From Moraxellaceae bacterium (lineage in GTDB: Bacteria; Pseudomonadota; Gammaproteobacteria; Pseudomonadales; Moraxellaceae), in assembly GCA_030680295.1 (NCBI GenBank), contig JAUXVU010000001.1, positions 1-64,000 of the forward strand: 64,000 nt of DNA, given 5' to 3'. Positions within the stretch are counted from its first letter, which is position 1; every line of letters starts with the position of its first letter. A program made the translations under genes and the position numbers. The notes beneath the pieces are model-generated. The model had not been told where the DNA came from. It ran no database searches and saw only the letters and a list, made by a program, of their open reading frames with translations. Below are positions 1 through 64,000 of the stretch, in pieces.

Positions 1-35
1 TTTGTGTTTAATGATTGGATTGTTAGTATGCAGCA

Positions 36-99
36 TGAGAGTTACCTCTTAAGTTTTGATTAAGGCTTCGACACCCACAATCAAAACTGGTAACTCTCA
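36..99. repeat. Long imperfect inverted repeat (hairpin) at the island edge
   Basis: Positions 36-46 pair perfectly with 89-99 (11 bp), and 52-61 pair with 79-88 (10 bp). A 5-nt bulge (47-51) and a loop of about 17 nt complete the hairpin. The stem overlaps the only available start of the following small reading frame, so it could hide that start, or it could be the end of a mobile element or a terminator of a gene to the left. Confidence 0.6.
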
Positions 100-439
100 C
101 CTTTTCAAGGCGATGTGTCAGCTCAAGTCGGAACTAATACATTTAAACACGTATAGGCTTAATTTTGATGCGATCAAGTCCCTGCAACACGACTTTGAGA
201 TCTTCGTGATTAATGGTAATGCAGCGATTGAATGTGAATTCAAATTAGCAATGGAGTCGTTCAGAGCCACTTGGCTATCTCACTCTATGCCTTCACCGTA
301 TCATGAAGCTTTTGCTGTTGTACTTCCCAAAGCAGAGTGGCGCTCAATGAAAGTAGCTACTTGGCTAACCCAAGTAGGTACAACCAATCTTGGAGAATAC
401 CTTATTGCATTGGCTAGCAAACAATCCACCAAATTATAA
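56..439 (+). CDS. Hypothetical protein, possibly a 5'-truncated remnant
   Basis: An open frame of 127 codons that I do not recognise. It has no ATG near the start; the only usable codon is TTG at 56, which lies inside the inverted repeat at 36-99. The same frame is open further upstream (ATG at 11) but is interrupted by TAA at 50-52, so this could be a gene broken by a nonsense codon. The product looks soluble, with no signal peptide, membrane segment or recognisable domain. It converges on the nucleotidyltransferase gene that ends at 456. Whether it is expressed is uncertain. Confidence 0.4.
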   Translation: MIKASTPTIKTGNSHLFKAMCQLKSELIHLNTYRLNFDAIKSLQHDFEIFVINGNAAIECEFKLAMESFRATWLSHSMPSPYHEAFAVVLPKAEWRSMKVATWLTQVGTTNLGEYLIALASKQSTKL

Positions 440-455
440 ACACAGGCTTAAGACT

Positions 456-1169
456 TTATTTTACTGTCCCCTCAACATGCCCCATTGCAATCGCAGCCAA
501 CCGCTGCCTAACAATCGGCAAACGTCCTGCATCTAGAACATGCCCAGGTAAAGCTTGATTAAATCCGTTGTTTGCAATTAATGCTGTAAATTGCGCTTGC
601 AGATAGCGTCTTAGTTCATCAGGCGCCTGAGCACATTCATTTATCAGCTCAGGTCGCCCTTCAATAACACCAATCATATCTTCCATATCATGACTTCCAA
701 TAAAGTCGCCACGACCGCGACCATGAAAAGCCTCGAACTTAGTACCCAAAAAGCAAGGTGCGGAGATCACACGAATCATTACATCATTAACTAATTGCGT
801 GGGCTCAGCCGTTTCAGCCGCCAGTTCATACCAACGATTACTGAAACCTAAAATGTTGCTGTCAATTGGCATGACATCCAAAATCCACCCGCCCGAAATC
901 CATCGGCATAGCGGTGCACCGTCCGACTGATCCTCTTTAAATCCGCGAGCTCGTAATGCATCCCCGAAGGCATAATAGTCAGTATGCGATTTAATGATTG
1001 TGATGACGTCCACATCCTTCGTTGGTCGCACGCTAGGTGCTGCAGGATCGGTAATCAATAGGCCCGCTGTTACACCACCCACAAAAATAAGTTGTTCTGC
1101 TAACTCACCCAGCTGCAAAACAACTTGGGTCATCATTTCTCTGTTGGGGTCACGCTGCATATAACGCAT
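456..1169 (-). CDS. AbiEii-like nucleotidyltransferase (putative toxin)
   Basis: A 237-residue protein of the nucleotidyltransferase superfamily, close to the AbiEii/AbiGii type. The fold signature is visible: G31-G32, then R48-P-T and the metal-binding pair D52-x-D54, with a third acidic residue at D98 on the following strand. Family members are toxins of type IV toxin-antitoxin and phage abortive-infection systems and may modify nucleic acids such as tRNA. The start overlaps the upstream HTH gene by 20 bp, so the two are co-transcribed and probably translationally coupled. The target cannot be told from sequence. It lies in an island next to mobilization genes, which fits a stabilising or defence role. 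Confidence 0.7.
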   Translation of the reverse strand: MRYMQRDPNREMMTQVVLQLGELAEQLIFVGGVTAGLLITDPAAPSVRPTKDVDVITIIKSHTDYYAFGDALRARGFKEDQSDGAPLCRWISGGWILDVMPIDSNILGFSNRWYELAAETAEPTQLVNDVMIRVISAPCFLGTKFEAFHGRGRGDFIGSHDMEDMIGVIEGRPELINECAQAPDELRRYLQAQFTALIANNGFNQALPGHVLDAGRLPIVRQRLAAIAMGHVEGTVK

Positions 1170-1665
1170 CGCTCAAGTGTTGATGAATCAGTTCAGCCGC
1201 AAGCTTACGCTCTCGCGCTCTACCGCCCCGCAACGCATCGGCCAAAGCCAACAACTCATGCAGTTTAATGTCACGAAGTGCTGCTTCGGGGGCAGAACGA
1301 TACAACGGTGAAAATGACAACCCTCTGACTGTCCCTTCCGGTGACGGCCACACAGGTGGTAATTCATCAACATGAAATAAAGCGGATAAACCTGGGCCGG
1401 CATGTGCGGTCGGAATGCCTCGAACGACACTGCCGCGCTCTGGCACGAACACGTATCGAAGGCCATGAACCAAAAATTCTTCAAGCGCTGCCAGAACAGG
1501 GCGCCCCTCTGCCATTAAGCCAGCCGCATGCAAACGCTTATCCGCGGCATGCACTTCGGACACACTCAAACCGAGTTGGATTGAACGTTCTTGGTAGCTT
1601 GAAGTAGTTGGGGACTTACACACGCCTCCCAACACAACCAGCACATCTTGTGGCTTAAGGTTCAT
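1150..1665 (-). CDS. AbiEi-like HTH protein (putative antitoxin and autorepressor)
   Basis: A 171-residue protein with an N-terminal winged-helix-like region (about residues 15-55, with a Q-x-G-L-S-x-S-E-V recognition-helix pattern) and a C-terminal domain of unknown fold. It is the first gene of a two-gene operon with the nucleotidyltransferase, the order abiEi-abiEii. AbiEi proteins neutralise the toxin and bind inverted repeats in their own promoter. A 37-bp palindrome sits 5 bp upstream of this start codon, as expected for such autoregulation. No Shine-Dalgarno sequence is obvious, so translation may be leaderless or controlled by the palindrome. The assignment rests on context and partial similarity; another HTH antitoxin family is possible. 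Confidence 0.6.
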   Translation of the reverse strand: MNLKPQDVLVVLGGVCKSPTTSSYQERSIQLGLSVSEVHAADKRLHAAGLMAEGRPVLAALEEFLVHGLRYVFVPERGSVVRGIPTAHAGPGLSALFHVDELPPVWPSPEGTVRGLSFSPLYRSAPEAALRDIKLHELLALADALRGGRARERKLAAELIHQHLSDALYAA

Positions 1666-1670
1666 AACAC

Positions 1671-1707
1671 GCCATTCTTTATTTGCAAATCGCGAATAAA
1701 GAATGGC
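1671..1707. promoter_or_regulatory. 37-bp palindromic operator of the toxin-antitoxin operon
   Basis: Arms 1671-1686 and 1692-1707 match at 15 of 16 positions around a 5-nt centre; the outer 13 bp are perfect. The palindrome ends 5 bp before the start codon of the HTH gene. This is a typical position for an autorepressor site, and a hairpin there would also cover the translation start. Confidence 0.65.
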
Positions 1708-2104
1708 TTAATTTTGTCTTTCAGTCAACTGTAGATACTGAGCTGCTAATCAAAACACTGAACTTCACACGACGCTCGAGACAGCTACGATATGGAATTC
1801 AACATTTATGAGCTATCTAGAGACGGCTAGTTGAGTCAAGCCTGTAGTCATCGTAAAAATTTCACATGTAAATCAACATGTTAAATTATTTTAAATCAAT
1901 AGAATTGCTACATTTAAAAAACTTAATAAAACCAATACGTTAATTTAACTAAACATTTGCTGGTAAAAAGTTAGGCCTTGTCAAAAAAGGTTGTCAAAAA
2001 AACGATATTTTCTATGTCATTGTTTTTTATAGAAAAATTATGAAAATTTTCTTGACAACACCTGACATCAAGCTGAAGATGATGACTCCAATTCAGAAGA
2101 GGTA
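1708..2104. other. AT-rich intergenic region upstream of the AlpA-like gene
   Basis: About 400 bp without a convincing gene. It contains two direct copies of TTGTCAAAAAA (1978-1988 and 1991-2001, 13-bp period) and an inverted TTGACAA at 2052-2058 that also reads as a -35 element (TTGACA, 2052-2057). These repeats are candidate operator half-sites for a regulator of the downstream HTH gene. The -10 element is not clear. I see nothing else. Confidence 0.4.
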
Positions 2105-2305
2105 GTGGTGACAATGAGCAACGAAGATATGCCAGAGTTACGAACCAGCACAGAAGTATGCCGGGCCATCAAGGCTTCGCCCTCGACATTAAAACGGTAT
2201 CGAGATGCGGGTCTAATTGAGTACATTCAGATTGGCCGAAACATACGATTTACAACCCATGCAATCATCAAATTTATTAATGAGAGGGCAAAAAAATCGG
2301 GCTAA
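2105..2305 (+). CDS. AlpA/MerR-type HTH DNA-binding protein
   Basis: A small protein of at most 66 residues with one winged-helix motif of the excisionase/AlpA/MerR kind: a T-S-T-E-V-C-R-A-I helix, then S-P-S-T-L-K-R-Y-R-D-A-G-L-I and an R-F-T-T-H-A-I wing. Such proteins regulate integrases or mobilization genes in genomic islands. The start is ambiguous: GTG at 2105 or 2108, or ATG at 2114. AGAGG at 2097-2101 favours GTG 2108 by spacing, while ATG 2114 gives the usual start codon. It is transcribed away from the toxin-antitoxin pair and converges on the relaxase gene. The role is inferred from context. Confidence 0.7.
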   Translation: MVTMSNEDMPELRTSTEVCRAIKASPSTLKRYRDAGLIEYIQIGRNIRFTTHAIIKFINERAKKSG

Positions 2306-2364
2306 AACTTAGCGTAGCTACAATAAACCTATGGCTGCAAGAGAGGGCGGCTAGATGGTTTATA

Positions 2365-3420
2365 TCAAAGTGAAAACTCATTAGTGTCATCGGGCATGGT
2401 ATCGATACTATCCCGTGTTGCTTCATTAGGATAATCATTCAAATCGCATATAGGCTCTGGCTCTGGCTCTGGCTTTATAAAAAGGTCATCTAAAAAATCA
2501 AAGTCATCAGTATTAAACGTGTCGGCGAAACATAACTTTGCATCTTCTATTATTTTATAACGATAGTTAAGGGACAGATCAAAGCGTTGGTATCTTTTTT
2601 TCCTAAAATTAACAAGCCTCATCAAATCTTGATAATACTCATCAACATTATTAGTATTTTCATTTTTGAAGTTCATGGATTTTTTATCTACCTCAAGTAG
2701 GCTTTCATTTGAGAAAACAAAATCCTCCGAATAGATCGCTCCCCTCAAAAACAATACTTTATTATCGTCATGATTCTTAAAAGCCAAGGATTTTTTATAT
2801 GCCTTTTGAAAAGTGAGCTGATAGTTCTCCAAAAATTTTATTAGCCCCTCCCTTGAAGTTATTCTTCCATTAAAAATATTCTTGCCAACCTCAATATGCA
2901 GATATTTTTTAACTTCTATATCACGACCAGAATCGTAGCGGCCAAAATAAATAACTCCATTATTAATTGGATCTTTAGGCGAATTTAGATTGTATTTTGC
3001 ATTAACATAATCACAAAACCTACGACAAAAATCACGATCAAGATCTGGTAGAAATAAGTCAATACTTCTTAATGTCACAAGATCAACGCAGGGTATAACA
3101 AAGTTTAACTCTAAATTTTGTTTATCCTTATGCCTCACCCATAAAAAATTAATTTGATGCGGAAGTAAGTTCCCACGAACAACATCCATGAATAAATTGA
3201 TTATTTCTAACTGCAAATCATGCTCTAAATCTTTCTCAGTGAATGCCAAACATCCACTAATATATCTTTTTTTAAATTTTAAGCTGTCAATAATATTGCA
3301 CGTCAGTATGGGCGAACCCGTTATAATTGATGCGTCTTTACGTTTGAAATCAACTCCCAACAAGTAGTTAATACAGTCACGCCCTGACCGCTGGCTAGTT
3401 TTAAATATTTTCAGGATCAT
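2365..3420 (-). CDS. ColE1-type (MOB-P, HEN) relaxase
   Basis: A 351-residue mobilization relaxase of the MbeA/MobA family. The expected catalytic residues are all present at the positions known for ColE1 MbeA: Tyr19 in N-Y-L-L-G, and the HEN signature His97, Glu104 and Asn106 in the segment W-V-R-H-K-D-K then L-E-L-N-F. It would nick oriT and stay attached to the transferred strand. It is shorter than MbeA (about 517 residues), so the C-terminal part is reduced; a P-E-P-E-P-E-P tract lies near the end. It overlaps the upstream MobC-like gene by 20 bp. The gene is distinctly more AT-rich than the housekeeping genes, consistent with horizontal transfer. No helicase domain is seen. Confidence 0.75.
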   Translation of the reverse strand: MILKIFKTSQRSGRDCINYLLGVDFKRKDASIITGSPILTCNIIDSLKFKKRYISGCLAFTEKDLEHDLQLEIINLFMDVVRGNLLPHQINFLWVRHKDKQNLELNFVIPCVDLVTLRSIDLFLPDLDRDFCRRFCDYVNAKYNLNSPKDPINNGVIYFGRYDSGRDIEVKKYLHIEVGKNIFNGRITSREGLIKFLENYQLTFQKAYKKSLAFKNHDDNKVLFLRGAIYSEDFVFSNESLLEVDKKSMNFKNENTNNVDEYYQDLMRLVNFRKKRYQRFDLSLNYRYKIIEDAKLCFADTFNTDDFDFLDDLFIKPEPEPEPICDLNDYPNEATRDSIDTMPDDTNEFSL

Positions 3421-3802
3421 TAAAATACAATCGTGAAATCATAAAAATTTCAATTGCTTTAATCAGCTTGTGAACATTCACGTCATAGTCGCAACATTCG
3501 TGCTTCCAGATCGTCGCATTTAAGCACGCAATTGCAGCCGTCAATTGGCCGATTATCTTAAGCTCTTCTTGGCTATATCTATAAAACGGTGGCAACACTT
3601 CCTCGCATTCGACATTCCCCTTGGAGAGAGGTTTTGTGCACTGCTCAGCCAACAAGACATCTCTTGCCCAAGTCGCCACACATGCCCGATCGGAGGACGA
3701 CTTTATGCGACTCTCCTCCACCTTGGTTAGTCGAATCTTTAGTACCTGTGTTCGCTTATGCGAAACAGTTTTTGGTAAGTCTTTACTCACGTTGCTGATC
3801 AT
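3401..3802 (-). CDS. MobC-like relaxosome accessory protein
   Basis: A 133-residue protein with an N-terminal ribbon-helix-helix-like segment (about residues 20-52: K-I-R-L-T-K-V-E-E followed by a helix ending W-A-R-D-V-L-L). This pattern is typical of MobC/MbeC-type proteins that bind oriT and assist the relaxase. The C-terminal part is helical and unassigned. The gene is directly upstream of the relaxase and overlaps it by 20 bp, the usual mobC-mobA order. Similarity is modest, so the call relies partly on position. Confidence 0.6.
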   Translation of the reverse strand: MISNVSKDLPKTVSHKRTQVLKIRLTKVEESRIKSSSDRACVATWARDVLLAEQCTKPLSKGNVECEEVLPPFYRYSQEELKIIGQLTAAIACLNATIWKHECCDYDVNVHKLIKAIEIFMISRLYFNDPENI

Positions 3803-4140
3803 AAAGCGGGCCCTCCGTCCTCACTTGCTAGGGGAGGATGAGCCACTTTACCAGCACCGTCAACCACTAATTTTACACAAGCTATTGATATAATTAGATT
3901 ATTTGTGTCATAAGTGCGCATAACACGTCACATGCATTCACGACACATCAAAAATATTTTTGCAGCATGATCTAGCGTCAAAGCGAGGGGTTTTCGCTAT
4001 CTAACGCATTGATATCGGCATGGCTTAGTTGTTTTAGCTATTAGTCGCTTCAGAACGTGTCACAAGGTGCCACGTTCAAGCAAGCATCCGAGTGGTGGGA
4101 TTTGTGGTGGGAGCCGTCAATTTTTTAGGTTTTAGAAATG
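3803..4140. other. Intergenic region with candidate oriT
   Basis: About 340 bp upstream of the mobilization genes with no gene. TGGCTTA at 4021-4027 (followed by GTTG) resembles the ColE1/pMB1 nic region, which as I recall reads CTGG/CTTA. A small hairpin, AGCGA (3982-3986) with TCGCT (3994-3998), lies just upstream. A second inverted repeat, GAACGTG-N11-CACGTTC (4053-4077), lies downstream. Position and signals fit an oriT, but the nic call rests on a short match. Confidence 0.4.
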
Positions 4141-4141
4141 A

Positions 4142-4168
4142 CGAAACCCGCTTGGTTAGCGGGTTTCG
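4142..4168 (-). terminator. Rho-independent terminator of tRNA-Ser
   Basis: A perfect 10-bp GC-rich stem (4142-4151 with 4159-4168) with a 7-nt loop lies 11 bp beyond the tRNA 3' end. The sequence after the stem on the - strand is only moderately U-rich. Confidence 0.6.
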
Positions 4169-4179
4169 GGCACAAATAG

Positions 4180-4270
4180 TGGCGGAGAGTAAGGGATTCG
4201 AACCCTTGAGGGGCTTATGACCCCTACTCCCTTAGCAGGGGAGCACCTTCGGCCACTCGGTCAACTCTCC
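4180..4270 (-). tRNA. tRNA-Ser (anticodon GCU)
   Basis: Cloverleaf readable on the - strand: a 7-bp acceptor stem (GGAGAGT with ACTCTCC), a discriminator G and encoded CCA (4180-4182), an anticodon loop CTGCTAA giving anticodon GCU, the long variable arm expected for serine tRNA, and a GGTTCGAATCC T-arm. Its 3' end faces the mobile island to the left. The 3' ends of tRNA genes are common integration sites, though I found no second copy of the tRNA end in the window. Confidence 0.95.
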
Positions 4271-4348
4271 GTCAAGGTGGGCGATGATACAGAGACTGGC
4301 CAAGAATTAAAAGACCGAAGTGCCTGAAAAACATCCCATCAGCAAAGT

Positions 4349-4546
4349 TTACTCAGCATCTTCCTGAGCAGGCACTTCGCCACGCTCATTTTGGATGCGT
4401 TGGTAAATTTCTTCACGGTGCACAGCAACATCTTTAGGTGCATTCACGCCAATACGTACTTGGTTTCCTTTCACACCCAAAACAGTCACAGTGACTTCAT
4501 CACCGACCATTAAGGTCTCACCTACGCGGCGCGTTAAAATTAACAT
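4349..4546 (-). CDS. csrA: Carbon storage regulator CsrA/RsmA
   Basis: A 65-residue RNA-binding regulator that dimerises and binds GGA motifs in mRNA leaders, controlling carbon metabolism, motility and biofilm formation. The protein begins [10 protein letters not shown] and contains the conserved V-H-R-E-E-I-Y segment with the RNA-contacting arginine. The start is set by GGAG 8 bp upstream; a longer in-frame extension is unlikely to be translated. It follows lysC and precedes tRNA-Ser, the order alaS-lysC-csrA-tRNA-Ser seen in pseudomonads and relatives. Confidence 0.95.
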
Positions 4547-4577
4547 GTCACTTACTCCGGTCATCGACTCTTTCGGG

Positions 4578-5804
4578 TTAGGCGGCTTCTGCATCCAAAT
4601 CAAATGCAGTGTGCAAAGAACGCACTGCCAGCTCTAAGTATTTTTCTTCTACAACCACTGAAATTTTGATTTCAGAAGTCGAGATCATCTGAATATTGAT
4701 GTTCTCTTTTGCCAACGTTGCAAACATTTTGCTTGCTACACCAGCATGTGAGCGCATGCCAACACCCACCAAAGACACTTTGGCGATGTGATCATCTGCA
4801 ATCACTTCACGTGCGCCCAATTCGGCCGCCACTTTTTCCAACACGGCCACTGCTTTTTTCATTTCGCCACGAGCCACCGTGAAGGTGAAATCAGTGGTGC
4901 CATCGGCAGACACGTTTTGCACAATCATGTCGACCTCAATGTTGGCATCGCCCACTGGGCTTAAAATGCGTGATGCCACGCCAGGCACGTCAGGCACGCC
5001 ACGAACAGTTAACTTGGCTTCATCACGATTAAACGCAATACCTGAAATAACCGGCTTTTCCATATCTTCCTCATCATCGACAGTAATTAATGTGCCTTCA
5101 CCTTCGCCAAAACTGGATAACACACGTAATGGTACGTTGTATTTTCCAGCAAATTCGACTGAACGAATTTGCAAAACTTTCGAGCCCAGCGAGGCCATTT
5201 CTAACATTTCTTCAAACGTAATACGCTGAAGACGTCGAGCACTTGGAACTACACGAGGGTCTGTAGTGTACACACCATCTACGTCAGTATATATCTGACA
5301 TTCGTCGGCTCCAAGCGCGGCCGCTAATGCTACACCGGTAGTGTCAGAACCGCCACGACCTAAGGTCGTAATATTTCCAAGGTCATCTACACCCTGAAAA
5401 CCAGCCACTACCACTACCTTACGTTCAGCTAGGTCAGCACGCATACGCTGATCATCAATACTTTCAATACGTGCCTTATTAAAGGAGCTATCCGTGCGAA
5501 TTGCCACTTGTGTGCCAGTATAAGACTTAGCTTCTAAGCCTAATTCCTTTAATGCCATCGATAACAGGCCAATGGTCACCTGCTCACCGGTGGCCAACAC
5601 CACGTCCATTTCGCGTGGATCGGGCTCTGGGCTAATAGCCCGCATCAGACCGATTAAGCGGTTGGTTTCGCCACTCATGGCAGAAACCACCACCACAATA
5701 TCGTCACCTTTGTCGTACCAGCGTTTTACGCGCTCGGCCACGGCTTGAATTCGCTCGGGTGAACCGACAGAGGTACCACCATATTTTTGAACAATTAGCG
5801 CCAT
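4578..5804 (-). CDS. lysC: Aspartate kinase
   Basis: A 408-residue aspartokinase that phosphorylates L-aspartate, the first step towards lysine, threonine and methionine. The N-terminal amino-acid kinase domain starts with the K-Y-G-G-T-S-V-G motif at residues 7-14. Two C-terminal ACT domains (from about residue 265) are the likely feedback sites for lysine and/or threonine. AGGAAA lies upstream of the ATG. It is 30 bp upstream of csrA and 46 bp downstream of alaS on the same strand. Length is normal for the family. The pathway partners hom and thrC are elsewhere in this window (42-44 kb). Confidence 0.95.
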
Positions 5805-5850
5805 AATGTTGTCTATTTCCTGTTCGATTTTGTCAGGGAACGTTGCTTAA

Positions 5851-8481
5851 TTACTGAACACGCTCACGAATAAAGTCTGGCACTGAAGCCAATGCAGCAG
5901 GTACGGCAGCGACATCATTGCCACCAGCCTGAGCCATGTCGGGACGACCACCACCTTTACCGCCAGTTTGCTGTGCCACAAAACTCACCAGCTCACCTGC
6001 TTTTACTTGAGTGGTTAAATCACTGCTGACACCAGCAACCCAGCTCACTTTATCGGCTGAACTTGAGGCGAGCAAAACCACACAGCGACCTAAGCGTTGG
6101 CGCAGTCCGTCCATCGTCTCACGTAAAGCCTTGGCATCAACCCCATCAAGTGTTGCTGCCAATAATTTAACGCCATTAATATCAATGGCCTGATTGATCA
6201 AATCAGCACCCGCCGCAGAGGCAAGTTTTGATTTCAAACGATCAATTTCTTTTTCCAGCTCACGCTGACGCTCGAGTGCCTGTGACACTTTCTGCACTAC
6301 CGTGTCACGGCTGGCTTTGACGGACTCGGCTAATGCACTTAAAGCTTGCTCGCCTGCATTTAACCAAGTCAGCGCAGGCAGACCGGAGCGTGCTTCAATA
6401 CGACGCACACCTGCTGCCACACCAGCTTCAGAAGTGATTTTAAACACACCAATGTCGCCAGTACGTTGAACATGGGTACCACCACATAATTCAACCGAGA
6501 ACGCAGCATCACCCATGGTTAATACGCGCACTTCGTCACCGTACTTTTCACCAAACAAGGCCATAGCACCTTTTGCCATCGCCGTTTTGATGTCGGTTAG
6601 TTCAGTTTGCACCGTACTGTTTTTCAGAATTTGGTCGTTTACCAGAGTTTCAACTGCTTGCAGTTGTTCTGGTTTAACTGCTTCGCCATTGGCAAAGTCA
6701 AAACGCAAATAGTCTGCTGTTACCAGTGAGCCTTTTTGGCTGACGTGATCACCCAGCACTTGGCGTAATGCGGCGTGCAACAAATGCGTAGCGGAGTGAT
6801 TGCGTGCAGTGGCAACACGTACATTGGCATCCACTTGCGCCTGCAGCACATCACCAACTATGACCACACCACGACTAACCACGGCACGGTGAATATGGTG
6901 AGAACCGGCTTTGCTGGTGTCTTGCACTTGCAGATCAACGGTTGCGCCACGCAGATAACCGCTGTCACCGACTTGACCGCCGGACTCGGCATAAAATGGC
7001 GTGCGATCCAAAACGATTAAAACATCATCGCCTTCTTGCGCTTGTTGCACTGATTCACCCGCACGATACACCGCACGCACAGTAACTTCGATGCTGAGTT
7101 GTTCGTAACCGACAAACTCTGTACTGCCGTCAACATTAATCAGGCTGTTGTAGTCCAAGTCAAAACGCGAGCTGGCACGGGCACGTTCGCGCTGGGCTTG
7201 CATGGCTTGTTCAAAACCGGCCATGTCCAAGATCAGGCCACGCTCACGGGCAATGTCACCGGTTAAATCCACCGGGAAGCCATAAGTGTCATACAGACGG
7301 AATACGGTATCTCCGGGAATAACGCTATCGCTAAGTGCGGCCAAGTCTTGGTCTAAAATGCGCAGGCCTTGTTCCAAGGTGCGGGCAAACTGCTCTTCTT
7401 CTTGCTGCAACACACGCTCAATATGAGCTTGCTGTGTTTTTAGCTCGGGATAGGCTTCGCCCATTTCGCGCACCAAAGCATCCACCACGCGGTAAAAGAA
7501 ACTACCGCTAGCGCCTAATTTATTACCATGACGGCAGGCGCGGCGAATGATGCGACGCAACACATAACCACGGCCTTCGTTCGATGGCAGTACACCGTCA
7601 GCCACCAAAAATGCGCAGGAACGAATGTGGTCTGCCACCACTTTTAAAGACGACTGGTTGGCTTGTTCACAACCAATGGCTTTAGCCGCGGCGGCTAATA
7701 AGGACTGGAACAGATCGATTTCATAGTTGGCATGCACTTTTTGCATAACCGCAGAAATTCGTTCCAAGCCCATGCCGGTATCGACACTTGGTGCTGGCAG
7801 TGGATGCATCACACCGTCTGCAGTGCGATTAAACTGCATGAACACGTTGTTCCAGATTTCAATAAAACGGTCACCGTCTTCATCAGGTGAGCCCGGTGGG
7901 CCACCCGGAATATGTGCACCGTGATCGTAGAAAATTTCGGTGCAAGGACCACAAGGGCCGGTATCACCCATGGCCCAGAAGTTATCGGAGGCGTACGCCC
8001 CACCTTTATTGTCACCAATACGAATAATGCGCTCAGCCGGCACACCAATGGTGTCTGCCCAAATGGCATAGGCCTCATCGTCTGATGCATAAACGGTGAC
8101 TAATAGTTTTTCTTTAGGAATATTTAGCCAAGCCGGTGAGGTTAAAAACTCCCAAGCGTAAGCAATGGCGTCTTGTTTGAAGTAGTCACCAAAACTGAAG
8201 TTACCCAACATTTCAAAGAAGGTGTGATGCCGCGCGGTATAACCGACGTTTTCCAAATCATTGTGCTTGCCACCAGCACGCACACACTTTTGTGACGACA
8301 CGGCGCGGGTGTAATTGCGCTTGTCCAAGCCTAAAAAGCAGTCTTTAAACTGATTCATTCCGGCATTGGTAAATAGCAAAGTCGGGTCGTTAGCAGGTAT
8401 CAGCGAGCTAGAGCTGACTCGGGTATGGCCTTTTTCTTCAAAGAAACGCAGGAAAGCGTCACGTATTTCAGCGCTTTTCAT
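5851..8481 (-). CDS. alaS: Alanine--tRNA ligase
   Basis: A full-length (876-residue) class II alanyl-tRNA synthetase. Visible parts are the N-terminal catalytic domain with the N-A-G-M-N-Q-F motif near residue 40, the editing domain with the zinc-binding H-S-A-T-H and C-G-G-T-H motifs, and a glycine-rich C-Ala region near the end. It charges tRNA-Ala and hydrolyses mischarged Ser- and Gly-tRNA-Ala. It sits between recX and lysC on the - strand, the usual arrangement in this bacterial group. Confidence 0.97.
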
Positions 8482-8591
8482 TCACGGCTCCAAACCTGAT
8501 ACCCGAATAATGGGTACTACATGGACAAAAGACCGCAAATTATAGCGATAGACGAGGGGGTTTCGCAGCAAGTTTGCGTAAAAAAGCCAAG

Positions 8592-9140
8592 TTAGACGAA
8601 TTCATCACTGATATCGTCATCAACGGATAGGCCTAAACGCGAAATAGCGGCAATGGCATGCGACATGGAGTAACCGCGATATTGCAGAAAACGGATATAA
8701 CGCGCTTTTTCTTTGCGATCCGTTGAGAGTACTTGGCCAAATCGTTTGCGTAATTGATTGGTGGCTTCCGTTACCCAGTCCACCTGCCCCAATTGGGTCA
8801 CGATTTCAGGTTCATCGGCACTGACACCGGCCACTTGCAGGCGCTGTTTAATGACTCGTGCGGCTCGGCCACGATTAATCTGACTGCGCACCATACCTTC
8901 GGCAAAGCGCTGATCACTTTGCAAGTTGTAGTCGATGAGTTTGGCTAATACCGCTTCGATTTGGTCTGGCTGAGCATTTATTCGTTTGAGCTTTTGCTCC
9001 AGCTCACGTCGTGAATGTTCACGACGTGTTTGCCAGGCCAGCACTTTGGACCACAGCTGGTCAGCGGACCACACTGGCCCGCTATCCTCAGCACCATATA
9101 CATCACTGGAGTACTTAGAAGCCCGCTTCTTCCAGCTCAT
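8592..9140 (-). CDS. recX: Regulatory protein RecX
   Basis: A 182-residue, mostly helical protein of the RecX family that caps or disassembles RecA filaments. Typical features are the L[14 protein letters not shown] segment (about residues 34-48), a Q-S-D-x-R-F-A-E motif in the middle and R-F-L-x-x-R-G-Y near the C-terminus. The frame as drawn starts 26 bp inside the 3' end of recA; a GTG 66 bp further in is an alternative start. The recA-recX pairing and likely co-transcription from the SOS promoter support the call. Confidence 0.9.
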
Positions 9141-10164
9141 CAGCTTCGCCTTCTACTTCCACAGGTGCAACTACTGGGCCAATTAACTGATCACGCACTT
9201 GATCTTCGATCACTTTAGCGATGTCTGGATTTTCCAGCAGGTATTTGCAGGCATTGCTTTTGCCTTGGCCAATTTTATTGCCCTGATAGGCATACCAAGC
9301 ACCGGACTTATCGACTAAGCCCAGTTTCACACCTAGGTCAATAATTTCGCCTTGGCGGTTAATGCCTTGGCCATACAAAATTTGGAACTCTGCTTCGCGG
9401 AAAGGTGGAGCCACTTTATTTTTCACCACTTTAACGCGCGTTTCTGAACCCACCACTTCTTCGCCTTCTTTCACCGCACCAATGCGACGAATATCCAAAC
9501 GCACCGAAGCATAGAACTTCAAAGCATTACCACCTGTGGTGGTTTCTGGGTTGCCGAACATCACACCAATTTTCATACGGATTTGGTTAATGAAAATAAC
9601 CAAACAGTTTGAACGTTTGATGTTGCCGGTGATTTTACGCAGCGCCTGTGACATCAAACGTGCTTGCAGTCCCATATGGGAATCACCCATATCACCTTCA
9701 ATTTCAGCACGTGGCGTCAGTGCAGCTACCGAGTCGATAACAATGATGTCGACCGCAGATGAACGAACCAACATGTCAGCGATTTCCAGCGCTTGTTCAC
9801 CGGTGTCTGGCTGCGACACAAACAGGTTTTCAATATCAACACCTAATTTGCCCGCATACTGAGGGTCTAGGGCGTGTTCAGCATCAATAAACGCAGCAGT
9901 GCCGCCAGCACGTTGGCAGGCCGCGATCACTTGCAGGGTTAATGTGGTTTTACCCGATGATTCAGGGCCATAGATTTCAACAATACGGCCTTTTGGCAAA
10001 CCGCCAATGCCCAGCGCAATATCAAGCCCTAACGAGCCGGTAGAAATAGCAGGAATAGCACCCGTTGCTGGTTGGTCGCCAAGACGCATGACCGAACCTT
10101 TACCAAATTGCTTGTCGATTTGTGCCAGTGCAGCACTCAATGCTTTCTGTTTATTTTCGTTCAT
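9115..10164 (-). CDS. recA: Recombinase RecA
   Basis: A 349-residue RecA. It forms filaments on single-stranded DNA, catalyses strand exchange and triggers LexA self-cleavage. The Walker A motif G-P-E-S-S-G-K-T-T (about residues 66-74), the Walker B strand ending V-I-D-S-V-A-A-L and the acidic C-terminal tail are all present. An AGAGG ribosome site lies 9 bp upstream of the ATG. A consensus LexA box lies 39 bp before the start, so it is SOS-induced together with recX. Confidence 0.98.
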
Positions 10165-10202
10165 TGGCCATGACCTCTTGGATAAATGAAAACAGCAATA
10201 AG

Positions 10203-10218
10203 CTGTCCTTTCGTACAG
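10203..10218 (-). promoter_or_regulatory. LexA (SOS) box of recA
   Basis: A perfect CTGT-N8-ACAG palindrome with favourable TA flanks, 39 bp upstream of the recA start. It matches the gammaproteobacterial LexA consensus. Confidence 0.9.
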
Positions 10219-10220
10219 TA

Positions 10221-10763
10221 TTATGGCACAGGGTTTTCGACTCTGCCAGTATCAATCAATGTTGTTAGTCGACTGACCACATGCAACACCGTTTGCGCTC
10301 GTACCGCCGCACGGTCGCCAGCAAAAACACGCGCTTCGGTGGTCACACCACCAGCACCCGCCCACGCCATCCACACCAAACCCACCGGTTTTTCTGCTGT
10401 ACCGCCGTCCGGCCCGGCAATACCGCTCACCGCCACCGCCCAGTCTGCCGTGGCACGTGCACGTGCACCAATGGCCATGGCTCGCACCACCGCTTCACTG
10501 ACCGCACCATGAGCAAACAACTCAGCCTCACTCACACCCAACTGCTGTTGTTTAGCCGCATTGCTATACGTCACCCAGCTTTGCTCAAACCACGTTGACG
10601 AGCCCGCCACACGAGTAAAAGCCTCGGCAACGCCACCGCCCGTGCAGGATTCGGCCGCCGTTAATTTCAGCTGATGTTGTTGACATAATTGCGCCAGCTG
10701 CTCAACACAGCTGTTAATGCTTTGTTGCCACTCTAGCCATGCATTTGTTGCGGGTAACGACAT
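10221..10763 (-). CDS. pncC: Nicotinamide-nucleotide amidase (CinA C-terminal domain family)
   Basis: About 180 residues forming a stand-alone CinA C-terminal domain, which deamidates nicotinamide mononucleotide to nicotinate mononucleotide in the NAD salvage cycle. Family signatures are A-E-S-C-T-G-G with the catalytic serine, V-T-Y-S-N-A-A-K and S-G-I-A-G-P-D-G-G. The start at 10763 is chosen because GGAG lies 6 bp upstream; an in-frame extension to 10826 would cover the divergent promoter region. It lies just upstream of recA, a position common in pseudomonads and relatives. No MoCF domain is fused. Confidence 0.9.
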
Positions 10764-10824
10764 AATGACTCCAAAAAAGGTATGCTCGACCTGACTAAAA
10801 TAATCAACGTGGATGACATCCCTC

Positions 10825-11982
10825 ATGCTTAACTTTAGCTACCGCAATCCCGTAAAAGTGATTTTTGGCAGCGGCTCTTGCGCCCAAATTACTAAAGAAG
10901 TCCCCAGCGGCAGTCGCGTTCTTATCACCTATGGTGGTGGCAGCATCAAACGTAACGGCACATTTGATGAAGTGAAAGCGGCGCTCAGCAATCATGAGGT
11001 GTTTGAGTTTGGCGGCATCGAACCAAACCCCAGTGTAGAGACCTTGCTGCAAGCACTCAATGTCATCAAACAAGAACAAATCAACTATATTTTGGCCGTG
11101 GGTGGTGGCTCCGTCATTGATGGCAGTAAATTTTTAGCCGCTATTGCCCTTGAAGAAAACGACCCCATTGAAGTGTTACGCACACGTGGCCGTAGCATTC
11201 GCCGTGCCCTGCCTTTGGGTGTAGTGGTCACTTTGGCGGCTACTGGCTCAGAAACAAATTCCGCCGCGGTGGTGACTGAATTAAGCACACACACCAAAAC
11301 CGGCTTCTTTAGTCCGCATATCTACCCGCAATTTGCCGTCATGGATCCAACCAAAACACTCACCCTGCCCACACGTCAGGTTAGCAATGGTGTGGTTGAT
11401 GCTTTTGTACACGTCATGGAGCAATACCTGACCTATCCGGTGAATGGCAAAATCCAAGACCGTTTTGCCGAAGGCATTTTATTAACACTGATTGAAGACG
11501 GCCCGAAAGCATTGTCGGAACCTGACAATATTGAAGTACGCGCCAATCTGATGTGGGCCGCCAGCCAGGCGCTCAATGGTTTGATTGGTGCGGGTGTACC
11601 GCAAGATTGGGCCACCCATATGTTGGGCCATGAGTTAACTGCCCTGCACGGAATTGATCATGCGCAAACACTGGCAATTGTACTGCCAGCGATGATGGAA
11701 GATCAGCGCGTTACCAAACGTGAAAAACTGCTGCAATATGCCGAACGTGTGTGGCAAATTCAGGATGGCAGCGACGATAAACGTATCGACTCAGCCATTG
11801 AGCTAACTCGCGCATTTTTTGAACAGCTTGGTGTGCCCACACATTTATCGGCTTATGGTGTTGGCCCTGAGCATATAGATGCTTTAGTGGCGCAGCTAGA
11901 AGCACATGGCATGGTGAAACTCGGCGAACGTCAGGCGGTTACCCCGGATGTTTCGCGACGTATTTATGAGGCTTGCTTGTAA
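10825..11982 (+). CDS. yqhD: Iron-containing alcohol dehydrogenase, YqhD type (NADPH aldehyde reductase)
   Basis: A group III metal-dependent alcohol dehydrogenase of about 385 residues, very similar in pattern to E. coli YqhD (R-V-L-I-T-Y-G-G-G-S, E-F-G-G-I-E-P-N-P and A-V-G-G-G-S-V-I-D-G). YqhD-type enzymes reduce a broad range of aldehydes with NADPH. The G-G-G-S motifs bind the nucleotide, and a histidine cluster in G-H-E-L-T-A-L-H-G-I-D-H-A binds the metal. It is the first gene of a four-gene operon with a second alcohol dehydrogenase, a thioesterase and an aldehyde dehydrogenase. The stop overlaps the next start by 1 bp (TAATG). Confidence 0.85.
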   Translation: MLNFSYRNPVKVIFGSGSCAQITKEVPSGSRVLITYGGGSIKRNGTFDEVKAALSNHEVFEFGGIEPNPSVETLLQALNVIKQEQINYILAVGGGSVIDGSKFLAAIALEENDPIEVLRTRGRSIRRALPLGVVVTLAATGSETNSAAVVTELSTHTKTGFFSPHIYPQFAVMDPTKTLTLPTRQVSNGVVDAFVHVMEQYLTYPVNGKIQDRFAEGILLTLIEDGPKALSEPDNIEVRANLMWAASQALNGLIGAGVPQDWATHMLGHELTALHGIDHAQTLAIVLPAMMEDQRVTKREKLLQYAERVWQIQDGSDDKRIDSAIELTRAFFEQLGVPTHLSAYGVGPEHIDALVAQLEAHGMVKLGERQAVTPDVSRRIYEACL

Positions 11983-13133
11983 TGACTGGATTCGTTTTTG
12001 CTACCTGTCCCCGCATCATCTGTGAACAAGGCAGTGCCGCTCAACTCGGCACACATGCCAAGGCACTGGGTGCCAGCCATGTCTTTATTGTCACTGATCA
12101 CTTTTTGCATGAAAGCGGCATCACCATACACATGCTGGAGTCCATGGATGCAGCCAACCTGCGTTATACCCTCTATACCGATGTCGTGGCCGATCCACCA
12201 GAAGCCAGTGTTGAAGCCGCGATAAACGCGGCGCGCGAAGCCGGTGCGGATTGCATTATCGGTTTTGGTGGTGGCAGTTCAATGGACACCGCAAAACTGG
12301 TTGCACTGCTAGTCAAAACACCACAAAACATTCCGGATATTTATGGCATTAACTTGGCCAAAGGTCCTCGTCTGCCGCTGATCCAAGTACCGACTACCGC
12401 TGGTACGGGTTCAGAAGTGACCGCCATCTCCATTTTGACCACCCCGCATGATGAGAAAAAAGGCGTAGTTTCGGATTTGCTTTACCCTGACTTAGCCGTG
12501 CTGGATAGCCGTTTAACCATACGTCTTCCAGGCGCTATTACTGCCGCCACCGGCATTGATGCCATGGTGCATGCTATTGAGTCCTACACCAGTCGCCACA
12601 AGAAAAACCCACTGTCCGATGTGTTAGCGCTACAAGCTCTAAAACTACTGCATGACAATATTCGTTTAGTATTAGCCGACGGCAAAAATACCGATGCCCG
12701 CGAAGCCATGTTATTGGGTTCATTGTTAGCCGGCATGGCATTTGCCAATGCGCCAGTGGCAGCCGTACATGCCTTGGCCTACCCTTTAGGTGGTCATTAT
12801 CATTTGTCACACGGCCTAACCAATGCACTGGTTTTAGCACCGGTGCTGGCCTTTAATCAGCCCGCGGCCAGCGCCCACTACGCACAGTTAGAGCGTCATT
12901 TAGACAGCAATGCCAGTACCGATGACGATGTCGCATCAAAAGCTTTTATTAGCCGCATGACGCAGTTGGTGAGTGAAATGCCATTTGCGCAACGACTGTC
13001 AGCTCATGGTGTGCCCGAAGATGACCTGCCGATGTTAGCCACTGACGCCATGGCTGTGCAGCGCCTGCTGATTAATAACCCAAGAGACGTGACTTACGAC
13101 GACGCCTTGGCCATTTATCGATCCGTGTATTAA
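11982..13133 (+). CDS. Iron-containing alcohol dehydrogenase (ADH4/YiaY-like)
   Basis: A second, divergent group III alcohol dehydrogenase of about 383 residues. It has the nucleotide-binding G-F-G-G-G-S-S-M-D-T-A-K, the P-T-T-A-G-T-G-S-E segment and metal-ligand histidines (A-M-V-H-A-I-E, H-A-L-A-Y-P-L-G-G-H, H-G-L-T-N-A). NAD-linked relatives oxidise alcohols such as ethanol, 1,3-propanediol or 4-hydroxybutyrate. Its start overlaps the previous stop. With a succinate-semialdehyde-type dehydrogenase two genes on, a 4-hydroxybutyrate or diol oxidation role is plausible but is inference. Confidence 0.85.
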   Translation: MTGFVFATCPRIICEQGSAAQLGTHAKALGASHVFIVTDHFLHESGITIHMLESMDAANLRYTLYTDVVADPPEASVEAAINAAREAGADCIIGFGGGSSMDTAKLVALLVKTPQNIPDIYGINLAKGPRLPLIQVPTTAGTGSEVTAISILTTPHDEKKGVVSDLLYPDLAVLDSRLTIRLPGAITAATGIDAMVHAIESYTSRHKKNPLSDVLALQALKLLHDNIRLVLADGKNTDAREAMLLGSLLAGMAFANAPVAAVHALAYPLGGHYHLSHGLTNALVLAPVLAFNQPAASAHYAQLERHLDSNASTDDDVASKAFISRMTQLVSEMPFAQRLSAHGVPEDDLPMLATDAMAVQRLLINNPRDVTYDDALAIYRSVY

Positions 13134-13149
13134 TCATAAGAAGCCCGCT

Positions 13150-13596
13150 ATGAACCCGAGCCCAGTTACGGCTAAAAGCCAAATCCGCGCTGACTACCAA
13201 CATTTTTTAGCCATCCCCACCCGTTGGATGGACAATGACATTTATGGTCACATCAACAATGTGAACTACTACAGCTTTTTTGACACCGCGGTGAATCACT
13301 ACCTGATCAATGCCGGTGTGCTGGATATTCACGGAGGCTCCATTGTCGGTTTTGTGGTGGAAACCAGCTGCCAGTACTTCCGCCCGATTAGTTTTCCTGA
13401 TGTGGTCACCGCCGGCATACGCGTAGCGCAACTTAAAGACCGCAGCGTGCGTTATGAAATTGGTTTATTCCGCAACGATGACAACGAAGTTTCAGCCGCT
13501 GGCTATTTTGTTCATGTCTACGTTGATCGAGCCAGTGGCCGCCCCACGGCCATTCCAGAAGAAACACGTGATGCCCTGCGTCGCCTGCTGATTTAA
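13150..13596 (+). CDS. Hotdog-fold acyl-CoA thioesterase (4HBT/YbgC type)
   Basis: A 148-residue single hotdog domain. The family motif R-W-M-D-N-D-I-Y-G-H-I-N-N-V-N-Y (residues 22-37), with its catalytic aspartate and the H-x-N-N-x-x-Y pattern, is intact. Such enzymes hydrolyse short- or medium-chain or aromatic acyl-CoA thioesters. The gene lies 16 bp after the alcohol dehydrogenase and 13 bp before the aldehyde dehydrogenase, so it belongs to the same operon. The substrate cannot be read from sequence; a C4 hydroxyacyl-CoA would fit the neighbours. Confidence 0.85.
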   Translation: MNPSPVTAKSQIRADYQHFLAIPTRWMDNDIYGHINNVNYYSFFDTAVNHYLINAGVLDIHGGSIVGFVVETSCQYFRPISFPDVVTAGIRVAQLKDRSVRYEIGLFRNDDNEVSAAGYFVHVYVDRASGRPTAIPEETRDALRRLLI

Positions 13597-13609
13597 CAAG
13601 AGCCCTTTT

Positions 13610-15070
13610 ATGTCACTGAACAACCCACTTTTGCGCCAGCAGGCGTTTATTTATGGCCAATGGTTAGATGCTGATTCTGGCCAGCGCCACAGCATTACTA
13701 ACCCTGCCACTGGCGAGATCATCACATCAGTACCCGACATGGGTGCCATGGAAACACGCCAAGCCATTGAAGCTGCCAATCAAGCCCTGCCGGACTGGCG
13801 CTCGCGTACCGGCAAAGAACGCGGCCAGTTGTTACGCAAATGGTTTGATCTGGTCATGCAACATCAAGAGGATTTGGCTCAGCTAATGACCGCCGAGCAA
13901 GGCAAGCCGCTATTAGAGTCACGTGGTGAAGTGGCTTATGGTGCGTCGTTTATTGAGTGGTTTAGCGAGGAAGCCAAGCGGGTTTATGGCGAAACCATTC
14001 CCGCCCCCACCGTGGACCGCCGCATTGTGGTGTTAAAGCAACCGATTGGTGTGGTGGCGGTCATCACACCGTGGAATTTCCCCATTGCCATGATCACCCG
14101 CAAGCTGGCACCAGCCCTAGCCGCAGGCTGCACCGCCGTGGTTAAGCCAGCAGAAGCCACACCTTTATGCGCACTGGCACTGGCGGCATTAGCTGAACAA
14201 GCAGGCATTCCAGCCGGGGTAATTAATATTGTCACCACCGCATCACCGGCCAGCGTGGGTGATGAACTCACGCAAAATCCAACCGTGCGCAAGTTATCGT
14301 TTACTGGCTCCACCGCCGTCGGCAAACGCCTGATGGCTGCCTGTGCTGGCACCGTCAAACGCCTATCACTAGAACTTGGCGGCAATGCACCTTTCATTGT
14401 GATGGCCGATGCCGACCTTGATGCCGCCGTTGTCGGTGCCTTGGCGTCCAAGTATCGTAATGCTGGCCAAACCTGTGTTTGTGCCAACCGCTTTTTAGTT
14501 CATGACAGTGTCTACGATGCCTTTGCGGCAAAACTAATAACGGCTGTGCAGGCCTTAAAAGTAGGTAATGGCACGACCGACGGCACACAAATTGGCCCGC
14601 TGATTAACGCAGCCGCCGTCACTAAAGTTGAGCGCTTAGTAAATGCCAGCATAGAACAAGGTGCCAGCTGCAAAGTCGGTGGCGCACGTCATGCCTTTGG
14701 CGGCAATTTTTACCAGCCCACGGTATTGCTAGGTGTTAACAACGACATGCCCATTGCCGTTGAAGAAAGTTTTGGCCCGGTCGCACCATTGATTCGTTTT
14801 CATTCGGATGATGAAGCCGTGGCCATAGCCAATGCTGTGCCTGCAGGTTTGGCCGCGTATTTATATGGTCAAAATTTGCAGCGTGTATGGGCCATCGCCG
14901 AACGCTTGGAGTACGGCATGGTTGGCATTAATGAAGGCATTATTTCCAATGAAATGGCGCCCTTTGGTGGCATGAAAGAATCGGGCATGGGTCGCGAAGG
15001 CTCACACCATGGCATCGATGAGTATTTGGAAATGAAGTATCTGTGTTTAGGTGGCATGCATCGTGTCTGA
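13610..15070 (+). CDS. gabD: NAD(P)-dependent succinate-semialdehyde dehydrogenase family protein
   Basis: A 486-residue aldehyde dehydrogenase, most like GabD. It shows T-P-W-N-F-P for nucleotide binding, the F-T-G-S-T-A-V-G motif, the catalytic glutamate in L-E-L-G-G-N-A-P and the nucleophilic cysteine in [12 protein letters not shown]. GabD-type enzymes oxidise succinate semialdehyde to succinate. It is the last gene of the alcohol/aldehyde operon, and its 3' end overlaps the mutS start by 8 bp. Specificity for succinate semialdehyde over other semialdehydes is likely but not certain. Confidence 0.88.
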
Positions 15071-17642
15071 GGTTAATTCGCTGCAAGAACACACCCCGAT
15101 GATGCAGCAGTATTTGCGCATCAAAGCGGACCACCCCAATGAGTTAGTGTTTTATCGCATGGGGGATTTTTACGAGCTATTTTTTGATGACGCCAAACGT
15201 GCTGCTCGTTTGCTCGATATTTCCCTAACCCATCGTGGCCGTTCGGCGGGTGAACCAATTGCCATGGCAGGTGTGCCCTATCACGCCGCCGAAAACTACT
15301 TAGCTCGTCTTATTCGCCAAGGCGAGTCGGTGGTGATCTGTGAACAAGTGGGTGAGGCCAACGCGCAAAAAGGCCCGATGGAACGCAAAGTGGTGCGCAT
15401 CCTGACACCGGGCACCGTCAGTGATGAAGCCCTGCTAGACGCTCATAAAGAAAACTTACTAGCCGCCGTGTGCCGTGTCGGTAAACACTGGGGATTAGCC
15501 TGCCTAGACATGGCCAGTGGCCGCTTTTGTCTGCAAGAAATGAGCAGTGACGAACTGCTGCAAGCTGAGCTTGCACGTTATAACCCAGCTGAAGTGCTGT
15601 TCCCTGAAGATGCGACCTGGCAAAACCTGCTGTCTGACTGTCGAGGTTTGCGCTCACGCATGCCCTGGCATTTTGAGGCTGACTCAAATCATCGGTTGCT
15701 CTGCCAACACTTTGATGTTCATGACCTACAAGGTTTTGGCTGTGAGCATTTAAAAGCAGGCAGCACTGCTGCCGGTGCGCTGTTGGCTTATGCCCGCGAA
15801 ACACAGCGCTCCACCCTGCCGCATATTCGTAGTCTGTCAGTAGAACAAGCCGATGATATTTTGCAGCTGGATGTGGCTACCCGTCGCAACTTAGAGCTCA
15901 CACAAAACATTCAAGGCAGTACTGAGGCGACACTGGCCTCTGTGCTAGACCAAACGCGATCACCCATGGGTAGTCGTTTGCTAAGACGCTGGCTACACCA
16001 ACCCATTCGCAATCAACAGGTGTTAAATGAACGGCAACAGGCCATTGCCGAGTTATTGACTACGCATGCTTGGGAAACATTGGGTGACTGGTTAAATCAG
16101 ATGGGTGATGGCGAGCGCATTTTGTCGCGAGTAGCACTGGGTTCGGCCAGACCACGTGACTTAGCTCGTCTACGCGACTTACTTAACTTACTGCCAGCAA
16201 TGCACGACTGGTTAAGCCAACAACAAAGTGCACGCTTAATCGCGCTATGCCAGCACATCCAGCCGTTTCCAGAACTAGCCAGCACACTGCAAGCCGCCGT
16301 GGTTGAGTCACCACCTGTGGTGTTACGCGAAGGTGGTGTGATTGCGGATGGCTTTGATGCCGAACTCGATGAGCTGCGTGCCATTAGCACCAACGCCGGT
16401 GATCACCTAGTCAAACTGGAAAACGAAGAGCGCGAACGTAGCGGTATTGCCAGCTTAAAAATTGGCTACAACCGTGTCAGTGGTTATTACTTTGAACTAA
16501 GCCGCCTGCAAGCAGAACAAGCACCAGCACATTTTATTCGCCGACAAACCTTAAAAAACGTTGAGCGTTTTATCACGCCAGAACTAAAAGCCTTTGAAGA
16601 CAAAGCGCTGTCCGCGTCAGCCCGTGCCTTAGCCCGCGAAAAACAACTCTATGATGAGTTGCTGGCCGTTTTGTTAACCGCCTTGGCGCCGCTACAGGCA
16701 CTCTGTCATGCCTTGGCCGAACTCGATGTATTGTGTTGCCTTAGTGAACGATCCGATGCCTTAAATTGGACTTGCCCTGTGCTGACCTCACACACCGGCA
16801 TTGTCATTGAGGGTGGCCGCCATCCCGTGGTGGAGCGCATGCTAACCACCACATTTACCGCCAACGATGTCTCGCTTTCACCCGAACAACGCATGTTAGT
16901 GATTACCGGCCCTAACATGGGTGGTAAGTCCACTTATATGCGCCAAATTGCCCTGATTGTGTTGCTGGCGCATATCGGTAGCCATGTACCCGCTAGTCGT
17001 GCAGAAATTGGCGTGGTTGATCGTATTTTTACCCGTATTGGCTCCTCTGATGACCTAGCCTCAGGTCGATCAACCTTTATGGTGGAAATGACCGAAGCGG
17101 CCAATATTTTGCACAACGCCACACCGCAAAGCCTAGTCATCATGGATGAAATTGGCCGTGGCACCAGTACCTTTGATGGTTTGTCATTGGCTTGGGCGGC
17201 CGCTGAGCACTTGGCGCTGAAACGCCGTGCCATGACCTTATTTGCCACCCATTATTTTGAGCTGACCTGCCTTGCTGATCAGCTCGATGGCATTCGTAAT
17301 GTGCATTTGTCAGCAGCCGAGCATGACGGTCAGGTGATTTTCCTGCATAGCGTTAAGCCTGGCCCTGCCAACCAGAGTTATGGCCTACAAGTAGCGCAGT
17401 TAGCCGGTATTCCGAATGAGGTGATTCGTGCCGCTAAACAGCGGCTACAATGGTTGGAAACACAGTCTGTGCACAACCAACAGCAACAGGCACAGCAGCA
17501 ACCCAATCAAGTTTTCCAAAACGACTTATTTGCGGTGGCCGAGCCCAGTGCTGTGGAGCAACGTTTAGTAGATATTAATCCGGATGAATTAAGCCCGCGC
17601 CAAGCACTAGACTTATTGTATGAACTGAAGCAGTTACAGTGA
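15063..17642 (+). CDS. mutS: DNA mismatch repair protein MutS
   Basis: A full-length MutS (about 859 residues) that recognises mismatches and starts MutL-dependent repair. The N-terminal mismatch-binding F-Y-E-L-F motif (about residue 35), the ATPase P-loop G-P-N-M-G-G-K-S-T (about residue 617) and the D-E-I-G-R-G-T-S-T Walker B/signature segment are intact. A glutamine-rich linker precedes the C-terminal tetramerisation segment. I chose GTG at 15063 (M-S-E-V-N-S), which matches the family start and has AGGTGG upstream; an ATG at 15051 is the alternative. Confidence 0.95.
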
Positions 17643-17746
17643 TAAATCAGTAACACTGATATAGCACAACAGGTTTCTTCAATTGCCTTAAGCCTTTTGC
17701 GCGATTAGACTAGCCGCCGATTTGAAGCACACTGGGGACATGACCT

Positions 17747-18070
17747 ATGACATTCGTCGTTACTGAAAACTGCATCAAGTGCAAATACCAAGACTGCGTG
17801 GAAGTTTGCCCGGTTGATTGCTTTTATGAAGGTCCAAACTTTTTGGTCATTCATCCTGATGAATGCATTGATTGTGCATTGTGTGAGCCTGAATGCCCGG
17901 CCAATGCCATTTTCTCTGAAGATGAAGTGCCGGCTGATCAGAAAGAATATATTGAGCTCAATGCAGAGCTGGCCAACAAATGGCCAAACATCACCGAAAT
18001 TGGTGAGCGCCCAGCAGATGGCAAAGAATGGGATGGCGTGAAAGGCAAGCGTCAATATTTGGAAATGTAA
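17747..18070 (+). CDS. fdxA: 7Fe ferredoxin FdxA
   Basis: A 107-residue seven-iron ferredoxin with one 3Fe-4S and one 4Fe-4S cluster. The cysteine pattern C-I-K-C-K-Y-x-D-C then C-P-V-D-C and [12 protein letters not shown] is complete. It is a soluble electron carrier of Azotobacter FdI/Pseudomonas FdxA type. The mutS-fdxA adjacency is common in Pseudomonas and Acinetobacter. It is followed by a strong terminator. Confidence 0.95.
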
Positions 18071-18100
18071 CGTTTAAGCTTATAAAACGCAGACAAAAAG

Positions 18101-18124
18101 AAAGGGACCTAATGGTCCCTTTTT
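18101..18124 (+). terminator. Rho-independent terminator after fdxA
   Basis: A 9-bp stem (AAAGGGACC with GGTCCCTTT) with a TAAT loop, ending in a T run, 30 bp after the fdxA stop. Confidence 0.85.
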
Positions 18125-18410
18125 AGTACTAAACCTTCAATACTAAATGCATCCTTGCACTCTTCCTTGAGATTAACACCATTCTGGTGCTTTCATCCTT
18201 GCCCATAGTCCATCACAGTAAAAGCGAACACCCTGTTGCTTGGCCCTCATGGCACTCGGCAAATATAGTGAGGTTTCAAGCCTGCGAGCATGACAAAAAC
18301 CTAATTCATTATCGAAATATAATAAATTTCAATTAATTCATGATGTTATATTTTATAGGAAGAGAAAAATACGATAATCCCTACACGATTTGTAGGAAAT
18401 TTCTGACAAA
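18125..18410. other. Intergenic region between convergent terminators
   Basis: No gene is visible. A short hairpin, CCTACA with TGTAGG, lies at about 18380-18396. The part before about 18300 is less AT-rich than the rest and could be a decayed remnant. Nothing else is recognised. Confidence 0.3.
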
Positions 18411-18437
18411 AAAAGGGGCCACATCTTGTGACCCCCC
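18411..18437 (-). terminator. Rho-independent terminator of the two-component operon
   Basis: Read on the - strand, GGGGTCACA pairs with TGTGGCCCC (one G-U) around a 3-nt loop and is followed by seven T residues. It lies about 110 bp after the histidine kinase stop. Confidence 0.8.
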
Positions 18438-18549
18438 AAAAATCTCAACACTGTTTGCAGCGCTTTACTAAATCTTGGCTAAAGACTGACAAGATTTTGA
18501 CGCCTCCACAAGTCAACATAAGTCATATTATGTAGCATTTTGTAAACTC

Positions 18550-20172
18550 TCACACCATCACACGCTTGGCTGGCCAACGCATAATAAAGCTCGCCCCACC
18601 GAGCGCAACACTACGTCCAACACGGATAGTACCGCCAAACCAATAAGCAATTCGGTTAACAATCGACAGGCCCAAGCCATATCCTCCCGTGCTACGCGTA
18701 CGACTATCATCTAAGCGCGTAAACGGTTCAAACACACGCTTCCAGTCTTCCTCTGGAATACCGGGCCCGTCATCTTCTACCGTCAAAAATGCCGTTCCTT
18801 GGCGCACTTCAAATCGCAGCAAAACCTCTTTATTGGCATAACGCATGGCGTTGCCCACTAGATTTTGTATAACACGATGCAAATAACGTGGCACAGCATC
18901 AACCACTAGCCCTGAATCCATCTCTAAACGCAATTTAACGGGCTTGTTTAATGCTTTCGTTTCGCGCTCAATACGAGCAAGTAGCTCATCGATATCCACC
19001 TCTTCAAAATTAAGCTGTGGCGAACCCTGCTCCAAACTAGCGTAAGTCAAGATTTCATCAATCAGCGTATTGAGCTGGCTTACATCTTCATCAAGCTGAT
19101 CTAGTTGCGCATAACGATCGTCAATATCTTCTGTCTCGGCCAACATTTCCATGCCAAAACGTAATCGTGCCAATGGGGTACGTAATTCATGCGATACCGC
19201 TTGTGTCAGCTCACGCTGCACATCCAGCAGACGTTGAATATGCCCTGCCATTTGATTAACCGTATCGCCTAAGCGTGAAATTTCATCTTCACCATCTAGT
19301 GTCATGCGCGCATTTAAATCACCCGACTGCAATTTCATAACCGTTTTGGTTAATCCAGCCAAACGTCGCTCAAATAAGTGGATGACACCATAAGCCCCCA
19401 GCGTAATTAGCAGCAGCGCTATCACTGAGGTCATGATCATTAAGCCCACCGGCAGGCGATCGAACAAAGCCACAGGACCCACCACCAACAGCTCGCCTTC
19501 GCGCAGCTGGCTAGGTGCAAATACTGTTAATTGATTACGACCCGCAATAGCAGATTCCGTCAGTCGCACGATGATTTCGTCTTGGTTAAGACGACGAATT
19601 TGCTCACTGTCTAAGCCCGCGCTAAACATCGGCATGAGCTTCATCGGGAAGCCAATAAAAGGAGATAAGGTTTGCAAGCGCAGCGCTTCTTGGCCCGGAT
19701 AATAGGCCAGATCTTCTAGAAAAAACGTCGCAGCTGCTCGCACTTGCTGCTCGCCGAACCCCTCAAGCTGAGTAGCTAGATACAGTGTTTTTCCCGGCAA
19801 AGGAACACGAATCCATATATCACTGAAGCTATTGAGGCGCTGACGTCTAACCACTGCACGACCTTCGTTAAGACGCGCAATGTCTTCACCACTGGGCTCA
19901 AACGGCAAACTGGGCTGTAGTCGCATTGGCGCGCCGACGAGAATCGAGGCGTCGGACAGCCAGATGTCACGCATTTCCTCTGGCTGTCGCGCAATAGACA
20001 CCGCAGCAATATGAAACATCGCAGTGGCCACTTCCTGCGTATACGTTTTAGCGCGATGTTTATTAACGTAACTTAGCGAAAAATAAGCCACCAAGCTGAC
20101 GCTCAAAACCACCAGCAAAATGCCACCATAAATGGTGACAAAAATGCTTTTTGAGCGAAACAGCCTAGGCAT
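18550..20172 (-). CDS. bfmS: Sensor histidine kinase, BfmS/RstB-like
   Basis: A 540-residue inner-membrane histidine kinase. It has an N-terminal transmembrane helix (about residues 9-31), a periplasmic sensor domain, a second helix (about residues 240-262), a HAMP domain, the phospho-acceptor site S-H-E-L-R-T-P-L and a catalytic domain with N-x-x-x-N-A-M-R-Y, D-D-G-P-G-I-P and G-L-G-L-S-I-V. Its start overlaps the regulator's stop by 1 bp (TAATG), so the pair is co-translated. In Acinetobacter the equivalent pair controls envelope stress and biofilm. The signal is unknown, and the symbol is given by analogy. Confidence 0.85.
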   Translation of the reverse strand: MPRLFRSKSIFVTIYGGILLVVLSVSLVAYFSLSYVNKHRAKTYTQEVATAMFHIAAVSIARQPEEMRDIWLSDASILVGAPMRLQPSLPFEPSGEDIARLNEGRAVVRRQRLNSFSDIWIRVPLPGKTLYLATQLEGFGEQQVRAAATFFLEDLAYYPGQEALRLQTLSPFIGFPMKLMPMFSAGLDSEQIRRLNQDEIIVRLTESAIAGRNQLTVFAPSQLREGELLVVGPVALFDRLPVGLMIMTSVIALLLITLGAYGVIHLFERRLAGLTKTVMKLQSGDLNARMTLDGEDEISRLGDTVNQMAGHIQRLLDVQRELTQAVSHELRTPLARLRFGMEMLAETEDIDDRYAQLDQLDEDVSQLNTLIDEILTYASLEQGSPQLNFEEVDIDELLARIERETKALNKPVKLRLEMDSGLVVDAVPRYLHRVIQNLVGNAMRYANKEVLLRFEVRQGTAFLTVEDDGPGIPEEDWKRVFEPFTRLDDSRTRSTGGYGLGLSIVNRIAYWFGGTIRVGRSVALGGASFIMRWPAKRVMV

Positions 20173-20882
20173 TAAGCAGCGCTATCTTTAACGAATAAGT
20201 ATCCTTTACCACGAACAGTTTTGATCATACGAGGGCTATCAGGATCATCACCAATCTTCGGTCGAATGCGCGATATGCGCACATCGATAGAGCGATCTTG
20301 TCCGTCATATTCAATGCCACGTAGCTGCGAGAAAATATCTTCACGCGATAAAATTCGGCCAGCATTGGAAGACAGCAGCCACAATAAGTCATATTCGGCG
20401 CTGGTTAATTCAACCATATCTCCACGCAGTACCACCGAGCGCGAACCGTTATCAATGATTAACTCACCAAAAACGATGCGCTGAGGCACATTGTTATCTG
20501 TTTTGTCACCACGACGCAGTTGAGCACGAATACGCGCCAATAACACACGAGGCTGAACTGGTTTAGGCACGTAGTCATCAGCGCCCATTTCCAAGCCTAA
20601 TACTTGATCCATATCGTCCGTACGAGCGGTAAGCATGACAATGGGATGCAAATAATGATTTCGCACTTCACGGCAAATAGTTAAGCCGTCTGCCCCGGGT
20701 AACATCAAGTCAAGCACAACTAAATCTGGCTGCTCATCAATAATACGGCGAATAGCGCGTAAGCCGTCCGACTCAATGCTAACTTCCATACCATTGCGGA
20801 TTAAGTACTCTTGTGTGAGCTCAGCAAGGCGTTGATCATCTTCCACAATGAGAATTCGCGGGGGGCTTTCATGCGAAGACAT
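20172..20882 (-). CDS. bfmR: OmpR-family response regulator, BfmR/RstA-like
   Basis: A 236-residue regulator with an N-terminal receiver domain (acidic pair E-D-D, phospho-acceptor aspartate in V-V-L-D-L-M-L-P-G, K in Y-V-P-K-P) and a C-terminal OmpR/PhoB winged helix. The receiver sequence closely resembles what I recall of Acinetobacter BfmR. The start at 20882 has AAGGAG 7 bp upstream; a 9-residue extension is unlikely. It lies upstream of the kinase and divergent from nrdAB, as in Acinetobacter. An inverted repeat in its promoter region is a candidate self-binding site. Confidence 0.88.
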   Translation of the reverse strand: MSSHESPPRILIVEDDQRLAELTQEYLIRNGMEVSIESDGLRAIRRIIDEQPDLVVLDLMLPGADGLTICREVRNHYLHPIVMLTARTDDMDQVLGLEMGADDYVPKPVQPRVLLARIRAQLRRGDKTDNNVPQRIVFGELIIDNGSRSVVLRGDMVELTSAEYDLLWLLSSNAGRILSREDIFSQLRGIEYDGQDRSIDVRISRIRPKIGDDPDSPRMIKTVRGKGYLFVKDSAA

Positions 20883-20944
20883 TCGTCTACTCCTTATGAT
20901 CATTTGCAAGACAACAACAGGCTGTTTGCAAACGTAATTATTGT

Positions 20945-20969
20945 TGTTACATAAAGTCTCTTTGTAACA
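20945..20969. promoter_or_regulatory. Inverted repeat, candidate BfmR-like operator
   Basis: TGTTACA (20945-20951) and TGTAACA (20963-20969) form a perfect 7-bp inverted repeat with an 11-bp spacer, about 65-90 bp upstream of the regulator start. A 10-bp palindrome GTTTGCAAAC lies closer to the gene at 20924-20933. Binding is inferred from position only. Confidence 0.45.
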
Positions 20970-21077
20970 GAATCATAAGGGATGCGCCAATACAACCCAA
21001 GCACTCTCATCAACTTAATTCGTCTACTACATCTTGTGTTTTAACTGTCAGCCCAGCCACGACAGCCATTTAGCGAC

Positions 21078-21120
21078 TTACGCACAGACTTACCCACGAA
21101 TAATCCACAACTTATCCACA
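21078..21120 (+). promoter_or_regulatory. Array of four phased DnaA-box-like sites upstream of nrdAB
   Basis: Same-orientation 9-mers: TTACGCACA (21078), TTACCCACG (21090), TAATCCACA (21101) and TTATCCACA (21112). They are spaced 12, 11 and 11 bp apart. The last matches the strong DnaA box; the first and third differ from TTATNCACA by one base and the second by two. In E. coli the nrdAB promoter is DnaA-controlled, so a similar cell-cycle link is plausible here. Confidence 0.55.
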
Positions 21121-21282
21121 TAGTAAAATCGCACATCTAGTGGCTAGGAAACGATCACACACACTAGATATAGAAAATTTTGTCAAAATTCATTGGACAG
21201 AGGCCGCAATTTATCGTTTGATAAAGCATGCAAAGAAGCACTGCCATACAAACAAATAAGATCAAACGGCAGCGCTGAACAA

Positions 21283-21298
21283 ACACAATATCTTGGGT
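21283..21298 (+). promoter_or_regulatory. Candidate NrdR box of nrdAB
   Basis: ACACAATATCTTGGGT matches the palindromic NrdR consensus (ACACwAtATaTwGtgt) at about 14 of 16 positions. It lies 81 bp upstream of nrdA and next to a TATAAA element (21305-21310). A weaker relative lies at 21161-21176. NrdR boxes usually occur as close pairs; the 122-bp spacing here is unusual. Confidence 0.5.
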
Positions 21299-21378
21299 TT
21301 TGCTTATAAAACAGCCGCCTACCACAGTGGCCGTACAAGACCCAACCAGAATGACAGTCAGTTTTGAGGATTACATCT

Positions 21379-24243
21379 ATGCAAGCAGACATCTTTGCGA
21401 GCACATCAACCAGCACCAAACCTACCCCAACAGCTAATAACGACTCTACTGCTTTAGCGCCAGGCCAAATTCGTGTCATTAAACGCAACGGCACGGTAGT
21501 TAGCTATGACGACGGCAAAATTGCGTTAGCCATCAGCAAAGCCTTTTTAGCTGTTGAAGGCTCAGGAGCTGCAAACTCTGCTCGCATTCACGAAACCGTC
21601 GCACAACTAACCACCATGGTCAGTACAACGTTTCGTCGTCGCATGCCATCAGGCGGCATGGTGCATATTGAAGAAATTCAAGACCAAGTCGAACTAGCGC
21701 TAATGCGGTCCGGTGAGCAAAAAACCGCGCGAGCTTATGTGCTTTACCGTGATGAGCGCAGCCGTGCACGTGATGTCGATACGGTTATCAGCACGCGTCA
21801 TCACCCTACCCTGCACGTTGTCAAAGCAAACGGTGAGCGCGCACTACTCGATTTGGGTCGACTAGAGGACCTAGTCAAAACCGCTTGCACGGACTTAACT
21901 GCTGTTGAACCACAAGCCATTATTGATGATGTATTGCGCAACCTGTATGACGGTGCGCGCGAAGAAGACATTAATAATGTCATGGTCATGTGTGCTCGTG
22001 TACAAATCGAGCAAGAACCTAATTACACCTACGTTACTGCACGCTTGTTGTTAGATCACTTGCGTACCGAAGGCTTAAGCTTCTTAGGCCTAGCGGAATC
22101 CGCCACGCATAACGAAATGGCTCACTACTACCCGCTCGCACTGCCTACCTTTATTCAGCGCGGCATTGAGCTGGATTTGATTTCTCCTGACTTAGCCAGT
22201 TATGACATGGCACGCTTGGGCGCCGCCATGCAGTATGAGCGTGACTTTCAGTTCACCTACTTAGGTCTGCAAACACTGTATGACCGCTACTTCCTGCACA
22301 GCAATGACGTACGTTTTGAGCTGCCACAAGTATTCTTTATGCGTGTCGCCATGGGCTTGGCGCTAAAAGAAGAAGGTGATCGTGAAGCACGTGCCATCGA
22401 GTTCTATAATCTGCTGTCTAGCTTTGATTACATGGCCTCAACGCCAACACTATTTAATGCCGGCACACTGCGCCCACAACTATCCTCTTGCTACCTGACT
22501 ACCATTCCAGATGACCTGCATGGCATTTATGGCGCCATCCAAGACAACGCCATGTTGTCAAAATGGGCAGGTGGCTTGGGCAACGACTGGACACCAGTTC
22601 GTGCGCTAGGCGCCTACATCAAAGGCACCAACGGACGCTCACAAGGTGTCGTGCCCTTCCTGAAAGTAGCCAACGACACTGCTGTTGCCGTGAACCAAGG
22701 TGGCAAGCGTAAAGGTGCAGTCTGTGCTTACTTGGAAACTTGGCACTTAGACATCGAAGAGTTCCTTGAGCTGCGCAAAAACACCGGTGATGACCGTCGT
22801 CGTACCCACGACATGAACACGGCCAACTGGGTGCCTGACTTATTCATGAAGCGCGTGTTTGATAACGGCGTATGGACATTGTTCTCACCGTCTGACGTAC
22901 CGGACCTGCATGACCTGTATGGCAAGGCCTTTGAGCGTCGTTATACCGAATACGAGCAAATGTGTGACAACGGCCAAATGCGTTTGTTCAAGCGCGTGCA
23001 AGCACAAGACGTGTGGCGCAAAATGCTGTCCATGCTGTTCGAAACAGGCCATCCATGGGTCACCTTCAAAGACGTATGCAACCTGCGTTCACCACAACAA
23101 CATGTGGGTGTCGTGCACTCTTCTAATTTGTGTACCGAAATCACACTCAACACCAGCAAAGACGAAATTGCGGTGTGTAACTTAGGCTCGATCAACTTGG
23201 TCAATCATGTTGGCCCTAATGGCCTTGATCACGACAAGCTTGCCAAAACAGTGAAAACGGCTGTGCGCATGCTTGATAACGTGATTGACCTTAACTACTA
23301 CGCCGTTGAAACCGCGCGTAACTCCAACATGCGTCACCGCCCCGTGGGATTGGGCATTATGGGCTTCCAAGATGCGCTGTATAAACAGCACATTGCCTAT
23401 GCCAGTGATGAAGCTGTTGAGTTTGCCGACCGCTCTATGGAGGTCATTAGCTACCACGCCATTGCCGCATCAAGTGAGTTAGCCGCCGAACGTGGGCGCT
23501 ACGCTAGCTTTGATGGCTCGCTGTGGAGTCGTGGTGTACTGCCAATCGACTCGTTATGGGCCATTGCAGAACATCGTGGAGCTGAATATGTAGAAGTCGA
23601 CTTCAGCCAAACCCTAGACTGGGCCACGCTGCGTGAAACCGTAAAAACGGTGGGCATGCGTAACTCCAATGTCATGGCGATTGCACCAACTGCAACGATC
23701 TCCAACATCTGTGGTGTGTCGCAATCCATTGAGCCGACCTACCAAAACTTGTATGTGAAATCGAACTTGTCCGGTGAGTTCACCGTGGTTAACCCTTACT
23801 TGATTCGCGAGCTAAAAGATCGCGGCTTATGGGATTCGGTCATGATCAATGACCTGAAATACTACGATGGCTCGGTACAGAAGTTAGACCGCATTCCAGC
23901 CGACATGAAAGCAATTTACGCCACTGCGTTTGAAATTGAACCGCGCTGGTTAGTGGATGCCGCTTCACGTCGTCAAAAATGGATTGATCAGGCGCAGTCA
24001 TTAAACCTGTACTTGGCCGAAGCCTCTGGCAAGAAGCTTGATATCACCTACCGTATGGCTTGGTATCGCGGCCTAAAAACCACGTACTACCTCCGTGCTA
24101 TTGGCGCAACAGCCACAGAGAAGTCTACTGTGTCTGATGGCGCGCTCAATGCGGTACGTGCACAAATTGAAGAGATGGTTGAAGCCGCTCCAGTTCCTCT
24201 GGCCTGCTCAATCGATAACCCTGACTGTGAAGCCTGTCAGTAA
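21379..24243 (+). CDS. nrdA: Class Ia ribonucleotide reductase, alpha subunit
   Basis: About 954 residues, longer than E. coli NrdA (761) because two N-terminal ATP-cone domains are present (about residues 30-125 and 140-225), as in Pseudomonas NrdA. It reduces ribonucleoside diphosphates to deoxyribonucleotides. The barrel domain carries S-S-C-Y and C-N-L-G-S-I-N active-site segments and A-P-T-A-T-I-S-N. The C-terminal tail has the redox cysteines C-x-x-C. ATG at 21379 is preferred, with GAGGA upstream. nrdB follows 24 bp later. Two ATP cones suggest strong dATP inhibition. Control by DnaA and NrdR is suggested by upstream sites. Confidence 0.96.
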
Positions 24244-24267
24244 GCTTAAGATTTTAGGAGTTCGCAC

Positions 24268-25596
24268 ATGATTAGCTGGGATGACTTCCATGAGAATGAC
24301 AAGCGCACCGAGAAAACATCGCCTGCGGCGCCAAGAGTTGCGCAAGCAACTGCGAGCGCAGCAACTACGCCGACACCAGCAGTGGTACCTGTTGATGTAC
24401 CCGCAGCAGAACTTAATGTTCGTGGACTTGAGACCCCTGCTGCCGTCGTCAATGAAGTCATCAGTCGAGTAAGTCACAACTTAAACACTGAAATAGACGG
24501 CTCTGCGCATGAGCGCGCTGCCGCCGCACTGGCCAGACTAGACTCAGCACCCGGCTTGGAAGAGCTGGAAATGGGCGCAGAGCGTATTCAGGTCGACGAC
24601 AAGCGCATGATTAATTGCCGCGCCGACTTAAATCAGTTGGTGCCTTTTAAATATGAATGGGCTTGGCAGAAGTACCTCGATGGTTGTGCTAACCACTGGA
24701 TGCCACAAGAAGTGAATATGTCGAAAGACGTGGCAATGTGGAAAAGCAATGACAATCAGCTCACTGCAGATGAACGCCTGATTGTTATGCGTTCACTGGG
24801 CTTTTTCTCGACCGCTGACTCGTTGGTAGCCAATAATTTGGTGCTGGCAATTTATCGCCACATCACCAATCCAGAGTGCCGCCAGTACCTGCTGCGCCAA
24901 GCTTTTGAAGAAGCCATTCATACCCATGCCTACCAGTACTGCATTCAGTCCTTAGGCATTGATGAAGGTGAAGTGTTCAATATGTACCGTGAGGTACCCA
25001 GTGTGGCACGTAAGGCCTCATGGGGACTGCGCTTCACCCAAAGCCTGTGTGACCCTAACTTCACAACAGGTACAACAGAAGCGGACCAACACTTACTCCG
25101 TAATCTAATTGGCTTTTACTGTGTCCTAGAAGGCATGTTCTTCTACTGTGGCTTTACCCAAATTTTATCCATGGGTCGGCGCAATAAAATGACCGGTGTG
25201 GCCGAGCAGTTCCAATACATTTTGCGCGATGAGTCCATGCACGTGAACTTCGGCATTGATGTCATCAACCAAATTAAGAATGAAAACCCACAGTTGTGGA
25301 GCAAAGCATTCCAACAAGAAGTCATTCAAATGATTTTGGAAGGCACACAGCTGGAAGTTGAGTACGCACGCGACACCATGCCACGTGGTGTGCTGGGCAT
25401 GAATGCAGCGATGATGGAAGAATATCTGCACTTTATTGCCAACCGTCGCTTAGTGCAGTTAGGCTTACCCGAACAGTTCCCGGGTGTAAAAAACCCGTTC
25501 CCGTGGATGTCCGAAATTATGGACCTGCGCAAGGAAAAGAACTTCTTCGAAACCCGTGTCACCGAATACCAAACCGGTGGCGCCCTAGCCTGGTAA
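24268..25596 (+). CDS. nrdB: Class Ia ribonucleotide reductase, beta subunit
   Basis: A 442-residue radical-generating subunit. The di-iron ligands and radical tyrosine are visible: D154, then E215, H218 and Y222 in E-E-A-I-H-T-H-A-Y (E. coli Glu115, His118, Tyr122), L-E-G-M-F-F-Y, and R-D-E-S-M-H. The C-terminal tail, which docks into NrdA, ends Y-Q-T-G-G-A-L-A-W. The first 110 residues are an extension absent from E. coli NrdB, rich in Ala, Thr, Pro and Val and probably disordered. It is co-transcribed with nrdA. Confidence 0.96.
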
Positions 25597-25602
25597 AACC
25601 TT

Positions 25603-25869
25603 ATGTCACGACGATTGTCAGCACTCCTTTTAATAATGGCAATCGTCGTGGCGTTATCTTTTACGTGGCATCAGTCACGCCCTAAACCCAATGCTGCGCC
25701 CGACAGTACGACCGACCTCGTCATGCTAGAAGAAGCCAACGATGCACTCGCGTTAGAGATCGATACGCTTGAAGCTGAAATCCACGCCATCGAAGACATG
25801 AACGCAGACACTAAGCGTTTGCTTGAGTTAAAATCCGCTCGTCTGCAAGCACTGGAAAGCCAGCCTTAA
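25603..25869 (+). CDS. Small membrane-anchored coiled-coil protein
   Basis: An 88-residue protein I cannot name. It has one N-terminal transmembrane helix (about residues 5-21, L-S-A-L-L-L-I-M-A-I-V-V-A-L), a short proline-rich linker and a heptad-like acidic helix from about residue 40 to the end, giving a small bitopic protein with a periplasmic coiled coil. It starts 6 bp after nrdB and ends 10-40 bp before the SMP-30-like gene, so it is probably co-transcribed. The topology resembles FtsB/FtsL-type proteins, but no specific similarity is claimed. Confidence 0.65.
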   Translation: MSRRLSALLLIMAIVVALSFTWHQSRPKPNAAPDSTTDLVMLEEANDALALEIDTLEAEIHAIEDMNADTKRLLELKSARLQALESQP

Positions 25870-25909
25870 GCCAGTTACTGTGGTCTCACTCGTAAATGAT
25901 GCTCAGGCC

Positions 25910-26920
25910 ATGACTATGCTGCGTAACTGCGCCATTTTTTTATGCTGCCTTTGTGTGTTTGGCAGCCCGTTAGCAAGTGCAGAGCCACTGATCACAGCGG
26001 ATCAATGTCAATCCATCGAAACAGGTCCGGGCCCAGAAAATCTGCTGCTCCTTAAAGACCGCCAGCAACTCCTTATTTCTAGCCACGATCGTCGACGATT
26101 TTCTCGCACAGGCGAAATCTATCGTTATGACTTAAATAGCAAAACCATGCAGGCTTTACCACGCGAAGGTGAGCCGGAATCTTTCCGCTTTCGCCCACAT
26201 GGAATGGATGCACAAAAGCGTAATGGCAATTGGTGGCTGTATGTCATTTCGCATGACAGCGAAGTATTCAGTGACCAACACAGCATCGCCGTTTATGAGC
26301 TAATTAATGACGTCCTTCACTTTCGTCGCCTGATGACCACACCATTAATGAGTGCGCCAAATGATTTAGTGCTAGGCGAAAACGGAGATATTTACGTCAC
26401 CATCGAACGTGCAAATGGTGGCAGCATTACTGAAATGATATTTCTGCAGCGCAAATCCAGCGTCATTCATTATCGAGCCGGCCGAGGCTGGCAAGTTGCC
26501 GCCAATGACCTATCGTTTGCCAACGGAATACTGCTAGACAATGACACTGCATATATCAGCCAAACGCTTGGAGAAGGCATTAATAAATACCAGATACTTT
26601 CCAATGGCCGCTTTCAATTTAAAGAAAAAATCACCAATTTGTCACTGCTAGATGCAATTACGCCAAGTCGCCCTGGGCACATCATGGCACCGGCCCATCC
26701 CTCTTTATTTCAATTGTTTTGGCATTGGCGTCGTGACAATCGCGCTTCGCCATCCATATTGTATGAAATCAATACCAGCACGGGCGATGCGACAAAATTA
26801 TTTGCCAATGATGGTTCAAAGATCAGCGCCGTATCACAAGCTATTTTAGTAAACGATACTTTATATATTGGCCAACTATTCGAGCCCTTCATTTTGGCCT
26901 GCCCTCGCCCCTTACAATGA
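25910..26920 (+). CDS. Exported SMP-30/arylesterase-like beta-propeller protein
   Basis: About 336 residues. From ATG 25910 the protein has a signal peptide (M-T-M-L-R-N then a hydrophobic stretch ending S-P-L-A-S-A), so it acts in the periplasm. The rest matches the SMP-30/paraoxonase beta-propeller type, with motifs such as H-G-M-D, S-A-P-N-D-L-V-L-G and F-A-N-G-I-L-L-D, where Asn and Asp typically bind calcium. Relatives hydrolyse lactones or esters. A longer GTG start at 25880 is possible but would spoil the signal peptide. The substrate is unknown. It lies just before the RND efflux operon. Confidence 0.7.
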   Translation: MTMLRNCAIFLCCLCVFGSPLASAEPLITADQCQSIETGPGPENLLLLKDRQQLLISSHDRRRFSRTGEIYRYDLNSKTMQALPREGEPESFRFRPHGMDAQKRNGNWWLYVISHDSEVFSDQHSIAVYELINDVLHFRRLMTTPLMSAPNDLVLGENGDIYVTIERANGGSITEMIFLQRKSSVIHYRAGRGWQVAANDLSFANGILLDNDTAYISQTLGEGINKYQILSNGRFQFKEKITNLSLLDAITPSRPGHIMAPAHPSLFQLFWHWRRDNRASPSILYEINTSTGDATKLFANDGSKISAVSQAILVNDTLYIGQLFEPFILACPRPLQ

Positions 26921-26947
26921 TTGTCAAATGACGCGATACAGCGCAAT

Positions 26948-26987
26948 ATGCTAACCAAACATACTCATCAGTATGTTTGGTTAGCAT
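26948..26987. promoter_or_regulatory. Perfect 18-bp-arm palindrome before the RND efflux operon
   Basis: Arms 26948-26965 and 26970-26987 are exact inverted repeats with a 4-nt loop, centred on ACATACT...AGTATGT. It lies 28 bp after the SMP-30-like stop and 26 bp before the adaptor start. The core resembles operators of TetR-family efflux repressors. It could also end transcription of the upstream gene, but no T run follows. Confidence 0.6.
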
Positions 26988-27013
26988 CATTTATTGCTGT
27001 AAGGAACTTGTCG

Positions 27014-28054
27014 ATGCCAATGACTTACCGAATCCCGCTACTCATGCTGACTTGCAGCCTGTTATTTGCTTGCACTGAGGCACCACAAAGCGAACAAGAT
27101 GACAGCATACCAGTGCGCATTAGCCGCATTGGCACCCAAGATGACGTCAGTCACATCAATGTGACGGGCACCTTGGCCAGCCAAGAAGAGATTCGTTTAA
27201 GCTTTAAAACCGGCGGAATTGTTCGTCGAATCACTGTAGAAGCAGGTGATCGCGTCAAGGCAGGCCAAGAACTAGCGAGACTCGACACCACCGAGCTCGA
27301 TGCACAAGTCAAACAAGCCAGCGCTAATGTAGATAAAGCTAAACGCGACTTAACCAGAGCCCAGGACTTATTTCAACAAGGTGTGATTGCTGAGCAAGTA
27401 GCGCAGGATGCACGCACTCAGCTTTCAGTTGCTGAGGCTGCCCTATCAAGTGCTCGCTTTAACCAACAACATGCCGTTATTCGTGCCAGTGGTCATGGCG
27501 TTATTTTGCAGCGCTTTGCTGAGCCCGGCGAGCTCGTCGCCCCCGGCAGCCCAATCGTGACCTTGGCCCGGCAAGATCTTGGTTGGGTCATTCGCGCGGG
27601 TTTAGGTGAACGTGACGCCATTAACGTCGATGTAGGTAATCCAGCCGAAATTCGCCTCCGGTCCTACCCTGACTTAGTCATTAACAGCAAAGTGCGTGAA
27701 ATTGGCTCTGCCAGCGACCCACGCTCAGGAACTATTCGTATCACGCTACCTCTGCCACCACTCACTGAGTATCGTTTGTTGTCAGGCCAAGTTGCCGATG
27801 TTCGTATAGCCCTAGCCGCAAAAGACAACGAACATATTCAAGTGCCACTCACGGCCATTTTGGAAGGCGACCAAGACCAAGCCTATGTCTATGTCATTGA
27901 TAAGGACAATGTGGCTCGCCAGCGCACCGTCAAACTCGGCGACATTAAAGATGGTTTTGTCACCATCAATGACGGATTACGCCACGGTGAAAAATTAGTC
28001 ACCGAAGGTGCGGCCTGGTTAAATCCCGATAGTCGCGTACGAATCCTGCCCTAA
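27014..28054 (+). CDS. RND efflux periplasmic adaptor (membrane fusion lipoprotein)
   Basis: About 346 residues. From ATG 27014 (AAGGA 8 bp upstream) there is a lipoprotein signal ending L-L-F-A-C. The mature protein has a HlyD/AcrA-type layout: a lipoyl half-motif G-G-I-V-R-R-I-T-V-E-A-G-D-R-V-K-A-G-Q-E-L, a central helical hairpin (A-S-A-N-V-D-K-A-K-R-D-L), a second lipoyl half with G-V-I-L-Q-R, and a C-terminal beta-barrel. It bridges the RND pump to an outer-membrane channel, for which no gene is nearby. A frame extending to 26921 runs through the palindrome and is not real coding. Confidence 0.88.
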   Translation: MPMTYRIPLLMLTCSLLFACTEAPQSEQDDSIPVRISRIGTQDDVSHINVTGTLASQEEIRLSFKTGGIVRRITVEAGDRVKAGQELARLDTTELDAQVKQASANVDKAKRDLTRAQDLFQQGVIAEQVAQDARTQLSVAEAALSSARFNQQHAVIRASGHGVILQRFAEPGELVAPGSPIVTLARQDLGWVIRAGLGERDAINVDVGNPAEIRLRSYPDLVINSKVREIGSASDPRSGTIRITLPLPPLTEYRLLSGQVADVRIALAAKDNEHIQVPLTAILEGDQDQAYVYVIDKDNVARQRTVKLGDIKDGFVTINDGLRHGEKLVTEGAAWLNPDSRVRILP

Positions 28055-28086
28055 CCCGGACAGCACGTTTAAAGAGGAGTTCGGTC

Positions 28087-31000
28087 ATGGGTTTTGCGGC
28101 ATTTTCAGTTCGTAACTTTCAATTCACACTAGTCATGTTTTTCATGATGGCTGCCATTGGTTTGCACGCGTTTAAAAATATTCCACGCGGTGAAGACCCT
28201 ACTTTTGCCATTCCCGTTGTCTCCATTGTTACCGTTTTTCCCGGTGCTGATCCATCCGATATGGAGAAGCTAGTCACTGAGCCCATCGAGCAGGCGATTA
28301 ACCGTATCGAAGATGTCAAAAACATCTGGAGCGATAGCGAAGACGGGTTATCCATCGTGCGTGTGGAGTTTGACTGGAGTAAAGACGCCGAGAAAAAGTA
28401 CGACGAAACGTTGCGCGAAATTAATGCCATTCGTAATGAATTACCGGCCGGTGTGCGTTCGCAAGAAATCATCAAAGCCAGCCCCGGCTTAGTCAATATT
28501 ATGCAAATGGCCTTAATTGGCCCCAATGGCTCACCGCGTGAAATGCATGTACTCGCCGAGCGCCTAAAAGACCGCTTAGAGCAAGTGCCGGGCGTACGCG
28601 ACATTGCAGTTTGGGGACTTCCAATTGCAGAGGTGCAAATTGCTTTGGACCTAGCCAAGCTAGCGCAGTACCGAATTCCAGTCACTCGTGTTGCGCAAAT
28701 TCTGCAAAGTGAAAACACCAATATTCCTGGCGGCGCCTTAGTACTGGGGCAGAACCGATTTAACGTACGCACCTCGGGTAGTTTTTCAACGCTCAATGAC
28801 ATTGCCAACGTTGTCATCACCAGTAACGGTCGTGATATTTTACGATTAAAAGACGTGGCTGAAGTAAGTTGGGGCTATGAAGAAGAAAGCCACCGCACAC
28901 GTTTTCAAGGTCGGCAAGCTGTTTTTATTACTGCCAACCAAAAAGACAATCAAAATATCTATGCCGTACGTGACGGACTGCTCAAGGAAGTCGAGCAATA
29001 TCAAAAGCTACTACCCTTAGACTACCGTCTAGAAATTGGCTTTGACCAATCAAAGAATGTCGACAAACGATTAGGCCGACTTGCCACAGACTTCATGATT
29101 GCCGTCGGTTTAGTCATGATTACCCTTTTGCCGTTAGGGCTACGTGCAGCCGGTGTAGTGATGGTGTCTATTCCATTATCGATGGCAATGGGCGTTGCTC
29201 TGCTCTATTTCAGCGGATTCTCACTCAATCAATTGTCTATTGCCGGTTTTGTGCTGGCATTAGGTCTATTAGTTGATGACTCCATTGTTGTCACGGAAAA
29301 TATTTCCCGCTTTTTACGCTTGGGCTATAGCCGCAAAGAGGCCGCTATTAAAGCCACAGGACAAATTTACCTGGCCGTCTTAGGCTGTACCGCCACCTTA
29401 TTATTTGCATTTTTACCCTTATTTTTCTTACCCGAAGGTGCGGGCAAATTTATTCGCTCCTTACCTGCAGCAGTGACTTTCACCGTCATTGCTTCATTAG
29501 TTGTATCACTAACAATCATTCCATTCTTAGCCAGTCGTTGGCTGGCGAAAGAAGAGGCCCCAGAAGGCAATAAAGTACTGCAGCTAGTGATGCGTGGCAT
29601 TCATACCGTTTACCGCCCATTGTTGGCTTGGGCATTAAATCACCCACGCAAAACCATTAGTTTTGCCGCCTTAGCCTTTGTCGCCACCCTTGGGCTTGTG
29701 CCACTCATGGGCATGAGTCTGTTTCCTAACGCTGACACGCCACAACTTCGAATTACAGTAGAAACACCTACCGGTAGCTCATTGGAAGAAACTGATCGTG
29801 CAGTACGATTTGTTGAGCAGATTTTGCTGAGCTCACCTGAGGTGAAATCGGTTTTTGCCAATGCCGGTCGCGGTAACCCACGAATTTTTTACAATGTATT
29901 CCCCACGGAAACACGCAGTAATGTCGGTGATTTATTCATTGAGCTGCACGAGTATCACAATAAACGTACGCCAGCTTTTCACGAACAACTTCGGCAAGCC
30001 TTTAGTGACTATCCTGGTGCACGCATCATCATCAAACCCTTTGTTAACGGCCCTCCCATTGATGCACCGATTGCTATTCGGGTCATCGGCCCAGAAATTG
30101 ATGAGCTACGAAAGCTGGCACTCACGATTGAGCAAATCATTCACAATACGCCAGGTGCGCGCGATGTTGGCAATCCGGCCAGACTACTTCGTACCGACTT
30201 GGACTTAAACATTGATCGCGAAAAAGCTGCTCAACTCGGCATTCCTCTGATTGATATTGACCGCACAACTCGCTTAGCTATTGCCGGCGAAAGCATTGGT
30301 CAGTTCCGTGAAGCCAATGGTGACGAATACGACATCAATCTTCGTCTGCCACCACAAGATGGCCATTCACGTTTAGCCAGCTTAGAACAAATCTATTTGA
30401 CGTCCGTTACAGGCGATGCGGTACCGCTAAGCCAATTAACCAATCCTGGATTTGTCGCTGCGCCCAGCAAAATCCCTAGATTCCAACGCCAACGTGCCAT
30501 TACCCTCACAGCCTATTCAAGCGATGGTTTTAATACAGAAAAAGTCACCGAGGCGGTGGTCGAGAAACTAGATGCGATGGAATGGCCTGATGGCTATCGT
30601 TATAAAGTTGCCGGCCAAGTAGAGGCCAGAGCAAATAGCTTTGGTGGCATTGAAACTGCGGCAATGGTTGCCATATTTGGCATCTTGGCGGTATTAGTCC
30701 TAGAGTTTGGCAGCTTTAAAAGCACCGCGATTGTCGCAGGCGTTATTCCACTAGGCATCATGGGCGGTTTAATTGCCTTATTCTTATCTGGCAACTCCAT
30801 TTCCTTTACCGCCACCATCGGCTTTATTGCCTTAATTGGCATCGAGATTAAAAACTCGATTTTGTTGGTCGACTTTACCAACCAACTGCGGCAACAAGGG
30901 CGTAGTCTGATGGAGGCCATTCAAGAGGCTGGCGAAATTCGTTTCTTACCTATTTTGCTGACCTCACTCACCGCCATTGGTGGCCTTACCCCGTTAGTGA

Positions 31001-31164
31001 TTCAAGGCTCGCCACTTTATGCGCCATTGGCGTGGGTCATTATTGGCGGCTTGATTTCATCGACATTCCTCGCTCGCCTAGTCACGCCCGTCATGTACTT
31101 TTTAATGGCACCGGCTGTACCCATGATAAAAAGCGACGTCAGCGAACCTGCGCGCCAGCTATAA
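28087..31164 (+). CDS. RND efflux transporter permease
   Basis: A 1025-residue inner-membrane pump of the AcrB/HAE1-type superfamily, with 12 predicted transmembrane helices and two large periplasmic loops. The proton-relay aspartate pair is present in G-L-L-V-D-D-S-I-V-V-T-E-N. The N-terminus, with the I-P-R-G-E-D-P segment, is more like the TriC/VexF subgroup than AcrB. GAGGAG precedes the ATG. It is co-transcribed with the adaptor. Substrates are unknown; drugs, biocides or lipids are typical. Confidence 0.92.
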   Translation: MGFAAFSVRNFQFTLVMFFMMAAIGLHAFKNIPRGEDPTFAIPVVSIVTVFPGADPSDMEKLVTEPIEQAINRIEDVKNIWSDSEDGLSIVRVEFDWSKDAEKKYDETLREINAIRNELPAGVRSQEIIKASPGLVNIMQMALIGPNGSPREMHVLAERLKDRLEQVPGVRDIAVWGLPIAEVQIALDLAKLAQYRIPVTRVAQILQSENTNIPGGALVLGQNRFNVRTSGSFSTLNDIANVVITSNGRDILRLKDVAEVSWGYEEESHRTRFQGRQAVFITANQKDNQNIYAVRDGLLKEVEQYQKLLPLDYRLEIGFDQSKNVDKRLGRLATDFMIAVGLVMITLLPLGLRAAGVVMVSIPLSMAMGVALLYFSGFSLNQLSIAGFVLALGLLVDDSIVVTENISRFLRLGYSRKEAAIKATGQIYLAVLGCTATLLFAFLPLFFLPEGAGKFIRSLPAAVTFTVIASLVVSLTIIPFLASRWLAKEEAPEGNKVLQLVMRGIHTVYRPLLAWALNHPRKTISFAALAFVATLGLVPLMGMSLFPNADTPQLRITVETPTGSSLEETDRAVRFVEQILLSSPEVKSVFANAGRGNPRIFYNVFPTETRSNVGDLFIELHEYHNKRTPAFHEQLRQAFSDYPGARIIIKPFVNGPPIDAPIAIRVIGPEIDELRKLALTIEQIIHNTPGARDVGNPARLLRTDLDLNIDREKAAQLGIPLIDIDRTTRLAIAGESIGQFREANGDEYDINLRLPPQDGHSRLASLEQIYLTSVTGDAVPLSQLTNPGFVAAPSKIPRFQRQRAITLTAYSSDGFNTEKVTEAVVEKLDAMEWPDGYRYKVAGQVEARANSFGGIETAAMVAIFGILAVLVLEFGSFKSTAIVAGVIPLGIMGGLIALFLSGNSISFTATIGFIALIGIEIKNSILLVDFTNQLRQQGRSLMEAIQEAGEIRFLPILLTSLTAIGGLTPLVIQGSPLYAPLAWVIIGGLISSTFLARLVTPVMYFLMAPAVPMIKSDVSEPARQL

Positions 31165-31171
31165 TGGCGCC

Positions 31172-31951
31172 ATGAATAATGCACTGAATATCGAAGACGA
31201 TGACTACACCCGCCGCTTTGCGGGTGTAGCACGTGTTTATGGTGATGCCGCTCTGCAACGCTTTGAACGCTCTCACGCCGTTATTGTCGGCTTGGGCGGG
31301 GTTGGTTCATGGGTGGTTGAAGCCTTAGCGCGAAATGGCATAGGCCGTTTTACTCTGGTTGATATGGATGTAGTGGTTGCCTCCAACGTTAATCGTCAAC
31401 TGGTGGCCTTGACAGCAGATTTTGGCCGCAGTAAAGCCGACGTATTAGCAGACCGTATTCGTGGCATTAATCCACGCGCACAAATTCGTGTGGTGGATGA
31501 CTTCTTAACCCGCGAAAACGCCTTGGATATTTTGACACCGCAACCCGACTTGATCATGGACTGCTGTGATGATGCCAAGGCCAAACTAAGCCTAGTTTTG
31601 CATGCTCGGCGTCACCGTAACGTGCTGATCGTCTGTGGTGCAGCCGGCGGCAAAACCAACCCCAGCCGTTTGCATATTGAAGACCTTGCTCGCTGTGAAC
31701 AGGACCCCTTGTTAGCCCGTCTACGCAAACGTTTACGCAAACACCACGGCTATCCGCAAGAGCCGGGCAAACCCTTTGGCATTCACTGCATCTACTCTGA
31801 CGAGCCTATGCATACGCCAGCCGATGTCTGCGACAGCGCAGGGCTTAACTGCAGCGGTTATGGCTCAGCCATGACGGTTACCGCCAGCATGGGCCTGCTT
31901 GCGGTTAGCCAAGCGCTAGCCCTGTTGCAGCGACGCAGCATACGGACATAA
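31172..31951 (+). CDS. tcdA: tRNA threonylcarbamoyladenosine dehydratase
   Basis: A 259-residue E1-like ThiF-fold enzyme that cyclises t6A37 in tRNA to ct6A using ATP. The nucleotide-binding G-L-G-G-V-G-S-W, the D-M-D-x-V strand end, N-x-N-R-Q and the C-C-D-D segment are visible, followed by the family's G-A-A-G-G-K-T-N-P loop and I-Y-S-D-E. It lies 7 bp after the RND gene and ends at a bidirectional terminator. Confidence 0.9.
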   Translation: MNNALNIEDDDYTRRFAGVARVYGDAALQRFERSHAVIVGLGGVGSWVVEALARNGIGRFTLVDMDVVVASNVNRQLVALTADFGRSKADVLADRIRGINPRAQIRVVDDFLTRENALDILTPQPDLIMDCCDDAKAKLSLVLHARRHRNVLIVCGAAGGKTNPSRLHIEDLARCEQDPLLARLRKRLRKHHGYPQEPGKPFGIHCIYSDEPMHTPADVCDSAGLNCSGYGSAMTVTASMGLLAVSQALALLQRRSIRT

Positions 31952-31980
31952 AAAAACCGCCGGTTTAAGGGCGGTTTTTT
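31951..31980. terminator. Bidirectional terminator between tcdA and pntB
   Basis: An 11-bp stem (AAAAAACCGCC with GGCGGTTTTTT) with an 8-nt loop has A and T tracts on the two sides, so it can end both convergent transcripts. A second hairpin (ACCTGCTC with GAGCAGGT) follows at 31988-32008. Confidence 0.85.
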
Positions 31981-32020
31981 ATGTGTGACCTGCTCATAAT
32001 GAGCAGGTTGATGGCGTCAA

Positions 32021-33412
32021 TTAATGACCACCACCTGTTACACCTTTCACCATTTCTTCCAGTACTTTCTTGGCATCGCCGAAGATCATCATGGTTTTAT
32101 CCATGTAGAACAGGTCGTTGTCCAAGCCAGCATAACCAGGAGACATCGAACGCTTGATCACCATGATGGTGCGCGCACGGTTGGCTTCCAGAATTGGCAT
32201 ACCGTAAATTGGTGACGTTGGGTCGTCTTTAGCGGCAGGGTTAACCACGTCGTTTGCACCAATCACCAACACTACGTCAGTTGATGCAAAGTCAGAGTTA
32301 ATCTCTTCCATTTCACATACGTCTTCATATGGCACGTCAGCTTCAGCCAGCAACACGTTCATGTGACCTGGCATACGACCAGCAACAGGGTGAATCGCAT
32401 AACGCACGGTTACGCCCTGCTCTTTCAATACAGTCGCCAGCTCTTTAACCGCGTTTTGCGCACGTGCTTGAGCCAAACCATAACCAGGAACAATCACCAC
32501 GGAGTCGGCATTAGCCATCATGAAAGCAGCGTCTTCAGCAGAACCAGACTTGTAGTTCTTCTCAACACCGTCACCTTCAGCACCAGCGGCAGCAGCGCTT
32601 GCACCAAAACCACCAAACAACACGTTCAATAATGAACGGTTCATGGCTTTACACATGATGTAAGACAGAATGGCGCCTGAGGAACCTACCAGCGAACCGG
32701 CAATGATCAACATCGAGTTGCTTAGCGTGAAACCAATACCGGCAGCCGCCCAACCTGACAATGAGTTCAGCAAGGACACCACAACTGGCATGTCGCCACC
32801 ACCAATTGGTGCAATCCAGAAATAACCAAACACCAGCGCAATCGCGGTCATGATTAAGAAAGATTGCAGCGAGTCAGCCATGAAGTAATGTGCACCGAAG
32901 CCCAGCATTGCCAAGAACAAAATGGCTTGAGTTGGTTTAACCCAAAAACCTTTCAGTGGTTTGGCAGCCAACTTAGCGGACAACTTGCCCCAAGCAATAA
33001 CTGATGCAGTGAAGGTAATAGCACCAACAAAGCAACCAATGAACAGCTCAAAGCGGAACACGGTGCTGAAGTTAGTATCTGGGTTAAGCACTGCAGCAAC
33101 TGCGATCAGAACAGCCGACATACCCACAAGAGAGTGCATCATGGCCACAGTTTCTGGCATTTGTGTCATTGGCACGGTACGCGCACGGTACAAACCAATT
33201 ACCGCACCCAGCACCATGGCACCAATGATCAGCAACATGGCAGGGTTTGGTGCAACAAAGAATGTTGCGGCAACAGCCAAGGCCATACCGATCATGCCGT
33301 AACGGTTACCAGCTACCGCTGTAGTTGGTGATGACAAACCACGCAGGGTCAAAATGAACAGAATGGCACCAATCAAGTAGGCCCAATCAGCGTATTGTGC
33401 AAAGTTTTGCAT
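32021..33412 (-). CDS. pntB: NAD(P) transhydrogenase subunit beta
   Basis: A 463-residue inner-membrane subunit of the proton-translocating transhydrogenase. The first ~280 residues are hydrophobic helices; the C-terminal domain III binds NADP(H), with G-Y-G-L-A-Q-A-R-A-Q and R-M-P-G-H-M-N-V-L-L-A-E-A-D-V-P-Y. The complex uses the proton gradient to make NADPH. It is the last gene of pntAA-pntAB-pntB, 12 bp after pntAB. Confidence 0.96.
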   Translation of the reverse strand: MQNFAQYADWAYLIGAILFILTLRGLSSPTTAVAGNRYGMIGMALAVAATFFVAPNPAMLLIIGAMVLGAVIGLYRARTVPMTQMPETVAMMHSLVGMSAVLIAVAAVLNPDTNFSTVFRFELFIGCFVGAITFTASVIAWGKLSAKLAAKPLKGFWVKPTQAILFLAMLGFGAHYFMADSLQSFLIMTAIALVFGYFWIAPIGGGDMPVVVSLLNSLSGWAAAGIGFTLSNSMLIIAGSLVGSSGAILSYIMCKAMNRSLLNVLFGGFGASAAAAGAEGDGVEKNYKSGSAEDAAFMMANADSVVIVPGYGLAQARAQNAVKELATVLKEQGVTVRYAIHPVAGRMPGHMNVLLAEADVPYEDVCEMEEINSDFASTDVVLVIGANDVVNPAAKDDPTSPIYGMPILEANRARTIMVIKRSMSPGYAGLDNDLFYMDKTMMIFGDAKKVLEEMVKGVTGGGH

Positions 33413-33424
33413 TGATATGGCTCC

Positions 33425-33763
33425 TTACTTCTTTTTCTTGAACATGTCCAACATACGATCGGTAACCGCAAAGCCACCGAAGATGTTGATACTTGCCAAG
33501 AACACGGCGACAGCGCCAAGAATCGTGGTCAGCGTAATTTCGCCGTTAAAGGTAATGGTTTGCAGCATCGCACCCACTACAATAATTGAGGACACCGCAT
33601 TGGTTACTGCCATCAATGGCGTATGCAGTGCTGGCGTAACGCTCCAAACCACGTAGTAGCCAACATAAATAGCCAGCACAAAAATCGTGAACACAGCAAC
33701 GAAGGGGACACCCACGGCCTGCTCAACGCTTTGAGTTAATTCGTTCATTCGCACACTCTCCAT
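33425..33763 (-). CDS. pntAB: NAD(P) transhydrogenase subunit alpha part 2
   Basis: A 112-residue (or 107-residue) membrane protein with three hydrophobic helices, corresponding to the transmembrane part of PntA in species where the alpha subunit is split. ATG at 33763 overlaps the pntAA stop by 1 bp, while ATG at 33748 (M-N-E-L-T-Q-S) has GGAG 8 bp upstream and may be the true start. It ends M-F-K-K-K-K. Confidence 0.92.
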
Positions 33764-34893
33764 CAGGCCTTTTTGTAAAGCACTTGGCCGTTATCCACGA
33801 TTAATGTGGGCTTGACCATGTCGTCTTCGCGATTTAGCACAATGCTGCCAGCCTCTTTGTCAGCCATTGGCGACAAGAAGTTGAGCATATTGCGGGAATA
33901 TAGTGCAGAAGCTTCAGTGGCAACCAATGCCGGAATATTGCCGATACCAACAATACGCACGCCATTTTCAGTCACAACGGTTTCATCTAACTTAGAACCT
34001 TCGACGTTACCGCCGGTGCTCACTGCCATATCAATGATGATTGAACCAGGCTTCATCTTGGCCACGGTTTCGGCTTTCACCAGCACAGGAGCCTTACGAC
34101 CAGGAATTTGCGCTGTGGTAATAACGATATTGGCGTTAGACACTGCTTTGTCCACCACAATTGCCTGATCACGAATGTACTCAGGTGATGGCTGCCAAGC
34201 ATAACCACCAGTGCCCAATGCTTTCGCTTTTTCTTCGTCAGACATTGGCACATCTAACCAACGACCACCCAGCGACTCAACCTGTTCTTTTGCGGCAGGA
34301 CGTAAATCAGAGGCTTCAACCACTGAACCTAAGCGCTTAGCGGTTGCAATCGCTTGCAAGCCAGCAACACCCACACCTAACACCACGGTGCGTGCGGGCT
34401 TAATGGTGCCAGCAGCTGTCATCATCATCGGGAACAAGCCGGCATATTCATTAGCCGCTAACAAAACAGCTTTGTAACCAGCCAAGTTAGCTTGTGATGA
34501 CAAAATGTCGGAGCTTTGAGCACGGGTAATCCGTGGAATCAATTCCATGGACACACAAGTCAGGCCTTTAGCCGCATAGGCGTCTAAAAACTCATTTTGA
34601 TGTGGAGCAAAAGCAGCCAGTACGGTTGCGCCCTGCTTAATCAACGCAACTTCATCTGCCGTAGGGGCAACTACTTTTAGCACGATGTCAGCATCGGCCA
34701 AAGTCGCTGCAGCATCAGCCGCAATTTTCGCGCCCGCTGCTTCATAAGCTGCATCCGTCGCGCTTGACGCAAGGCCTGCACCCGACTGAACCACAATGTT
34801 AAGCCCAAGGGCTGCAAATTTTTTGACAGTTTCTGGCGTTGCTGCGACACGTGTTTCGCCGGCAACAGTCTCTTTTGGAATGCCAATAAGCAT
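33763..34893 (-). CDS. pntAA: NAD(P) transhydrogenase subunit alpha part 1
   Basis: A 376-residue soluble domain I that binds NAD(H). It begins M-L-I-G-I-P-K-E, typical of the alanine dehydrogenase/PntA family, and has the Rossmann motif [11 protein letters not shown] and D-L-R-P-A. The gene is separate from the membrane part, as in many Proteobacteria. It is the first gene of the pnt operon, divergent from the OmpA-family gene. Confidence 0.95.
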
Positions 34894-35067
34894 GGTTTGT
34901 CCTCTTCCTTACTGCCTGCACCAAGTTGTATCAGGCAAATGGCATTGACACAGTGTGACTTCAGCGTCACACCTCTCACAAACCGCCGGATTGTACGGCA
35001 TTCGTTAAGACTTTTGTCGAGGTTGCGTTGAAAAAAATCATATTGGCATTGTTGCCGCGTTTAACGG

Positions 35068-35098
35068 TTGACGTTACTTTGTATTAATTTTGTATAAA
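35068..35098 (+). promoter_or_regulatory. Candidate sigma-70 promoter of the OmpA-family gene
   Basis: TTGACG (35068-35073) and TATAAA (35093-35098), 19 bp apart, in an AT-rich stretch about 80 bp before the start codon. The spacing is longer than optimal; GTATAA one base earlier gives 18 bp. Confidence 0.4.
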
Positions 35099-35176
35099 GT
35101 CATAAAGATGTAGGTAAGTTTACGAAAAGCTTGGTAAATTACCTTTGTCGGAATTTACAACTAAAAAGGCATACAC

Positions 35177-36451
35177 ATGAACAAACTACTTTCGCCTTTA
35201 GCTGCAGCTGTGGTCCTTGCGTCCAGCACTGTTGCTTCAGCTAATGAAGGAGACACTCTACCTAATGTTGGTCAGAAGAGTCTTTACCATGTATACATCG
35301 GTGCCATGTATAACCAACCTGATCGTGACCGCCAATTAACAGATTATGGTTATGGCTTCACTGGTGCAGTTGGCATTCCACTGAACAGCATTTCTAACCG
35401 TCTATTTTTAGAACTTGGCGGTTCACAAACTACTTATCGAACTGGCCGTGCCACTAACTCTCAAGGCGCAAGTCAGCAAGTTCCTGTCGACTTCTACCGT
35501 CGCGATCTAACAGGCAACTTACAATATGCCTTTGGCAATCGTGATGAGTTAACACCATTCTTATTAGCAGGTGTTGGCGTAGCCCGAACAGACGTAGCAC
35601 TAGGCGAAAACGACCGTACTCATTTCACTGCTAGCGTAGGTGCCGGATTAACAAGCTTAATGTTTAGCGATGTCGTTCGTGGCCGCGTTGATGTGCGCGG
35701 CGTATATGATGACTACTCCAATAATCTGTTTGATGCCGTGTTAACTGCAGGTATCGAAGTAGCACTGGGTCGTAGCCGCGGTGAAACGATTATTAAAACA
35801 GTCGACCGCATTGTAGAAAAAGAAGTCCCCGTTGAAGTTGCTACAATTAAAGAAGTTGTCAAAGAAGTAGAGCCTCTAGACACTGACGGCGATGGTATTC
35901 CTGATTATCGTGATGACTGTCCTGACACGCTTAAAGGTGCTCGCACAGATAACCGTGGTTGTGCTTTAGGTCAAACACTCACCATTGAAAATGTTGAGTT
36001 TGAATTTAATAAAGCGACACTAACGCAAGCATCAATGCCTATTCTTGATGCTGCAGCCAAGTTCTTGAATAGCCAAGACAATTTAAATGTTGTTGTGGCT
36101 GGTCATACCGATGACATTGGCAGCGATCAATATAATCAGAAGCTCTCTGAATCACGCGCCAACACAGTGGTCAAAGCTTTACTCGATCGCAACGTTCGCG
36201 CCAATCGCTTAAAAGCACTTGGACTTGGTGAAAGCTTCCCACGCGTTCCAAACGACTCACAGGAAAATCGTGACCGTAACCGTCGTGTTGAATTCTTGCT
36301 CTCGGCAGCTGATCGTCCTGACAAAGTCATCAATCAACAAGTGCCAGATGCAACTACAGAGCCAACATCTGATGCACAAACAAACACTGAAACACCAGCT
36401 GAGTTGCCATCCCCAATTCTTGCTGCAGAACCTGCTGCTGAAACCAATTAA
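35177..36451 (+). CDS. OmpA/OprF-family outer-membrane protein
   Basis: A 424-residue protein with a signal peptide (residues 1-22, ending T-V-A-S-A), an N-terminal eight-stranded beta-barrel (about 35-215), a linker with valine- and glutamate-rich repeats (V-E-K-E-V-P-V-E-V), a thrombospondin type-3-like calcium motif (D-T-D-G-D-G-I-P-D) followed by C-P-D-T-L-K-G and a cysteine, and a C-terminal peptidoglycan-binding OmpA domain (G-H-T-D-D-I-G-S, S-x-x-R-A-N-T-V, N-R-R-V-E-F). A ~50-residue Thr/Pro/Glu-rich tail follows. It probably anchors the outer membrane to peptidoglycan. It is followed 19 bp later by a lipoprotein gene, probably in the same operon. Confidence 0.9.
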   Translation: MNKLLSPLAAAVVLASSTVASANEGDTLPNVGQKSLYHVYIGAMYNQPDRDRQLTDYGYGFTGAVGIPLNSISNRLFLELGGSQTTYRTGRATNSQGASQQVPVDFYRRDLTGNLQYAFGNRDELTPFLLAGVGVARTDVALGENDRTHFTASVGAGLTSLMFSDVVRGRVDVRGVYDDYSNNLFDAVLTAGIEVALGRSRGETIIKTVDRIVEKEVPVEVATIKEVVKEVEPLDTDGDGIPDYRDDCPDTLKGARTDNRGCALGQTLTIENVEFEFNKATLTQASMPILDAAAKFLNSQDNLNVVVAGHTDDIGSDQYNQKLSESRANTVVKALLDRNVRANRLKALGLGESFPRVPNDSQENRDRNRRVEFLLSAADRPDKVINQQVPDATTEPTSDAQTNTETPAELPSPILAAEPAAETN

Positions 36452-36470
36452 TTAAGCTGTGAGACTGACT

Positions 36471-37355
36471 ATGAACATTAAATCAATATTACTAACCACC
36501 GTGTTGGCGTTTGCAACACTCGGCATGACAGCCTGTGATGAGTCACGTGGCAATGACTTCCAAGGTGCTGCAGGTCAAGACGGCCAAGATGGTCAAGATG
36601 GTCAAGACGGAGAAGATGGCGATGACTTTGATCGCGATGTATTCTGCGCAGCAAACCCTGACAACATCATTTGTACTGACGACATTGATGAGTTCTGTGC
36701 CATCGATGCAAATAAAGACAAGTTTGTTTGTGATGATGACATACAAGAGTTTTGTGGCCGCGAAGAAAATGCTGAGAGACCAATTTGTGTTGGGATCCCA
36801 GGAGAGGACGGTGCTGACTTTGATATCGTGAAGTTCTGTGCAGATAATCCCGCAAATCCGATTTGCGATGACCGTGATGCGTTCTGTGCAGAGAACCCTA
36901 ACAACGTAATCTGTCAAGAAGTTGAAGAGCCAGAAACAGGTGGCTTGATCTTCAACGTACAAGAAACAACAGCAGGCCTGCTAAATGGAACGCCACTCGA
37001 AGTACTGAATGACGGCCTAAATACTTTAGTAGACCCACAAGATGGCGTTTTATCTCCTTTAACTGGCGCACTCGAGTCAGCTAGTGATGATGGCGGCCCA
37101 CTTGCTCCAGTAAGAGATGGTGTTAATACATTACTTGTACAGCCGGACTCATTACGTGTTGTGATCGATGCTTTGAATCAAATATTAAAAGTGTTGGATC
37201 CATCAGCCTTAGGTGGTGGTGTACCTGGATTACCTGATGCAGGTGGTGGTGCGCCCGCACTTCCTGGCCTAGATGCTCTACCAATTGATCAGGCATGTGC
37301 GATTCCTTTTCTTGGCCCACTGCTAGTTCAAGGAGCAGGCGGTAGCTGCGAATAA
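36471..37355 (+). CDS. Collagen-like, cysteine-repeat lipoprotein (novel)
   Basis: About 294 residues. From ATG 36471 it has a lipoprotein signal ending L-G-M-T-A-C. Then comes a short collagen-like tract (G-Q-D-G-Q-D-G-Q-D-G-E-D-G), then five repeats of the pattern acidic-x-F-C-x(7-10)-C with N-P-x-N between the cysteines in three of them, broken by a second short G-E-D-G-A-D stretch. The second half has no cysteines until the end: a helical region, a Gly/Pro/Leu-rich tract (G-G-G-V-P-G-L-P) and a final C-A-I-P to G-S-C-E pair. It is very acidic. I know no family with this layout. It follows the OmpA-family gene and ends at a strong terminator. A surface or periplasmic role with disulfides or metal binding is inference. 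Confidence 0.75.
   Translation: MNIKSILLTTVLAFATLGMTACDESRGNDFQGAAGQDGQDGQDGQDGEDGDDFDRDVFCAANPDNIICTDDIDEFCAIDANKDKFVCDDDIQEFCGREENAERPICVGIPGEDGADFDIVKFCADNPANPICDDRDAFCAENPNNVICQEVEEPETGGLIFNVQETTAGLLNGTPLEVLNDGLNTLVDPQDGVLSPLTGALESASDDGGPLAPVRDGVNTLLVQPDSLRVVIDALNQILKVLDPSALGGGVPGLPDAGGGAPALPGLDALPIDQACAIPFLGPLLVQGAGGSCE
36573..36617 (+). repeat. Five 9-bp tandem repeats coding for G-Q-D units
   Basis: Units of GGTCAAGAC/T with small variations encode the Gly-Gln-Asp collagen-like tract of the lipoprotein. Such an array can change length by slippage without breaking the frame. Confidence 0.75.
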
Positions 37356-37373
37356 TTGAGCCTGACTCGATGC

Positions 37374-37403
37374 AAAAAAAAACCGGCGAAAGCCGGTTTT
37401 TTT
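37374..37403. terminator. Bidirectional terminator between the lipoprotein gene and lysS
   Basis: A stem CCGGC-GAAA-GCCGG flanked by an A tract on the left and seven Ts on the right. It serves both convergent transcripts. Confidence 0.88.
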
Positions 37404-37417
37404 ATCAAAAATACAAT

Positions 37418-38941
37418 TTAACTTTCAGGGCGCATATGCGGGAACAAAATCACATCGCGAATGCTAGGTGAGTCAGTAAACAACATCACTAAGCGGTCAA
37501 TACCAATGCCCTCGCCTGCTGTTGGAGGCAAACCATATTCCAGTGCACGAATATAGTCGGCGTCATAATGCATGGCTTCATCATCACCGGCATCTTTCTC
37601 ACGTACTTGTTGCAGGAAACGTTCAGCCTGATCTTCCGGATCATTAAGCTCAGAAAAACCGTTGGCAATTTCACGACCACCAATAAAGAACTCAAAACGA
37701 TCGGTAATGAATTCATTGTCATCATTACGACGCGCCAATGGCGACACTTCGGCAGGGTATTCAGTAATAAAGGTTGGCTGACGCAGTTGTGTTTCAACCG
37801 TTTCTTCAAAGATCAGCGTGTGTAACTTGCCGATGCCCCAGATAGGCTTAACCTGCATTTTCAGCTGAGTGCGCACCACTTCTGCGGCTTGCTCAAAGTC
37901 CCAAAGCTGCTCACGGGTCAGGTGCGGGTTGTATTTCAGAATCGCATCCACCATGGACAGACGATCAAACTTCGCACCAAAATCAAATACTTCACCTTGG
38001 TACGGCACTTGAGTCGAGCCCAGAATGTCCTGTGCCAATGTACGCAACATGTCTTCGGTCAAATCCATCAGATCACGGTAATCAGCATAAGCCTGATAGA
38101 ACTCGATCATGGTGAATTCAGGATTGTGGCGAGTCGACACACCTTCATTACGGAAGTTGCGGTTGATTTCAAACACACGCTCAAAACCACCAACCACCAA
38201 GCGCTTCAAATACAGCTCAGGGGCAATACGCAAAAACAGCGGCATATCTAACGCATTGTGATGGGTATTAAATGGCTTGGCCGCTGCACCACCGGGGATG
38301 ACATGCATCATCGGTGTTTCCACTTCCATAAAGTCGCGACCCGCCATAAAGCGGCGAACACCTTCAATGACCTGCGAACGAATACGGAATGTGCGACGTG
38401 TGTCTTCACTGACAATCAGGTCAACATAACGCTGACGATATTTCATTTCCTGATCGGCCATGCCGTGGAACTTATCCGGCAGCGGACGCAAACCTTTGGT
38501 CAGCATACGCAGGCTTTCAACATGCAAGGAAAGCTCGCCGGTTTTGGTCTTAAACACATAACCCTGTGCACCAAAAATGTCGCCCAAATCGCTGTGCTTA
38601 AACGCCGCATAGGCTTCTTCACCAATGGCATCACGCGAAATATAAAGCTGAATGCGCCCGCCCATATCTTGAATCGTGGCAAAGCTGGCTTTACCCATGA
38701 CACGTTTCAGCATCATACGGCCAGCCACCGAGAATCGATGTTGCTCGGCCGCCAAAACCTCTGACTCCACTTCGTCAAAGCGCGCATGTAAGTCCGAGGC
38801 TAAAGCATCACGACGAAAGTCATTGGGAAACGCTTGGCCTTGCTCACGAATAGCAGCCAGCTTTTGCTTACGCTCAGCGATCAGCTTGTTGACATCTGGC
38901 ACGGGCACTTCATTGGCATTATTAGGCGTTGTGTCGGTCAT
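37418..38941 (-). CDS. lysS: Lysine--tRNA ligase (class II)
   Basis: A 507-residue LysRS. It has an N-terminal OB-fold anticodon-binding domain (about residues 70-180) and a class II catalytic domain with motif 2 ([15 protein letters not shown]) and motif 3 ([11 protein letters not shown]). It attaches lysine to tRNA-Lys. It lies 11 bp after prfB, the common prfB-lysS operon. Confidence 0.97.
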
Positions 38942-38952
38942 GGTTATTTCTC

Positions 38953-40048
38953 TTACAAGCCCATTTTTAATGAGGCTTCAATAAACTGGTCAATATCACC
39001 ATCTAAGACGGCGTTCGGGTTGGAGCTTTCAACATTGCTACGCAAATCTTTTACGCGTGATTGGTCGAGTACATAAGAACGAATCTGGTGGCCCCAACCA
39101 ATGTCAGACTTGGTGTCTTCCATGGCCTGTTTGGCCTCACTCCTTTTCATCACTTCTAATTCATACAAACGTGCGCGCAACATTTTCCAAGCACGATCAC
39201 GGTTGGCGTGCTGCGAGCGCTCATTTTGGCAAGCAACCACAGTATTAGTAGGAACGTGAGTCAAACGAACGGCTGAATCGGTTTTGTTAATGTGCTGACC
39301 ACCGGCACCACTGGCACGGTAGGTGTCAGTGCGCACATCGGATGGGTTGATATCAATTTCAATATCATCATCAATTTCTGGCGACACAAACACCGCAGTA
39401 AATGAGGTATGTCGGCGATTGTCCGAGTCAAATGGCGACTTACGCACTAAGCGGTGAATGCCGGTCTCGGTACGTAACCAACCAAAGGCATACTCGCCCT
39501 CAATACGGATGGTGGCAGACTTAATGCCGGCGACATCGCCATCCGATACTTCCATCACTTCAGCCTTAAAGTCATGCTGATCGGCCCAGCGCAAATACAT
39601 GCGTAATAAAATATTGGCCCAATCCTGAGCTTCCGTACCACCGGCGCCGGCTTGGATATCCAAAAACGCACTATTAGCGTCCATCTCACCGGAAAACATG
39701 CGACGGAACTCTAAGTCCGAGACCAGCTTGTCGAGCTCATCAAGTTCACTGGTGACATCGACCAAAGTGCCTTCGTCATCTTCTTCCACTGCCAAGTCGA
39801 GCAGGTCTCTCGCATCCACCAAACCACTGGTTAAACGGTCGATGGTGACCACCACGCCTTCTAGGGCAGTTCGCTCTTTACCGATGGCTTGTGCTCGGGC
39901 GGGGTCATTCCACAGGGCAGGATCTTCTAGCTCGCGCATCACTTCTTCTAAGCGCTCTTGCTTCAGATCATAGTCAAAGATACCCCCGGAGCGACTCACT
40001 GCGCTCGCTGAGATCTTTAATACGAAGTAGGTAAGGATTAATTTCCAT
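38953..40048 (-). CDS. prfB: Peptide chain release factor 2 (programmed +1 frameshift)
   Basis: RF2 ends translation at UGA and UAA. The protein is made from two frames: ATG at 40048 opens 24 codons (M-E-I-N-P-Y to R-G-Y-L), then an in-frame TGA (39974-39976) is bypassed by +1 shift into the main frame, which runs from D-Y-D to the stop at 38953. The total is about 364 residues. The G-G-Q motif that triggers peptide release is present in G-A-G-G-Q-H-I-N-K. The reading frame beginning at 39999 alone would miss the true N-terminus. It is followed by lysS. Confidence 0.96.
39973..39989 (-). other. Programmed +1 frameshift site of prfB
   Basis: On the - strand it reads CGG-GGG-TAT-CTT-TGA-C: a Shine-Dalgarno-like G run three bases before the slippery CTT and stop TGA followed by C. 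This is the classic RF2 autoregulatory signal, in which low RF2 favours slippage. Confidence 0.95.
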
Positions 40049-40099
40049 GACAGCCAAAACCAAAGTCAAATAAAGGGCGAAATTGTACCGGAAAACGCA

Positions 40100-41854
40100 C
40101 TAAAGCGCTTTTAATGACTCAATCCGTAACTGCAATGTTTCCATGCCGCGAAAATAGTTTAAATCCAAGCGATAGGCCAGGCGAACACGCTTACAGGCGG
40201 TATTTGGCCAGCGGTGCCTATCCACATTAAAGGCAATCGCATCAAGCACACGGTTAGAGTCCGGATGGCACACACTAAGCTTTAGGTGTTTTTCTTTTAA
40301 CACACGCTGATCAAGGCAAATAAACTCACCCTCAAACAGTGGCTCCGGAAAGGATTGGCCCCAAGGAGCTGCGCTGCGTAACTGCTGGGCTAAGGACTCA
40401 GTGAAGTCTTGTGCGGATAACTCACCATCGGTCATTAATACCGCCGCCAATAACTCCGGAGTGACCACCTCGGTTAAAGCAGCCTGAAATGCCTGCCGAA
40501 ACGCCACCAAATTTGCTGCGGGCAAGCTCAGGCCAGCGGCCATGGCATGACCACCAAACCGCGTAATTAAGCCCGGATGTTGTGTCGCCACACGATCAAG
40601 TACATCACGAATATGCACACCGGTTATTGAGCGTGCCGAACCTTTAAGCTCCGCCGGCGTCTCATCAAAGGCTGGCGGTTTAGCTGGCGCAAAAGCAATG
40701 ACGGGTCGATGCAAACGCTCTTTGATTCGCCCCGCCAAGATACCAATGACACCTTGGTGCCAGTGCCTGTCATACAGCACCATGCCCGCCGGCAAACCAC
40801 CTTCATCCAAGCGCAGGGCGTTTAAAGCGGACAACGCTTCTTGCTGCATGCCCGCCTCGATTTCACGGCGGGCATGGTTGAGCTCATCTAATTCAGCGGC
40901 ATAACGTAGCGCTTGTGCAGGATCATCCGTTAATAAACAACGAATGCCTTCCGCCATATCATCCAAGCGGCCCGCTGCATTCAAGCGTGGCGCAACGACA
41001 AAACCTAAGTCGCTGGCGACTAAACGCGCCGCGTCACGCTGTGCCATTTTCAGCAACGCGGTGATGCCAGCACAACAGCGCCCGGCACGAATACGCGCCA
41101 AACCTTGATGCACTAAACGACGATTATTGCCATCCAAACCCACCACATCGGCAACTGTGCCTAAGGCCACTAGGTCTAAATAATCTGCCATGTTTGGTGC
41201 ATTAACACCGCGCTGATCAAACCAGCCGGTGTCACGCAGCCGTGAACGTAGTGCCGACAACACATAAAACACCACACCCACACCGGCTAAATGTTTGCTC
41301 GGAAAGTCACAGCCCGTTTGGTTGGGATTCACAATGGCATCAGCCGCTGGCAATGTATCGCCGGGCAAATGATGATCAGTGATGAGAACATGCACACCCG
41401 CCGCTTTGGCCGCCGCCACGCCTTCTACGCTGGCAATGCCGTTATCAACGGTAATGATTAAGTCCGGCTGCAAAGTCTGCAGCGCCTGCGCCACAATTTC
41501 TGGCGTCAGACCATAACCATACTCAAAACGGTTAGGCACTAAAAAGTCAACAAAACCTGCACCCATGGCTCGCAGCGCACGCACGCTCAGCGCTGTACTG
41601 GTAGCACCGTCAGCGTCAAAGTCACCAATAATGATAATGCGCCACTGCTGAGTAATGGCTTGTTCCAGCAGCGTTAGTGCCGCGGATAAACCTTGCAGTT
41701 GTTGTGGTGAATGCAGCTGATTCAGACCTAGGGCAAGGTCGTCATTGGAAGAGATGCCGCGAGCAGCAAACACTCGCGACAACACCGGATGCACACCCGC
41801 TAAAGCGCGGGTGCCATCCGGGATAGGACGTTGTAACCAGGTGATCTCGCTCAC
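40100..41854 (-). CDS. recJ: Single-stranded-DNA-specific 5'-3' exonuclease RecJ
   Basis: A 584-residue DHH/DHHA1-family nuclease that acts in recombination and mismatch repair. Visible motifs are G-D-F-D-A-D-G-A-T-S (motif I), I-T-D-H-H-L-P-G (DHH), V-N-P-N-Q, and G-G-H-A-M-A-A-G-L in the DHHA1 domain (about residue 440). The start overlaps the thrC stop by 4 bp (ATGA). It lies in the hom-thrC-recJ-prfB-lysS gene order seen in related bacteria. Confidence 0.96.
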   Translation of the reverse strand: MSEITWLQRPIPDGTRALAGVHPVLSRVFAARGISSNDDLALGLNQLHSPQQLQGLSAALTLLEQAITQQWRIIIIGDFDADGATSTALSVRALRAMGAGFVDFLVPNRFEYGYGLTPEIVAQALQTLQPDLIITVDNGIASVEGVAAAKAAGVHVLITDHHLPGDTLPAADAIVNPNQTGCDFPSKHLAGVGVVFYVLSALRSRLRDTGWFDQRGVNAPNMADYLDLVALGTVADVVGLDGNNRRLVHQGLARIRAGRCCAGITALLKMAQRDAARLVASDLGFVVAPRLNAAGRLDDMAEGIRCLLTDDPAQALRYAAELDELNHARREIEAGMQQEALSALNALRLDEGGLPAGMVLYDRHWHQGVIGILAGRIKERLHRPVIAFAPAKPPAFDETPAELKGSARSITGVHIRDVLDRVATQHPGLITRFGGHAMAAGLSLPAANLVAFRQAFQAALTEVVTPELLAAVLMTDGELSAQDFTESLAQQLRSAAPWGQSFPEPLFEGEFICLDQRVLKEKHLKLSVCHPDSNRVLDAIAFNVDRHRWPNTACKRVRLAYRLDLNYFRGMETLQLRIESLKAL

Positions 41855-42999
41855 AGAGCCATAGTTTGCAAAATACTATCGCGCACTTGGCTCAGTTCAG
41901 CATCAATGGTTTTCACAATAGAAGAACTGCACTGGCTAATAGCGGTATCCGGATCTTTCAAACCATTACCGGTCAAAGTACACACAATGGTTGAGCCTTC
42001 TGGAATACGACCATTTTTGATGTCGCGAATAGCGCCACCGAGTGATGCCGCCGAAGCTGGCTCACAGAAAATGCCTTCACTCATGGCCAATAAACGCTGA
42101 GTGTCTAAGATTTCCTGATCGCTGAGTTCATCAAACCAGCCACCGGACTCATCCATCACTTTATGCGCTTGTGTCCAGCTTTGTGGATTTCCAATACGAA
42201 TCGCCGTAGCAACGGTTTCTGGCTGTTTGACCGCTTCACCACGCACAAACGGTGCCGAACCTGCCGCTTGATAACCGATCATTTTTGGACGGCTGCCAAT
42301 CATTGGGCCACCGGCATAACGGCAATGGCCTTCACAAAACGAGCAGGACTCAGTGACTTTGGTGCCAGCAGGTGTTGAATACTCGCAGTAACCAATCCAA
42401 TGTGCGGTAATGTTACCGGCATTACCCACGGGTAAGCAGTGATAGTCTGGCGCACGGCCTAACTCTTCAACAATTTCAAAGGCCGCTGTTTTTTGACCTT
42501 GCAAACGGAAAGGGTTCACCGAGTTAACAATGGTCACCGGCGCTTCATGAGCCACCTGCTTTACCAACTCCATACCATCATCAAAATTGCCACGAATTTG
42601 CAGAGTGATGGCACCGTACATCATGGCCTGAGCCATTTTGCCCATGGCAATTTTGCCTTCGGGAATCAACACAAACGCTTTGATACCAGCACGGGCAGCA
42701 TAAGCAGCAGCGGCAGCCGAGGTGTTGCCGGTTGAGGCGCAAATAATCGCTTTTGAGCCGGCTTCAACAGCTTTTGTCACCGCCATGGTCATGCCGCGAT
42801 CTTTAAACGAACCGGTTGGGTTTAAGCCTTCGTACTTGACGTAAATATCCACATCTTTGCCAATCAAGGCCGGGATATTCTTGAGGCGAATTAGCGGCGT
42901 ATTGCCTTCGCCTAAAGAAATAATACGCGTGTCGTCATTCACCGGCAGTTTGTCGCGGTAACGATTGATTAGTCCGGTGTAACGGTGGCCAAAGCTCAT
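41851..42999 (-). CDS. thrC: Threonine synthase with a cysteine-rich insertion
   Basis: A 382-residue PLP enzyme converting O-phosphohomoserine to threonine. The PLP lysine is K66 in G-S-F-K-D-R-G, and the phosphate-binding S-T-G-N-T-S loop and a C-terminal L-T-G-N-G-L-K-D are present. Between about residues 214 and 238 there is an insertion with C219-x2-C222-x3-C226 (plus C205 nearby) that I do not expect in standard short threonine synthases; it looks able to bind a metal. The gene overlaps hom and recJ by 4 bp each, so all three are translationally coupled. Confidence 0.93.
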   Translation of the reverse strand: MSFGHRYTGLINRYRDKLPVNDDTRIISLGEGNTPLIRLKNIPALIGKDVDIYVKYEGLNPTGSFKDRGMTMAVTKAVEAGSKAIICASTGNTSAAAAAYAARAGIKAFVLIPEGKIAMGKMAQAMMYGAITLQIRGNFDDGMELVKQVAHEAPVTIVNSVNPFRLQGQKTAAFEIVEELGRAPDYHCLPVGNAGNITAHWIGYCEYSTPAGTKVTESCSFCEGHCRYAGGPMIGSRPKMIGYQAAGSAPFVRGEAVKQPETVATAIRIGNPQSWTQAHKVMDESGGWFDELSDQEILDTQRLLAMSEGIFCEPASAASLGGAIRDIKNGRIPEGSTIVCTLTGNGLKDPDTAISQCSSSIVKTIDAELSQVRDSILQTMAL

Positions 43000-44300
43000 G
43001 CCAGTGTCTCCATGCGAATACGAGTGACTGGCGCGACAATTTCTGTCAGCGCCTGCAATTCAGTGATGGCAGCGTTCATTTCACGCTCAACCACCAGTTT
43101 TGTCAAAATAATGACCGGCACGGTACCGGCTGCATCATCAGCAGGTTTTTGCAAAATCGCTTCGATGTTAATGCCGTGCTGGCTGAGGATACGCGTCACA
43201 TCCGCTAACACACCGGGACGGTCCAGTGCTTGCAAACGCAGGTAATACGCAGTCACCACCTCTTCCATCGGCAGGATAGGCGTATTGGCCATGGCATGCG
43301 GCATAAAGGCTAAATGCGGCACGCTATGCAGTTTTTCTGCGGTCAAAGCACGTACCAAATCAACCACGTCCGCCACCACCGCAGAAGCGGTAGGACCTGC
43401 ACCAGCGCCAGCGCCGTAATACAAGGTTGGGCCCACGGGATCGGACTGCACCAAGATGGCATTTTTCACGCCATTCACATTGGCGATCAAGCGGTCTTGT
43501 GGAATCAAGGTTGGGTGCACACGCAGCTCAATCCCTTTGGCTGACTGACGGGCAATACCTAAGTGTTTAATACGGAAACCTAACTCTTCAGCATAGGCGA
43601 CATCATCACGGGTTAACTTGGTGATGCCTTCCATAAAGACTTTGCTGAACTGCAGCGGCACACCAAACGCCAAGGAAGCCATAATGGTTAGCTTGTGGGC
43701 GGCATCATTACCTTCCACATCAAAGGCTGGATCGGCTTCGGCATAACCAAGGGCTTGTGCTTCTACTAGCACGTCCTCAAAGTCACGGCCTTTGTCGCGC
43801 ATTTCGGTCAGAATAAAGTTGCCGGTGCCGTTAATAATGCCTGCTAACCAATCAATACGATTGGCGGCCAGACCTTCACGCAGCACTTTAATGATGGGCA
43901 CGCCCCCCGCCACAGCCGCTTCAAAGGCAACATGCACACCCTTGGCTTCAGCAGCGGCAAAAATTTCATTGCCATGTTCGGCTAACAACCATTTGTTGGC
44001 GGTAACCACATGTTTACCATTGGCAATTGCCGCCATCACTACAGCACGGGCATCGGTAATGCCGCCAATGACTTCGACCACAATATCAACCGCCGGGTCT
44101 TGCACCACCGACATAATATCGGCGCTAACAACAATGCCTAATGCCGTTAAGTCCGGACGAGGACGGCGAACGCCCACATGCGAAACGGTAATGGTACGAC
44201 CTGTACGACGTGACAACTCTTCTGCGTTATCGCGAATAAGATTCAAGGCGCCGCCGCCAACGGTGCCAAGTCCGACGATTCCAATATTGACCGGTTTCAC
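42996..44300 (-). CDS. hom: Homoserine dehydrogenase
   Basis: About 434 residues. It reduces aspartate semialdehyde to homoserine on the way to threonine and methionine. It has an N-terminal Rossmann motif (G-I-V-G-L-G-T-V-G-G-G), a catalytic domain with N-G-T-G-N-F-I-L and a C-terminal ACT domain (about residues 350-430) for threonine feedback. The GTG start at 44300 (M-K-P-V-N-I-G) is chosen because the family begins there and AGGTGG is upstream; ATG at 44327 is an alternative. It is the first gene before thrC and recJ. Confidence 0.95.
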   Translation of the reverse strand: MKPVNIGIVGLGTVGGGALNLIRDNAEELSRRTGRTITVSHVGVRRPRPDLTALGIVVSADIMSVVQDPAVDIVVEVIGGITDARAVVMAAIANGKHVVTANKWLLAEHGNEIFAAAEAKGVHVAFEAAVAGGVPIIKVLREGLAANRIDWLAGIINGTGNFILTEMRDKGRDFEDVLVEAQALGYAEADPAFDVEGNDAAHKLTIMASLAFGVPLQFSKVFMEGITKLTRDDVAYAEELGFRIKHLGIARQSAKGIELRVHPTLIPQDRLIANVNGVKNAILVQSDPVGPTLYYGAGAGAGPTASAVVADVVDLVRALTAEKLHSVPHLAFMPHAMANTPILPMEEVVTAYYLRLQALDRPGVLADVTRILSQHGINIEAILQKPADDAAGTVPVIILTKLVVEREMNAAITELQALTEIVAPVTRIRMETLA

Positions 44301-44326
44301 AAGCCCACCTGATGTTTTAAATAACA

Positions 44327-44350
44327 CAACGCCGGCTAATACCGGCGTTG
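44327..44350 (-). terminator. Hairpin between dsbC and hom
   Basis: A perfect 9-bp stem (CAACGCCGG with CCGGCGTTG) and a 6-nt loop lie about 60 bp after the dsbC stop. On the - strand the following sequence has only a weak T run, so it may be an attenuating hairpin. Confidence 0.5.
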
Positions 44351-44407
44351 CAAAAAGAGACTGCGCATTATAACGGCAGCCTTTGATTTGTCGAACGTTC
44401 CACTGCG

Positions 44408-45217
44408 CTATTTCAGTTGTAAACGCTCGGCCAATTGCGCTGCAGTGACATATCCACCCACATTTACACCTTTGCTAGTGAATATGGCAGGCGTGCCTTG
44501 TACACCCATTTTTTGCCCCAATGCATATTGGGCTTCAATCGGCGCTTTGCAGCCGGCTTTGCCATCAGCAACACGCCCACCACCTTTCACAATCGTCATC
44601 GCTTTATCCGGTGTTGGGTGACACCAAATATCACGCATCACTTTGCTAGTGCCGCTATCAGGACCAGTACGCGGTAGGTTGCGTGGGTAAGCCAAATAAC
44701 GCACTTCAATACCCATACGATTCATTGCTGGCACCTCTTCATGCAGTCGACGGCAATAACCACAATCGGTATCGGTAAATACGGTGATGACTTCTTTTGC
44801 TTTTCCTTTGGCAGGGAATATCACCATGTCTTGGCGTTTTAGCGTTTTCATCAATTCAACTCGCTTACGGCCCATAGCTTCGTCAGTCAAACTCACTAAA
44901 CGTTGACCATCAAATCGAGAAATATCGCCACGCAGCAAGTGTTTACCATCTTCACTGACATAAATAATGCCGCTTTCGAGCTCAACCTCAACCAGTCCTG
45001 GAATGGCGCTGGAGCGGATTTCTTGAATCGGCACATCGGGCGAAAAACTCAGCAGACTGTCACGTACTGCCGCAAAGTCGCCGCTCGCTGATTTTGTCGT
45101 AGCAGTGGCCTTGGGCTTTTCAGCCTTTTTATCTGAGTCATCTGCTTGCAGACAACCGGTCATAAGCGCTGAAGTGATCATCACACTAGCCAGCCAACGA
45201 CGATTCAATAAACCCAT
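44408..45217 (-). CDS. dsbC: Thiol:disulfide interchange protein DsbC, possibly lipid-anchored
   Basis: A 269-residue periplasmic disulfide isomerase. It has an N-terminal dimerisation domain (about residues 50-110) and a thioredoxin-like domain with the active site C-G-Y-C in F-T-D-T-D-C-G-Y-C-R-R-L-H, and the cis-proline loop G-T-P-A-I-F. The signal sequence ends A-L-M-T-G-C22, a lipobox-like site, followed by a ~25-residue Lys/Thr/Ala linker, so this DsbC may be a lipoprotein. The -3 residue is Met, not the preferred Leu, so this is uncertain. It lies 53 bp downstream of xerD. Confidence 0.9.
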   Translation of the reverse strand: MGLLNRRWLASVMITSALMTGCLQADDSDKKAEKPKATATTKSASGDFAAVRDSLLSFSPDVPIQEIRSSAIPGLVEVELESGIIYVSEDGKHLLRGDISRFDGQRLVSLTDEAMGRKRVELMKTLKRQDMVIFPAKGKAKEVITVFTDTDCGYCRRLHEEVPAMNRMGIEVRYLAYPRNLPRTGPDSGTSKVMRDIWCHPTPDKAMTIVKGGGRVADGKAGCKAPIEAQYALGQKMGVQGTPAIFTSKGVNVGGYVTAAQLAERLQLK

Positions 45218-45270
45218 TTTATTCTCCTATTCTTTAGCGCCAAGAGCATAAGGCATTGTGGACGTTTACG

Positions 45271-46176
45271 TCAGCCTCGCGGATGGTGTTGTGCATGCAA
45301 TGTTTGTAAACGCTGGCGAGCTACATGAGTGTAGATTTGCGTAGTGGACAAATCACTATGCCCCAACAGCAGTTGAATAACGCGCAAATCAGCACCATGA
45401 TTAAGTAAGTGTGTAGCAAAAGCATGACGCAATGTATGAGGTGAAACCACCTTAGTGATGCCTGCCAATACGGTATAACGCTTAATGAGATGCCAAAAAT
45501 TTTCACGCGTCATGGCACTGCCACGGCGGCTCACAAACACCGCGGCAACTACCTTACCAGCAAGCAACTCAGGTCGCGATTGGTCAAGATAACGTTGCAG
45601 CCATAACGCGGCCTCCTCACCTAAGGGTACCAAGCGTTCTTTTTGGCCTTTGCCCATCACGCGTAAATAACCGGCCGATAAATTCAACGCCGCCACTGGC
45701 AAATTAACCAGCTCACTCACCCGTAAACCACAAGCATACAAAAGCTCAATCATGGCTTTATCACGCAGCCCTAGTGCTGTGCTGGTGTCAGGTGCAGCAA
45801 GCAATGCTTCGACGTCCGCTTCGGATAAGTCCTTTGGCAAGGGGCGCCCTAATCGTGGCGACTCTAAATTAATGGTGATGTCAGTCGACACTAAGCCGCG
45901 CTTTAACCATCCTTGCCAAGCACGACGGCAAGCCGATTGTAACCGGGCTAATGAGCGTGGGCTTTTGGCCATGACCGTGGCATCGGCAAAATAGGCCGTT
46001 AGTGCTGCTGCATCTAGGGACTTTAATGATTTAGGGGCCCACCACTGTGCCACTAATGCCAAATCAGAGACGTAAGCTTTGCGGGTATGCACACTCAGGC
46101 CCTCAGCTGATAACTGATGGCGAAACGCAGTAAGCAAGGCATCTGATTCGGACGGTACTAATGTCGGCTCTGTCAT
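45271..46176 (-). CDS. xerD: Tyrosine recombinase XerD
   Basis: A 301-residue site-specific recombinase that with XerC resolves chromosome dimers at dif. It has an N-terminal core-binding SAM-like domain (to about residue 105) and a catalytic domain with the Arg in A-C-G-L-R-V-S-E-L, H-T-L-R-H-A-F-A, the second H in L-G-H-S and the nucleophilic tyrosine in Q-I-Y-T-H-V. The xerD-dsbC-hom order is common in pseudomonads, so it is a core gene, not an island integrase. Confidence 0.95.
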   Translation of the reverse strand: MTEPTLVPSESDALLTAFRHQLSAEGLSVHTRKAYVSDLALVAQWWAPKSLKSLDAAALTAYFADATVMAKSPRSLARLQSACRRAWQGWLKRGLVSTDITINLESPRLGRPLPKDLSEADVEALLAAPDTSTALGLRDKAMIELLYACGLRVSELVNLPVAALNLSAGYLRVMGKGQKERLVPLGEEAALWLQRYLDQSRPELLAGKVVAAVFVSRRGSAMTRENFWHLIKRYTVLAGITKVVSPHTLRHAFATHLLNHGADLRVIQLLLGHSDLSTTQIYTHVARQRLQTLHAQHHPRG

Positions 46177-46201
46177 AACACCACTATAGCCCCTGGCCAG
46201 A

Positions 46202-46238
46202 AAAGAAAGAACCCGCTACAAGAGCGGGTTCTTTCTTT
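46202..46238 (-). terminator. Strong terminator after rplS
   Basis: A perfect 16-bp inverted repeat with a 5-nt loop, rich in A on one side and T on the other, between rplS and xerD. It is strong and may work in both directions. Confidence 0.85.
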
Positions 46239-46287
46239 AACAGCATCATTAGCTGCGGCATAAGCCGCCTTAGCATTACCGAAGTAA

Positions 46288-46659
46288 TTACTTAGGCGCG
46301 CGTGGTGCCAGCTTCTCTTTGATACGTGCAGACTTACCTGAACGATCACGGAGGTAGTACAGCTTGGCACGGCGAACAGAACCGCGACGCTTAACTTCAA
46401 TGCTCGCAACCACTGGCGAATGCGTTTGGAACACACGTTCCACGCCAATGCCATTGGAAATCTTACGAACTGTGAAAGCTGAGTTCAGACCACGATTTTT
46501 GATTGCAATAACCACGCCTTCATAGGCCTGGAGACGCTCACGATCGCCTTCCTTAACTTTCACTTGAACAACAACCGTGTCACCTGGAGCAAAAGATGGA
46601 ATATCTTGCTTCAGCTGGGCGGTTTCTACTGCTTGAACCAGGGGGTGCTTACCACTCAT
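46288..46659 (-). CDS. rplS: 50S ribosomal protein L19
   Basis: A 123-residue ribosomal protein at the 30S-50S interface. The family pattern F-x-P-G-D-T-V-V-V, [23 protein letters not shown] and [11 protein letters not shown] is complete. Start 46659 (M-S-G-K-H) has GGAG about 9 bp upstream; the frame could extend five codons further. It is the last gene of rpsP-rimM-trmD-rplS. Confidence 0.97.
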
Positions 46660-46757
46660 GGTTTGTCTCTCCACTTCCGGTCACAGAGGCTACGCGCATA
46701 CTGACCCATCAGACTAAGATCATAGAGGCTAATCGCATATGATCCACGTGCACACCG

Positions 46758-47510
46758 TTAGGGTTTAGGCAATTCTGCCATCGCCGCCAACAAGGCGTGT
46801 TCTTCGGCACTTAAACTTCGCTTGGCCAACAAATCGGGCCGTCGCGTCTGAGTGCGCCATAAACTTTGCTGCAAACGCCAGCGGCGTATCGCGGCATGAT
46901 CACCGCTTAATAACACCTCAGGCACTGCCATCCCGTCATAAACTTCAGGACGGGTATAATGTGGACAGTCCAATAAGCCATCCACAAACGAATCTTCTTC
47001 TGCCGAGGCCGCACTGTTAAGTACACCCGGCAATAAGCGCGCTACCGCGTCAATCAACACCATGGCCGGCAGCTCACCACCGGACAACACATAATCACCA
47101 ATCGACCATTCAGCGTCGACCTCACTCGCGATTAGGCGCTCATCTACACCTTCATAACGACCACACAGCAAAATCAACGCCTGCTGCTCAGTTGCGATCG
47201 TTTTCACCGCTGCCTGAGTTAACACCTGACCCTGTGGTGACAAATAAATCACCGTCGGTGTTAAACCCTGCGCTTTCGCGGCTTCCCGTGCAGCATTTAA
47301 TGCTCGCCGCAGCGGTTCAATCTGCATCAACATGCCAGGACCACCACCATAAGGGCGATCATCAACACGTCGATAATTGTCTTCGGTAAAGTCTCTTGGG
47401 TTCCAACTGGCTAAGGTTAACTTACCAGTCGCTACTGCTCGCGCGGTGACCCCTGATTCACTAATCGCCCGGAGCATCTCCGGAAACAGCGTAATCAGGC
47501 CAACCCACAT
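46758..47510 (-). CDS. trmD: tRNA (guanine-37-N1)-methyltransferase
   Basis: About 250 residues. A SPOUT-class enzyme that methylates G37 next to the anticodon and prevents +1 frameshifting. It starts [12 protein letters not shown] and contains the trefoil-knot segment [12 protein letters not shown] and [11 protein letters not shown]. Start 47510 has GAGGG upstream; a TTG start at 47528 is less likely. It follows rimM directly. Confidence 0.97.
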
Positions 47511-47528
47511 GGCAGTGCCCTCAATCAA

Positions 47529-48071
47529 CTAATACGTCGGATCCCAGTCAACCATGATGCGCTTTTGCTCACGATCAACAAAACGAATAACTTGGCCCGG
47601 CAACCAAGGCAACAAACGCTCTTCTTGGTCAACACTGCCTTCACAACCACGCAACACCATCACATCATTGGCGCCGGTTTCCATCATGGCATGCAGGCGA
47701 CCCAGCAAGACACCTTGCTCATTAATCACCCGCATATCAATCAGGTCAGACCAGTAATACTCATCTTCTGCCAAACTCGGCAGTGACGTGCGCGGCACCC
47801 AAATAGGAAGCCCTAACAGCTTTTCAGCTGCATTACGGTCTTCACAACCTGCCACTTTCGCCACTAAACCTTTACCTTGACTGCGCTTGGCTGCTAACTC
47901 AACCAGCTGAAAGCCGGTGGAGGTCTCAACATACCAAGGTGCGTAGTCAAAAATATTGGCTATGGGGTCGGTGCGCGACATCACCCAGACCCAACCTTGA
48001 ATGCCATAGGCATTATGGATGTGACCCACTTGCATTAAGCTGTCACGGTCTGGGGTTGTCGACATAAGCAT
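47529..48071 (-). CDS. rimM: 16S rRNA processing protein RimM
   Basis: A 180-residue maturation factor for the 30S head. It has an N-terminal barrel (V-G-H-I-H-N-A-Y-G-I-Q-G-W-V) and a C-terminal PRC-type barrel with the Y-Y-W-S-D-L-I motif. The start overlaps the rpsP stop by 1 bp (TAATG). Length is normal. Confidence 0.96.
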   Translation of the reverse strand: MLMSTTPDRDSLMQVGHIHNAYGIQGWVWVMSRTDPIANIFDYAPWYVETSTGFQLVELAAKRSQGKGLVAKVAGCEDRNAAEKLLGLPIWVPRTSLPSLAEDEYYWSDLIDMRVINEQGVLLGRLHAMMETGANDVMVLRGCEGSVDQEERLLPWLPGQVIRFVDREQKRIMVDWDPTY

Positions 48072-48319
48072 TAGGCGCTCTTCAGAGCATCCTTGGCCAG
48101 TTGAGCAACACGCTCAGATGGCTGCGCACCTTGTGATACCCAGTAAGCATAACGCTCACCGTTCAAACGCAGACGCTCTTCCTGGCCACGAGAAACCGGG
48201 TTGAAGAAGCCAACACGCTCAATGAAACGACCATCACGCGCATTGCGGCTGTCCGTTACCACGATTGAATAAAATGGACGCTTTTTGGCGCCGCCACGAG
48301 CTAAACGAATAGTAACCAT
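48071..48319 (-). CDS. rpsP: 30S ribosomal protein S16
   Basis: An 82-residue ribosomal protein starting [17 protein letters not shown], an exact family signature. GAGGAAG lies 6 bp upstream of ATG 48319; a longer frame to 48493 is non-coding. It is the first gene of the rpsP-rimM-trmD-rplS operon. Confidence 0.97.
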
Positions 48320-48399
48320 ATTAACTTCCTCAACGGGTTTCTGTGGTAATTCGGTCCGTTCCCAGCGCCACAGAACTCGACTGGATACGGAAGGTCGCG

Positions 48400-48406
48400 G
48401 ATTGTA
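48400..48406 (-). promoter_or_regulatory. Possible -10 element of the rpsP operon
   Basis: On the - strand TACAAT lies about 80 bp before rpsP. No good -35 element is visible. Confidence 0.25.
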
Positions 48407-48469
48407 CGCCAATTCAGCAGAATCTGCTAGGCTTCGCCACCGTGAACGCCTGTGCGAGACCTTAGCCCC

Positions 48470-49351
48470 ATGCACTATCAAGCACCCACCCAATCCATTG
48501 TGCGTGGTCTGGCCCTACTGACCCTGTCTGCCCTGCTCTTTTCTGCCATGGGTGTGCTTATTCGCCTGGCTTCACACAGCGTCAATAATGAAACCATCGT
48601 GTTCATGCGCAACCTGACTGGCACCATCATGCTGCTGCCTTTAATTGCCGTGCATGGTCTTGGATTGTTTAAAACCGCCGTACCGCTGCAACACCTGTGG
48701 CGAGCAGTCGTCGGCCTTGCCGCCATGTATGGTTTTTTCTATGCCATTGCCAATTTGCCGCTATCTAGTGCCATGGTGTTTACCTACTCATCACCCATCT
48801 TTATTCCATTGGTAGCTTGGCTGTTTTTACGTGAACGGATGACGCCACGCATGGGTATCGCCGCTGTAATGGGTTTAGTGGGCGTGATTATGGTGTGTCG
48901 ACCAGCCGCTACCGGCAGCCTCTTTATGGCTAGCATTGGGATTAGCGCCAGCTTGCTGGCCGCCATGGCCTTTGTCACCGTGCGCTCGTTATCACGCACA
49001 GAGCCCACCACGCGCATTGTGTTTTATTTCTCGCTGATATCTGCACTGATTTCAGCCATTCCCATGTTCTGGGCTTGGCGACCACTGACCAGTGAAGAAA
49101 CCTTATTAGTGGTTGGTGCTGGTGTATTAGCCACCTTTAGTCAGTTGGCCATGTCACGCGCTTATAGCTTAGCCCCTGCCGGAAAAATTGGCCCAGCAGC
49201 CTATCAGGCTATTGTATTTGCCGGTGTTTGGGCTTGGCTGATGTGGGGGGAAGTGCCAGACCGTTACGCGGTAGCTGGCACAATCATTATTTTTGTAGCG
49301 ACCCTTTTGTGTCTGGAACGACGCCATCGGCCTCGCCAAAATATCGGCTAA
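48470..49351 (+). CDS. DMT-superfamily (EamA) transporter
   Basis: About 293 residues with ten predicted transmembrane helices in two EamA repeats (about residues 10-140 and 150-285), each of five helices. The first repeat ends [17 protein letters not shown], a typical EamA signature. It probably exports or imports metabolites; the substrate is unknown. ATG 48470 or GTG 48452 are possible starts. It is divergent from rpsP, and its last 65 bp overlap the 3' end of the convergent glycosyltransferase gene. Confidence 0.88.
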
Positions 49352-50864
49352 CAAAGTCACAACGACAGCTCGGTAGCCAGTCGGGGAAGCGATAGTAGTT
49401 ATCACGAATCTCCGTTAAGACCGTGTCTTTATAGACTGCATAATCGAAGCCTTGACCCAGCAAGAAGTCAAACGTCTGGCCCTTATAGTCGACTTGAAAT
49501 AACTGATGCTCGGCAAACCATGGTGCAGCAGTTTCCACTTCACGTGGACGCTTCAAAAACAGCAAGACAGACTCACTATCTAGGTCACGGAAGTCGGTAA
49601 TAAAATCATCTTGGCGGGCATATTTAGAGCCAGTGCCCATCACCATGACGGGCTCACGAGCCAAGTACGCTAGCACTGACGAGGCGGTATAACCCTGAGT
49701 AGCCAAGGCTAACTGGTCCACATTTGCTGCTGTTAGCTCAGCAGCCTTGGCACGAGCGACCACTAAAATTTGGTCGCCTTCATAGGCCGCTAATATATCG
49801 CGCTGTAATTTAGGCTTGCTGCTCCAGACCGATAACGGCATGGCCACAATCAACAGCACAATCAGAACATGCGCCACACCATACCAACTGATCTGACGGG
49901 TAATTTGCTGCCAGCGGGTTAACGGCAGACGCCATAACAACAACAAACAAAACGGATGGAACCACAACACCCAATGCAGGCCGATATTTTTGCCTAGGCT
50001 GACCAGCAAAAAGCCTAAAAATGCCGTTGCCACCAATGTCGCTGCCAAACGCATAATGGGCGCAACGGTGACCTCATGGACTTGGCCACGAACCTGATAT
50101 AGCCCACGCAACACCGGCGGCAACAACACATAGGCCATCATCACCACATAACTGGCTAATGCCGCCCATTGCACACCCGTGCTGCCTTCATTGCGATTAA
50201 CTAAGTTAAATAGCAGGTTGCTCCAGCAATTCATCAGGTTCCAGTGCAGGTTTAACAAACCAAACGGGATGGCTGCCAACACCAGCACCACACCATGCCG
50301 CCAATACGCAGGTGCCACGGCAAAATAAAAAATCAGGTAACCAACGCCCAACAACACGGAGAAATATTTAGATAAAAAGGCAAGGCCAAGGCCCACACCG
50401 GCCAGTGCAGCCCATAACAAGCGGTTGGTTAACAGACCACGAGCAGCGGCCACAAACGACAGCGCCGCAAACAAAATGCAGCCGGTATCTGTCAGGGTAA
50501 ATACGTTGAGTAGACTCATCGGGCTGAGCAACAGCAGTAACGCCAGCCAGCGTGCCTTAACCGCATCAATAGGCTGCATCAGCTGATAAAACGCCCAAGC
50601 AATGATGAGCTCACTGAGCAGGCCCGGCATACGTAACCAGACACGATGATCACTGACTAATAACTGCAGCCACATCATCCAACCCGCCATGGGAGGATGG
50701 TCGTAGTAGCCATAATCGAGGTGACGACCCCACAGCACAAAATACGCTTCATCACCGGTCATGGGCAGCGCCCAAGCCAGCATCACCTTAACCAATAACA
50801 ACGTGGCCACAATAATAACCCAAGGTGCATTTAACCAACGTGTCATCGCTTGATTAAGCATCAT
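49287..50864 (-). CDS. GT39/ArnT-type polyprenyl-phosphate-sugar glycosyltransferase
   Basis: A 525-residue GT-C membrane enzyme. About ten hydrophobic helices are followed by a soluble C-terminal periplasmic domain (from about residue 360). The first periplasmic loop has the catalytic-site pattern T-G-D-E-A-Y-F and Y-Y-D-H-P-P-M, as in ArnT and PMT-type enzymes. Such proteins take a sugar from a polyprenyl phosphate carrier and transfer it to lipid, protein or glycan outside the cytoplasm. It is the last gene of the dprE operon, so the donor may be polyprenyl-phospho-arabinose. Its 3' end overlaps the EamA gene by 65 bp. Confidence 0.82.
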   Translation of the reverse strand: MMLNQAMTRWLNAPWVIIVATLLLVKVMLAWALPMTGDEAYFVLWGRHLDYGYYDHPPMAGWMMWLQLLVSDHRVWLRMPGLLSELIIAWAFYQLMQPIDAVKARWLALLLLLSPMSLLNVFTLTDTGCILFAALSFVAAARGLLTNRLLWAALAGVGLGLAFLSKYFSVLLGVGYLIFYFAVAPAYWRHGVVLVLAAIPFGLLNLHWNLMNCWSNLLFNLVNRNEGSTGVQWAALASYVVMMAYVLLPPVLRGLYQVRGQVHEVTVAPIMRLAATLVATAFLGFLLVSLGKNIGLHWVLWFHPFCLLLLWRLPLTRWQQITRQISWYGVAHVLIVLLIVAMPLSVWSSKPKLQRDILAAYEGDQILVVARAKAAELTAANVDQLALATQGYTASSVLAYLAREPVMVMGTGSKYARQDDFITDFRDLDSESVLLFLKRPREVETAAPWFAEHQLFQVDYKGQTFDFLLGQGFDYAVYKDTVLTEIRDNYYRFPDWLPSCRCDFVSRYFGEADGVVPDTKGSLQK

Positions 50865-50870
50865 TAATCC

Positions 50871-51812
50871 TTACAAATGTGAGTCACTGGCGGCCGGTGC
50901 TGGCGGCAAACTCAACACTGCAATCATGCCCAATGCCACGGCAAACCATAATGTTGCTAGACGAATAATGACCGTAGCCGCCACCGCCTCTGGCAGAGCC
51001 AAACCCTGCAACACCAACAAGCCTGTCATGGTCGCTTCGGTACCGCCTAGGCCACCGGGCAAAAAGCTGAGCGCACCCACCAGCATGGCAAAACCATAAA
51101 TAAATAGCGCCGCCTCAATACTGATCTCTGGCATCAGCGTGCGCAAAATAAGCCAAGCACCAATGCCTTCAGCCAACCATGCCACTAGGCTTAAGCCCTG
51201 TGACTGCCAAAGTAGGCGACCTTGCCATAACGGCCTGCTGCTTGATGCCACATCTGCCAGCCAGTTCACACTTTTGCGCTGGCCGGCAACTCGACGTAAT
51301 AGGTTTTCAGGAAAGCGAGTACGCAGCAGCAGAAGGCAGCACAACAACACACCCATCAGTAGCAAAAACGCCCATTCACCTTGTGGCAAATACGTCAGAC
51401 CCAATGCTGTCAAAATAACAATAGCCACCAAGTCCGCTAAACGTTCGCTAAAAAACATGGCCGCCGAGCGATGCCACACCACACCATAAGGACGCAGAAA
51501 TACACTGCGAATTAACTCACCGGCTTTACCCGGTGTGGTGGTCAACGCAAAACCAGCAAAGTAAATACGCTGATTGAGCACACGTGGCACGTTGTAATGC
51601 CAGCGTTGTAAAAACAAATGCCAACGCTCACCACGTAAGCCGTAATTAACCAGCGATAACAGCAAGGCCACCACAATGGGCCAGGCGCCAATTTGCTTAA
51701 CAGCGGCCCAAACTTCTTGCCAACCCGACCATAAGGCAAAGACTAAATAACCAGCGGCACTTAAAGCCACCGACAACCACAATAAACGCTGTCGGCGCGG
51801 ACCTAAGTTCAT
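50871..51812 (-). CDS. LPG synthase-type flippase-like membrane protein
   Basis: A 313-residue integral membrane protein of the lysylphosphatidylglycerol synthase transmembrane/UPF0104 family, with about eight helices. Family motifs G-L-R-G-E-R-W, T-T-T-P-G-K-A-G-E-L-I-R and F-L-P-G-G-L-G-G-T-E-A are clear. Such proteins are thought to move lipid-linked intermediates across the membrane. It overlaps the UbiA gene by 4 bp and lies 6 bp before the GT39 gene. A role in flipping the polyprenyl-phospho-pentose is inferred from context. Confidence 0.82.
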   Translation of the reverse strand: MNLGPRRQRLLWLSVALSAAGYLVFALWSGWQEVWAAVKQIGAWPIVVALLLSLVNYGLRGERWHLFLQRWHYNVPRVLNQRIYFAGFALTTTPGKAGELIRSVFLRPYGVVWHRSAAMFFSERLADLVAIVILTALGLTYLPQGEWAFLLLMGVLLCCLLLLRTRFPENLLRRVAGQRKSVNWLADVASSSRPLWQGRLLWQSQGLSLVAWLAEGIGAWLILRTLMPEISIEAALFIYGFAMLVGALSFLPGGLGGTEATMTGLLVLQGLALPEAVAATVIIRLATLWFAVALGMIAVLSLPPAPAASDSHL

Positions 51813-52672
51813 AAGGCCACCAGCGACAACACCGTGATTAACCAGCCCAGACCAGCTAACGCAATATGTGGGTCTCTAAACAAGTCACGTGAGGGGTCGC
51901 CACCACCGGATGAATCATGCAGCAGGAATAAATAACGAAAGCAGGCATACATCACAAATGGCACGGTGTAATACAGACGCTCGGTGCCATGAAACAACAT
52001 GATGTTTTCATCCATGGTGTAGAGGCTGTAGCTCAAAATCATGCCGGTACAGGTAATACCAATCAGCTTATCAAGCAGTGTCGGGCTGTAGTCATTCAGC
52101 ACAGCACGGTGCTCACCACCCTCTTCGGCCAGCGTAAAAATTTCAGCCCGGCGTTTGATAAAGCCCAAAAACAACGTAGTCCACAAACCACAAACCACCA
52201 GCCAATTCGATGGTGGAATCTCGATACCGTCTGTGCCGGCTAAAATGCGCAGCATAAAACCAGCGGAAATACAGAAGATATCCAAAATCACAATATGCTT
52301 AAGGCGTAGGGTATAGACCACATTCAGCAGCAAATAGGCCAGCACATAGGTCACCACCAGTGGGCTTGCCATACGAGCGATAATGAGCGCCGCCAGTGCT
52401 AAGCCTATTGTCAGCATCCAGCCTTGGTTGGGCGTAACCGCGCCCGAGGCTAATGGCCGACGACACTTAACCGGATGGAGCTGATCTTGCTCACGGTCAA
52501 ATAGGTCATTGAAGACATAAACACTACTGGACGCTAAACAGAATGCAATAACAGCAAGCAGCGCTGCTTGCACTAGGGCAGGCTCAGTCCAAGCATGACC
52601 AAACAGCAAACCGGTCAACACGAATCCATTCTTTACCCACTGATGTGGGCGCATTAATTTAATTAGCGACAC
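51809..52672 (-). CDS. UbiA-family phosphoribosyl-polyprenol synthase
   Basis: A 287-residue membrane prenyltransferase of the DPPR-synthase type (mycobacterial Rv3806c/UbiA), which joins PRPP to polyprenyl phosphate. It begins with the R-P-H-Q-W-V-K-N signature, followed by the Mg-binding N-D-L-F-D-R-E-Q-D motif (about residues 55-63) and a second D-I-F-C-I-S-A-G-F-M-L-R segment. About nine helices. The neighbouring dprE1, dprE2 and HAD genes point to this function rather than ubiquinone synthesis. It overlaps the flippase gene by 4 bp. Confidence 0.85.
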   Translation of the reverse strand: MSLIKLMRPHQWVKNGFVLTGLLFGHAWTEPALVQAALLAVIAFCLASSSVYVFNDLFDREQDQLHPVKCRRPLASGAVTPNQGWMLTIGLALAALIIARMASPLVVTYVLAYLLLNVVYTLRLKHIVILDIFCISAGFMLRILAGTDGIEIPPSNWLVVCGLWTTLFLGFIKRRAEIFTLAEEGGEHRAVLNDYSPTLLDKLIGITCTGMILSYSLYTMDENIMLFHGTERLYYTVPFVMYACFRYLFLLHDSSGGGDPSRDLFRDPHIALAGLGWLITVLSLVAL

Positions 52673-52691
52673 CGCGCCTCCTGCCTTTCAA

Positions 52692-53300
52692 TTAATGCCA
52701 AGGGCGAAAATGTGCCTGCTCGGCCAACGCCAACATTTCACGATCGCCACGGGTATCACCATAGGCCGCTAAAATTCGTTCAATTTTATAGTGTTCACGA
52801 AGCCGTACCGCCTTCTCCGGGCCATAACAATTTGGCGTGGCTAACTTGCCGGTATAACGACCGTTTGCATCCACCTCCAACTCGGTGGCCAAGACCGTAT
52901 CAAAGCCCATGTGATGCGCCCACGGCCTGAGATAAATCGCCAACGTAGCGCTCACCAATGCACACACATGGCCCTGCTTTAAATGACCATGCAAACGGGC
53001 AACGGCTTGCGGGCGCAGTGTGCGCGGAATGACATCGTGTGCAAATGCATCTGCCTTAGACTGAACTACTTGTGCTGACTGCCCCGCTAAAAAACAAGCC
53101 ACGACCTGCTCTTTAGCCTGTGCGTTACTGGTCATTTTCAACGCATATCGACACAACACAGGCAACGACTTCAGTGCACCCAAAACAAAACGCCAAGCTG
53201 GCGTAACAAACCATAAAAAGCGAAAAAATGACTCGCCATAGGTCAGCGTGCCATCAAAATCAAAGGCCACCACGCGTGGCTGCTTAACAATGACCGTCAC
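52692..53300 (-). CDS. HAD-superfamily phosphatase (candidate 5-phosphoribosyl-lipid phosphatase)
   Basis: About 202 residues of the HAD-IB type. Motif I is D-F-D-G-T, motif II S-A-T, motif III lysine in G-P-E-K-A and motif IV Y-G-D-T-R-G-D. The GTG start at 53300 overlaps the upstream stop by 4 bp (GTGA); a longer frame to 53363 is not favoured. Between the UbiA and dprE genes, it probably removes the 5-phosphate from polyprenyl-phosphoryl-5-phosphoribose. This is an inference; mycobacteria have a candidate from another family at this step. Confidence 0.78.
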   Translation of the reverse strand: MTVIVKQPRVVAFDFDGTLTYGESFFRFLWFVTPAWRFVLGALKSLPVLCRYALKMTSNAQAKEQVVACFLAGQSAQVVQSKADAFAHDVIPRTLRPQAVARLHGHLKQGHVCALVSATLAIYLRPWAHHMGFDTVLATELEVDANGRYTGKLATPNCYGPEKAVRLREHYKIERILAAYGDTRGDREMLALAEQAHFRPWH

Positions 53301-54031
53301 AATTTTAGCCTCTTGAAAATGAGCTCCGGCACATGGCGAATGATCAGCAGAATTAAACGCCAAAAGCCTGGTACATAAATTTCGTTACGGCCTTTACGTT
53401 GCGAATTCACAATCACCTCACCCACCTGCATGGGGTCGGCAACTAAGAACAAACCGGGCAAGCCAAAGGTCATACGGGTATCAACAAAGCCAGGCTTAAC
53501 CGTCATCACTGACACACCGGCATGAAACAGACGATTACGCAGTCCAGCCAAATAGGTCGCAAAACCTGCTTTCGCCGCACCGTAGGGGTAGTTGCTCTGA
53601 CGGCCGCGATCACCCGCTACCGAGGCAATGCCAACAATAAAGCCAAGCTCACGCTGCTCAAACACGTCAGCAAAGGCGTTTAACAAGGCAACTGGGCCGG
53701 TGTAGTTGCGCTGAATCACCTGGATTGCAACATCACCACGACGCATGCTCTCAGCTTCTGGCATCCAGCCAGCCGCCAATAACACACCATCCACCTGACC
53801 ATAGTTTGCTTCTAGGTTTGTTACCCAGGCTGGTCTATCGGCATTGTCATCAAGGTCTAACTCAATGACTTCGGCACGTGTTTGAAAGCGCACTTGAATA
53901 TCACTGGCCAGCCGCGCCAATTCATTTAAATCACGACCTGCTAATAATAAGCGGTGACCCTGTGCCGCCCACGCAAACGCAGCCCCTCTGGCCATTGCTG
54001 ATGTCGCACCCACAATCAAAATCTGCGTCAT
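53297..54031 (-). CDS. dprE2: DprE2-like short-chain dehydrogenase
   Basis: About 244 residues. The Rossmann motif G-A-T-S-A-M-A-R-G (about residues 8-16), D-L-D-D, and the Y-x-x-x-K catalytic pair in Y-P-Y-G-A-A-K with the preceding serine in G-I-A-S-V-A-G are intact. In arabinan pathways DprE2 reduces the 2'-keto intermediate made by DprE1, giving polyprenyl-phospho-arabinose. The start overlaps the dprE1 stop by 1 bp (TGATG). Operon context supports the name over a generic SDR. Confidence 0.85.
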   Translation of the reverse strand: MTQILIVGATSAMARGAAFAWAAQGHRLLLAGRDLNELARLASDIQVRFQTRAEVIELDLDDNADRPAWVTNLEANYGQVDGVLLAAGWMPEAESMRRGDVAIQVIQRNYTGPVALLNAFADVFEQRELGFIVGIASVAGDRGRQSNYPYGAAKAGFATYLAGLRNRLFHAGVSVMTVKPGFVDTRMTFGLPGLFLVADPMQVGEVIVNSQRKGRNEIYVPGFWRLILLIIRHVPELIFKRLKL

Positions 54032-55356
54032 CAACACATCTCCAAGCGTTGGCCTAAGGCCGACACATACAACCCATGTGGGTCTAACTGATGGCGAATG
54101 GACTGCCACTCGCCTAAGCGTGGATACATTTGCTGCAGCGTGCTAGCCGACATACGTGCATCTTTTGCCAAATACACCCGTCCACCATGCGCTAATACGA
54201 TAGTGTCCAAGGTATCCAGCAGGGTTAGCGTGCCCGCACGTAACGGAATATCTAAAGCTAGGGTAAAGCCGGGCATTGGGAAGGACAACATACCCTCACC
54301 CTCTGCACCAAAGCGTTTCAGCACCGCCAAGAAGCTGGCATTACCGCCCTCGCTAATGCGTGTTAATACTTCACGAATACCGACTTCCGCACTGTCTTCC
54401 GGCAATACAAACTGATACTGCACAAAGCCATTTTTGCCATACAACCGTGGCCAGTCGCGAATCCCATCTAAGGGATAAAAGAACGGTGCAATAGCCACCC
54501 GATGCGGCTCAGTTTTACGTGACTGCCAGCGGTAATAGAGCTTATTAAACGCGCGCACGCTGTGGCTGTTCAGACAAAAGCCGGGCAAGTTAACCGGCAT
54601 GCTTATCTTAGCCGGCCCCGGTGCTGGACCTAGCGCACCATCAATATGATGACCACGAATGAGCACCGAACGGCCAAGCGACTCACCTTGCGCTAAACAA
54701 TCAATCCACGCCACGGTGTACTCATCGTCCTGCGCTGGATCACGCATCAGCGCCATAATTTCGCTTAAATTTTCTGCCGGCACATGACTCACTGACATAT
54801 CAGCCGAGTGAATAGGCTTGAGCTGCAACTCGACTTCACCAATCAGGCCGGTCATGCCCATGCCACCAACAGTGGCCCAAAAACAGGCAGCGTTTTCTTC
54901 AGCAGAGCAACGCACTGGGCCATGAACAGTAAACAACACAAGGTTTTTTACAAACGCACTAAAGCTGCCAACATGATGATGATTTTTACCATGCACATCA
55001 CTGGCAATCGCCCCGCCAAGGGTGACGAAGCGTGTGCCAGGAGTAACGGGCAAAAACCAGCCCTGAGGCATGACAACACGCAAAACATCATCGAGACTTA
55101 CCCCGGCTTCTGCGCAGAGAACACCGGTTACTGGATCAAAGCTCAGAAAACGATTTAAACGTGTCGTCAGTAACGTATGGCCTTGCAAGCTAATGGCAGC
55201 ATCACCATAAGCACGACCTAAACCGCGTGCCAAACAAGGTCTATGAGCCCATTCAGCTAGTTCGGCATAACGCTCAACTCGCGCCAATCTGGCATCTACC
55301 AAGGGATAGTTACCCCAACCCGCGAGCCTTTTTTCAACAAATGCAATATCAGTCAT
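54031..55356 (-). CDS. dprE1: DprE1-like FAD-linked oxidase (ribose-2'-epimerase subunit)
   Basis: A 441-residue flavoprotein of the VAO/FAD-binding_4 family. Key segments match mycobacterial DprE1: G-L-G-R-A-Y-G-D (residues 45-52), P-G-T-R-F-V-T-L-G-G-A-I-A-S-D-V-H-G-K-N-H-H (106-127) and Y-L-A-K-D-A (395-400) with the catalytic-type lysine K398. It would oxidise polyprenyl-phospho-ribose at C2'. The position equal to the benzothiazinone-reactive cysteine is Ala367 (L-A-L-D). It begins 2 bp after the ffh stop, so the operon may be read from the ffh promoter. Confidence 0.88.
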   Translation of the reverse strand: MTDIAFVEKRLAGWGNYPLVDARLARVERYAELAEWAHRPCLARGLGRAYGDAAISLQGHTLLTTRLNRFLSFDPVTGVLCAEAGVSLDDVLRVVMPQGWFLPVTPGTRFVTLGGAIASDVHGKNHHHVGSFSAFVKNLVLFTVHGPVRCSAEENAACFWATVGGMGMTGLIGEVELQLKPIHSADMSVSHVPAENLSEIMALMRDPAQDDEYTVAWIDCLAQGESLGRSVLIRGHHIDGALGPAPGPAKISMPVNLPGFCLNSHSVRAFNKLYYRWQSRKTEPHRVAIAPFFYPLDGIRDWPRLYGKNGFVQYQFVLPEDSAEVGIREVLTRISEGGNASFLAVLKRFGAEGEGMLSFPMPGFTLALDIPLRAGTLTLLDTLDTIVLAHGGRVYLAKDARMSASTLQQMYPRLGEWQSIRHQLDPHGLYVSALGQRLEMC

Positions 55357-55358
55357 TA

Positions 55359-56858
55359 TTAGCGCTTCTTAAAGCCGGGAGGGAGCACACCCGGTAAGCC
55401 TGGAAAGCCCCCAGGACCACCTAAACCAGGCAGACCGCCTGGCATTGACGGTGCACTTTTACCACCGCCTGCTGCCTTGCCCATACCCGGCATGTCGTCG
55501 AGCATACCCGGCGGCAGTTTGCCCTGCATACCACGCATCATTTTCATCATGCCGCTGGGGCTGGAAAACTTCTTCATCATTTTGGCCATCTGGCCATGTT
55601 GCTTCAGTACTCGATTAACATCTTGAATTGTCGAGCCCGAGCCATTAGCAATACGGCGTTTGCGCGAGCCATTTATCAAGTCCGGCTTCTGTCGTTCTGC
55701 GGGTGTCATGGACTGAATAATAGCTTCCATACGCTTCATTTGTTTTTCGGGCGCGCCACCCGCCATTGCCTGCTGAATTGACGCGGCATTCATGCCAGGC
55801 AACTTATCTAACAAACCACCCATGCCACCTAAGTTACGCATTTGCTGGAACTGCTCCAGCATGTCTTGCAGGTCAAAGCCTTTACCTTTCTGTAGCTTCT
55901 TGGCTAACTTTTCGGCCTTGTCTTTATCAATCTTGCGCTCGACCTCTTCCACCAAGGACAGCACATCACCCATGCCTAAAATGCGTTGAGCAATACGGTC
56001 TGGATGGAATAGTTCAAGCGCGTCAGTTTTTTCACCAACACCAATAAACTTAATTGGTTTGCCGGTAATAGTACGTACCGACAAAGCCGCACCACCACGA
56101 GCATCACCGTCAGCTTTAGCCAGCACAACACCCGTTAATGGCAGCGCATCATTAAATGCTTTGGCGGTATTGGCGGCATCTTGGCCGGTCATGGCATCAA
56201 CCACAAACAGCGTTTCAATCGGCTTAATCGCCGCATGCACACGCTGAATTTCCGCCATCATGTCTTCATCAATCGCCAAACGACCCGCGGTATCGATAAT
56301 GACCACATCGGCAAATTTGAGCTTGCCTTCAGCAATAGCATTGCGCGCAATATTGACCGGATCCTGACCAATGTCTGATGGAAAAAACAGCACATCAATA
56401 TCGCGTGCTAGCGTTTCCAGCTGCTTGATCGCGGCAGGTCGATAGATATCGGCCGAGGCCACTAACACCGTTTTCTTTTGTTCTTTTAAATAACGCGCCA
56501 GCTTACCCACCGTGGTGGTTTTACCTGCACCCTGCAAACCGGCCATCAAAATCACCGCAGGCGGTGTTGTGGCTAAATTCAGTCCTTCGTTTTGTGTACC
56601 TAAAGTGCGCACTAATTCTTCGTGCACTAATTTTACAAACGCTTGACCCGGCTGCAGCTGTGTTAAAAAGTCTTGGCCTAATGCCTGCCCTTTAATGCGC
56701 TCAATAAACTCTTTAACCACCGACAGAGCAACGTCGGCTTCCAGTAACGCCATCCGAACTTCACGCAGGGTGTCTTTAATATTGTCTTCGTTGAGCCGAC
56801 TGCCACCGGTAATGGCTCTTAGGCTGGCACCTAATCGATCACTTAAATTATCAAACAT
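55359..56858 (-). CDS. ffh: Signal recognition particle protein Ffh
   Basis: About 499 residues. It has an N-domain helical bundle, a G-domain with A-G-L-Q-G-A-G-K-T-T-T (about residues 100-110), D-T-A-G-R-L and T-K-A-D-like A-K-A-D, and a methionine-rich M-domain with a Gly/Pro/Met-rich tail. It binds signal peptides and 4.5S RNA and targets membrane proteins to FtsY. Start 56858 (M-F-D-N-L-S) has GGAAGAG upstream. The tail is longer than in E. coli. Confidence 0.96.
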   Translation of the reverse strand: MFDNLSDRLGASLRAITGGSRLNEDNIKDTLREVRMALLEADVALSVVKEFIERIKGQALGQDFLTQLQPGQAFVKLVHEELVRTLGTQNEGLNLATTPPAVILMAGLQGAGKTTTVGKLARYLKEQKKTVLVASADIYRPAAIKQLETLARDIDVLFFPSDIGQDPVNIARNAIAEGKLKFADVVIIDTAGRLAIDEDMMAEIQRVHAAIKPIETLFVVDAMTGQDAANTAKAFNDALPLTGVVLAKADGDARGGAALSVRTITGKPIKFIGVGEKTDALELFHPDRIAQRILGMGDVLSLVEEVERKIDKDKAEKLAKKLQKGKGFDLQDMLEQFQQMRNLGGMGGLLDKLPGMNAASIQQAMAGGAPEKQMKRMEAIIQSMTPAERQKPDLINGSRKRRIANGSGSTIQDVNRVLKQHGQMAKMMKKFSSPSGMMKMMRGMQGKLPPGMLDDMPGMGKAAGGGKSAPSMPGGLPGLGGPGGFPGLPGVLPPGFKKR

Positions 56859-56982
56859 CGCTCTCTTCCATCTCATCATCGGCGGGTACAATGCCACCAT
56901 TATAGGCATGCCAACCGCCTAGCGCACGAGCACTTGTCTATGCCAAACTCAGGATCCTGTCTTTGATCACTGTTATGACTGT

Positions 56983-57777
56983 ATGGAAGCGCTCAACGCT
57001 ACTCTTTCGTTACTCGCAACAATACTCTATCTGGCCACTGCTGGCGCTATTGCGCGCTCATTAGCCCGACGAGAAGCGCCCAACCGAGCATTAAGTTTAA
57101 GCTTGATGATCACGGCTTTAGTTGTGCATGGAGTTTTGCTGCATAACAACTTAGTGCATGCACAAGGACTGCAGTTAGGCTTCTACAGCATCGCCATTTT
57201 GCATGCGTGGTTGGTTGCCATATTAGCCGTGCTGGTGAATGCCTATCGCTCTGTGCAGGGCATCTTCCTTATTGCTGCGCCTTTAGCCGCCATCGAGTTG
57301 TTTGTTGGCAGCCTAGGCCAAGCCAGTACGCCCGTCATTTTAAGTACCGGCATACAAATGCATGTACTGCTCTCAATCTTGGCCTACAGCCTGTTAAGTA
57401 TTGCCGCGCTGCAAGCCATTTTAGTGGGTCTGCAAGAAGCCGCTCTGCGCCAACATAGACGTCAGTTGTTGTTAGCCTTGCCCGCGCTGCAAACCATGGA
57501 GCGCATGTTATTTGAACTGATTGGTATTGGTTTTATTTTACTAAGTGCCGCCATTATTTCCGGCGCTTGGGTGCTTGATGATCCACTGGCACAACAAGTA
57601 GCGCATAAAACGGTATTTACCGTGTTGGCGTGGTTATTATTTGCCACCTTGCTGATTGGTCGGCACTGGCGTGGCTGGCGCGGCAAAACCGCAGTGCGCG
57701 TCACCTTGAGTGGGTTTGCACTGCTATTGCTAGGCTTTATTGGCAGTAAGTTTGTCCTTGAACTAATTTTGAACTAG
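56983..57777 (+). CDS. ypjD: CcsA/YpjD-family inner-membrane protein
   Basis: A 264-residue protein of the cytochrome c assembly (CcsA/YpjD) family with about eight transmembrane helices. The central Q-M-H-V-L-L-S-I-L-A-Y-S-L segment is typical. It is divergent from ffh, a conserved neighbourhood in related bacteria. Its role in cytochrome c maturation is not established. It is 10 bp before the CorC gene. Confidence 0.85.
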   Translation: MEALNATLSLLATILYLATAGAIARSLARREAPNRALSLSLMITALVVHGVLLHNNLVHAQGLQLGFYSIAILHAWLVAILAVLVNAYRSVQGIFLIAAPLAAIELFVGSLGQASTPVILSTGIQMHVLLSILAYSLLSIAALQAILVGLQEAALRQHRRQLLLALPALQTMERMLFELIGIGFILLSAAIISGAWVLDDPLAQQVAHKTVFTVLAWLLFATLLIGRHWRGWRGKTAVRVTLSGFALLLLGFIGSKFVLELILN

Positions 57778-57786
57778 GACATTGCT

Positions 57787-58638
57787 ATGTTGACATTATG
57801 GATCATTGTCCTGCTACTGGTTGTACTGGTGCTGTTAGGCGCTTACTACCTTAGGCTGCGAATGCCACGCGGCAAACGTGCTCGCAGTCGTTACGTCATC
57901 ACCCAGCTACTTAGCCAAATGCTGCTGCCACCACTACATCAGCGCATGTTGCAGGGCTTGTTAGAGCTAGACAATATCACCGTCAATGACATCATGATTC
58001 CGCGCCAAGCCGTCACCGGTGTAGACCTAGAAGACAGCATCGACAGCATCATGCAAGTATTGCGCACCACCCAACACACGCGCTTGCCGGTCTATCGTGG
58101 CGACTTAAATCACACCGTCGGCATTTTGCATATGCGCAATGTGTCGCGCCTAATCGGTCGCGGCCAAATCAGCAAATCGGAATTAGTGCAGTTTTGCCGA
58201 TCGCCTTATTACCTACCAGAACGTACACCACTGCCTTCTCAATTGCTGGAATTCCAAAAGCACCGCCGTCGTCTTGGTTTGGTTGTCGATGAATACGGTG
58301 ATGTGCAGGGCATTGTCACCCTAGAGGCCATTCTGGAAGAGTTAGTGGGTGAGTTCACCACGCGAGCTGCGGACCGTCACCCCGACATTACCCGCGAAAC
58401 CAATAATAGTTATCTAATTGATGGCGCCGCCAGCCTACGCACGATTAACCGCACTTTAGGCTGGGAGCTGCCCAGTCAGGGCTCACGCACATTAAATGGC
58501 TTGCTGCTGGATTATCTGGAAACCATTCCAGAGGCTCCGGTGAGTCTACGTATCAACAACTACCAAATTGATGTGCTACAACTGCGGGGACACTTAATCA
58601 AGTCAGCACGACTCAGCCAACTCAGTGAGTCGGCTTAG
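57787..58638 (+). CDS. CorC/HlyC-family CBS-domain protein, lacking DUF21
   Basis: A 283-residue protein. One N-terminal transmembrane helix (residues 3-24) is followed directly by a helical linker, two CBS domains (V-N-D-I-M-I-P-R near 65, then V-V-D-E-Y-G-D-V-Q-G-I-V-T-L near 170) and a C-terminal CorC/HlyC domain (from about 205). Usual membrane relatives at this locus have a four-helix DUF21/CNNM part and about 420 residues, which is absent here. It may be a regulator or adaptor rather than a transporter. It converges on purT. Confidence 0.85.
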   Translation: MLTLWIIVLLLVVLVLLGAYYLRLRMPRGKRARSRYVITQLLSQMLLPPLHQRMLQGLLELDNITVNDIMIPRQAVTGVDLEDSIDSIMQVLRTTQHTRLPVYRGDLNHTVGILHMRNVSRLIGRGQISKSELVQFCRSPYYLPERTPLPSQLLEFQKHRRRLGLVVDEYGDVQGIVTLEAILEELVGEFTTRAADRHPDITRETNNSYLIDGAASLRTINRTLGWELPSQGSRTLNGLLLDYLETIPEAPVSLRINNYQIDVLQLRGHLIKSARLSQLSESA

Positions 58639-58645
58639 GCTTCAC

Positions 58646-59833
58646 TTACAATGTGACTTGCACCGCATCCATGACATGACGGGCTTTGGCTCGCGCTGCA
58701 TCCACATCATCTGCCAACGCCAAGGCCACGCCTAAGCGACGTTGACCCACCACTTCTGGTTTGCCAAACAAACTAAACGAAGTGTCAGGCTCGGCCAAGG
58801 CATTCGCAAAGCCATTAAACTGCATTTGCTGTGAGTCGCCTTCGACTAATAGTGCCGCCGAAGCTGCCGCACCATGCTGACGAATATTAGGGATCGGTAG
58901 ACCCAAAATCGCACGAGCATGCAAGGCAAATTCCGATAACTGCTGTGACATAAGTGTGACTAAGCCGGTGTCATGTGGGCGGGGTGATACTTCACTAAAC
59001 CAAACCTGGTCACCCTTCACAAACAACTCAACACCAAATAAACCAAAGCCACCTAAGGCAGCAGTAATGCGCTCGGCAATTTCTTGTGATGCGGCCAATG
59101 CAGCCTGAGTCATCGGCTGTGGCTGCCAAGACTCACGATAGTCACCCGCAACCTGCAAATGTCCAATGGGTTCACAGAAAGACACACCGTGAATATGGCG
59201 AACAGTCAGGAGCGTAATTTCATATTCAAAGTCGATAAAGCCTTCAACAATCACACGACCACCACCGGCACGGCCACCTGACTGTGCGTACTCCCATGCG
59301 GCTTTCACATCAGCTTCGGTTTTCACCACACTTTGGCCTTTGCCCGAAGACGACATAATGGGTTTGACCACACAAGGCATACCCACTTGCTTAATGGCCG
59401 CTTCAAAATCAACCAAGTTGTCGGCAAACACAAAGGGAGAGGTAGGAATGCTTAAGGTCTCAGCCGCCAGACGACGAATGCCTTCACGATTCATGGTCAG
59501 CTGTGCCGCACGTGCTGTTGGCACTACATGCCAACCTTCAGCTTCTAAAGCGACTAGCTCATCGGTCGCAATCGCTTCAATTTCCGGCACAATTAACGCT
59601 GGCTTTTCTAACTCCACGACACGACGCAACGCGGCGCCATCCAACATGGAAATGACATGACTACGATCAGCAACCTGCATACCCGGCGCGTTGGCATAGC
59701 GATCTACGGCAATCACTTCGCAGCCCAAACGCTTGAGCTCAATAATGACCTCACGGCCCAACTCCCCTGCCCCTAATAACAACACACGAACGGCGGACGA
59801 CGAAAATGGGGTGCCAAGCTGTGACAGATTCAT
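58646..59833 (-). CDS. purT: Formate-dependent phosphoribosylglycinamide formyltransferase
   Basis: A 395-residue ATP-grasp enzyme that makes formyl-GAR from GAR, formate and ATP in purine synthesis. It has an N-terminal Rossmann-like part ([11 protein letters not shown]), the ATP-grasp lysine and loop [12 protein letters not shown], and [10 protein letters not shown]. It overlaps the upstream DUF1289 gene by 4 bp. Confidence 0.96.
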
Positions 59834-60081
59834 GCAGGGGGCTCCTGAGCGGTATTAAACGGATGGCATAGTTTAGCCGCGTTCAGGCGTTGCTGGCGAA
59901 TTCGATTGATAATGCGCTGTTGATGCTTGGGGGATAAATGTGGCCATGACTGAATTTCAGCCATGCTACGCAGGCAGCCGACACAGCTTTGATTGGCATC
60001 TAATAAACAGCGCCCTATGCAGGGCGACGACACTGATTTAAGCAACGTAAGCAGCCTCGTTTGCAAAGCTGCATGCTGCAA
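59830..60081 (-). CDS. DUF1289 small cysteine-motif protein
   Basis: An 83-residue protein with the DUF1289 pattern C-I-G-R-C-x(7)-C-V-G-C-L-R-S (from about residue 21) and the following W segment. The four cysteines suggest a metal or cluster site. The function is unknown. It overlaps purT by 4 bp and is probably co-transcribed. Confidence 0.85.
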
Positions 60082-60112
60082 AAACCCAAACTTAAACTAC
60101 ATGCCACAAACC

Positions 60113-60643
60113 CTAATCAGTCTGCGGCTTCATGCTTTCGCGAAATTGCTTTGCGTTGTGCACATAATGCTGGGCACTGAGCATTAGCATTTGTTGTTCA
60201 GGCTCAGACAAGGTACGCACCACTTTACCCGGGGCGCCAACTACTAATGACCCATCCGGAATTTCTTTGCCTTCTGGAATTAATGCTTTTGCACCGATAA
60301 TGCAGCCCTTGCCAATTTTGGCGCCGTTTAACACCACCGCACCAATGCCAATTAACGAACCATCACCAATTTCGCAGCCGTGCAGCATAGCTTGGTGACC
60401 GATGGTGACATTGTCACCAATCACCAACGGTTTACCAAAGTCAGCATGTAACACCGAGCCATCTTGCACATTGGTATTGGCACCAATAGTGATTAACTCA
60501 CAATCACCACGCACCACGGCGTTAAACCACACACTGGCGTTATCGCCTAAGCTAACCGAGCCCACCACCGTGGCATTGTCCGCTACCCAATAATCGCCTA
60601 AGCAGGTCACACGTCGCTCACCCAAGCTATATAGCATTGGCAC
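60113..60643 (-). CDS. Gamma-class carbonic anhydrase-like protein (YrdA family)
   Basis: A 176-residue left-handed beta-helix protein built from hexapeptide repeats ([13 protein letters not shown]). The metal-ligand histidines lie in S-V-L-H-A-D and I-G-H-Q-A-M-L-H-G. Members bind zinc; many have no proven carbonic anhydrase activity. It lies between NUDIX and DUF1289 genes. Confidence 0.9.
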
Positions 60644-60660
60644 ACCCTCTTTTTTTAATG

Positions 60661-61281
60661 TTATGAAATTGGCCCTTTAGCCGACATAAACGCCGGCAAC
60701 ACCGGCGGCCAAGGAAAGTCGACATGATGATTTAGGCCATGGGCCAAAAAGTCCACCACCAACTTCGCTGTCAAACCCCAAATAATGTAGTCATCATAAC
60801 GATAACAAGGCACTACCAAATCAATGCCCCGGAAGTTAATGCGATAGTCACGTGCCGGTCTTTCTTCCATAAAAAACCGCAACGGCACCTGAAACACACT
60901 TTCAATTTCCTCAGGATTACCCACGATTTTGGGCTGCCCTTGCACCAAGCCTACCACCGGCTGCACCAACAAACCGGCCTTTGATCGTGTCGGTTTTAAA
61001 CTACCAATGACTTCAACACAGTCACAGGGCAGAGCCACTTCCTCTTCACTTTCACGCAGAGCCGTCATCGCTAAATGCACATCTTGTGGCTCAAAACGAC
61101 CACCGGGAAACGCAACCTCACCCGCATGTGAGTTCATATGCAGCGCACGTCGTGTCATCAGCAGAGCCGGCTCGCTATCTTGAATAATAGGCATTAACAC
61201 GGCCGCATCAGCCTGCGACAATAACGCCGCCTGAGGGTCAAAGTTTTTGCGTAGTGTTTGAATCAGTGCATGTTCAGTCAT
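60661..61281 (-). CDS. NUDIX hydrolase, CoA pyrophosphatase type
   Basis: A 206-residue protein with the NUDIX box G-G-R-F-E-P-Q-D-x(8)-R-E-S-E-E-E-V (about residues 59-80), close to NudL/YeaB, which hydrolyse CoA and related compounds. It is divergent from a second NUDIX gene; the start codons are about 100 bp apart. Confidence 0.88.
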
Positions 61282-61381
61282 GACCCGATATTACACAGAC
61301 TGGTTGAATTCTGGCAGTAGCTGTAGCAGAGAAATCCCAAACAGAGTCGGTATACTGTTGTTTATTAACCGAGGGCAACTT

Positions 61382-61936
61382 ATGAAGTTTTGCAGCAAAT
61401 GTGGTCACACCGTCGAGCATCGTATTCCCGAAGGCGATACTCGCCTGCGCCATATTTGCCCAAGCTGCCACACCGTGCATTACCAAAATCCCAACATCAT
61501 TGCTGGTTGCTTGCCCGTGTGGGAAGGCAAAGTATTGTTATGTCGCCGAGCGATTGAGCCCCGTTATGGTTTTTGGACATTGCCCGCTGGTTTTATGGAA
61601 AACGGTGAAACGGTAGCAGAAGGTGCCGCACGCGAAACCTGGGAAGAAGCCGAAGCCAACGTCAAAGACCTGCAGCTCTACACCATTTTTAACATTCCCT
61701 ACATCAACCAGGTCTATATGCTGTTTCGCGGCGACTTGGTCGATGGCAAATACGGCGTTGGTGTGGAGTCCTTAGAAACCCGACTGTTTAACGAAGATGA
61801 AATCCCTTGGGATGAACTAGCGTTTCGCTCAGTCAAGCTCACGCTGCGTCATTACTTTGTCGATCGCGTTAATAATGAGTTTCCCGTGCATATTGCTGAT
61901 CTTCGCCTGCCTAGCACCCCCAAAAGCACACCTTAA
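61382..61936 (+). CDS. NUDIX hydrolase with N-terminal zinc ribbon
   Basis: A 184-residue protein. A four-cysteine zinc ribbon (C-S-K-C and C-P-S-C, residues 3-29) is followed by a NUDIX domain with G-F-M-E-N-G-E-T-V-A-E-G-A-A-R-E-T-W-E-E-A; the last Gly of the box is replaced by Ala-Glu. It is related to NudC-like and ADP-ribose pyrophosphatases. The ATG at 61382 has GAGGG upstream; a longer frame from 61280 would overlap the divergent gene. Confidence 0.88.
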   Translation: MKFCSKCGHTVEHRIPEGDTRLRHICPSCHTVHYQNPNIIAGCLPVWEGKVLLCRRAIEPRYGFWTLPAGFMENGETVAEGAARETWEEAEANVKDLQLYTIFNIPYINQVYMLFRGDLVDGKYGVGVESLETRLFNEDEIPWDELAFRSVKLTLRHYFVDRVNNEFPVHIADLRLPSTPKSTP

Positions 61937-62053
61937 ATCGGCTGCGTCCATTTTGACGGTGCGTTAAGTCATTTAAGTCAATGCAAGCCTGCCGCTTTCA
62001 GGCACTATCGAAGAACGTGAACAATAAGTCACAGGCCCTAATCGGAGATAATA

Positions 62054-63358
62054 ATGAAAATGGTAGACCTACAAGGTGCTGGCTTGAGCATGCTCAGCCG
62101 CATGGCGCAATCCGAGTTGATTGACAGCCTAAAACTGCGTAAGCCCTTTGAAAAACTCCTGTACCGAGGCAGCAAAGCAGGCTTCCAAGTCATTGGTGCC
62201 ACGGCACGTGCATTTAAATCCACCGATAAAAAGCCACGCGAGCGACTGCCCGCGCCAGTTCGCACTGACCTATTCGACTTAAACCTGACTAACGAACAAC
62301 AAATGATTCGTGAGTCGGTACAGCGTTTTGCCGCTGAAGTCCTCTATCCTTTAGCACATAAGTCCGATGAAGCAGTCAGCTTACCGGCTGATTTACGCGC
62401 CCAAGCTGCCGAATTAGGGCTGGCGTATTATGCGGTGCCAGAAGCCATGGGCGGTGCCGCCAGTGAACAATCTGTTGTGACTCAAATGTTGGCCGCCGAA
62501 GACCTAGCTCATGGTGACTTCAGTCTAGCCGCTGCCATTTTGGCACCAATCAGTGTTGCCAATGCACTGACTCGCTGGGGCACCGCCGAACAACAAAGTC
62601 GTTATTTACCCGCTTTTGCCAGCGAACAAGCACCCGTTGCCAGCATTGCTGTCAATGAAGCCACGCCCTTATTTAACCCGTATAAATTAAGCACAACGGC
62701 CAAGCGTAGTGGAGATGGCTTTGTACTTAATGGTGAAAAAAGCCTAGTGCTCTGTGGTGCTGATGCTGAGTTGGTGTTAGTTGCCGCCATGTTAGATGAC
62801 AAACCCGCTTTGTTTATTGTCGAAGGTGGCAGTGAAGGCATGCGCTGGATGAGTGACGAGGCCATGGGCCTTAAAGCGACTGGCACCATGAAGCTGCGTT
62901 TAGATAATTTAACGCTACCCGCTGATGCACTGTTGGGTGACCAAGACTTTGATTACCAACAACTCTTAGACTTTGGTTATTTGGCTTGGTGTGCACTGGC
63001 CGTGGGTACTGCTCAGGCCGTCTTAGATTATGTGATTCCCTACTGTAATGATCGTGTTGCCTTTGGCGAACCGATTTCACACCGTCAAGGTGTGGCCTTC
63101 ATGATTGCTGATCTGGCGGTCGAAATTGACAGTATGCGCATGCTGACTTGGAATGCCGCATCCCTGGCTGAAGCCGGCAAACCATTTCATCGCGAAGCCT
63201 ATTTGGCGCGTCTGTTGTGTGCAGAAAAATCCATGCAAATTGGCACTAACGGTGTGCAGCTATTGGGTGGCCATGGCTTTACCAAAGAGCATCCGGTGGA
63301 GCGCTGGTATCGTGACCTGCGTTTTGTTGCTATCGCCCACGGCGGCCTACACCTCTAA
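62054..63358 (+). CDS. Acyl-CoA dehydrogenase family protein with atypical active site
   Basis: A 434-residue protein. After a ~70-residue N-terminal extension comes the acyl-CoA dehydrogenase fold: an N-terminal helical domain, a middle beta domain (S-I-A-V-N-E-A and D-G-F-V-L-N-G-E-K) and a C-terminal helical bundle (F-G-E-P-I-S-H-R-Q-G). Two places where the family carries its catalytic glutamate do not have it: the C-terminal E-G-T reads H-G-G (A-H-G-G-L-H-L), and the isovaleryl-type R-E-A-F-G reads R-V-A-F-G. It may act in a complex with the next gene's product or on another substrate. CGGAGA precedes the ATG. Confidence 0.85.
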   Translation: MKMVDLQGAGLSMLSRMAQSELIDSLKLRKPFEKLLYRGSKAGFQVIGATARAFKSTDKKPRERLPAPVRTDLFDLNLTNEQQMIRESVQRFAAEVLYPLAHKSDEAVSLPADLRAQAAELGLAYYAVPEAMGGAASEQSVVTQMLAAEDLAHGDFSLAAAILAPISVANALTRWGTAEQQSRYLPAFASEQAPVASIAVNEATPLFNPYKLSTTAKRSGDGFVLNGEKSLVLCGADAELVLVAAMLDDKPALFIVEGGSEGMRWMSDEAMGLKATGTMKLRLDNLTLPADALLGDQDFDYQQLLDFGYLAWCALAVGTAQAVLDYVIPYCNDRVAFGEPISHRQGVAFMIADLAVEIDSMRMLTWNAASLAEAGKPFHREAYLARLLCAEKSMQIGTNGVQLLGGHGFTKEHPVERWYRDLRFVAIAHGGLHL

Positions 63359-63381
63359 GCCTGACTTTCGAGATCGACATC

Positions 63382-64000
63382 ATGAATTTACAAAATCCAA
63401 AGAAATACAGCATGTTAGTCACTCAGGCACGGCAAGTGGCTGACACCTTTTACCGTCCTATTTCACGCAAATATGACAAAGCCGAGCATGCCTACCCAAA
63501 AGAGCTGGACATGTTGGCATCGCTATTAGACGGCATGAATGAAGGCGCTGATGAATCCACGGGTGCTACCAGCGCCAGCAAACGTCCGTCTAATAATCAA
63601 GACACGGGCAACAAAAATGGCGGCAACTTATCCGCTCTGTTAGGTGTGATGGAGCTTTGCTACGGCGATGTCGGTCTGTTGCTTGCTATCCCACGCCAAG
63701 GTTTGGGCAACGCAGCCATTGCGGCAGTGGCCAATGATGAGCAGCTGGCGCGTTTTAAAGGTAAATGGGCTGCTATGGCCATTACCGAACCCGGCTGTGG
63801 TTCAGACTCGGCAGCCATTCGCACCACCGCCGTTAAGGATGGTGATGACTATATTTTGAATGGTGAAAAAATCTATGTGACTTCCGGCGCCCGCGCCGAA
63901 GCCGTTGTGGTTTGGGCCACCTTGGATAAAAACCTAGGCAAAGCAGCGATTAAGTCCTTTGTTGTCGAACATGGCACACCGGGCATGGAAGTTACTCGCT
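63382..64000 (+). CDS. Acyl-CoA dehydrogenase, 3' end beyond the window
   Basis: A partial gene of at least 206 codons that starts with M-N-L-Q-N-P-K-K-Y at ATG 63382 and runs open to the last base. It has the substrate- and FAD-binding segment M-A-I-T-E-P-G-C-G-S-D-S and I-L-N-G-E-K-I-Y-V-T-S-G, typical of acyl-CoA dehydrogenases. A low-complexity Asn/Gly/Ser-rich loop lies at about residues 50-76. It starts 23 bp after the previous dehydrogenase, so the two are co-transcribed and may act together in fatty acid or acyl-CoA oxidation. Confidence 0.9.
   Translation, partial: MNLQNPKKYSMLVTQARQVADTFYRPISRKYDKAEHAYPKELDMLASLLDGMNEGADESTGATSASKRPSNNQDTGNKNGGNLSALLGVMELCYGDVGLLLAIPRQGLGNAAIAAVANDEQLARFKGKWAAMAITEPGCGSDSAAIRTTAVKDGDDYILNGEKIYVTSGARAEAVVVWATLDKNLGKAAIKSFVVEHGTPGMEVTR

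Follow-up and report, generated by a model that had tools for sequence, protein, structure and literature searches.

A mosaic repeat lipoprotein encoded behind an OmpA-type protein gene in a freshwater Perlucidibaca sp.

What kind of protein is encoded by the short gene that lies between an OmpA-type protein gene and lysS in the genome of a freshwater Perlucidibaca sp., and what could it do there? The locus was analyzed within a window of 64,000 nucleotides, which is the whole stretch of DNA considered here. Translation of the open reading frame at 36471-37355 gave a lipoprotein of 294 residues, with the layout listed in Table 1. An in-frame GTG is found upstream, at 36459, and is a less likely start than the ATG. 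The original prediction of a lipoprotein with a lipobox, a collagen-like tract, five cysteine-containing repeats and a C-terminal Cys pair was confirmed as a whole, while the spacing within the repeats, the number of G-X-Y triplets and the division of the repeat array were refined.

Table 1. Features of the OmpA-type gene, the lipoprotein gene and their terminator (positions in the window).
Feature	Position	Strand	Basis
OmpA-type protein gene	35177..36451	+	PF00691 76.3 bits, PF13505 33.4 bits, both above cut-off
Mosaic repeat lipoprotein gene, 294 aa	36471..37355	+	Translation; lipobox LGMTAC, residues 17-22
Signal peptide and lipidated Cys22; mature N-terminus CDESRGND	36471..36536	+	Sequence
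Seven G-X-Y triplets (GAAGQDGQDGQDGQDGEDGDD) from 9-bp tandem repeats	36564..36626	+	Sequence; Pfam Collagen sub-threshold
FC repeat 1, FCAANPDNIIC	36642..36674	+	Motif count
FC repeat 2, FCAIDANKDKFVC	36693..36731	+	Motif count
FC repeat 3, FCGREENAERPIC	36750..36788	+	Motif count
Three further G-X-Y triplets (GIPGEDGAD), residues 108-116	36792..36818	+	Sequence, internal alignment
FC repeat 4, FCADNPANPIC	36834..36866	+	Motif count
FC repeat 5, FCAENPNNVIC	36882..36914	+	Motif count
Helical repeat domain, residues 157-242 (TPL..V..L...L.DPQ.G.L.PLT..L.....GGPL..)	36939..37196	+	Profile A1
Gly/Pro-rich linker	37209..37286	+	Sequence
C-terminal Cys-pair module CAIPFLGPLLVQGAGGSC	37296..37349	+	Motif recurrence in paralogue and sister genomes
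Bidirectional intrinsic terminator, lipoprotein gene / lysS	37376..37403	+	12-bp hairpin, minimum-energy fold 37340-37412, z -3.72

The GC contents at the three codon positions were 0.66/0.42/0.34 in the lipoprotein gene and 0.62/0.43/0.33 in the ompA-like gene; the two were the same in this respect, as expected for a real gene. Only 19 bp separate the ompA stop codon from the ATG of the lipoprotein gene, and no terminator-like site was found in this gap. The strong hairpin terminator lies after the second gene, between it and the convergent lysS, in agreement with the claim of an OmpA-family neighbor with a common terminator. Because of the short gap and the terminator located only after the second gene, the two genes are probably co-transcribed as a two-gene operon. 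The first gene product has an N-terminal beta-barrel, a short TSP3-like linker and a C-terminal peptidoglycan-binding OmpA domain. Beyond the OmpA domain it carries a Thr/Pro/Ala-rich tail of ~45 residues (36300-36451), which is absent from its two nearest relatives.

The predicted lipobox was read directly in the translation, and the protein shares this feature with the other Perlucidibaca lipoproteins that carry the helical domain described below. It contains 13 cysteines (residues 22, 59, 68, 76, 87, 95, 106, 123, 132, 139, 148, 276, and 293). The first G-X-Y tract comprises residues 32-52 and is proline-free. Its encoding by 9-bp tandem repeats was also as predicted, with a period of 9 and 4.2 copies (86% matches) at 36573-36610. 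The score against Pfam Collagen (PF01391) was 15.5 bits, below the cut-off of 27.2. Matches of the lipoprotein to PHROG tail fibers were weak and fell mostly on this tract, and they were discounted. The three further G-X-Y triplets divide the FC array into three plus two repeats, and a second internal superunit begins there.

The number of FC repeats agreed with the five acidic-x-F-C-x(7-10)-C units described before, but the inner spacing took only two values (8, 10, 10, 8, and 8 residues in repeats 1-5). In 20,000 shuffles of the mature protein, FC-x(7-10)-C never occurred more than twice; the five repeats are therefore not due to chance. The stretch from GEDGDDFD onward aligned with that from GEDGADFD onward with a score of 103, compared with 82 for the best of 2000 shuffles, and thus the array probably arose through internal duplication. 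The DNA identity between repeats was 0.86/0.68/0.41 by codon position, and the spacing, the phenylalanine and the cysteines were kept although the DNA had diverged. The array is acidic, with 28 acidic vs. 7 basic residues in 101.

As the original prediction had supposed, the repeat type is unfamiliar. Nothing usable was found in Pfam, where the best hit was Cys_rich_FGFR (E 1.6), and NCBIfam, PHROGs, PDB and the phage and plasmid collections gave no usable match. The FC region matched only the source genome, whether 274 genomes of the class were searched with the protein or 369 with a degenerate DNA pattern. The whole lipoprotein had no relatives among GTDB contigs and viral contigs. TSP3 (PF02412) gave no profile match in the lipoprotein, and the hhalign comparison of the FC repeats with a TSP3 protein gave a probability of 0.2%. 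As far as sampled, the FC repeat appears to be an orphan repeat type confined to the source genome.

The second half of the protein is different in this respect. It is free of cysteines and followed by a Gly/Pro-rich tract and one Cys pair, as had been noted, and it is here that the claim of no family with this layout failed: the claim holds for the FC repeats, whereas the second half contains a helical domain that recurs elsewhere, and the Cys tail is likewise a recurrent module. The lipoprotein alone, used as a query, retrieved proteins of four sister genomes as well as a paralogue from the source genome, with E-values down to 9.6e-11 and through residues about 148-294. Ten aligned copies defined a domain of 87 residues with 15 invariant columns, which the window copy retains. 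The profile built on them (A1) recovered every copy in the paralogues and matched the window copy, itself one of its 10 rows, with an i-E of 1.2e-34 (108.7 bits). The domain was present in lipoproteins of five of the seven Perlucidibaca genomes, and a survey of the order (293, then 390 genomes) found it only in Perlucidibaca and one other family (genome G519). Two adjacent G519 lipoproteins (L051:2-2260 and 2574-4355) have four to five copies each. One of them starts with an extended GND/GAN collagen tract, which scores 46.6 bits against Pfam Collagen, and the other has a DPNNPNDP linker in its place; since either is joined to the same helical domains, the linker is exchangeable. In P. aquatica, another large low-complexity lipoprotein without Pfam match (L055:1579-3048) is encoded upstream of the three-copy helical-domain gene.

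The domain is probably all-helical. An assignment to the PF15984 middle region was rejected: hmmscan gave no match in the lipoprotein, and comparison with a true PF15984 protein by hhalign showed no profile similarity (probability 6%). PF15984 was found neither in the source genome nor in 149 genomes of the family, where no control matched either, although the model matched a true member strongly elsewhere. Among PDB entries, only designed armadillo repeats were matched (E about 3e-4, no stretch passing alone), which is not homology and gives a hint of helical-repeat character. Two AlphaFold models were poor, with mean pLDDT values of 42 and 47. Confidence, low overall, peaked around FC repeats 4-5 and the C-terminal tail (block means 57-69); repeats 4-5 were modeled as a short helix bearing FC, a turn and then the Cys, and the second half as all-helical at low confidence.

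The window lipoprotein has a single copy of the C-terminal module CAIPFLGPLLVQGAGGSC; the paralogue (L054:7536-8567) has eight copies, a protein of G002 four and one of G005 two. This paralogue is a lipoprotein that consists almost wholly of eight CAIPxLGP..AG..C modules, and it scored 34.3 bits against Pfam helix-hairpin-helix (cut-off 24). It may have converged on an LPGIGP-like motif, or it may be a genuine helix-hairpin-helix array that is secreted.

Comparison with sister species showed that the position behind ompA is occupied by different lipoproteins. In genome G002, the gene order pntA / ompA / lipoprotein / lysS is that of the source genome, and the lipoprotein has 718 residues with 10 TSP3 repeats (Pfam TSP_3 155.8 bits). 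In P. aquatica (G001), ompA is directly followed by a TSP3 lipoprotein of 1173 residues, and the two genes together have the opposite orientation with respect to lysS. The corresponding loci, with the ompA-type gene followed by the large TSP3-repeat lipoprotein gene, are L029:342-5040 and L030:1795-5076. In a further genome (G004), ompA is at a contig end, and a TSP3 lipoprotein gene begins near the start of a different contig. The source genome contained no relative of the TSP3 lipoprotein at E <= 1e-10. Because no resemblance between FC and TSP3 repeats could be detected, it looks as if one lipoprotein had been replaced or recomposed and not as if the repeats had simply diverged. Occupancy of this slot, known from two sister genomes, is the best evidence that adjacency to OmpA matters, and it favors a functional link. 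In G005, an OmpA-type gene is found beside a giant repeat protein gene in an apparent type I secretion operon (L062:3-8963), whose translations were assigned by eye to an outer-membrane factor, an ABC transporter and an HlyD-like protein.

Judged by its sequence, the protein belongs with the collagen-like or low-complexity repeat lipoproteins of Gram-negative bacteria, the FC repeats being the unmatched part. Collagen-like lipoproteins of the Burkholderia cepacia complex (BCAL1523, BCAL1524, and BCAM0695) carry PF15984, Collagen_mid (PMC10224339). Like them, the window protein is a lipoprotein with N-terminal G-X-X' repeats, an ordered recurrent middle domain and low-complexity flanks (PMC10224339); however, its middle domain is not PF15984, and the FC repeats and the Cys tail are extra. 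The ~87-residue domain is common to it and the Perlucidibaca and G519 helical-domain lipoproteins, among which one G519 member combines collagen tract and domain; none of those examined has FC repeats, and most have two to five domain copies. The TSP3 lipoproteins of P. aquatica and G002 share the slot, the lipid anchor and an acidic Cys-containing repeat array with the window protein, but their repeats are not detectably similar and they have an additional domain that it lacks. The streptococcal Scl2/SclB adhesins also have a G-X-Y tract; however, they differ in anchoring and domains (15 bits vs. cut-off 325).

Here, the favored reading, for which we consider the chances about even, is that the second gene of the operon encodes a mosaic, disulfide-stiffened stalk lipoprotein with an OmpA-type partner, probably at the cell surface. 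The first gene would supply an outer-membrane protein with a barrel and a peptidoglycan-binding domain, and the second a lipid-anchored rod or stalk of interchangeable modules. In the rod, the collagen-like tract would be a flexible spacer, and five small disulfide-closed FC loops would stiffen the acidic part, which would hold one helical repeat domain away from the membrane at the distal end; a disulfide would cap the tail. The rod would probably serve as a spacer or adhesive, anchored in the envelope and paired with the OmpA-type protein. We infer the disulfides, the stalk function, the physical partnership and the surface exposure from these features. A bolder form is a long shot: the FC repeats would represent a minimal disulfide-loop repeat fold that is new, the stalk would stand at the surface on its OmpA-type partner, and each species would place its own stalk lipoprotein in the slot for species-specific surface contact.

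The mature N-terminus bears on the membrane in which such a protein would be anchored. In Escherichia coli, lipoproteins with Asp at +2 and Asp, Glu or Gln at +3 are strongly retained in the inner membrane through Lol avoidance (PMC6469965). The lipoprotein has Asp-Glu at +2/+3, and because CDES fits this pattern, inner-membrane anchoring is possible. The protein would then be periplasmic, barred from the Lol pathway, and its acidic FC array might, for instance, form a scaffold or spacer beneath OmpA. At +2, the listed relatives mostly have Gly, Asn or Ser, and Asp is found also in the eight-repeat paralogue. However, the rule is species-dependent, Asp+2 occurring in 3 of 17 listed Pseudomonas aeruginosa inner-membrane lipoproteins (PMC6469965), and T2SS surface lipoproteins such as pullulanase have Asp+2 as well (PMC12802150). 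Collagen-like lipoproteins elsewhere have been predicted in the outer or the inner membrane. In Acinetobacter and Klebsiella, residues past the lipidated Cys help direct T2SS lipoproteins to the surface, and those of Acinetobacter have a GGG or ND(N/D) type N-terminus with Gly/Ser-rich or Asn/Asp-rich P1'-P8' (PMC12802150); compared with these motifs, CDESRGND is mixed and a clear case of neither. We regard a periplasmic, inner-membrane-anchored protein as rather unlikely.

The acidity of the array and the TSP3 lipoprotein in the same slot of sister species would also suit a cation-binding rod, in which Asp/Glu-rich Cys loops bind calcium and replace the calcium-binding TSP3 rod. This appears improbable, since the FC repeats contain no DxDxDG loops and their profile did not resemble that of the TSP3 protein. 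The two-protein layout also recalls the contact receptor TraA/TraB of Myxococcus, in which a barrel protein with an OmpA domain holds a Cys-rich stalk protein at the surface: TraB consists of a barrel, a TSP3 linker and an OmpA domain, and TraA has a Cys-rich stalk (PMC12045341). The linker and OmpA part of the window OmpA-type protein matched the NCBIfam TraB model (5.1e-25), but its score of 87.5 bits was below the cut-off of 700, and the match covered the generic OmpA part only and was surpassed by other OmpA families. The lipoprotein has far fewer than the > 70 cysteines expected, no recognition domain was found, and Pfam/NCBIfam searches detected no TraA features (variable domain, MYXO-CTERM) in it, so a receptor of this kind is hardly to be expected. 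Finally, the tandem DNA repeats and the absence of FC-part orthologs from all genomes searched might indicate that this low-complexity lipoprotein evolves fast and has no specific role in the slot. The invariant columns kept in the helical domain and the FC pattern kept over diverged DNA speak against this, and we consider it very improbable.

The locus shows how a few exchangeable envelope modules, namely the collagen-like spacer, the FC loops, the helical domain and the CAIP-LGP Cys module, are recombined inside a single genus. It also shows an ompA-linked slot whose repeat lipoproteins are unrelated from one species to another. If the OmpA partnership is true, the locus would offer a simple system for what stalk lipoproteins do for OmpA-type proteins.

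Follow-up and report, generated by a model that had tools for sequence, protein, structure and literature searches.

Can six neighbouring genes carry a sugar from its synthesis on a lipid carrier to its transfer outside the inner membrane? This question is raised by a minus-strand block at positions 49287-55356 of the window, the 64,000-nucleotide stretch of Moraxellaceae DNA that we analysed. The preliminary description had read the block as a single operon for the synthesis, flipping and transfer of a polyprenyl-phosphate pentose, following the logic of the mycobacterial pathway. Our analyses support this reading: synthesis, flipping and transfer each have homologues whose domains, folds and catalytic residues fit, and the block has been conserved as a whole. 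The mycobacterial-type logic also stands, but such a route is already known outside mycobacteria (PMC11127046; PMC12369383), and what is new is the variant found here. The operon belongs with the three-component pentofuranose systems and the Pseudomonas paraeruginosa pilin-arabinose genes as a variant of them, not as a new kind of system. We consider it likely that the six genes make, export and use an activated D-arabinofuranose lipid.

The proposed pathway would begin with a UbiA-type enzyme that moves phosphoribose from PRPP to polyprenyl phosphate, after which a HAD phosphatase would take the 5'-phosphate off polyprenyl-P-ribose-5-P. The DprE1-like protein would then oxidise C2 of polyprenyl-P-ribofuranose and the DprE2-like protein would reduce the keto intermediate, so that C2 is inverted to give polyprenyl-P-D-arabinofuranose. 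An LPG_synthase_TM protein may then flip the lipid across the inner membrane to its outer face, where an ArnT-fold GT-C enzyme would pass the arabinofuranose on; the sequence does not name the acceptor, which would lie in the periplasm. The steps up to the inversion of C2 are predicted from homology to characterised enzymes. Flipping is suggested by fold, conserved neighbourhood and an exchange with GtrA, and transfer by fold and conserved neighbourhood.

The exact gene borders were reproduced from the reading frames and the sequence, and the overlaps and gaps previously given for the six packed genes are correct to the base (Table 1). What the preliminary description had missed is the attachment of the unit to ffh, whose stop (55359) is separated from the start of the dprE1-like gene by 2 nt. 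At the other end, the 3' end of the GT-C gene overlaps the convergent eamA by 65 nt. We regard the six genes as one translation-coupled unit behind ffh, and they probably share its transcript. Promoter-like matches that could give the dprE1-like gene a promoter of its own were no more numerous than in shuffled sequences. Terminator-like matches numbered 20, against 12.0 (sd 3.1) in shuffles, and most of them fall inside coding sequence.

Table 1. Genes of the block and its immediate neighbours (positions in the window).
Gene	Position	Strand	Product length	Remarks
ffh (SRP54)	55359..56909	-		Pfam SRP54; directly upstream of dprE1-like
dprE1-like	55356..54031	-	441 aa	
dprE2-like	54031..53297	-	244 aa	1-bp overlap with dprE1-like, TGATG
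HAD phosphatase gene	53300..52692	-	202 aa	4-bp overlap with dprE2-like, GTGA
ubiA-like	52672..51809	-	287 aa	19-bp gap after HAD gene
LPG_synthase_TM gene	51812..50871	-	313 aa	4-bp overlap with ubiA-like, ATGA
GT-C gene	50864..49287	-	525 aa	6-bp gap after LPG_synthase_TM gene
eamA	48452..49351			convergent to GT-C gene

A genome search of the kind proposed in the preliminary description found the block in every one of the seven genus genomes, this one included, with gene content, order and location unchanged (in one, G006, the contig stops within the flippase gene). Because the other six genomes repeat genes, order and place, the arrangement is not a matter of chance. Protein identity of the block across the genus is 52-78%. 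Throughout the genus the block lies between ffh, directly before dprE1, and the eamA/rpsP side, while sister genera have ffh-eamA-rpsP without it; this conservation at one site points to a single inserted and retained unit. Composition gave no signal of recent foreign DNA, with a GC content of 0.49-0.52 for the six genes, like the rest of the window.

Linkage of the core pathway genes extends to the wider order and to Bacteroidota, Bacillota and Chloroflexota, and in many related clusters UbiA has an N-terminal extension like that of the HAD-UbiA fusion family PRK08238. It had been expected that the HAD and glycosyltransferase genes would recur in homologous clusters. They do so in the genus, but in many other clusters they are absent. 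Likely functional equivalents take their place there, including a DUF212/PAP2-type phosphatase and other membrane proteins, so this absence does not refute the pathway. In two HAD-UbiA-fusion clusters (L064 and L089) the genes upstream of the flippase, considered as candidate transferases, proved to be TgpA-like transglutaminases and not glycosyltransferases.

With the exception of the GT39 label, the domain assignments first made for the six genes all hold in Pfam and NCBIfam. The DprE1-like protein scores 433 bits against NF053785, under the curated cut-off of 500, and matches DprE1 of M. smegmatis over its full length (4aut, E 5.8e-87). Its His122 and Lys398, at the positions of Mtb His132 and Lys418, are invariant in 89 aligned sequences, and where Mtb has Cys387, this protein and all 89 sequences have alanine. 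That cysteine is the residue that benzothiazinones attack in Mtb. The DprE2-like SDR scores 284 bits against PRK07102, above the cut-off, and 161 bits against the DprE2 model NF053786, under the cut-off of 250; its top PDB chain is DprE2 (21gq_C, E 7e-28) and a YxxxK motif can be read in it. Judged from their sequences, both proteins are DprE-like and lie outside the curated NCBIfam equivalogs NF053785 and NF053786. The HAD protein reaches 145 bits against TIGR01490 (HAD-IB, cut-off 98) and its sequence contains the motifs DFDGTLT and GDTRGD; its substrate would be polyprenyl-P-ribose-5-P. The UbiA-like protein scores 277 bits against the decaprenyl-phosphate phosphoribosyltransferase model NF008977 (cut-off 234), matches the solved enzyme of that name (8j8j, E 1e-33) and carries an NDxxDxxxD motif; we predict that it is a PRPP-dependent polyprenyl-phosphate phosphoribosyltransferase of the Rv3806c type.

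Since DprE1 and DprE2 homologues are both present, arabinose is favoured over ribose as the predicted product. It is improbable that the end product is instead another C2-altered pentofuranose, or an unaltered one such as ribofuranose, with the glycosyltransferase using polyprenyl-P-ribose directly. The DprE scores under the equivalog cut-offs would fit such a product, as would a Citrobacter GT-C enzyme that takes both Ribf and Xylf donors (PMC11127046). However, a DprE1-like and a DprE2-like gene occur together in each of the seven genus genomes and in nearly every related cluster, the catalytic residues of DprE1 do not vary, and DprE1/E2 homologues occur in candidate systems of Araf-containing glycans (PMC11127046).

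The last gene does encode a glycosyltransferase, as first described, but its GT39 label is not established: Pfam assigns it to PMT_2 (PF13231, 57 bits, cut-off 26), and ArnT ranks above Pmt4 in fold comparison. The GT-C fold is ArnT/Pmt/Emb-like, and the closest structure to the model (pLDDT 82) is 5f15, ArnT with bound undecaprenyl phosphate (GT83; Z 27.4 over 422 residues), ahead of Pmt4 (Z 25.1). The motifs GDEAYF and YDHPP are invariant in relatives. Close relatives are found only in this genus and in Thiomicrorhabdus, whose DprE1 clusters also contain GT-C homologues, so the donor specificity is not independently anchored. We propose that this protein is a periplasmic arabinofuranosyltransferase.

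The new element with respect to the known pathways is the candidate flippase, which comes from another family than those given that job before. The LPG_synthase_TM protein (PF03706, 162 bits) is without a synthase domain and has the MprF flippase-domain fold only. Its AlphaFold model (pLDDT 85.7) matches this domain with Z 21.1 over 259 residues; the six MprF structures give Z 19-21, and the next unrelated match Z 5.9. Alignment against the PDB by sequence gave no match for this protein or for the GT-C protein, and in each case fold comparison alone gave one. In the order, 41 of the 68 DprE1 clusters have LPG_synthase_TM within 8 kb of DprE1: 39 have it alone, 20 have GtrA alone, two have both and seven have neither. 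This split suggests that the two families can stand in for one another. In raw counts the exclusion is strong (Fisher p 1.8e-9), with labels that change just 6-7 times on the UbiA tree; a tree-aware pair test, with only about three supported independent pairs, agreed in direction without reaching significance. Most LPG-linked genomes do contain GtrA, but only L085 and L117 have it inside the cluster. On balance, we favour the view that the LPG_synthase_TM proteins of this group are a hitherto unassigned flippase class for polyprenyl-phosphate pentofuranose donors, replacing GtrA-type transporters in the same clusters, and that the window holds a compact and complete synthesis-flip-transfer operon.

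A different division of labour, in which polyprenyl-P-arabinofuranose is made but the LPG_synthase_TM protein does something else, such as binding the lipid or modifying phospholipids, while another membrane protein (the convergent EamA protein or a GtrA-family protein encoded elsewhere in the genome) flips the donor, seems to us fairly unlikely. Such domains do occur in MprF, which modifies phospholipids, yet the synthase domain is missing here. EamA-type proteins include known Ara4N-lipid flippases, but we rejected eamA as a member of the unit, since it occupies the same site between ffh and rpsP in block-free sister genera. GtrA-family matches lie elsewhere in the genome (C36:273395); however, four of the seven genomes of the genus yielded no GtrA match, and related clusters that include GtrA mostly lack LPG_synthase_TM.

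Biochemical precedent for the route comes from Citrobacter youngae (PMC11127046). Its O1/O2 three-component system (Kelly et al. 2024, PMC11127046) likewise combines a UbiA-type polyprenyl phosphoribosyltransferase, a HAD phosphoribose phosphatase, a flippase, a GT-C enzyme and, in O2, an epimerase, and spends its lipid-linked donor in the periplasm. In Citrobacter, however, HAD and UbiA form one fused protein, a small EmrE-like 'MATE' protein serves as flippase, xylofuranose is the product of the O2 epimerase and the glycosyltransferase founds GT136 (PMC11127046). Here we find separate HAD-IB and UbiA genes, an LPG_synthase_TM protein with the MprF flippase-domain fold as candidate flippase, a DprE1/DprE2-like pair as epimerase and a PMT_2/ArnT-fold glycosyltransferase. 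Compared with the defining features of three-component systems (Kelly 2024), the locus has the phosphoribose synthase, the HAD phosphatase and a GT-C gene in the cluster, but no MATE/EmrE-like flippase. The mycobacterial decaprenylphosphoryl-arabinose pathway (Rv3806c, Rv3807c, Rv3790 DprE1, Rv3791 DprE2, Rv3789, Emb/Aft) shares homologous UbiA, DprE1 and DprE2 proteins and a lipid donor used by GT-C transferases. Its flippase, with GtrA as the mycobacterial/Gtr type, and its phosphatase are of other families, which bears out the earlier remark that the phosphatase here, unlike that of mycobacteria, is of HAD type (TIGR01490). The likeness to Azorhizobium noeCHOP (Nod factor arabinosylation) covers mycobacterial-like arabinose-precursor genes outside actinobacteria (PMC2443382), the target there being a secreted signal lipid.

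In Pseudomonas paraeruginosa PA7/Pa5196 (PSPA7_6245-6251 and TfpW), a Gram-negative bacterium, D-Araf is likewise made with a UbiA-type enzyme. Harvey et al. are said to have reported in 2011 that these D-Araf pilin genes include DprE1/DprE2 homologues. In P. indica (L038), a different Pseudomonas, the cluster contains a DUF212/PAP2-type protein and GtrA in place of HAD and LPG_synthase_TM. With homologous biosynthetic genes serving pilin arabinosylation in P. paraeruginosa (PMC12369383), and with pilA adjoining pilB, pilC and pilD in our genome (gene names read from sequences), a type IV pilin could be the acceptor here too. We think this unlikely: TfpW lies with pilA in the P. paraeruginosa pilin cassette, outside the biosynthetic cluster (PMC12369383), whereas here no glycosyltransferase gene stands beside pilA, PF00114 does not match the pilin, and the operon contains its own ArnT-fold transferase. 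For LPS (lipid A, core or O-antigen) or another envelope polysaccharide the prospects are about even. The transferase fold is nearest to ArnT, a lipid A pentosyltransferase, and the three-component systems that have been characterised modify O antigens (PMC11127046), but no LPS gene is adjacent, the genome has a single weak Wzy_C match, and an acceptor is not deducible from fold similarity.

The flippase step of such pathways has so far been without direct evidence (Kelly et al.). An alternative family that seemingly exchanges with GtrA offers a second, structurally tractable candidate with the MprF fold, together with a natural swap experiment. With every predicted step of the pathway on 6.1 kb, the locus would lend itself to the reconstruction of arabinofuranosylation in a laboratory strain. 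It is also one more sign that many Gram-negative bacteria may add D-arabinofuranose, a modification known best from mycobacteria.

The preliminary description had read six tightly packed genes here, and its reading frames are exact to the base: neighbouring genes overlap by 1, 4 and 4 bp or are separated by 19 and 6 bp. A gap of 2 nt separates the ffh stop codon from the DprE1-like gene, and from this spacing the block is predicted to belong to one transcription unit with ffh. Promoter-like matches around the block were not above chance. At the other end, the 3′ end of the GT-C gene overlaps the convergent eamA by 65 nt.

Genes of the six-gene block and their positions in the window
Gene	Position	Strand	Feature
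DprE1-like	55356-54031	-	reading frame
DprE2-like	54031-53297	-	reading frame
HAD	53300-52692	-	reading frame
UbiA	52672-51809	-	reading frame
LPG_synthase_TM	51812-50871	-	reading frame
GT-C	50864-49287	-	reading frame

The synthesis enzymes resemble known ones. UbiA scores 277 bits against the curated cut-off of 234 for the decaprenyl-phosphate phosphoribosyltransferase model and matches the solved enzyme 8j8j in the structural database, while the HAD protein is of the HAD-IB type and exceeds the TIGR01490 cut-off. Mycobacterial DprE1 structures align with the FAD protein from end to end (E 6e-87), and the best PDB match of the SDR protein is DprE2. Their scores lie under the equivalog cut-offs (433 bits against 500 and 161 against 250, respectively), hence the names DprE1-like and DprE2-like. 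Among 89 aligned DprE1 relatives, the positions of the catalytic M. tuberculosis residues His132 and Lys418 are always His and Lys. The position of Cys387, the covalent benzothiazinone target, is Ala in all 89, the window protein included.

The gene set and its order are kept in 6/6 other genomes of the genus, flanked by ffh and the eamA/rpsP side; in one (G006) the contig ends inside the flippase gene, which places the GT beyond view. Sister genera have ffh followed by eamA, then rpsP where the locus is long enough, and no block. The genus ancestor therefore most likely acquired or assembled the block next to ffh, and its descendants have retained it. The GC content of the six genes does not differ from that of the window. 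One genus member (L059, 11087-12250) has a gene for a 387-aa multi-span membrane protein between HAD and UbiA, which may be an additional transferase or polymerase. Another species (L058, 2752-4185) has about 1.5 kb between eamA and the GT gene, with frames unmatched to window genes, one encoding a 261-aa hydrophobic protein.

Across the order, 58 of 294 sampled genomes encode a DprE1 relative, and we read 68 cluster loci from the order plus 20 from other groups. The UbiA tree has three main types. The first is N-terminally extended (SH-aLRT 100) and is labelled a HAD-UbiA fusion from a UbiA match starting at residue ~190 and the PRK08238 family; BLAST with the window HAD found no match in these N-terminal parts. 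In two such clusters (L064:4776-6851 and L089:4859-6895) a TgpA-like transglutaminase gene lies immediately upstream of LPG_synthase_TM. The second type is stand-alone and accompanied by GtrA and a DUF212/PAP2-type protein, as in Thiomicrorhabdus and Pseudomonas indica (SH-aLRT 99). In the clusters L042, L043 and L038, which lack HAD and LPG_synthase_TM, the gene immediately upstream of DprE1 encodes GtrA, and UbiA adjoins a DUF212 (divergent PAP2) gene; this GtrA/DUF212 content was confirmed by Pfam for L042 and L038 and by purpose-built profiles for L043. The third type, stand-alone with separate HAD and LPG_synthase_TM (SH-aLRT 94), comprises the window genus and three loci from other families with differing gene order (L094, L098, L101). 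Bacteroidota clusters form an additional group with HAD separate. Phosphatase and flippase thus appear to be swappable modules around a UbiA-DprE1-DprE2 core. One genome (G208) carries a full LPG-type cluster (L106) and, on contig 25, a second DprE1-like gene (L100) with no UbiA or DprE2 close by.

PF03706 is the sole domain of the LPG_synthase_TM protein, and the window genome has no second PF03706 protein. Its model (pLDDT 85.7) resembles the MprF flippase domain (Z 21.1, 259 residues, rmsd 3.8), the next unrelated row having Z 5.9. Within 8 kb of DprE1, the 68 order clusters hold LPG_synthase_TM only in 39, GtrA only in 20, both in 2 and neither in 7, using an LPG profile drawn from cluster-linked members (Fisher p 1.8e-9, inflated by close relatives among the clusters). 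Strict Pfam GtrA matches give 39, 17, 2 and 10 (p 2e-7). A tree-aware test had too few pairs for a decision, and GtrA often occurs outside the cluster in LPG-type genomes. Together, exchange and fold support, without proving, LPG_synthase_TM as the flippase.

The GT model (pLDDT 82) is nearest to ArnT (Z 27.4, 422 residues, rmsd 4.1), followed by Pmt4 (Z 25.1), oligosaccharyltransferases (16-21) and Emb/Aft arabinosyltransferases (14-16), a predicted common fold that does not by itself specify donor or acceptor. Clear relatives are limited to the genus and to the DprE1 clusters of Thiomicrorhabdus, the latter at 32% and 30% identity; the order-wide search gave one more, weak match, in a genome (G259) without a DprE1 match. 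The GT is the window genome's sole PMT_2 protein. No transferase gene lies beside pilA, whose neighbours are pilB, pilC and pilD. We infer that LPS or another envelope glycan is somewhat more likely than pilin as the acceptor.

Elsewhere in the window, two plus-strand frames have no Pfam match at 1e-5: one of 298 aa adjoining an OmpA-family gene (36459-37355) and one of 346 aa upstream of a HlyD/AcrB-type efflux pair (25880-26920).

Citrobacter, mycobacteria and P. paraeruginosa already provide established or proposed examples of the route from PRPP through polyprenyl-P-ribose, epimerisation and flipping to GT-C transfer (PMC11127046, PMC12369383), and arabinose-precursor genes are known from Azorhizobium (PMC2443382). 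Lysylphosphatidylglycerol-synthase-type flippases go unmentioned in the main text of PMC11127046. The window system is therefore a variant of an already known route, notable for its complete operon and for a candidate flippase family without an earlier assignment.
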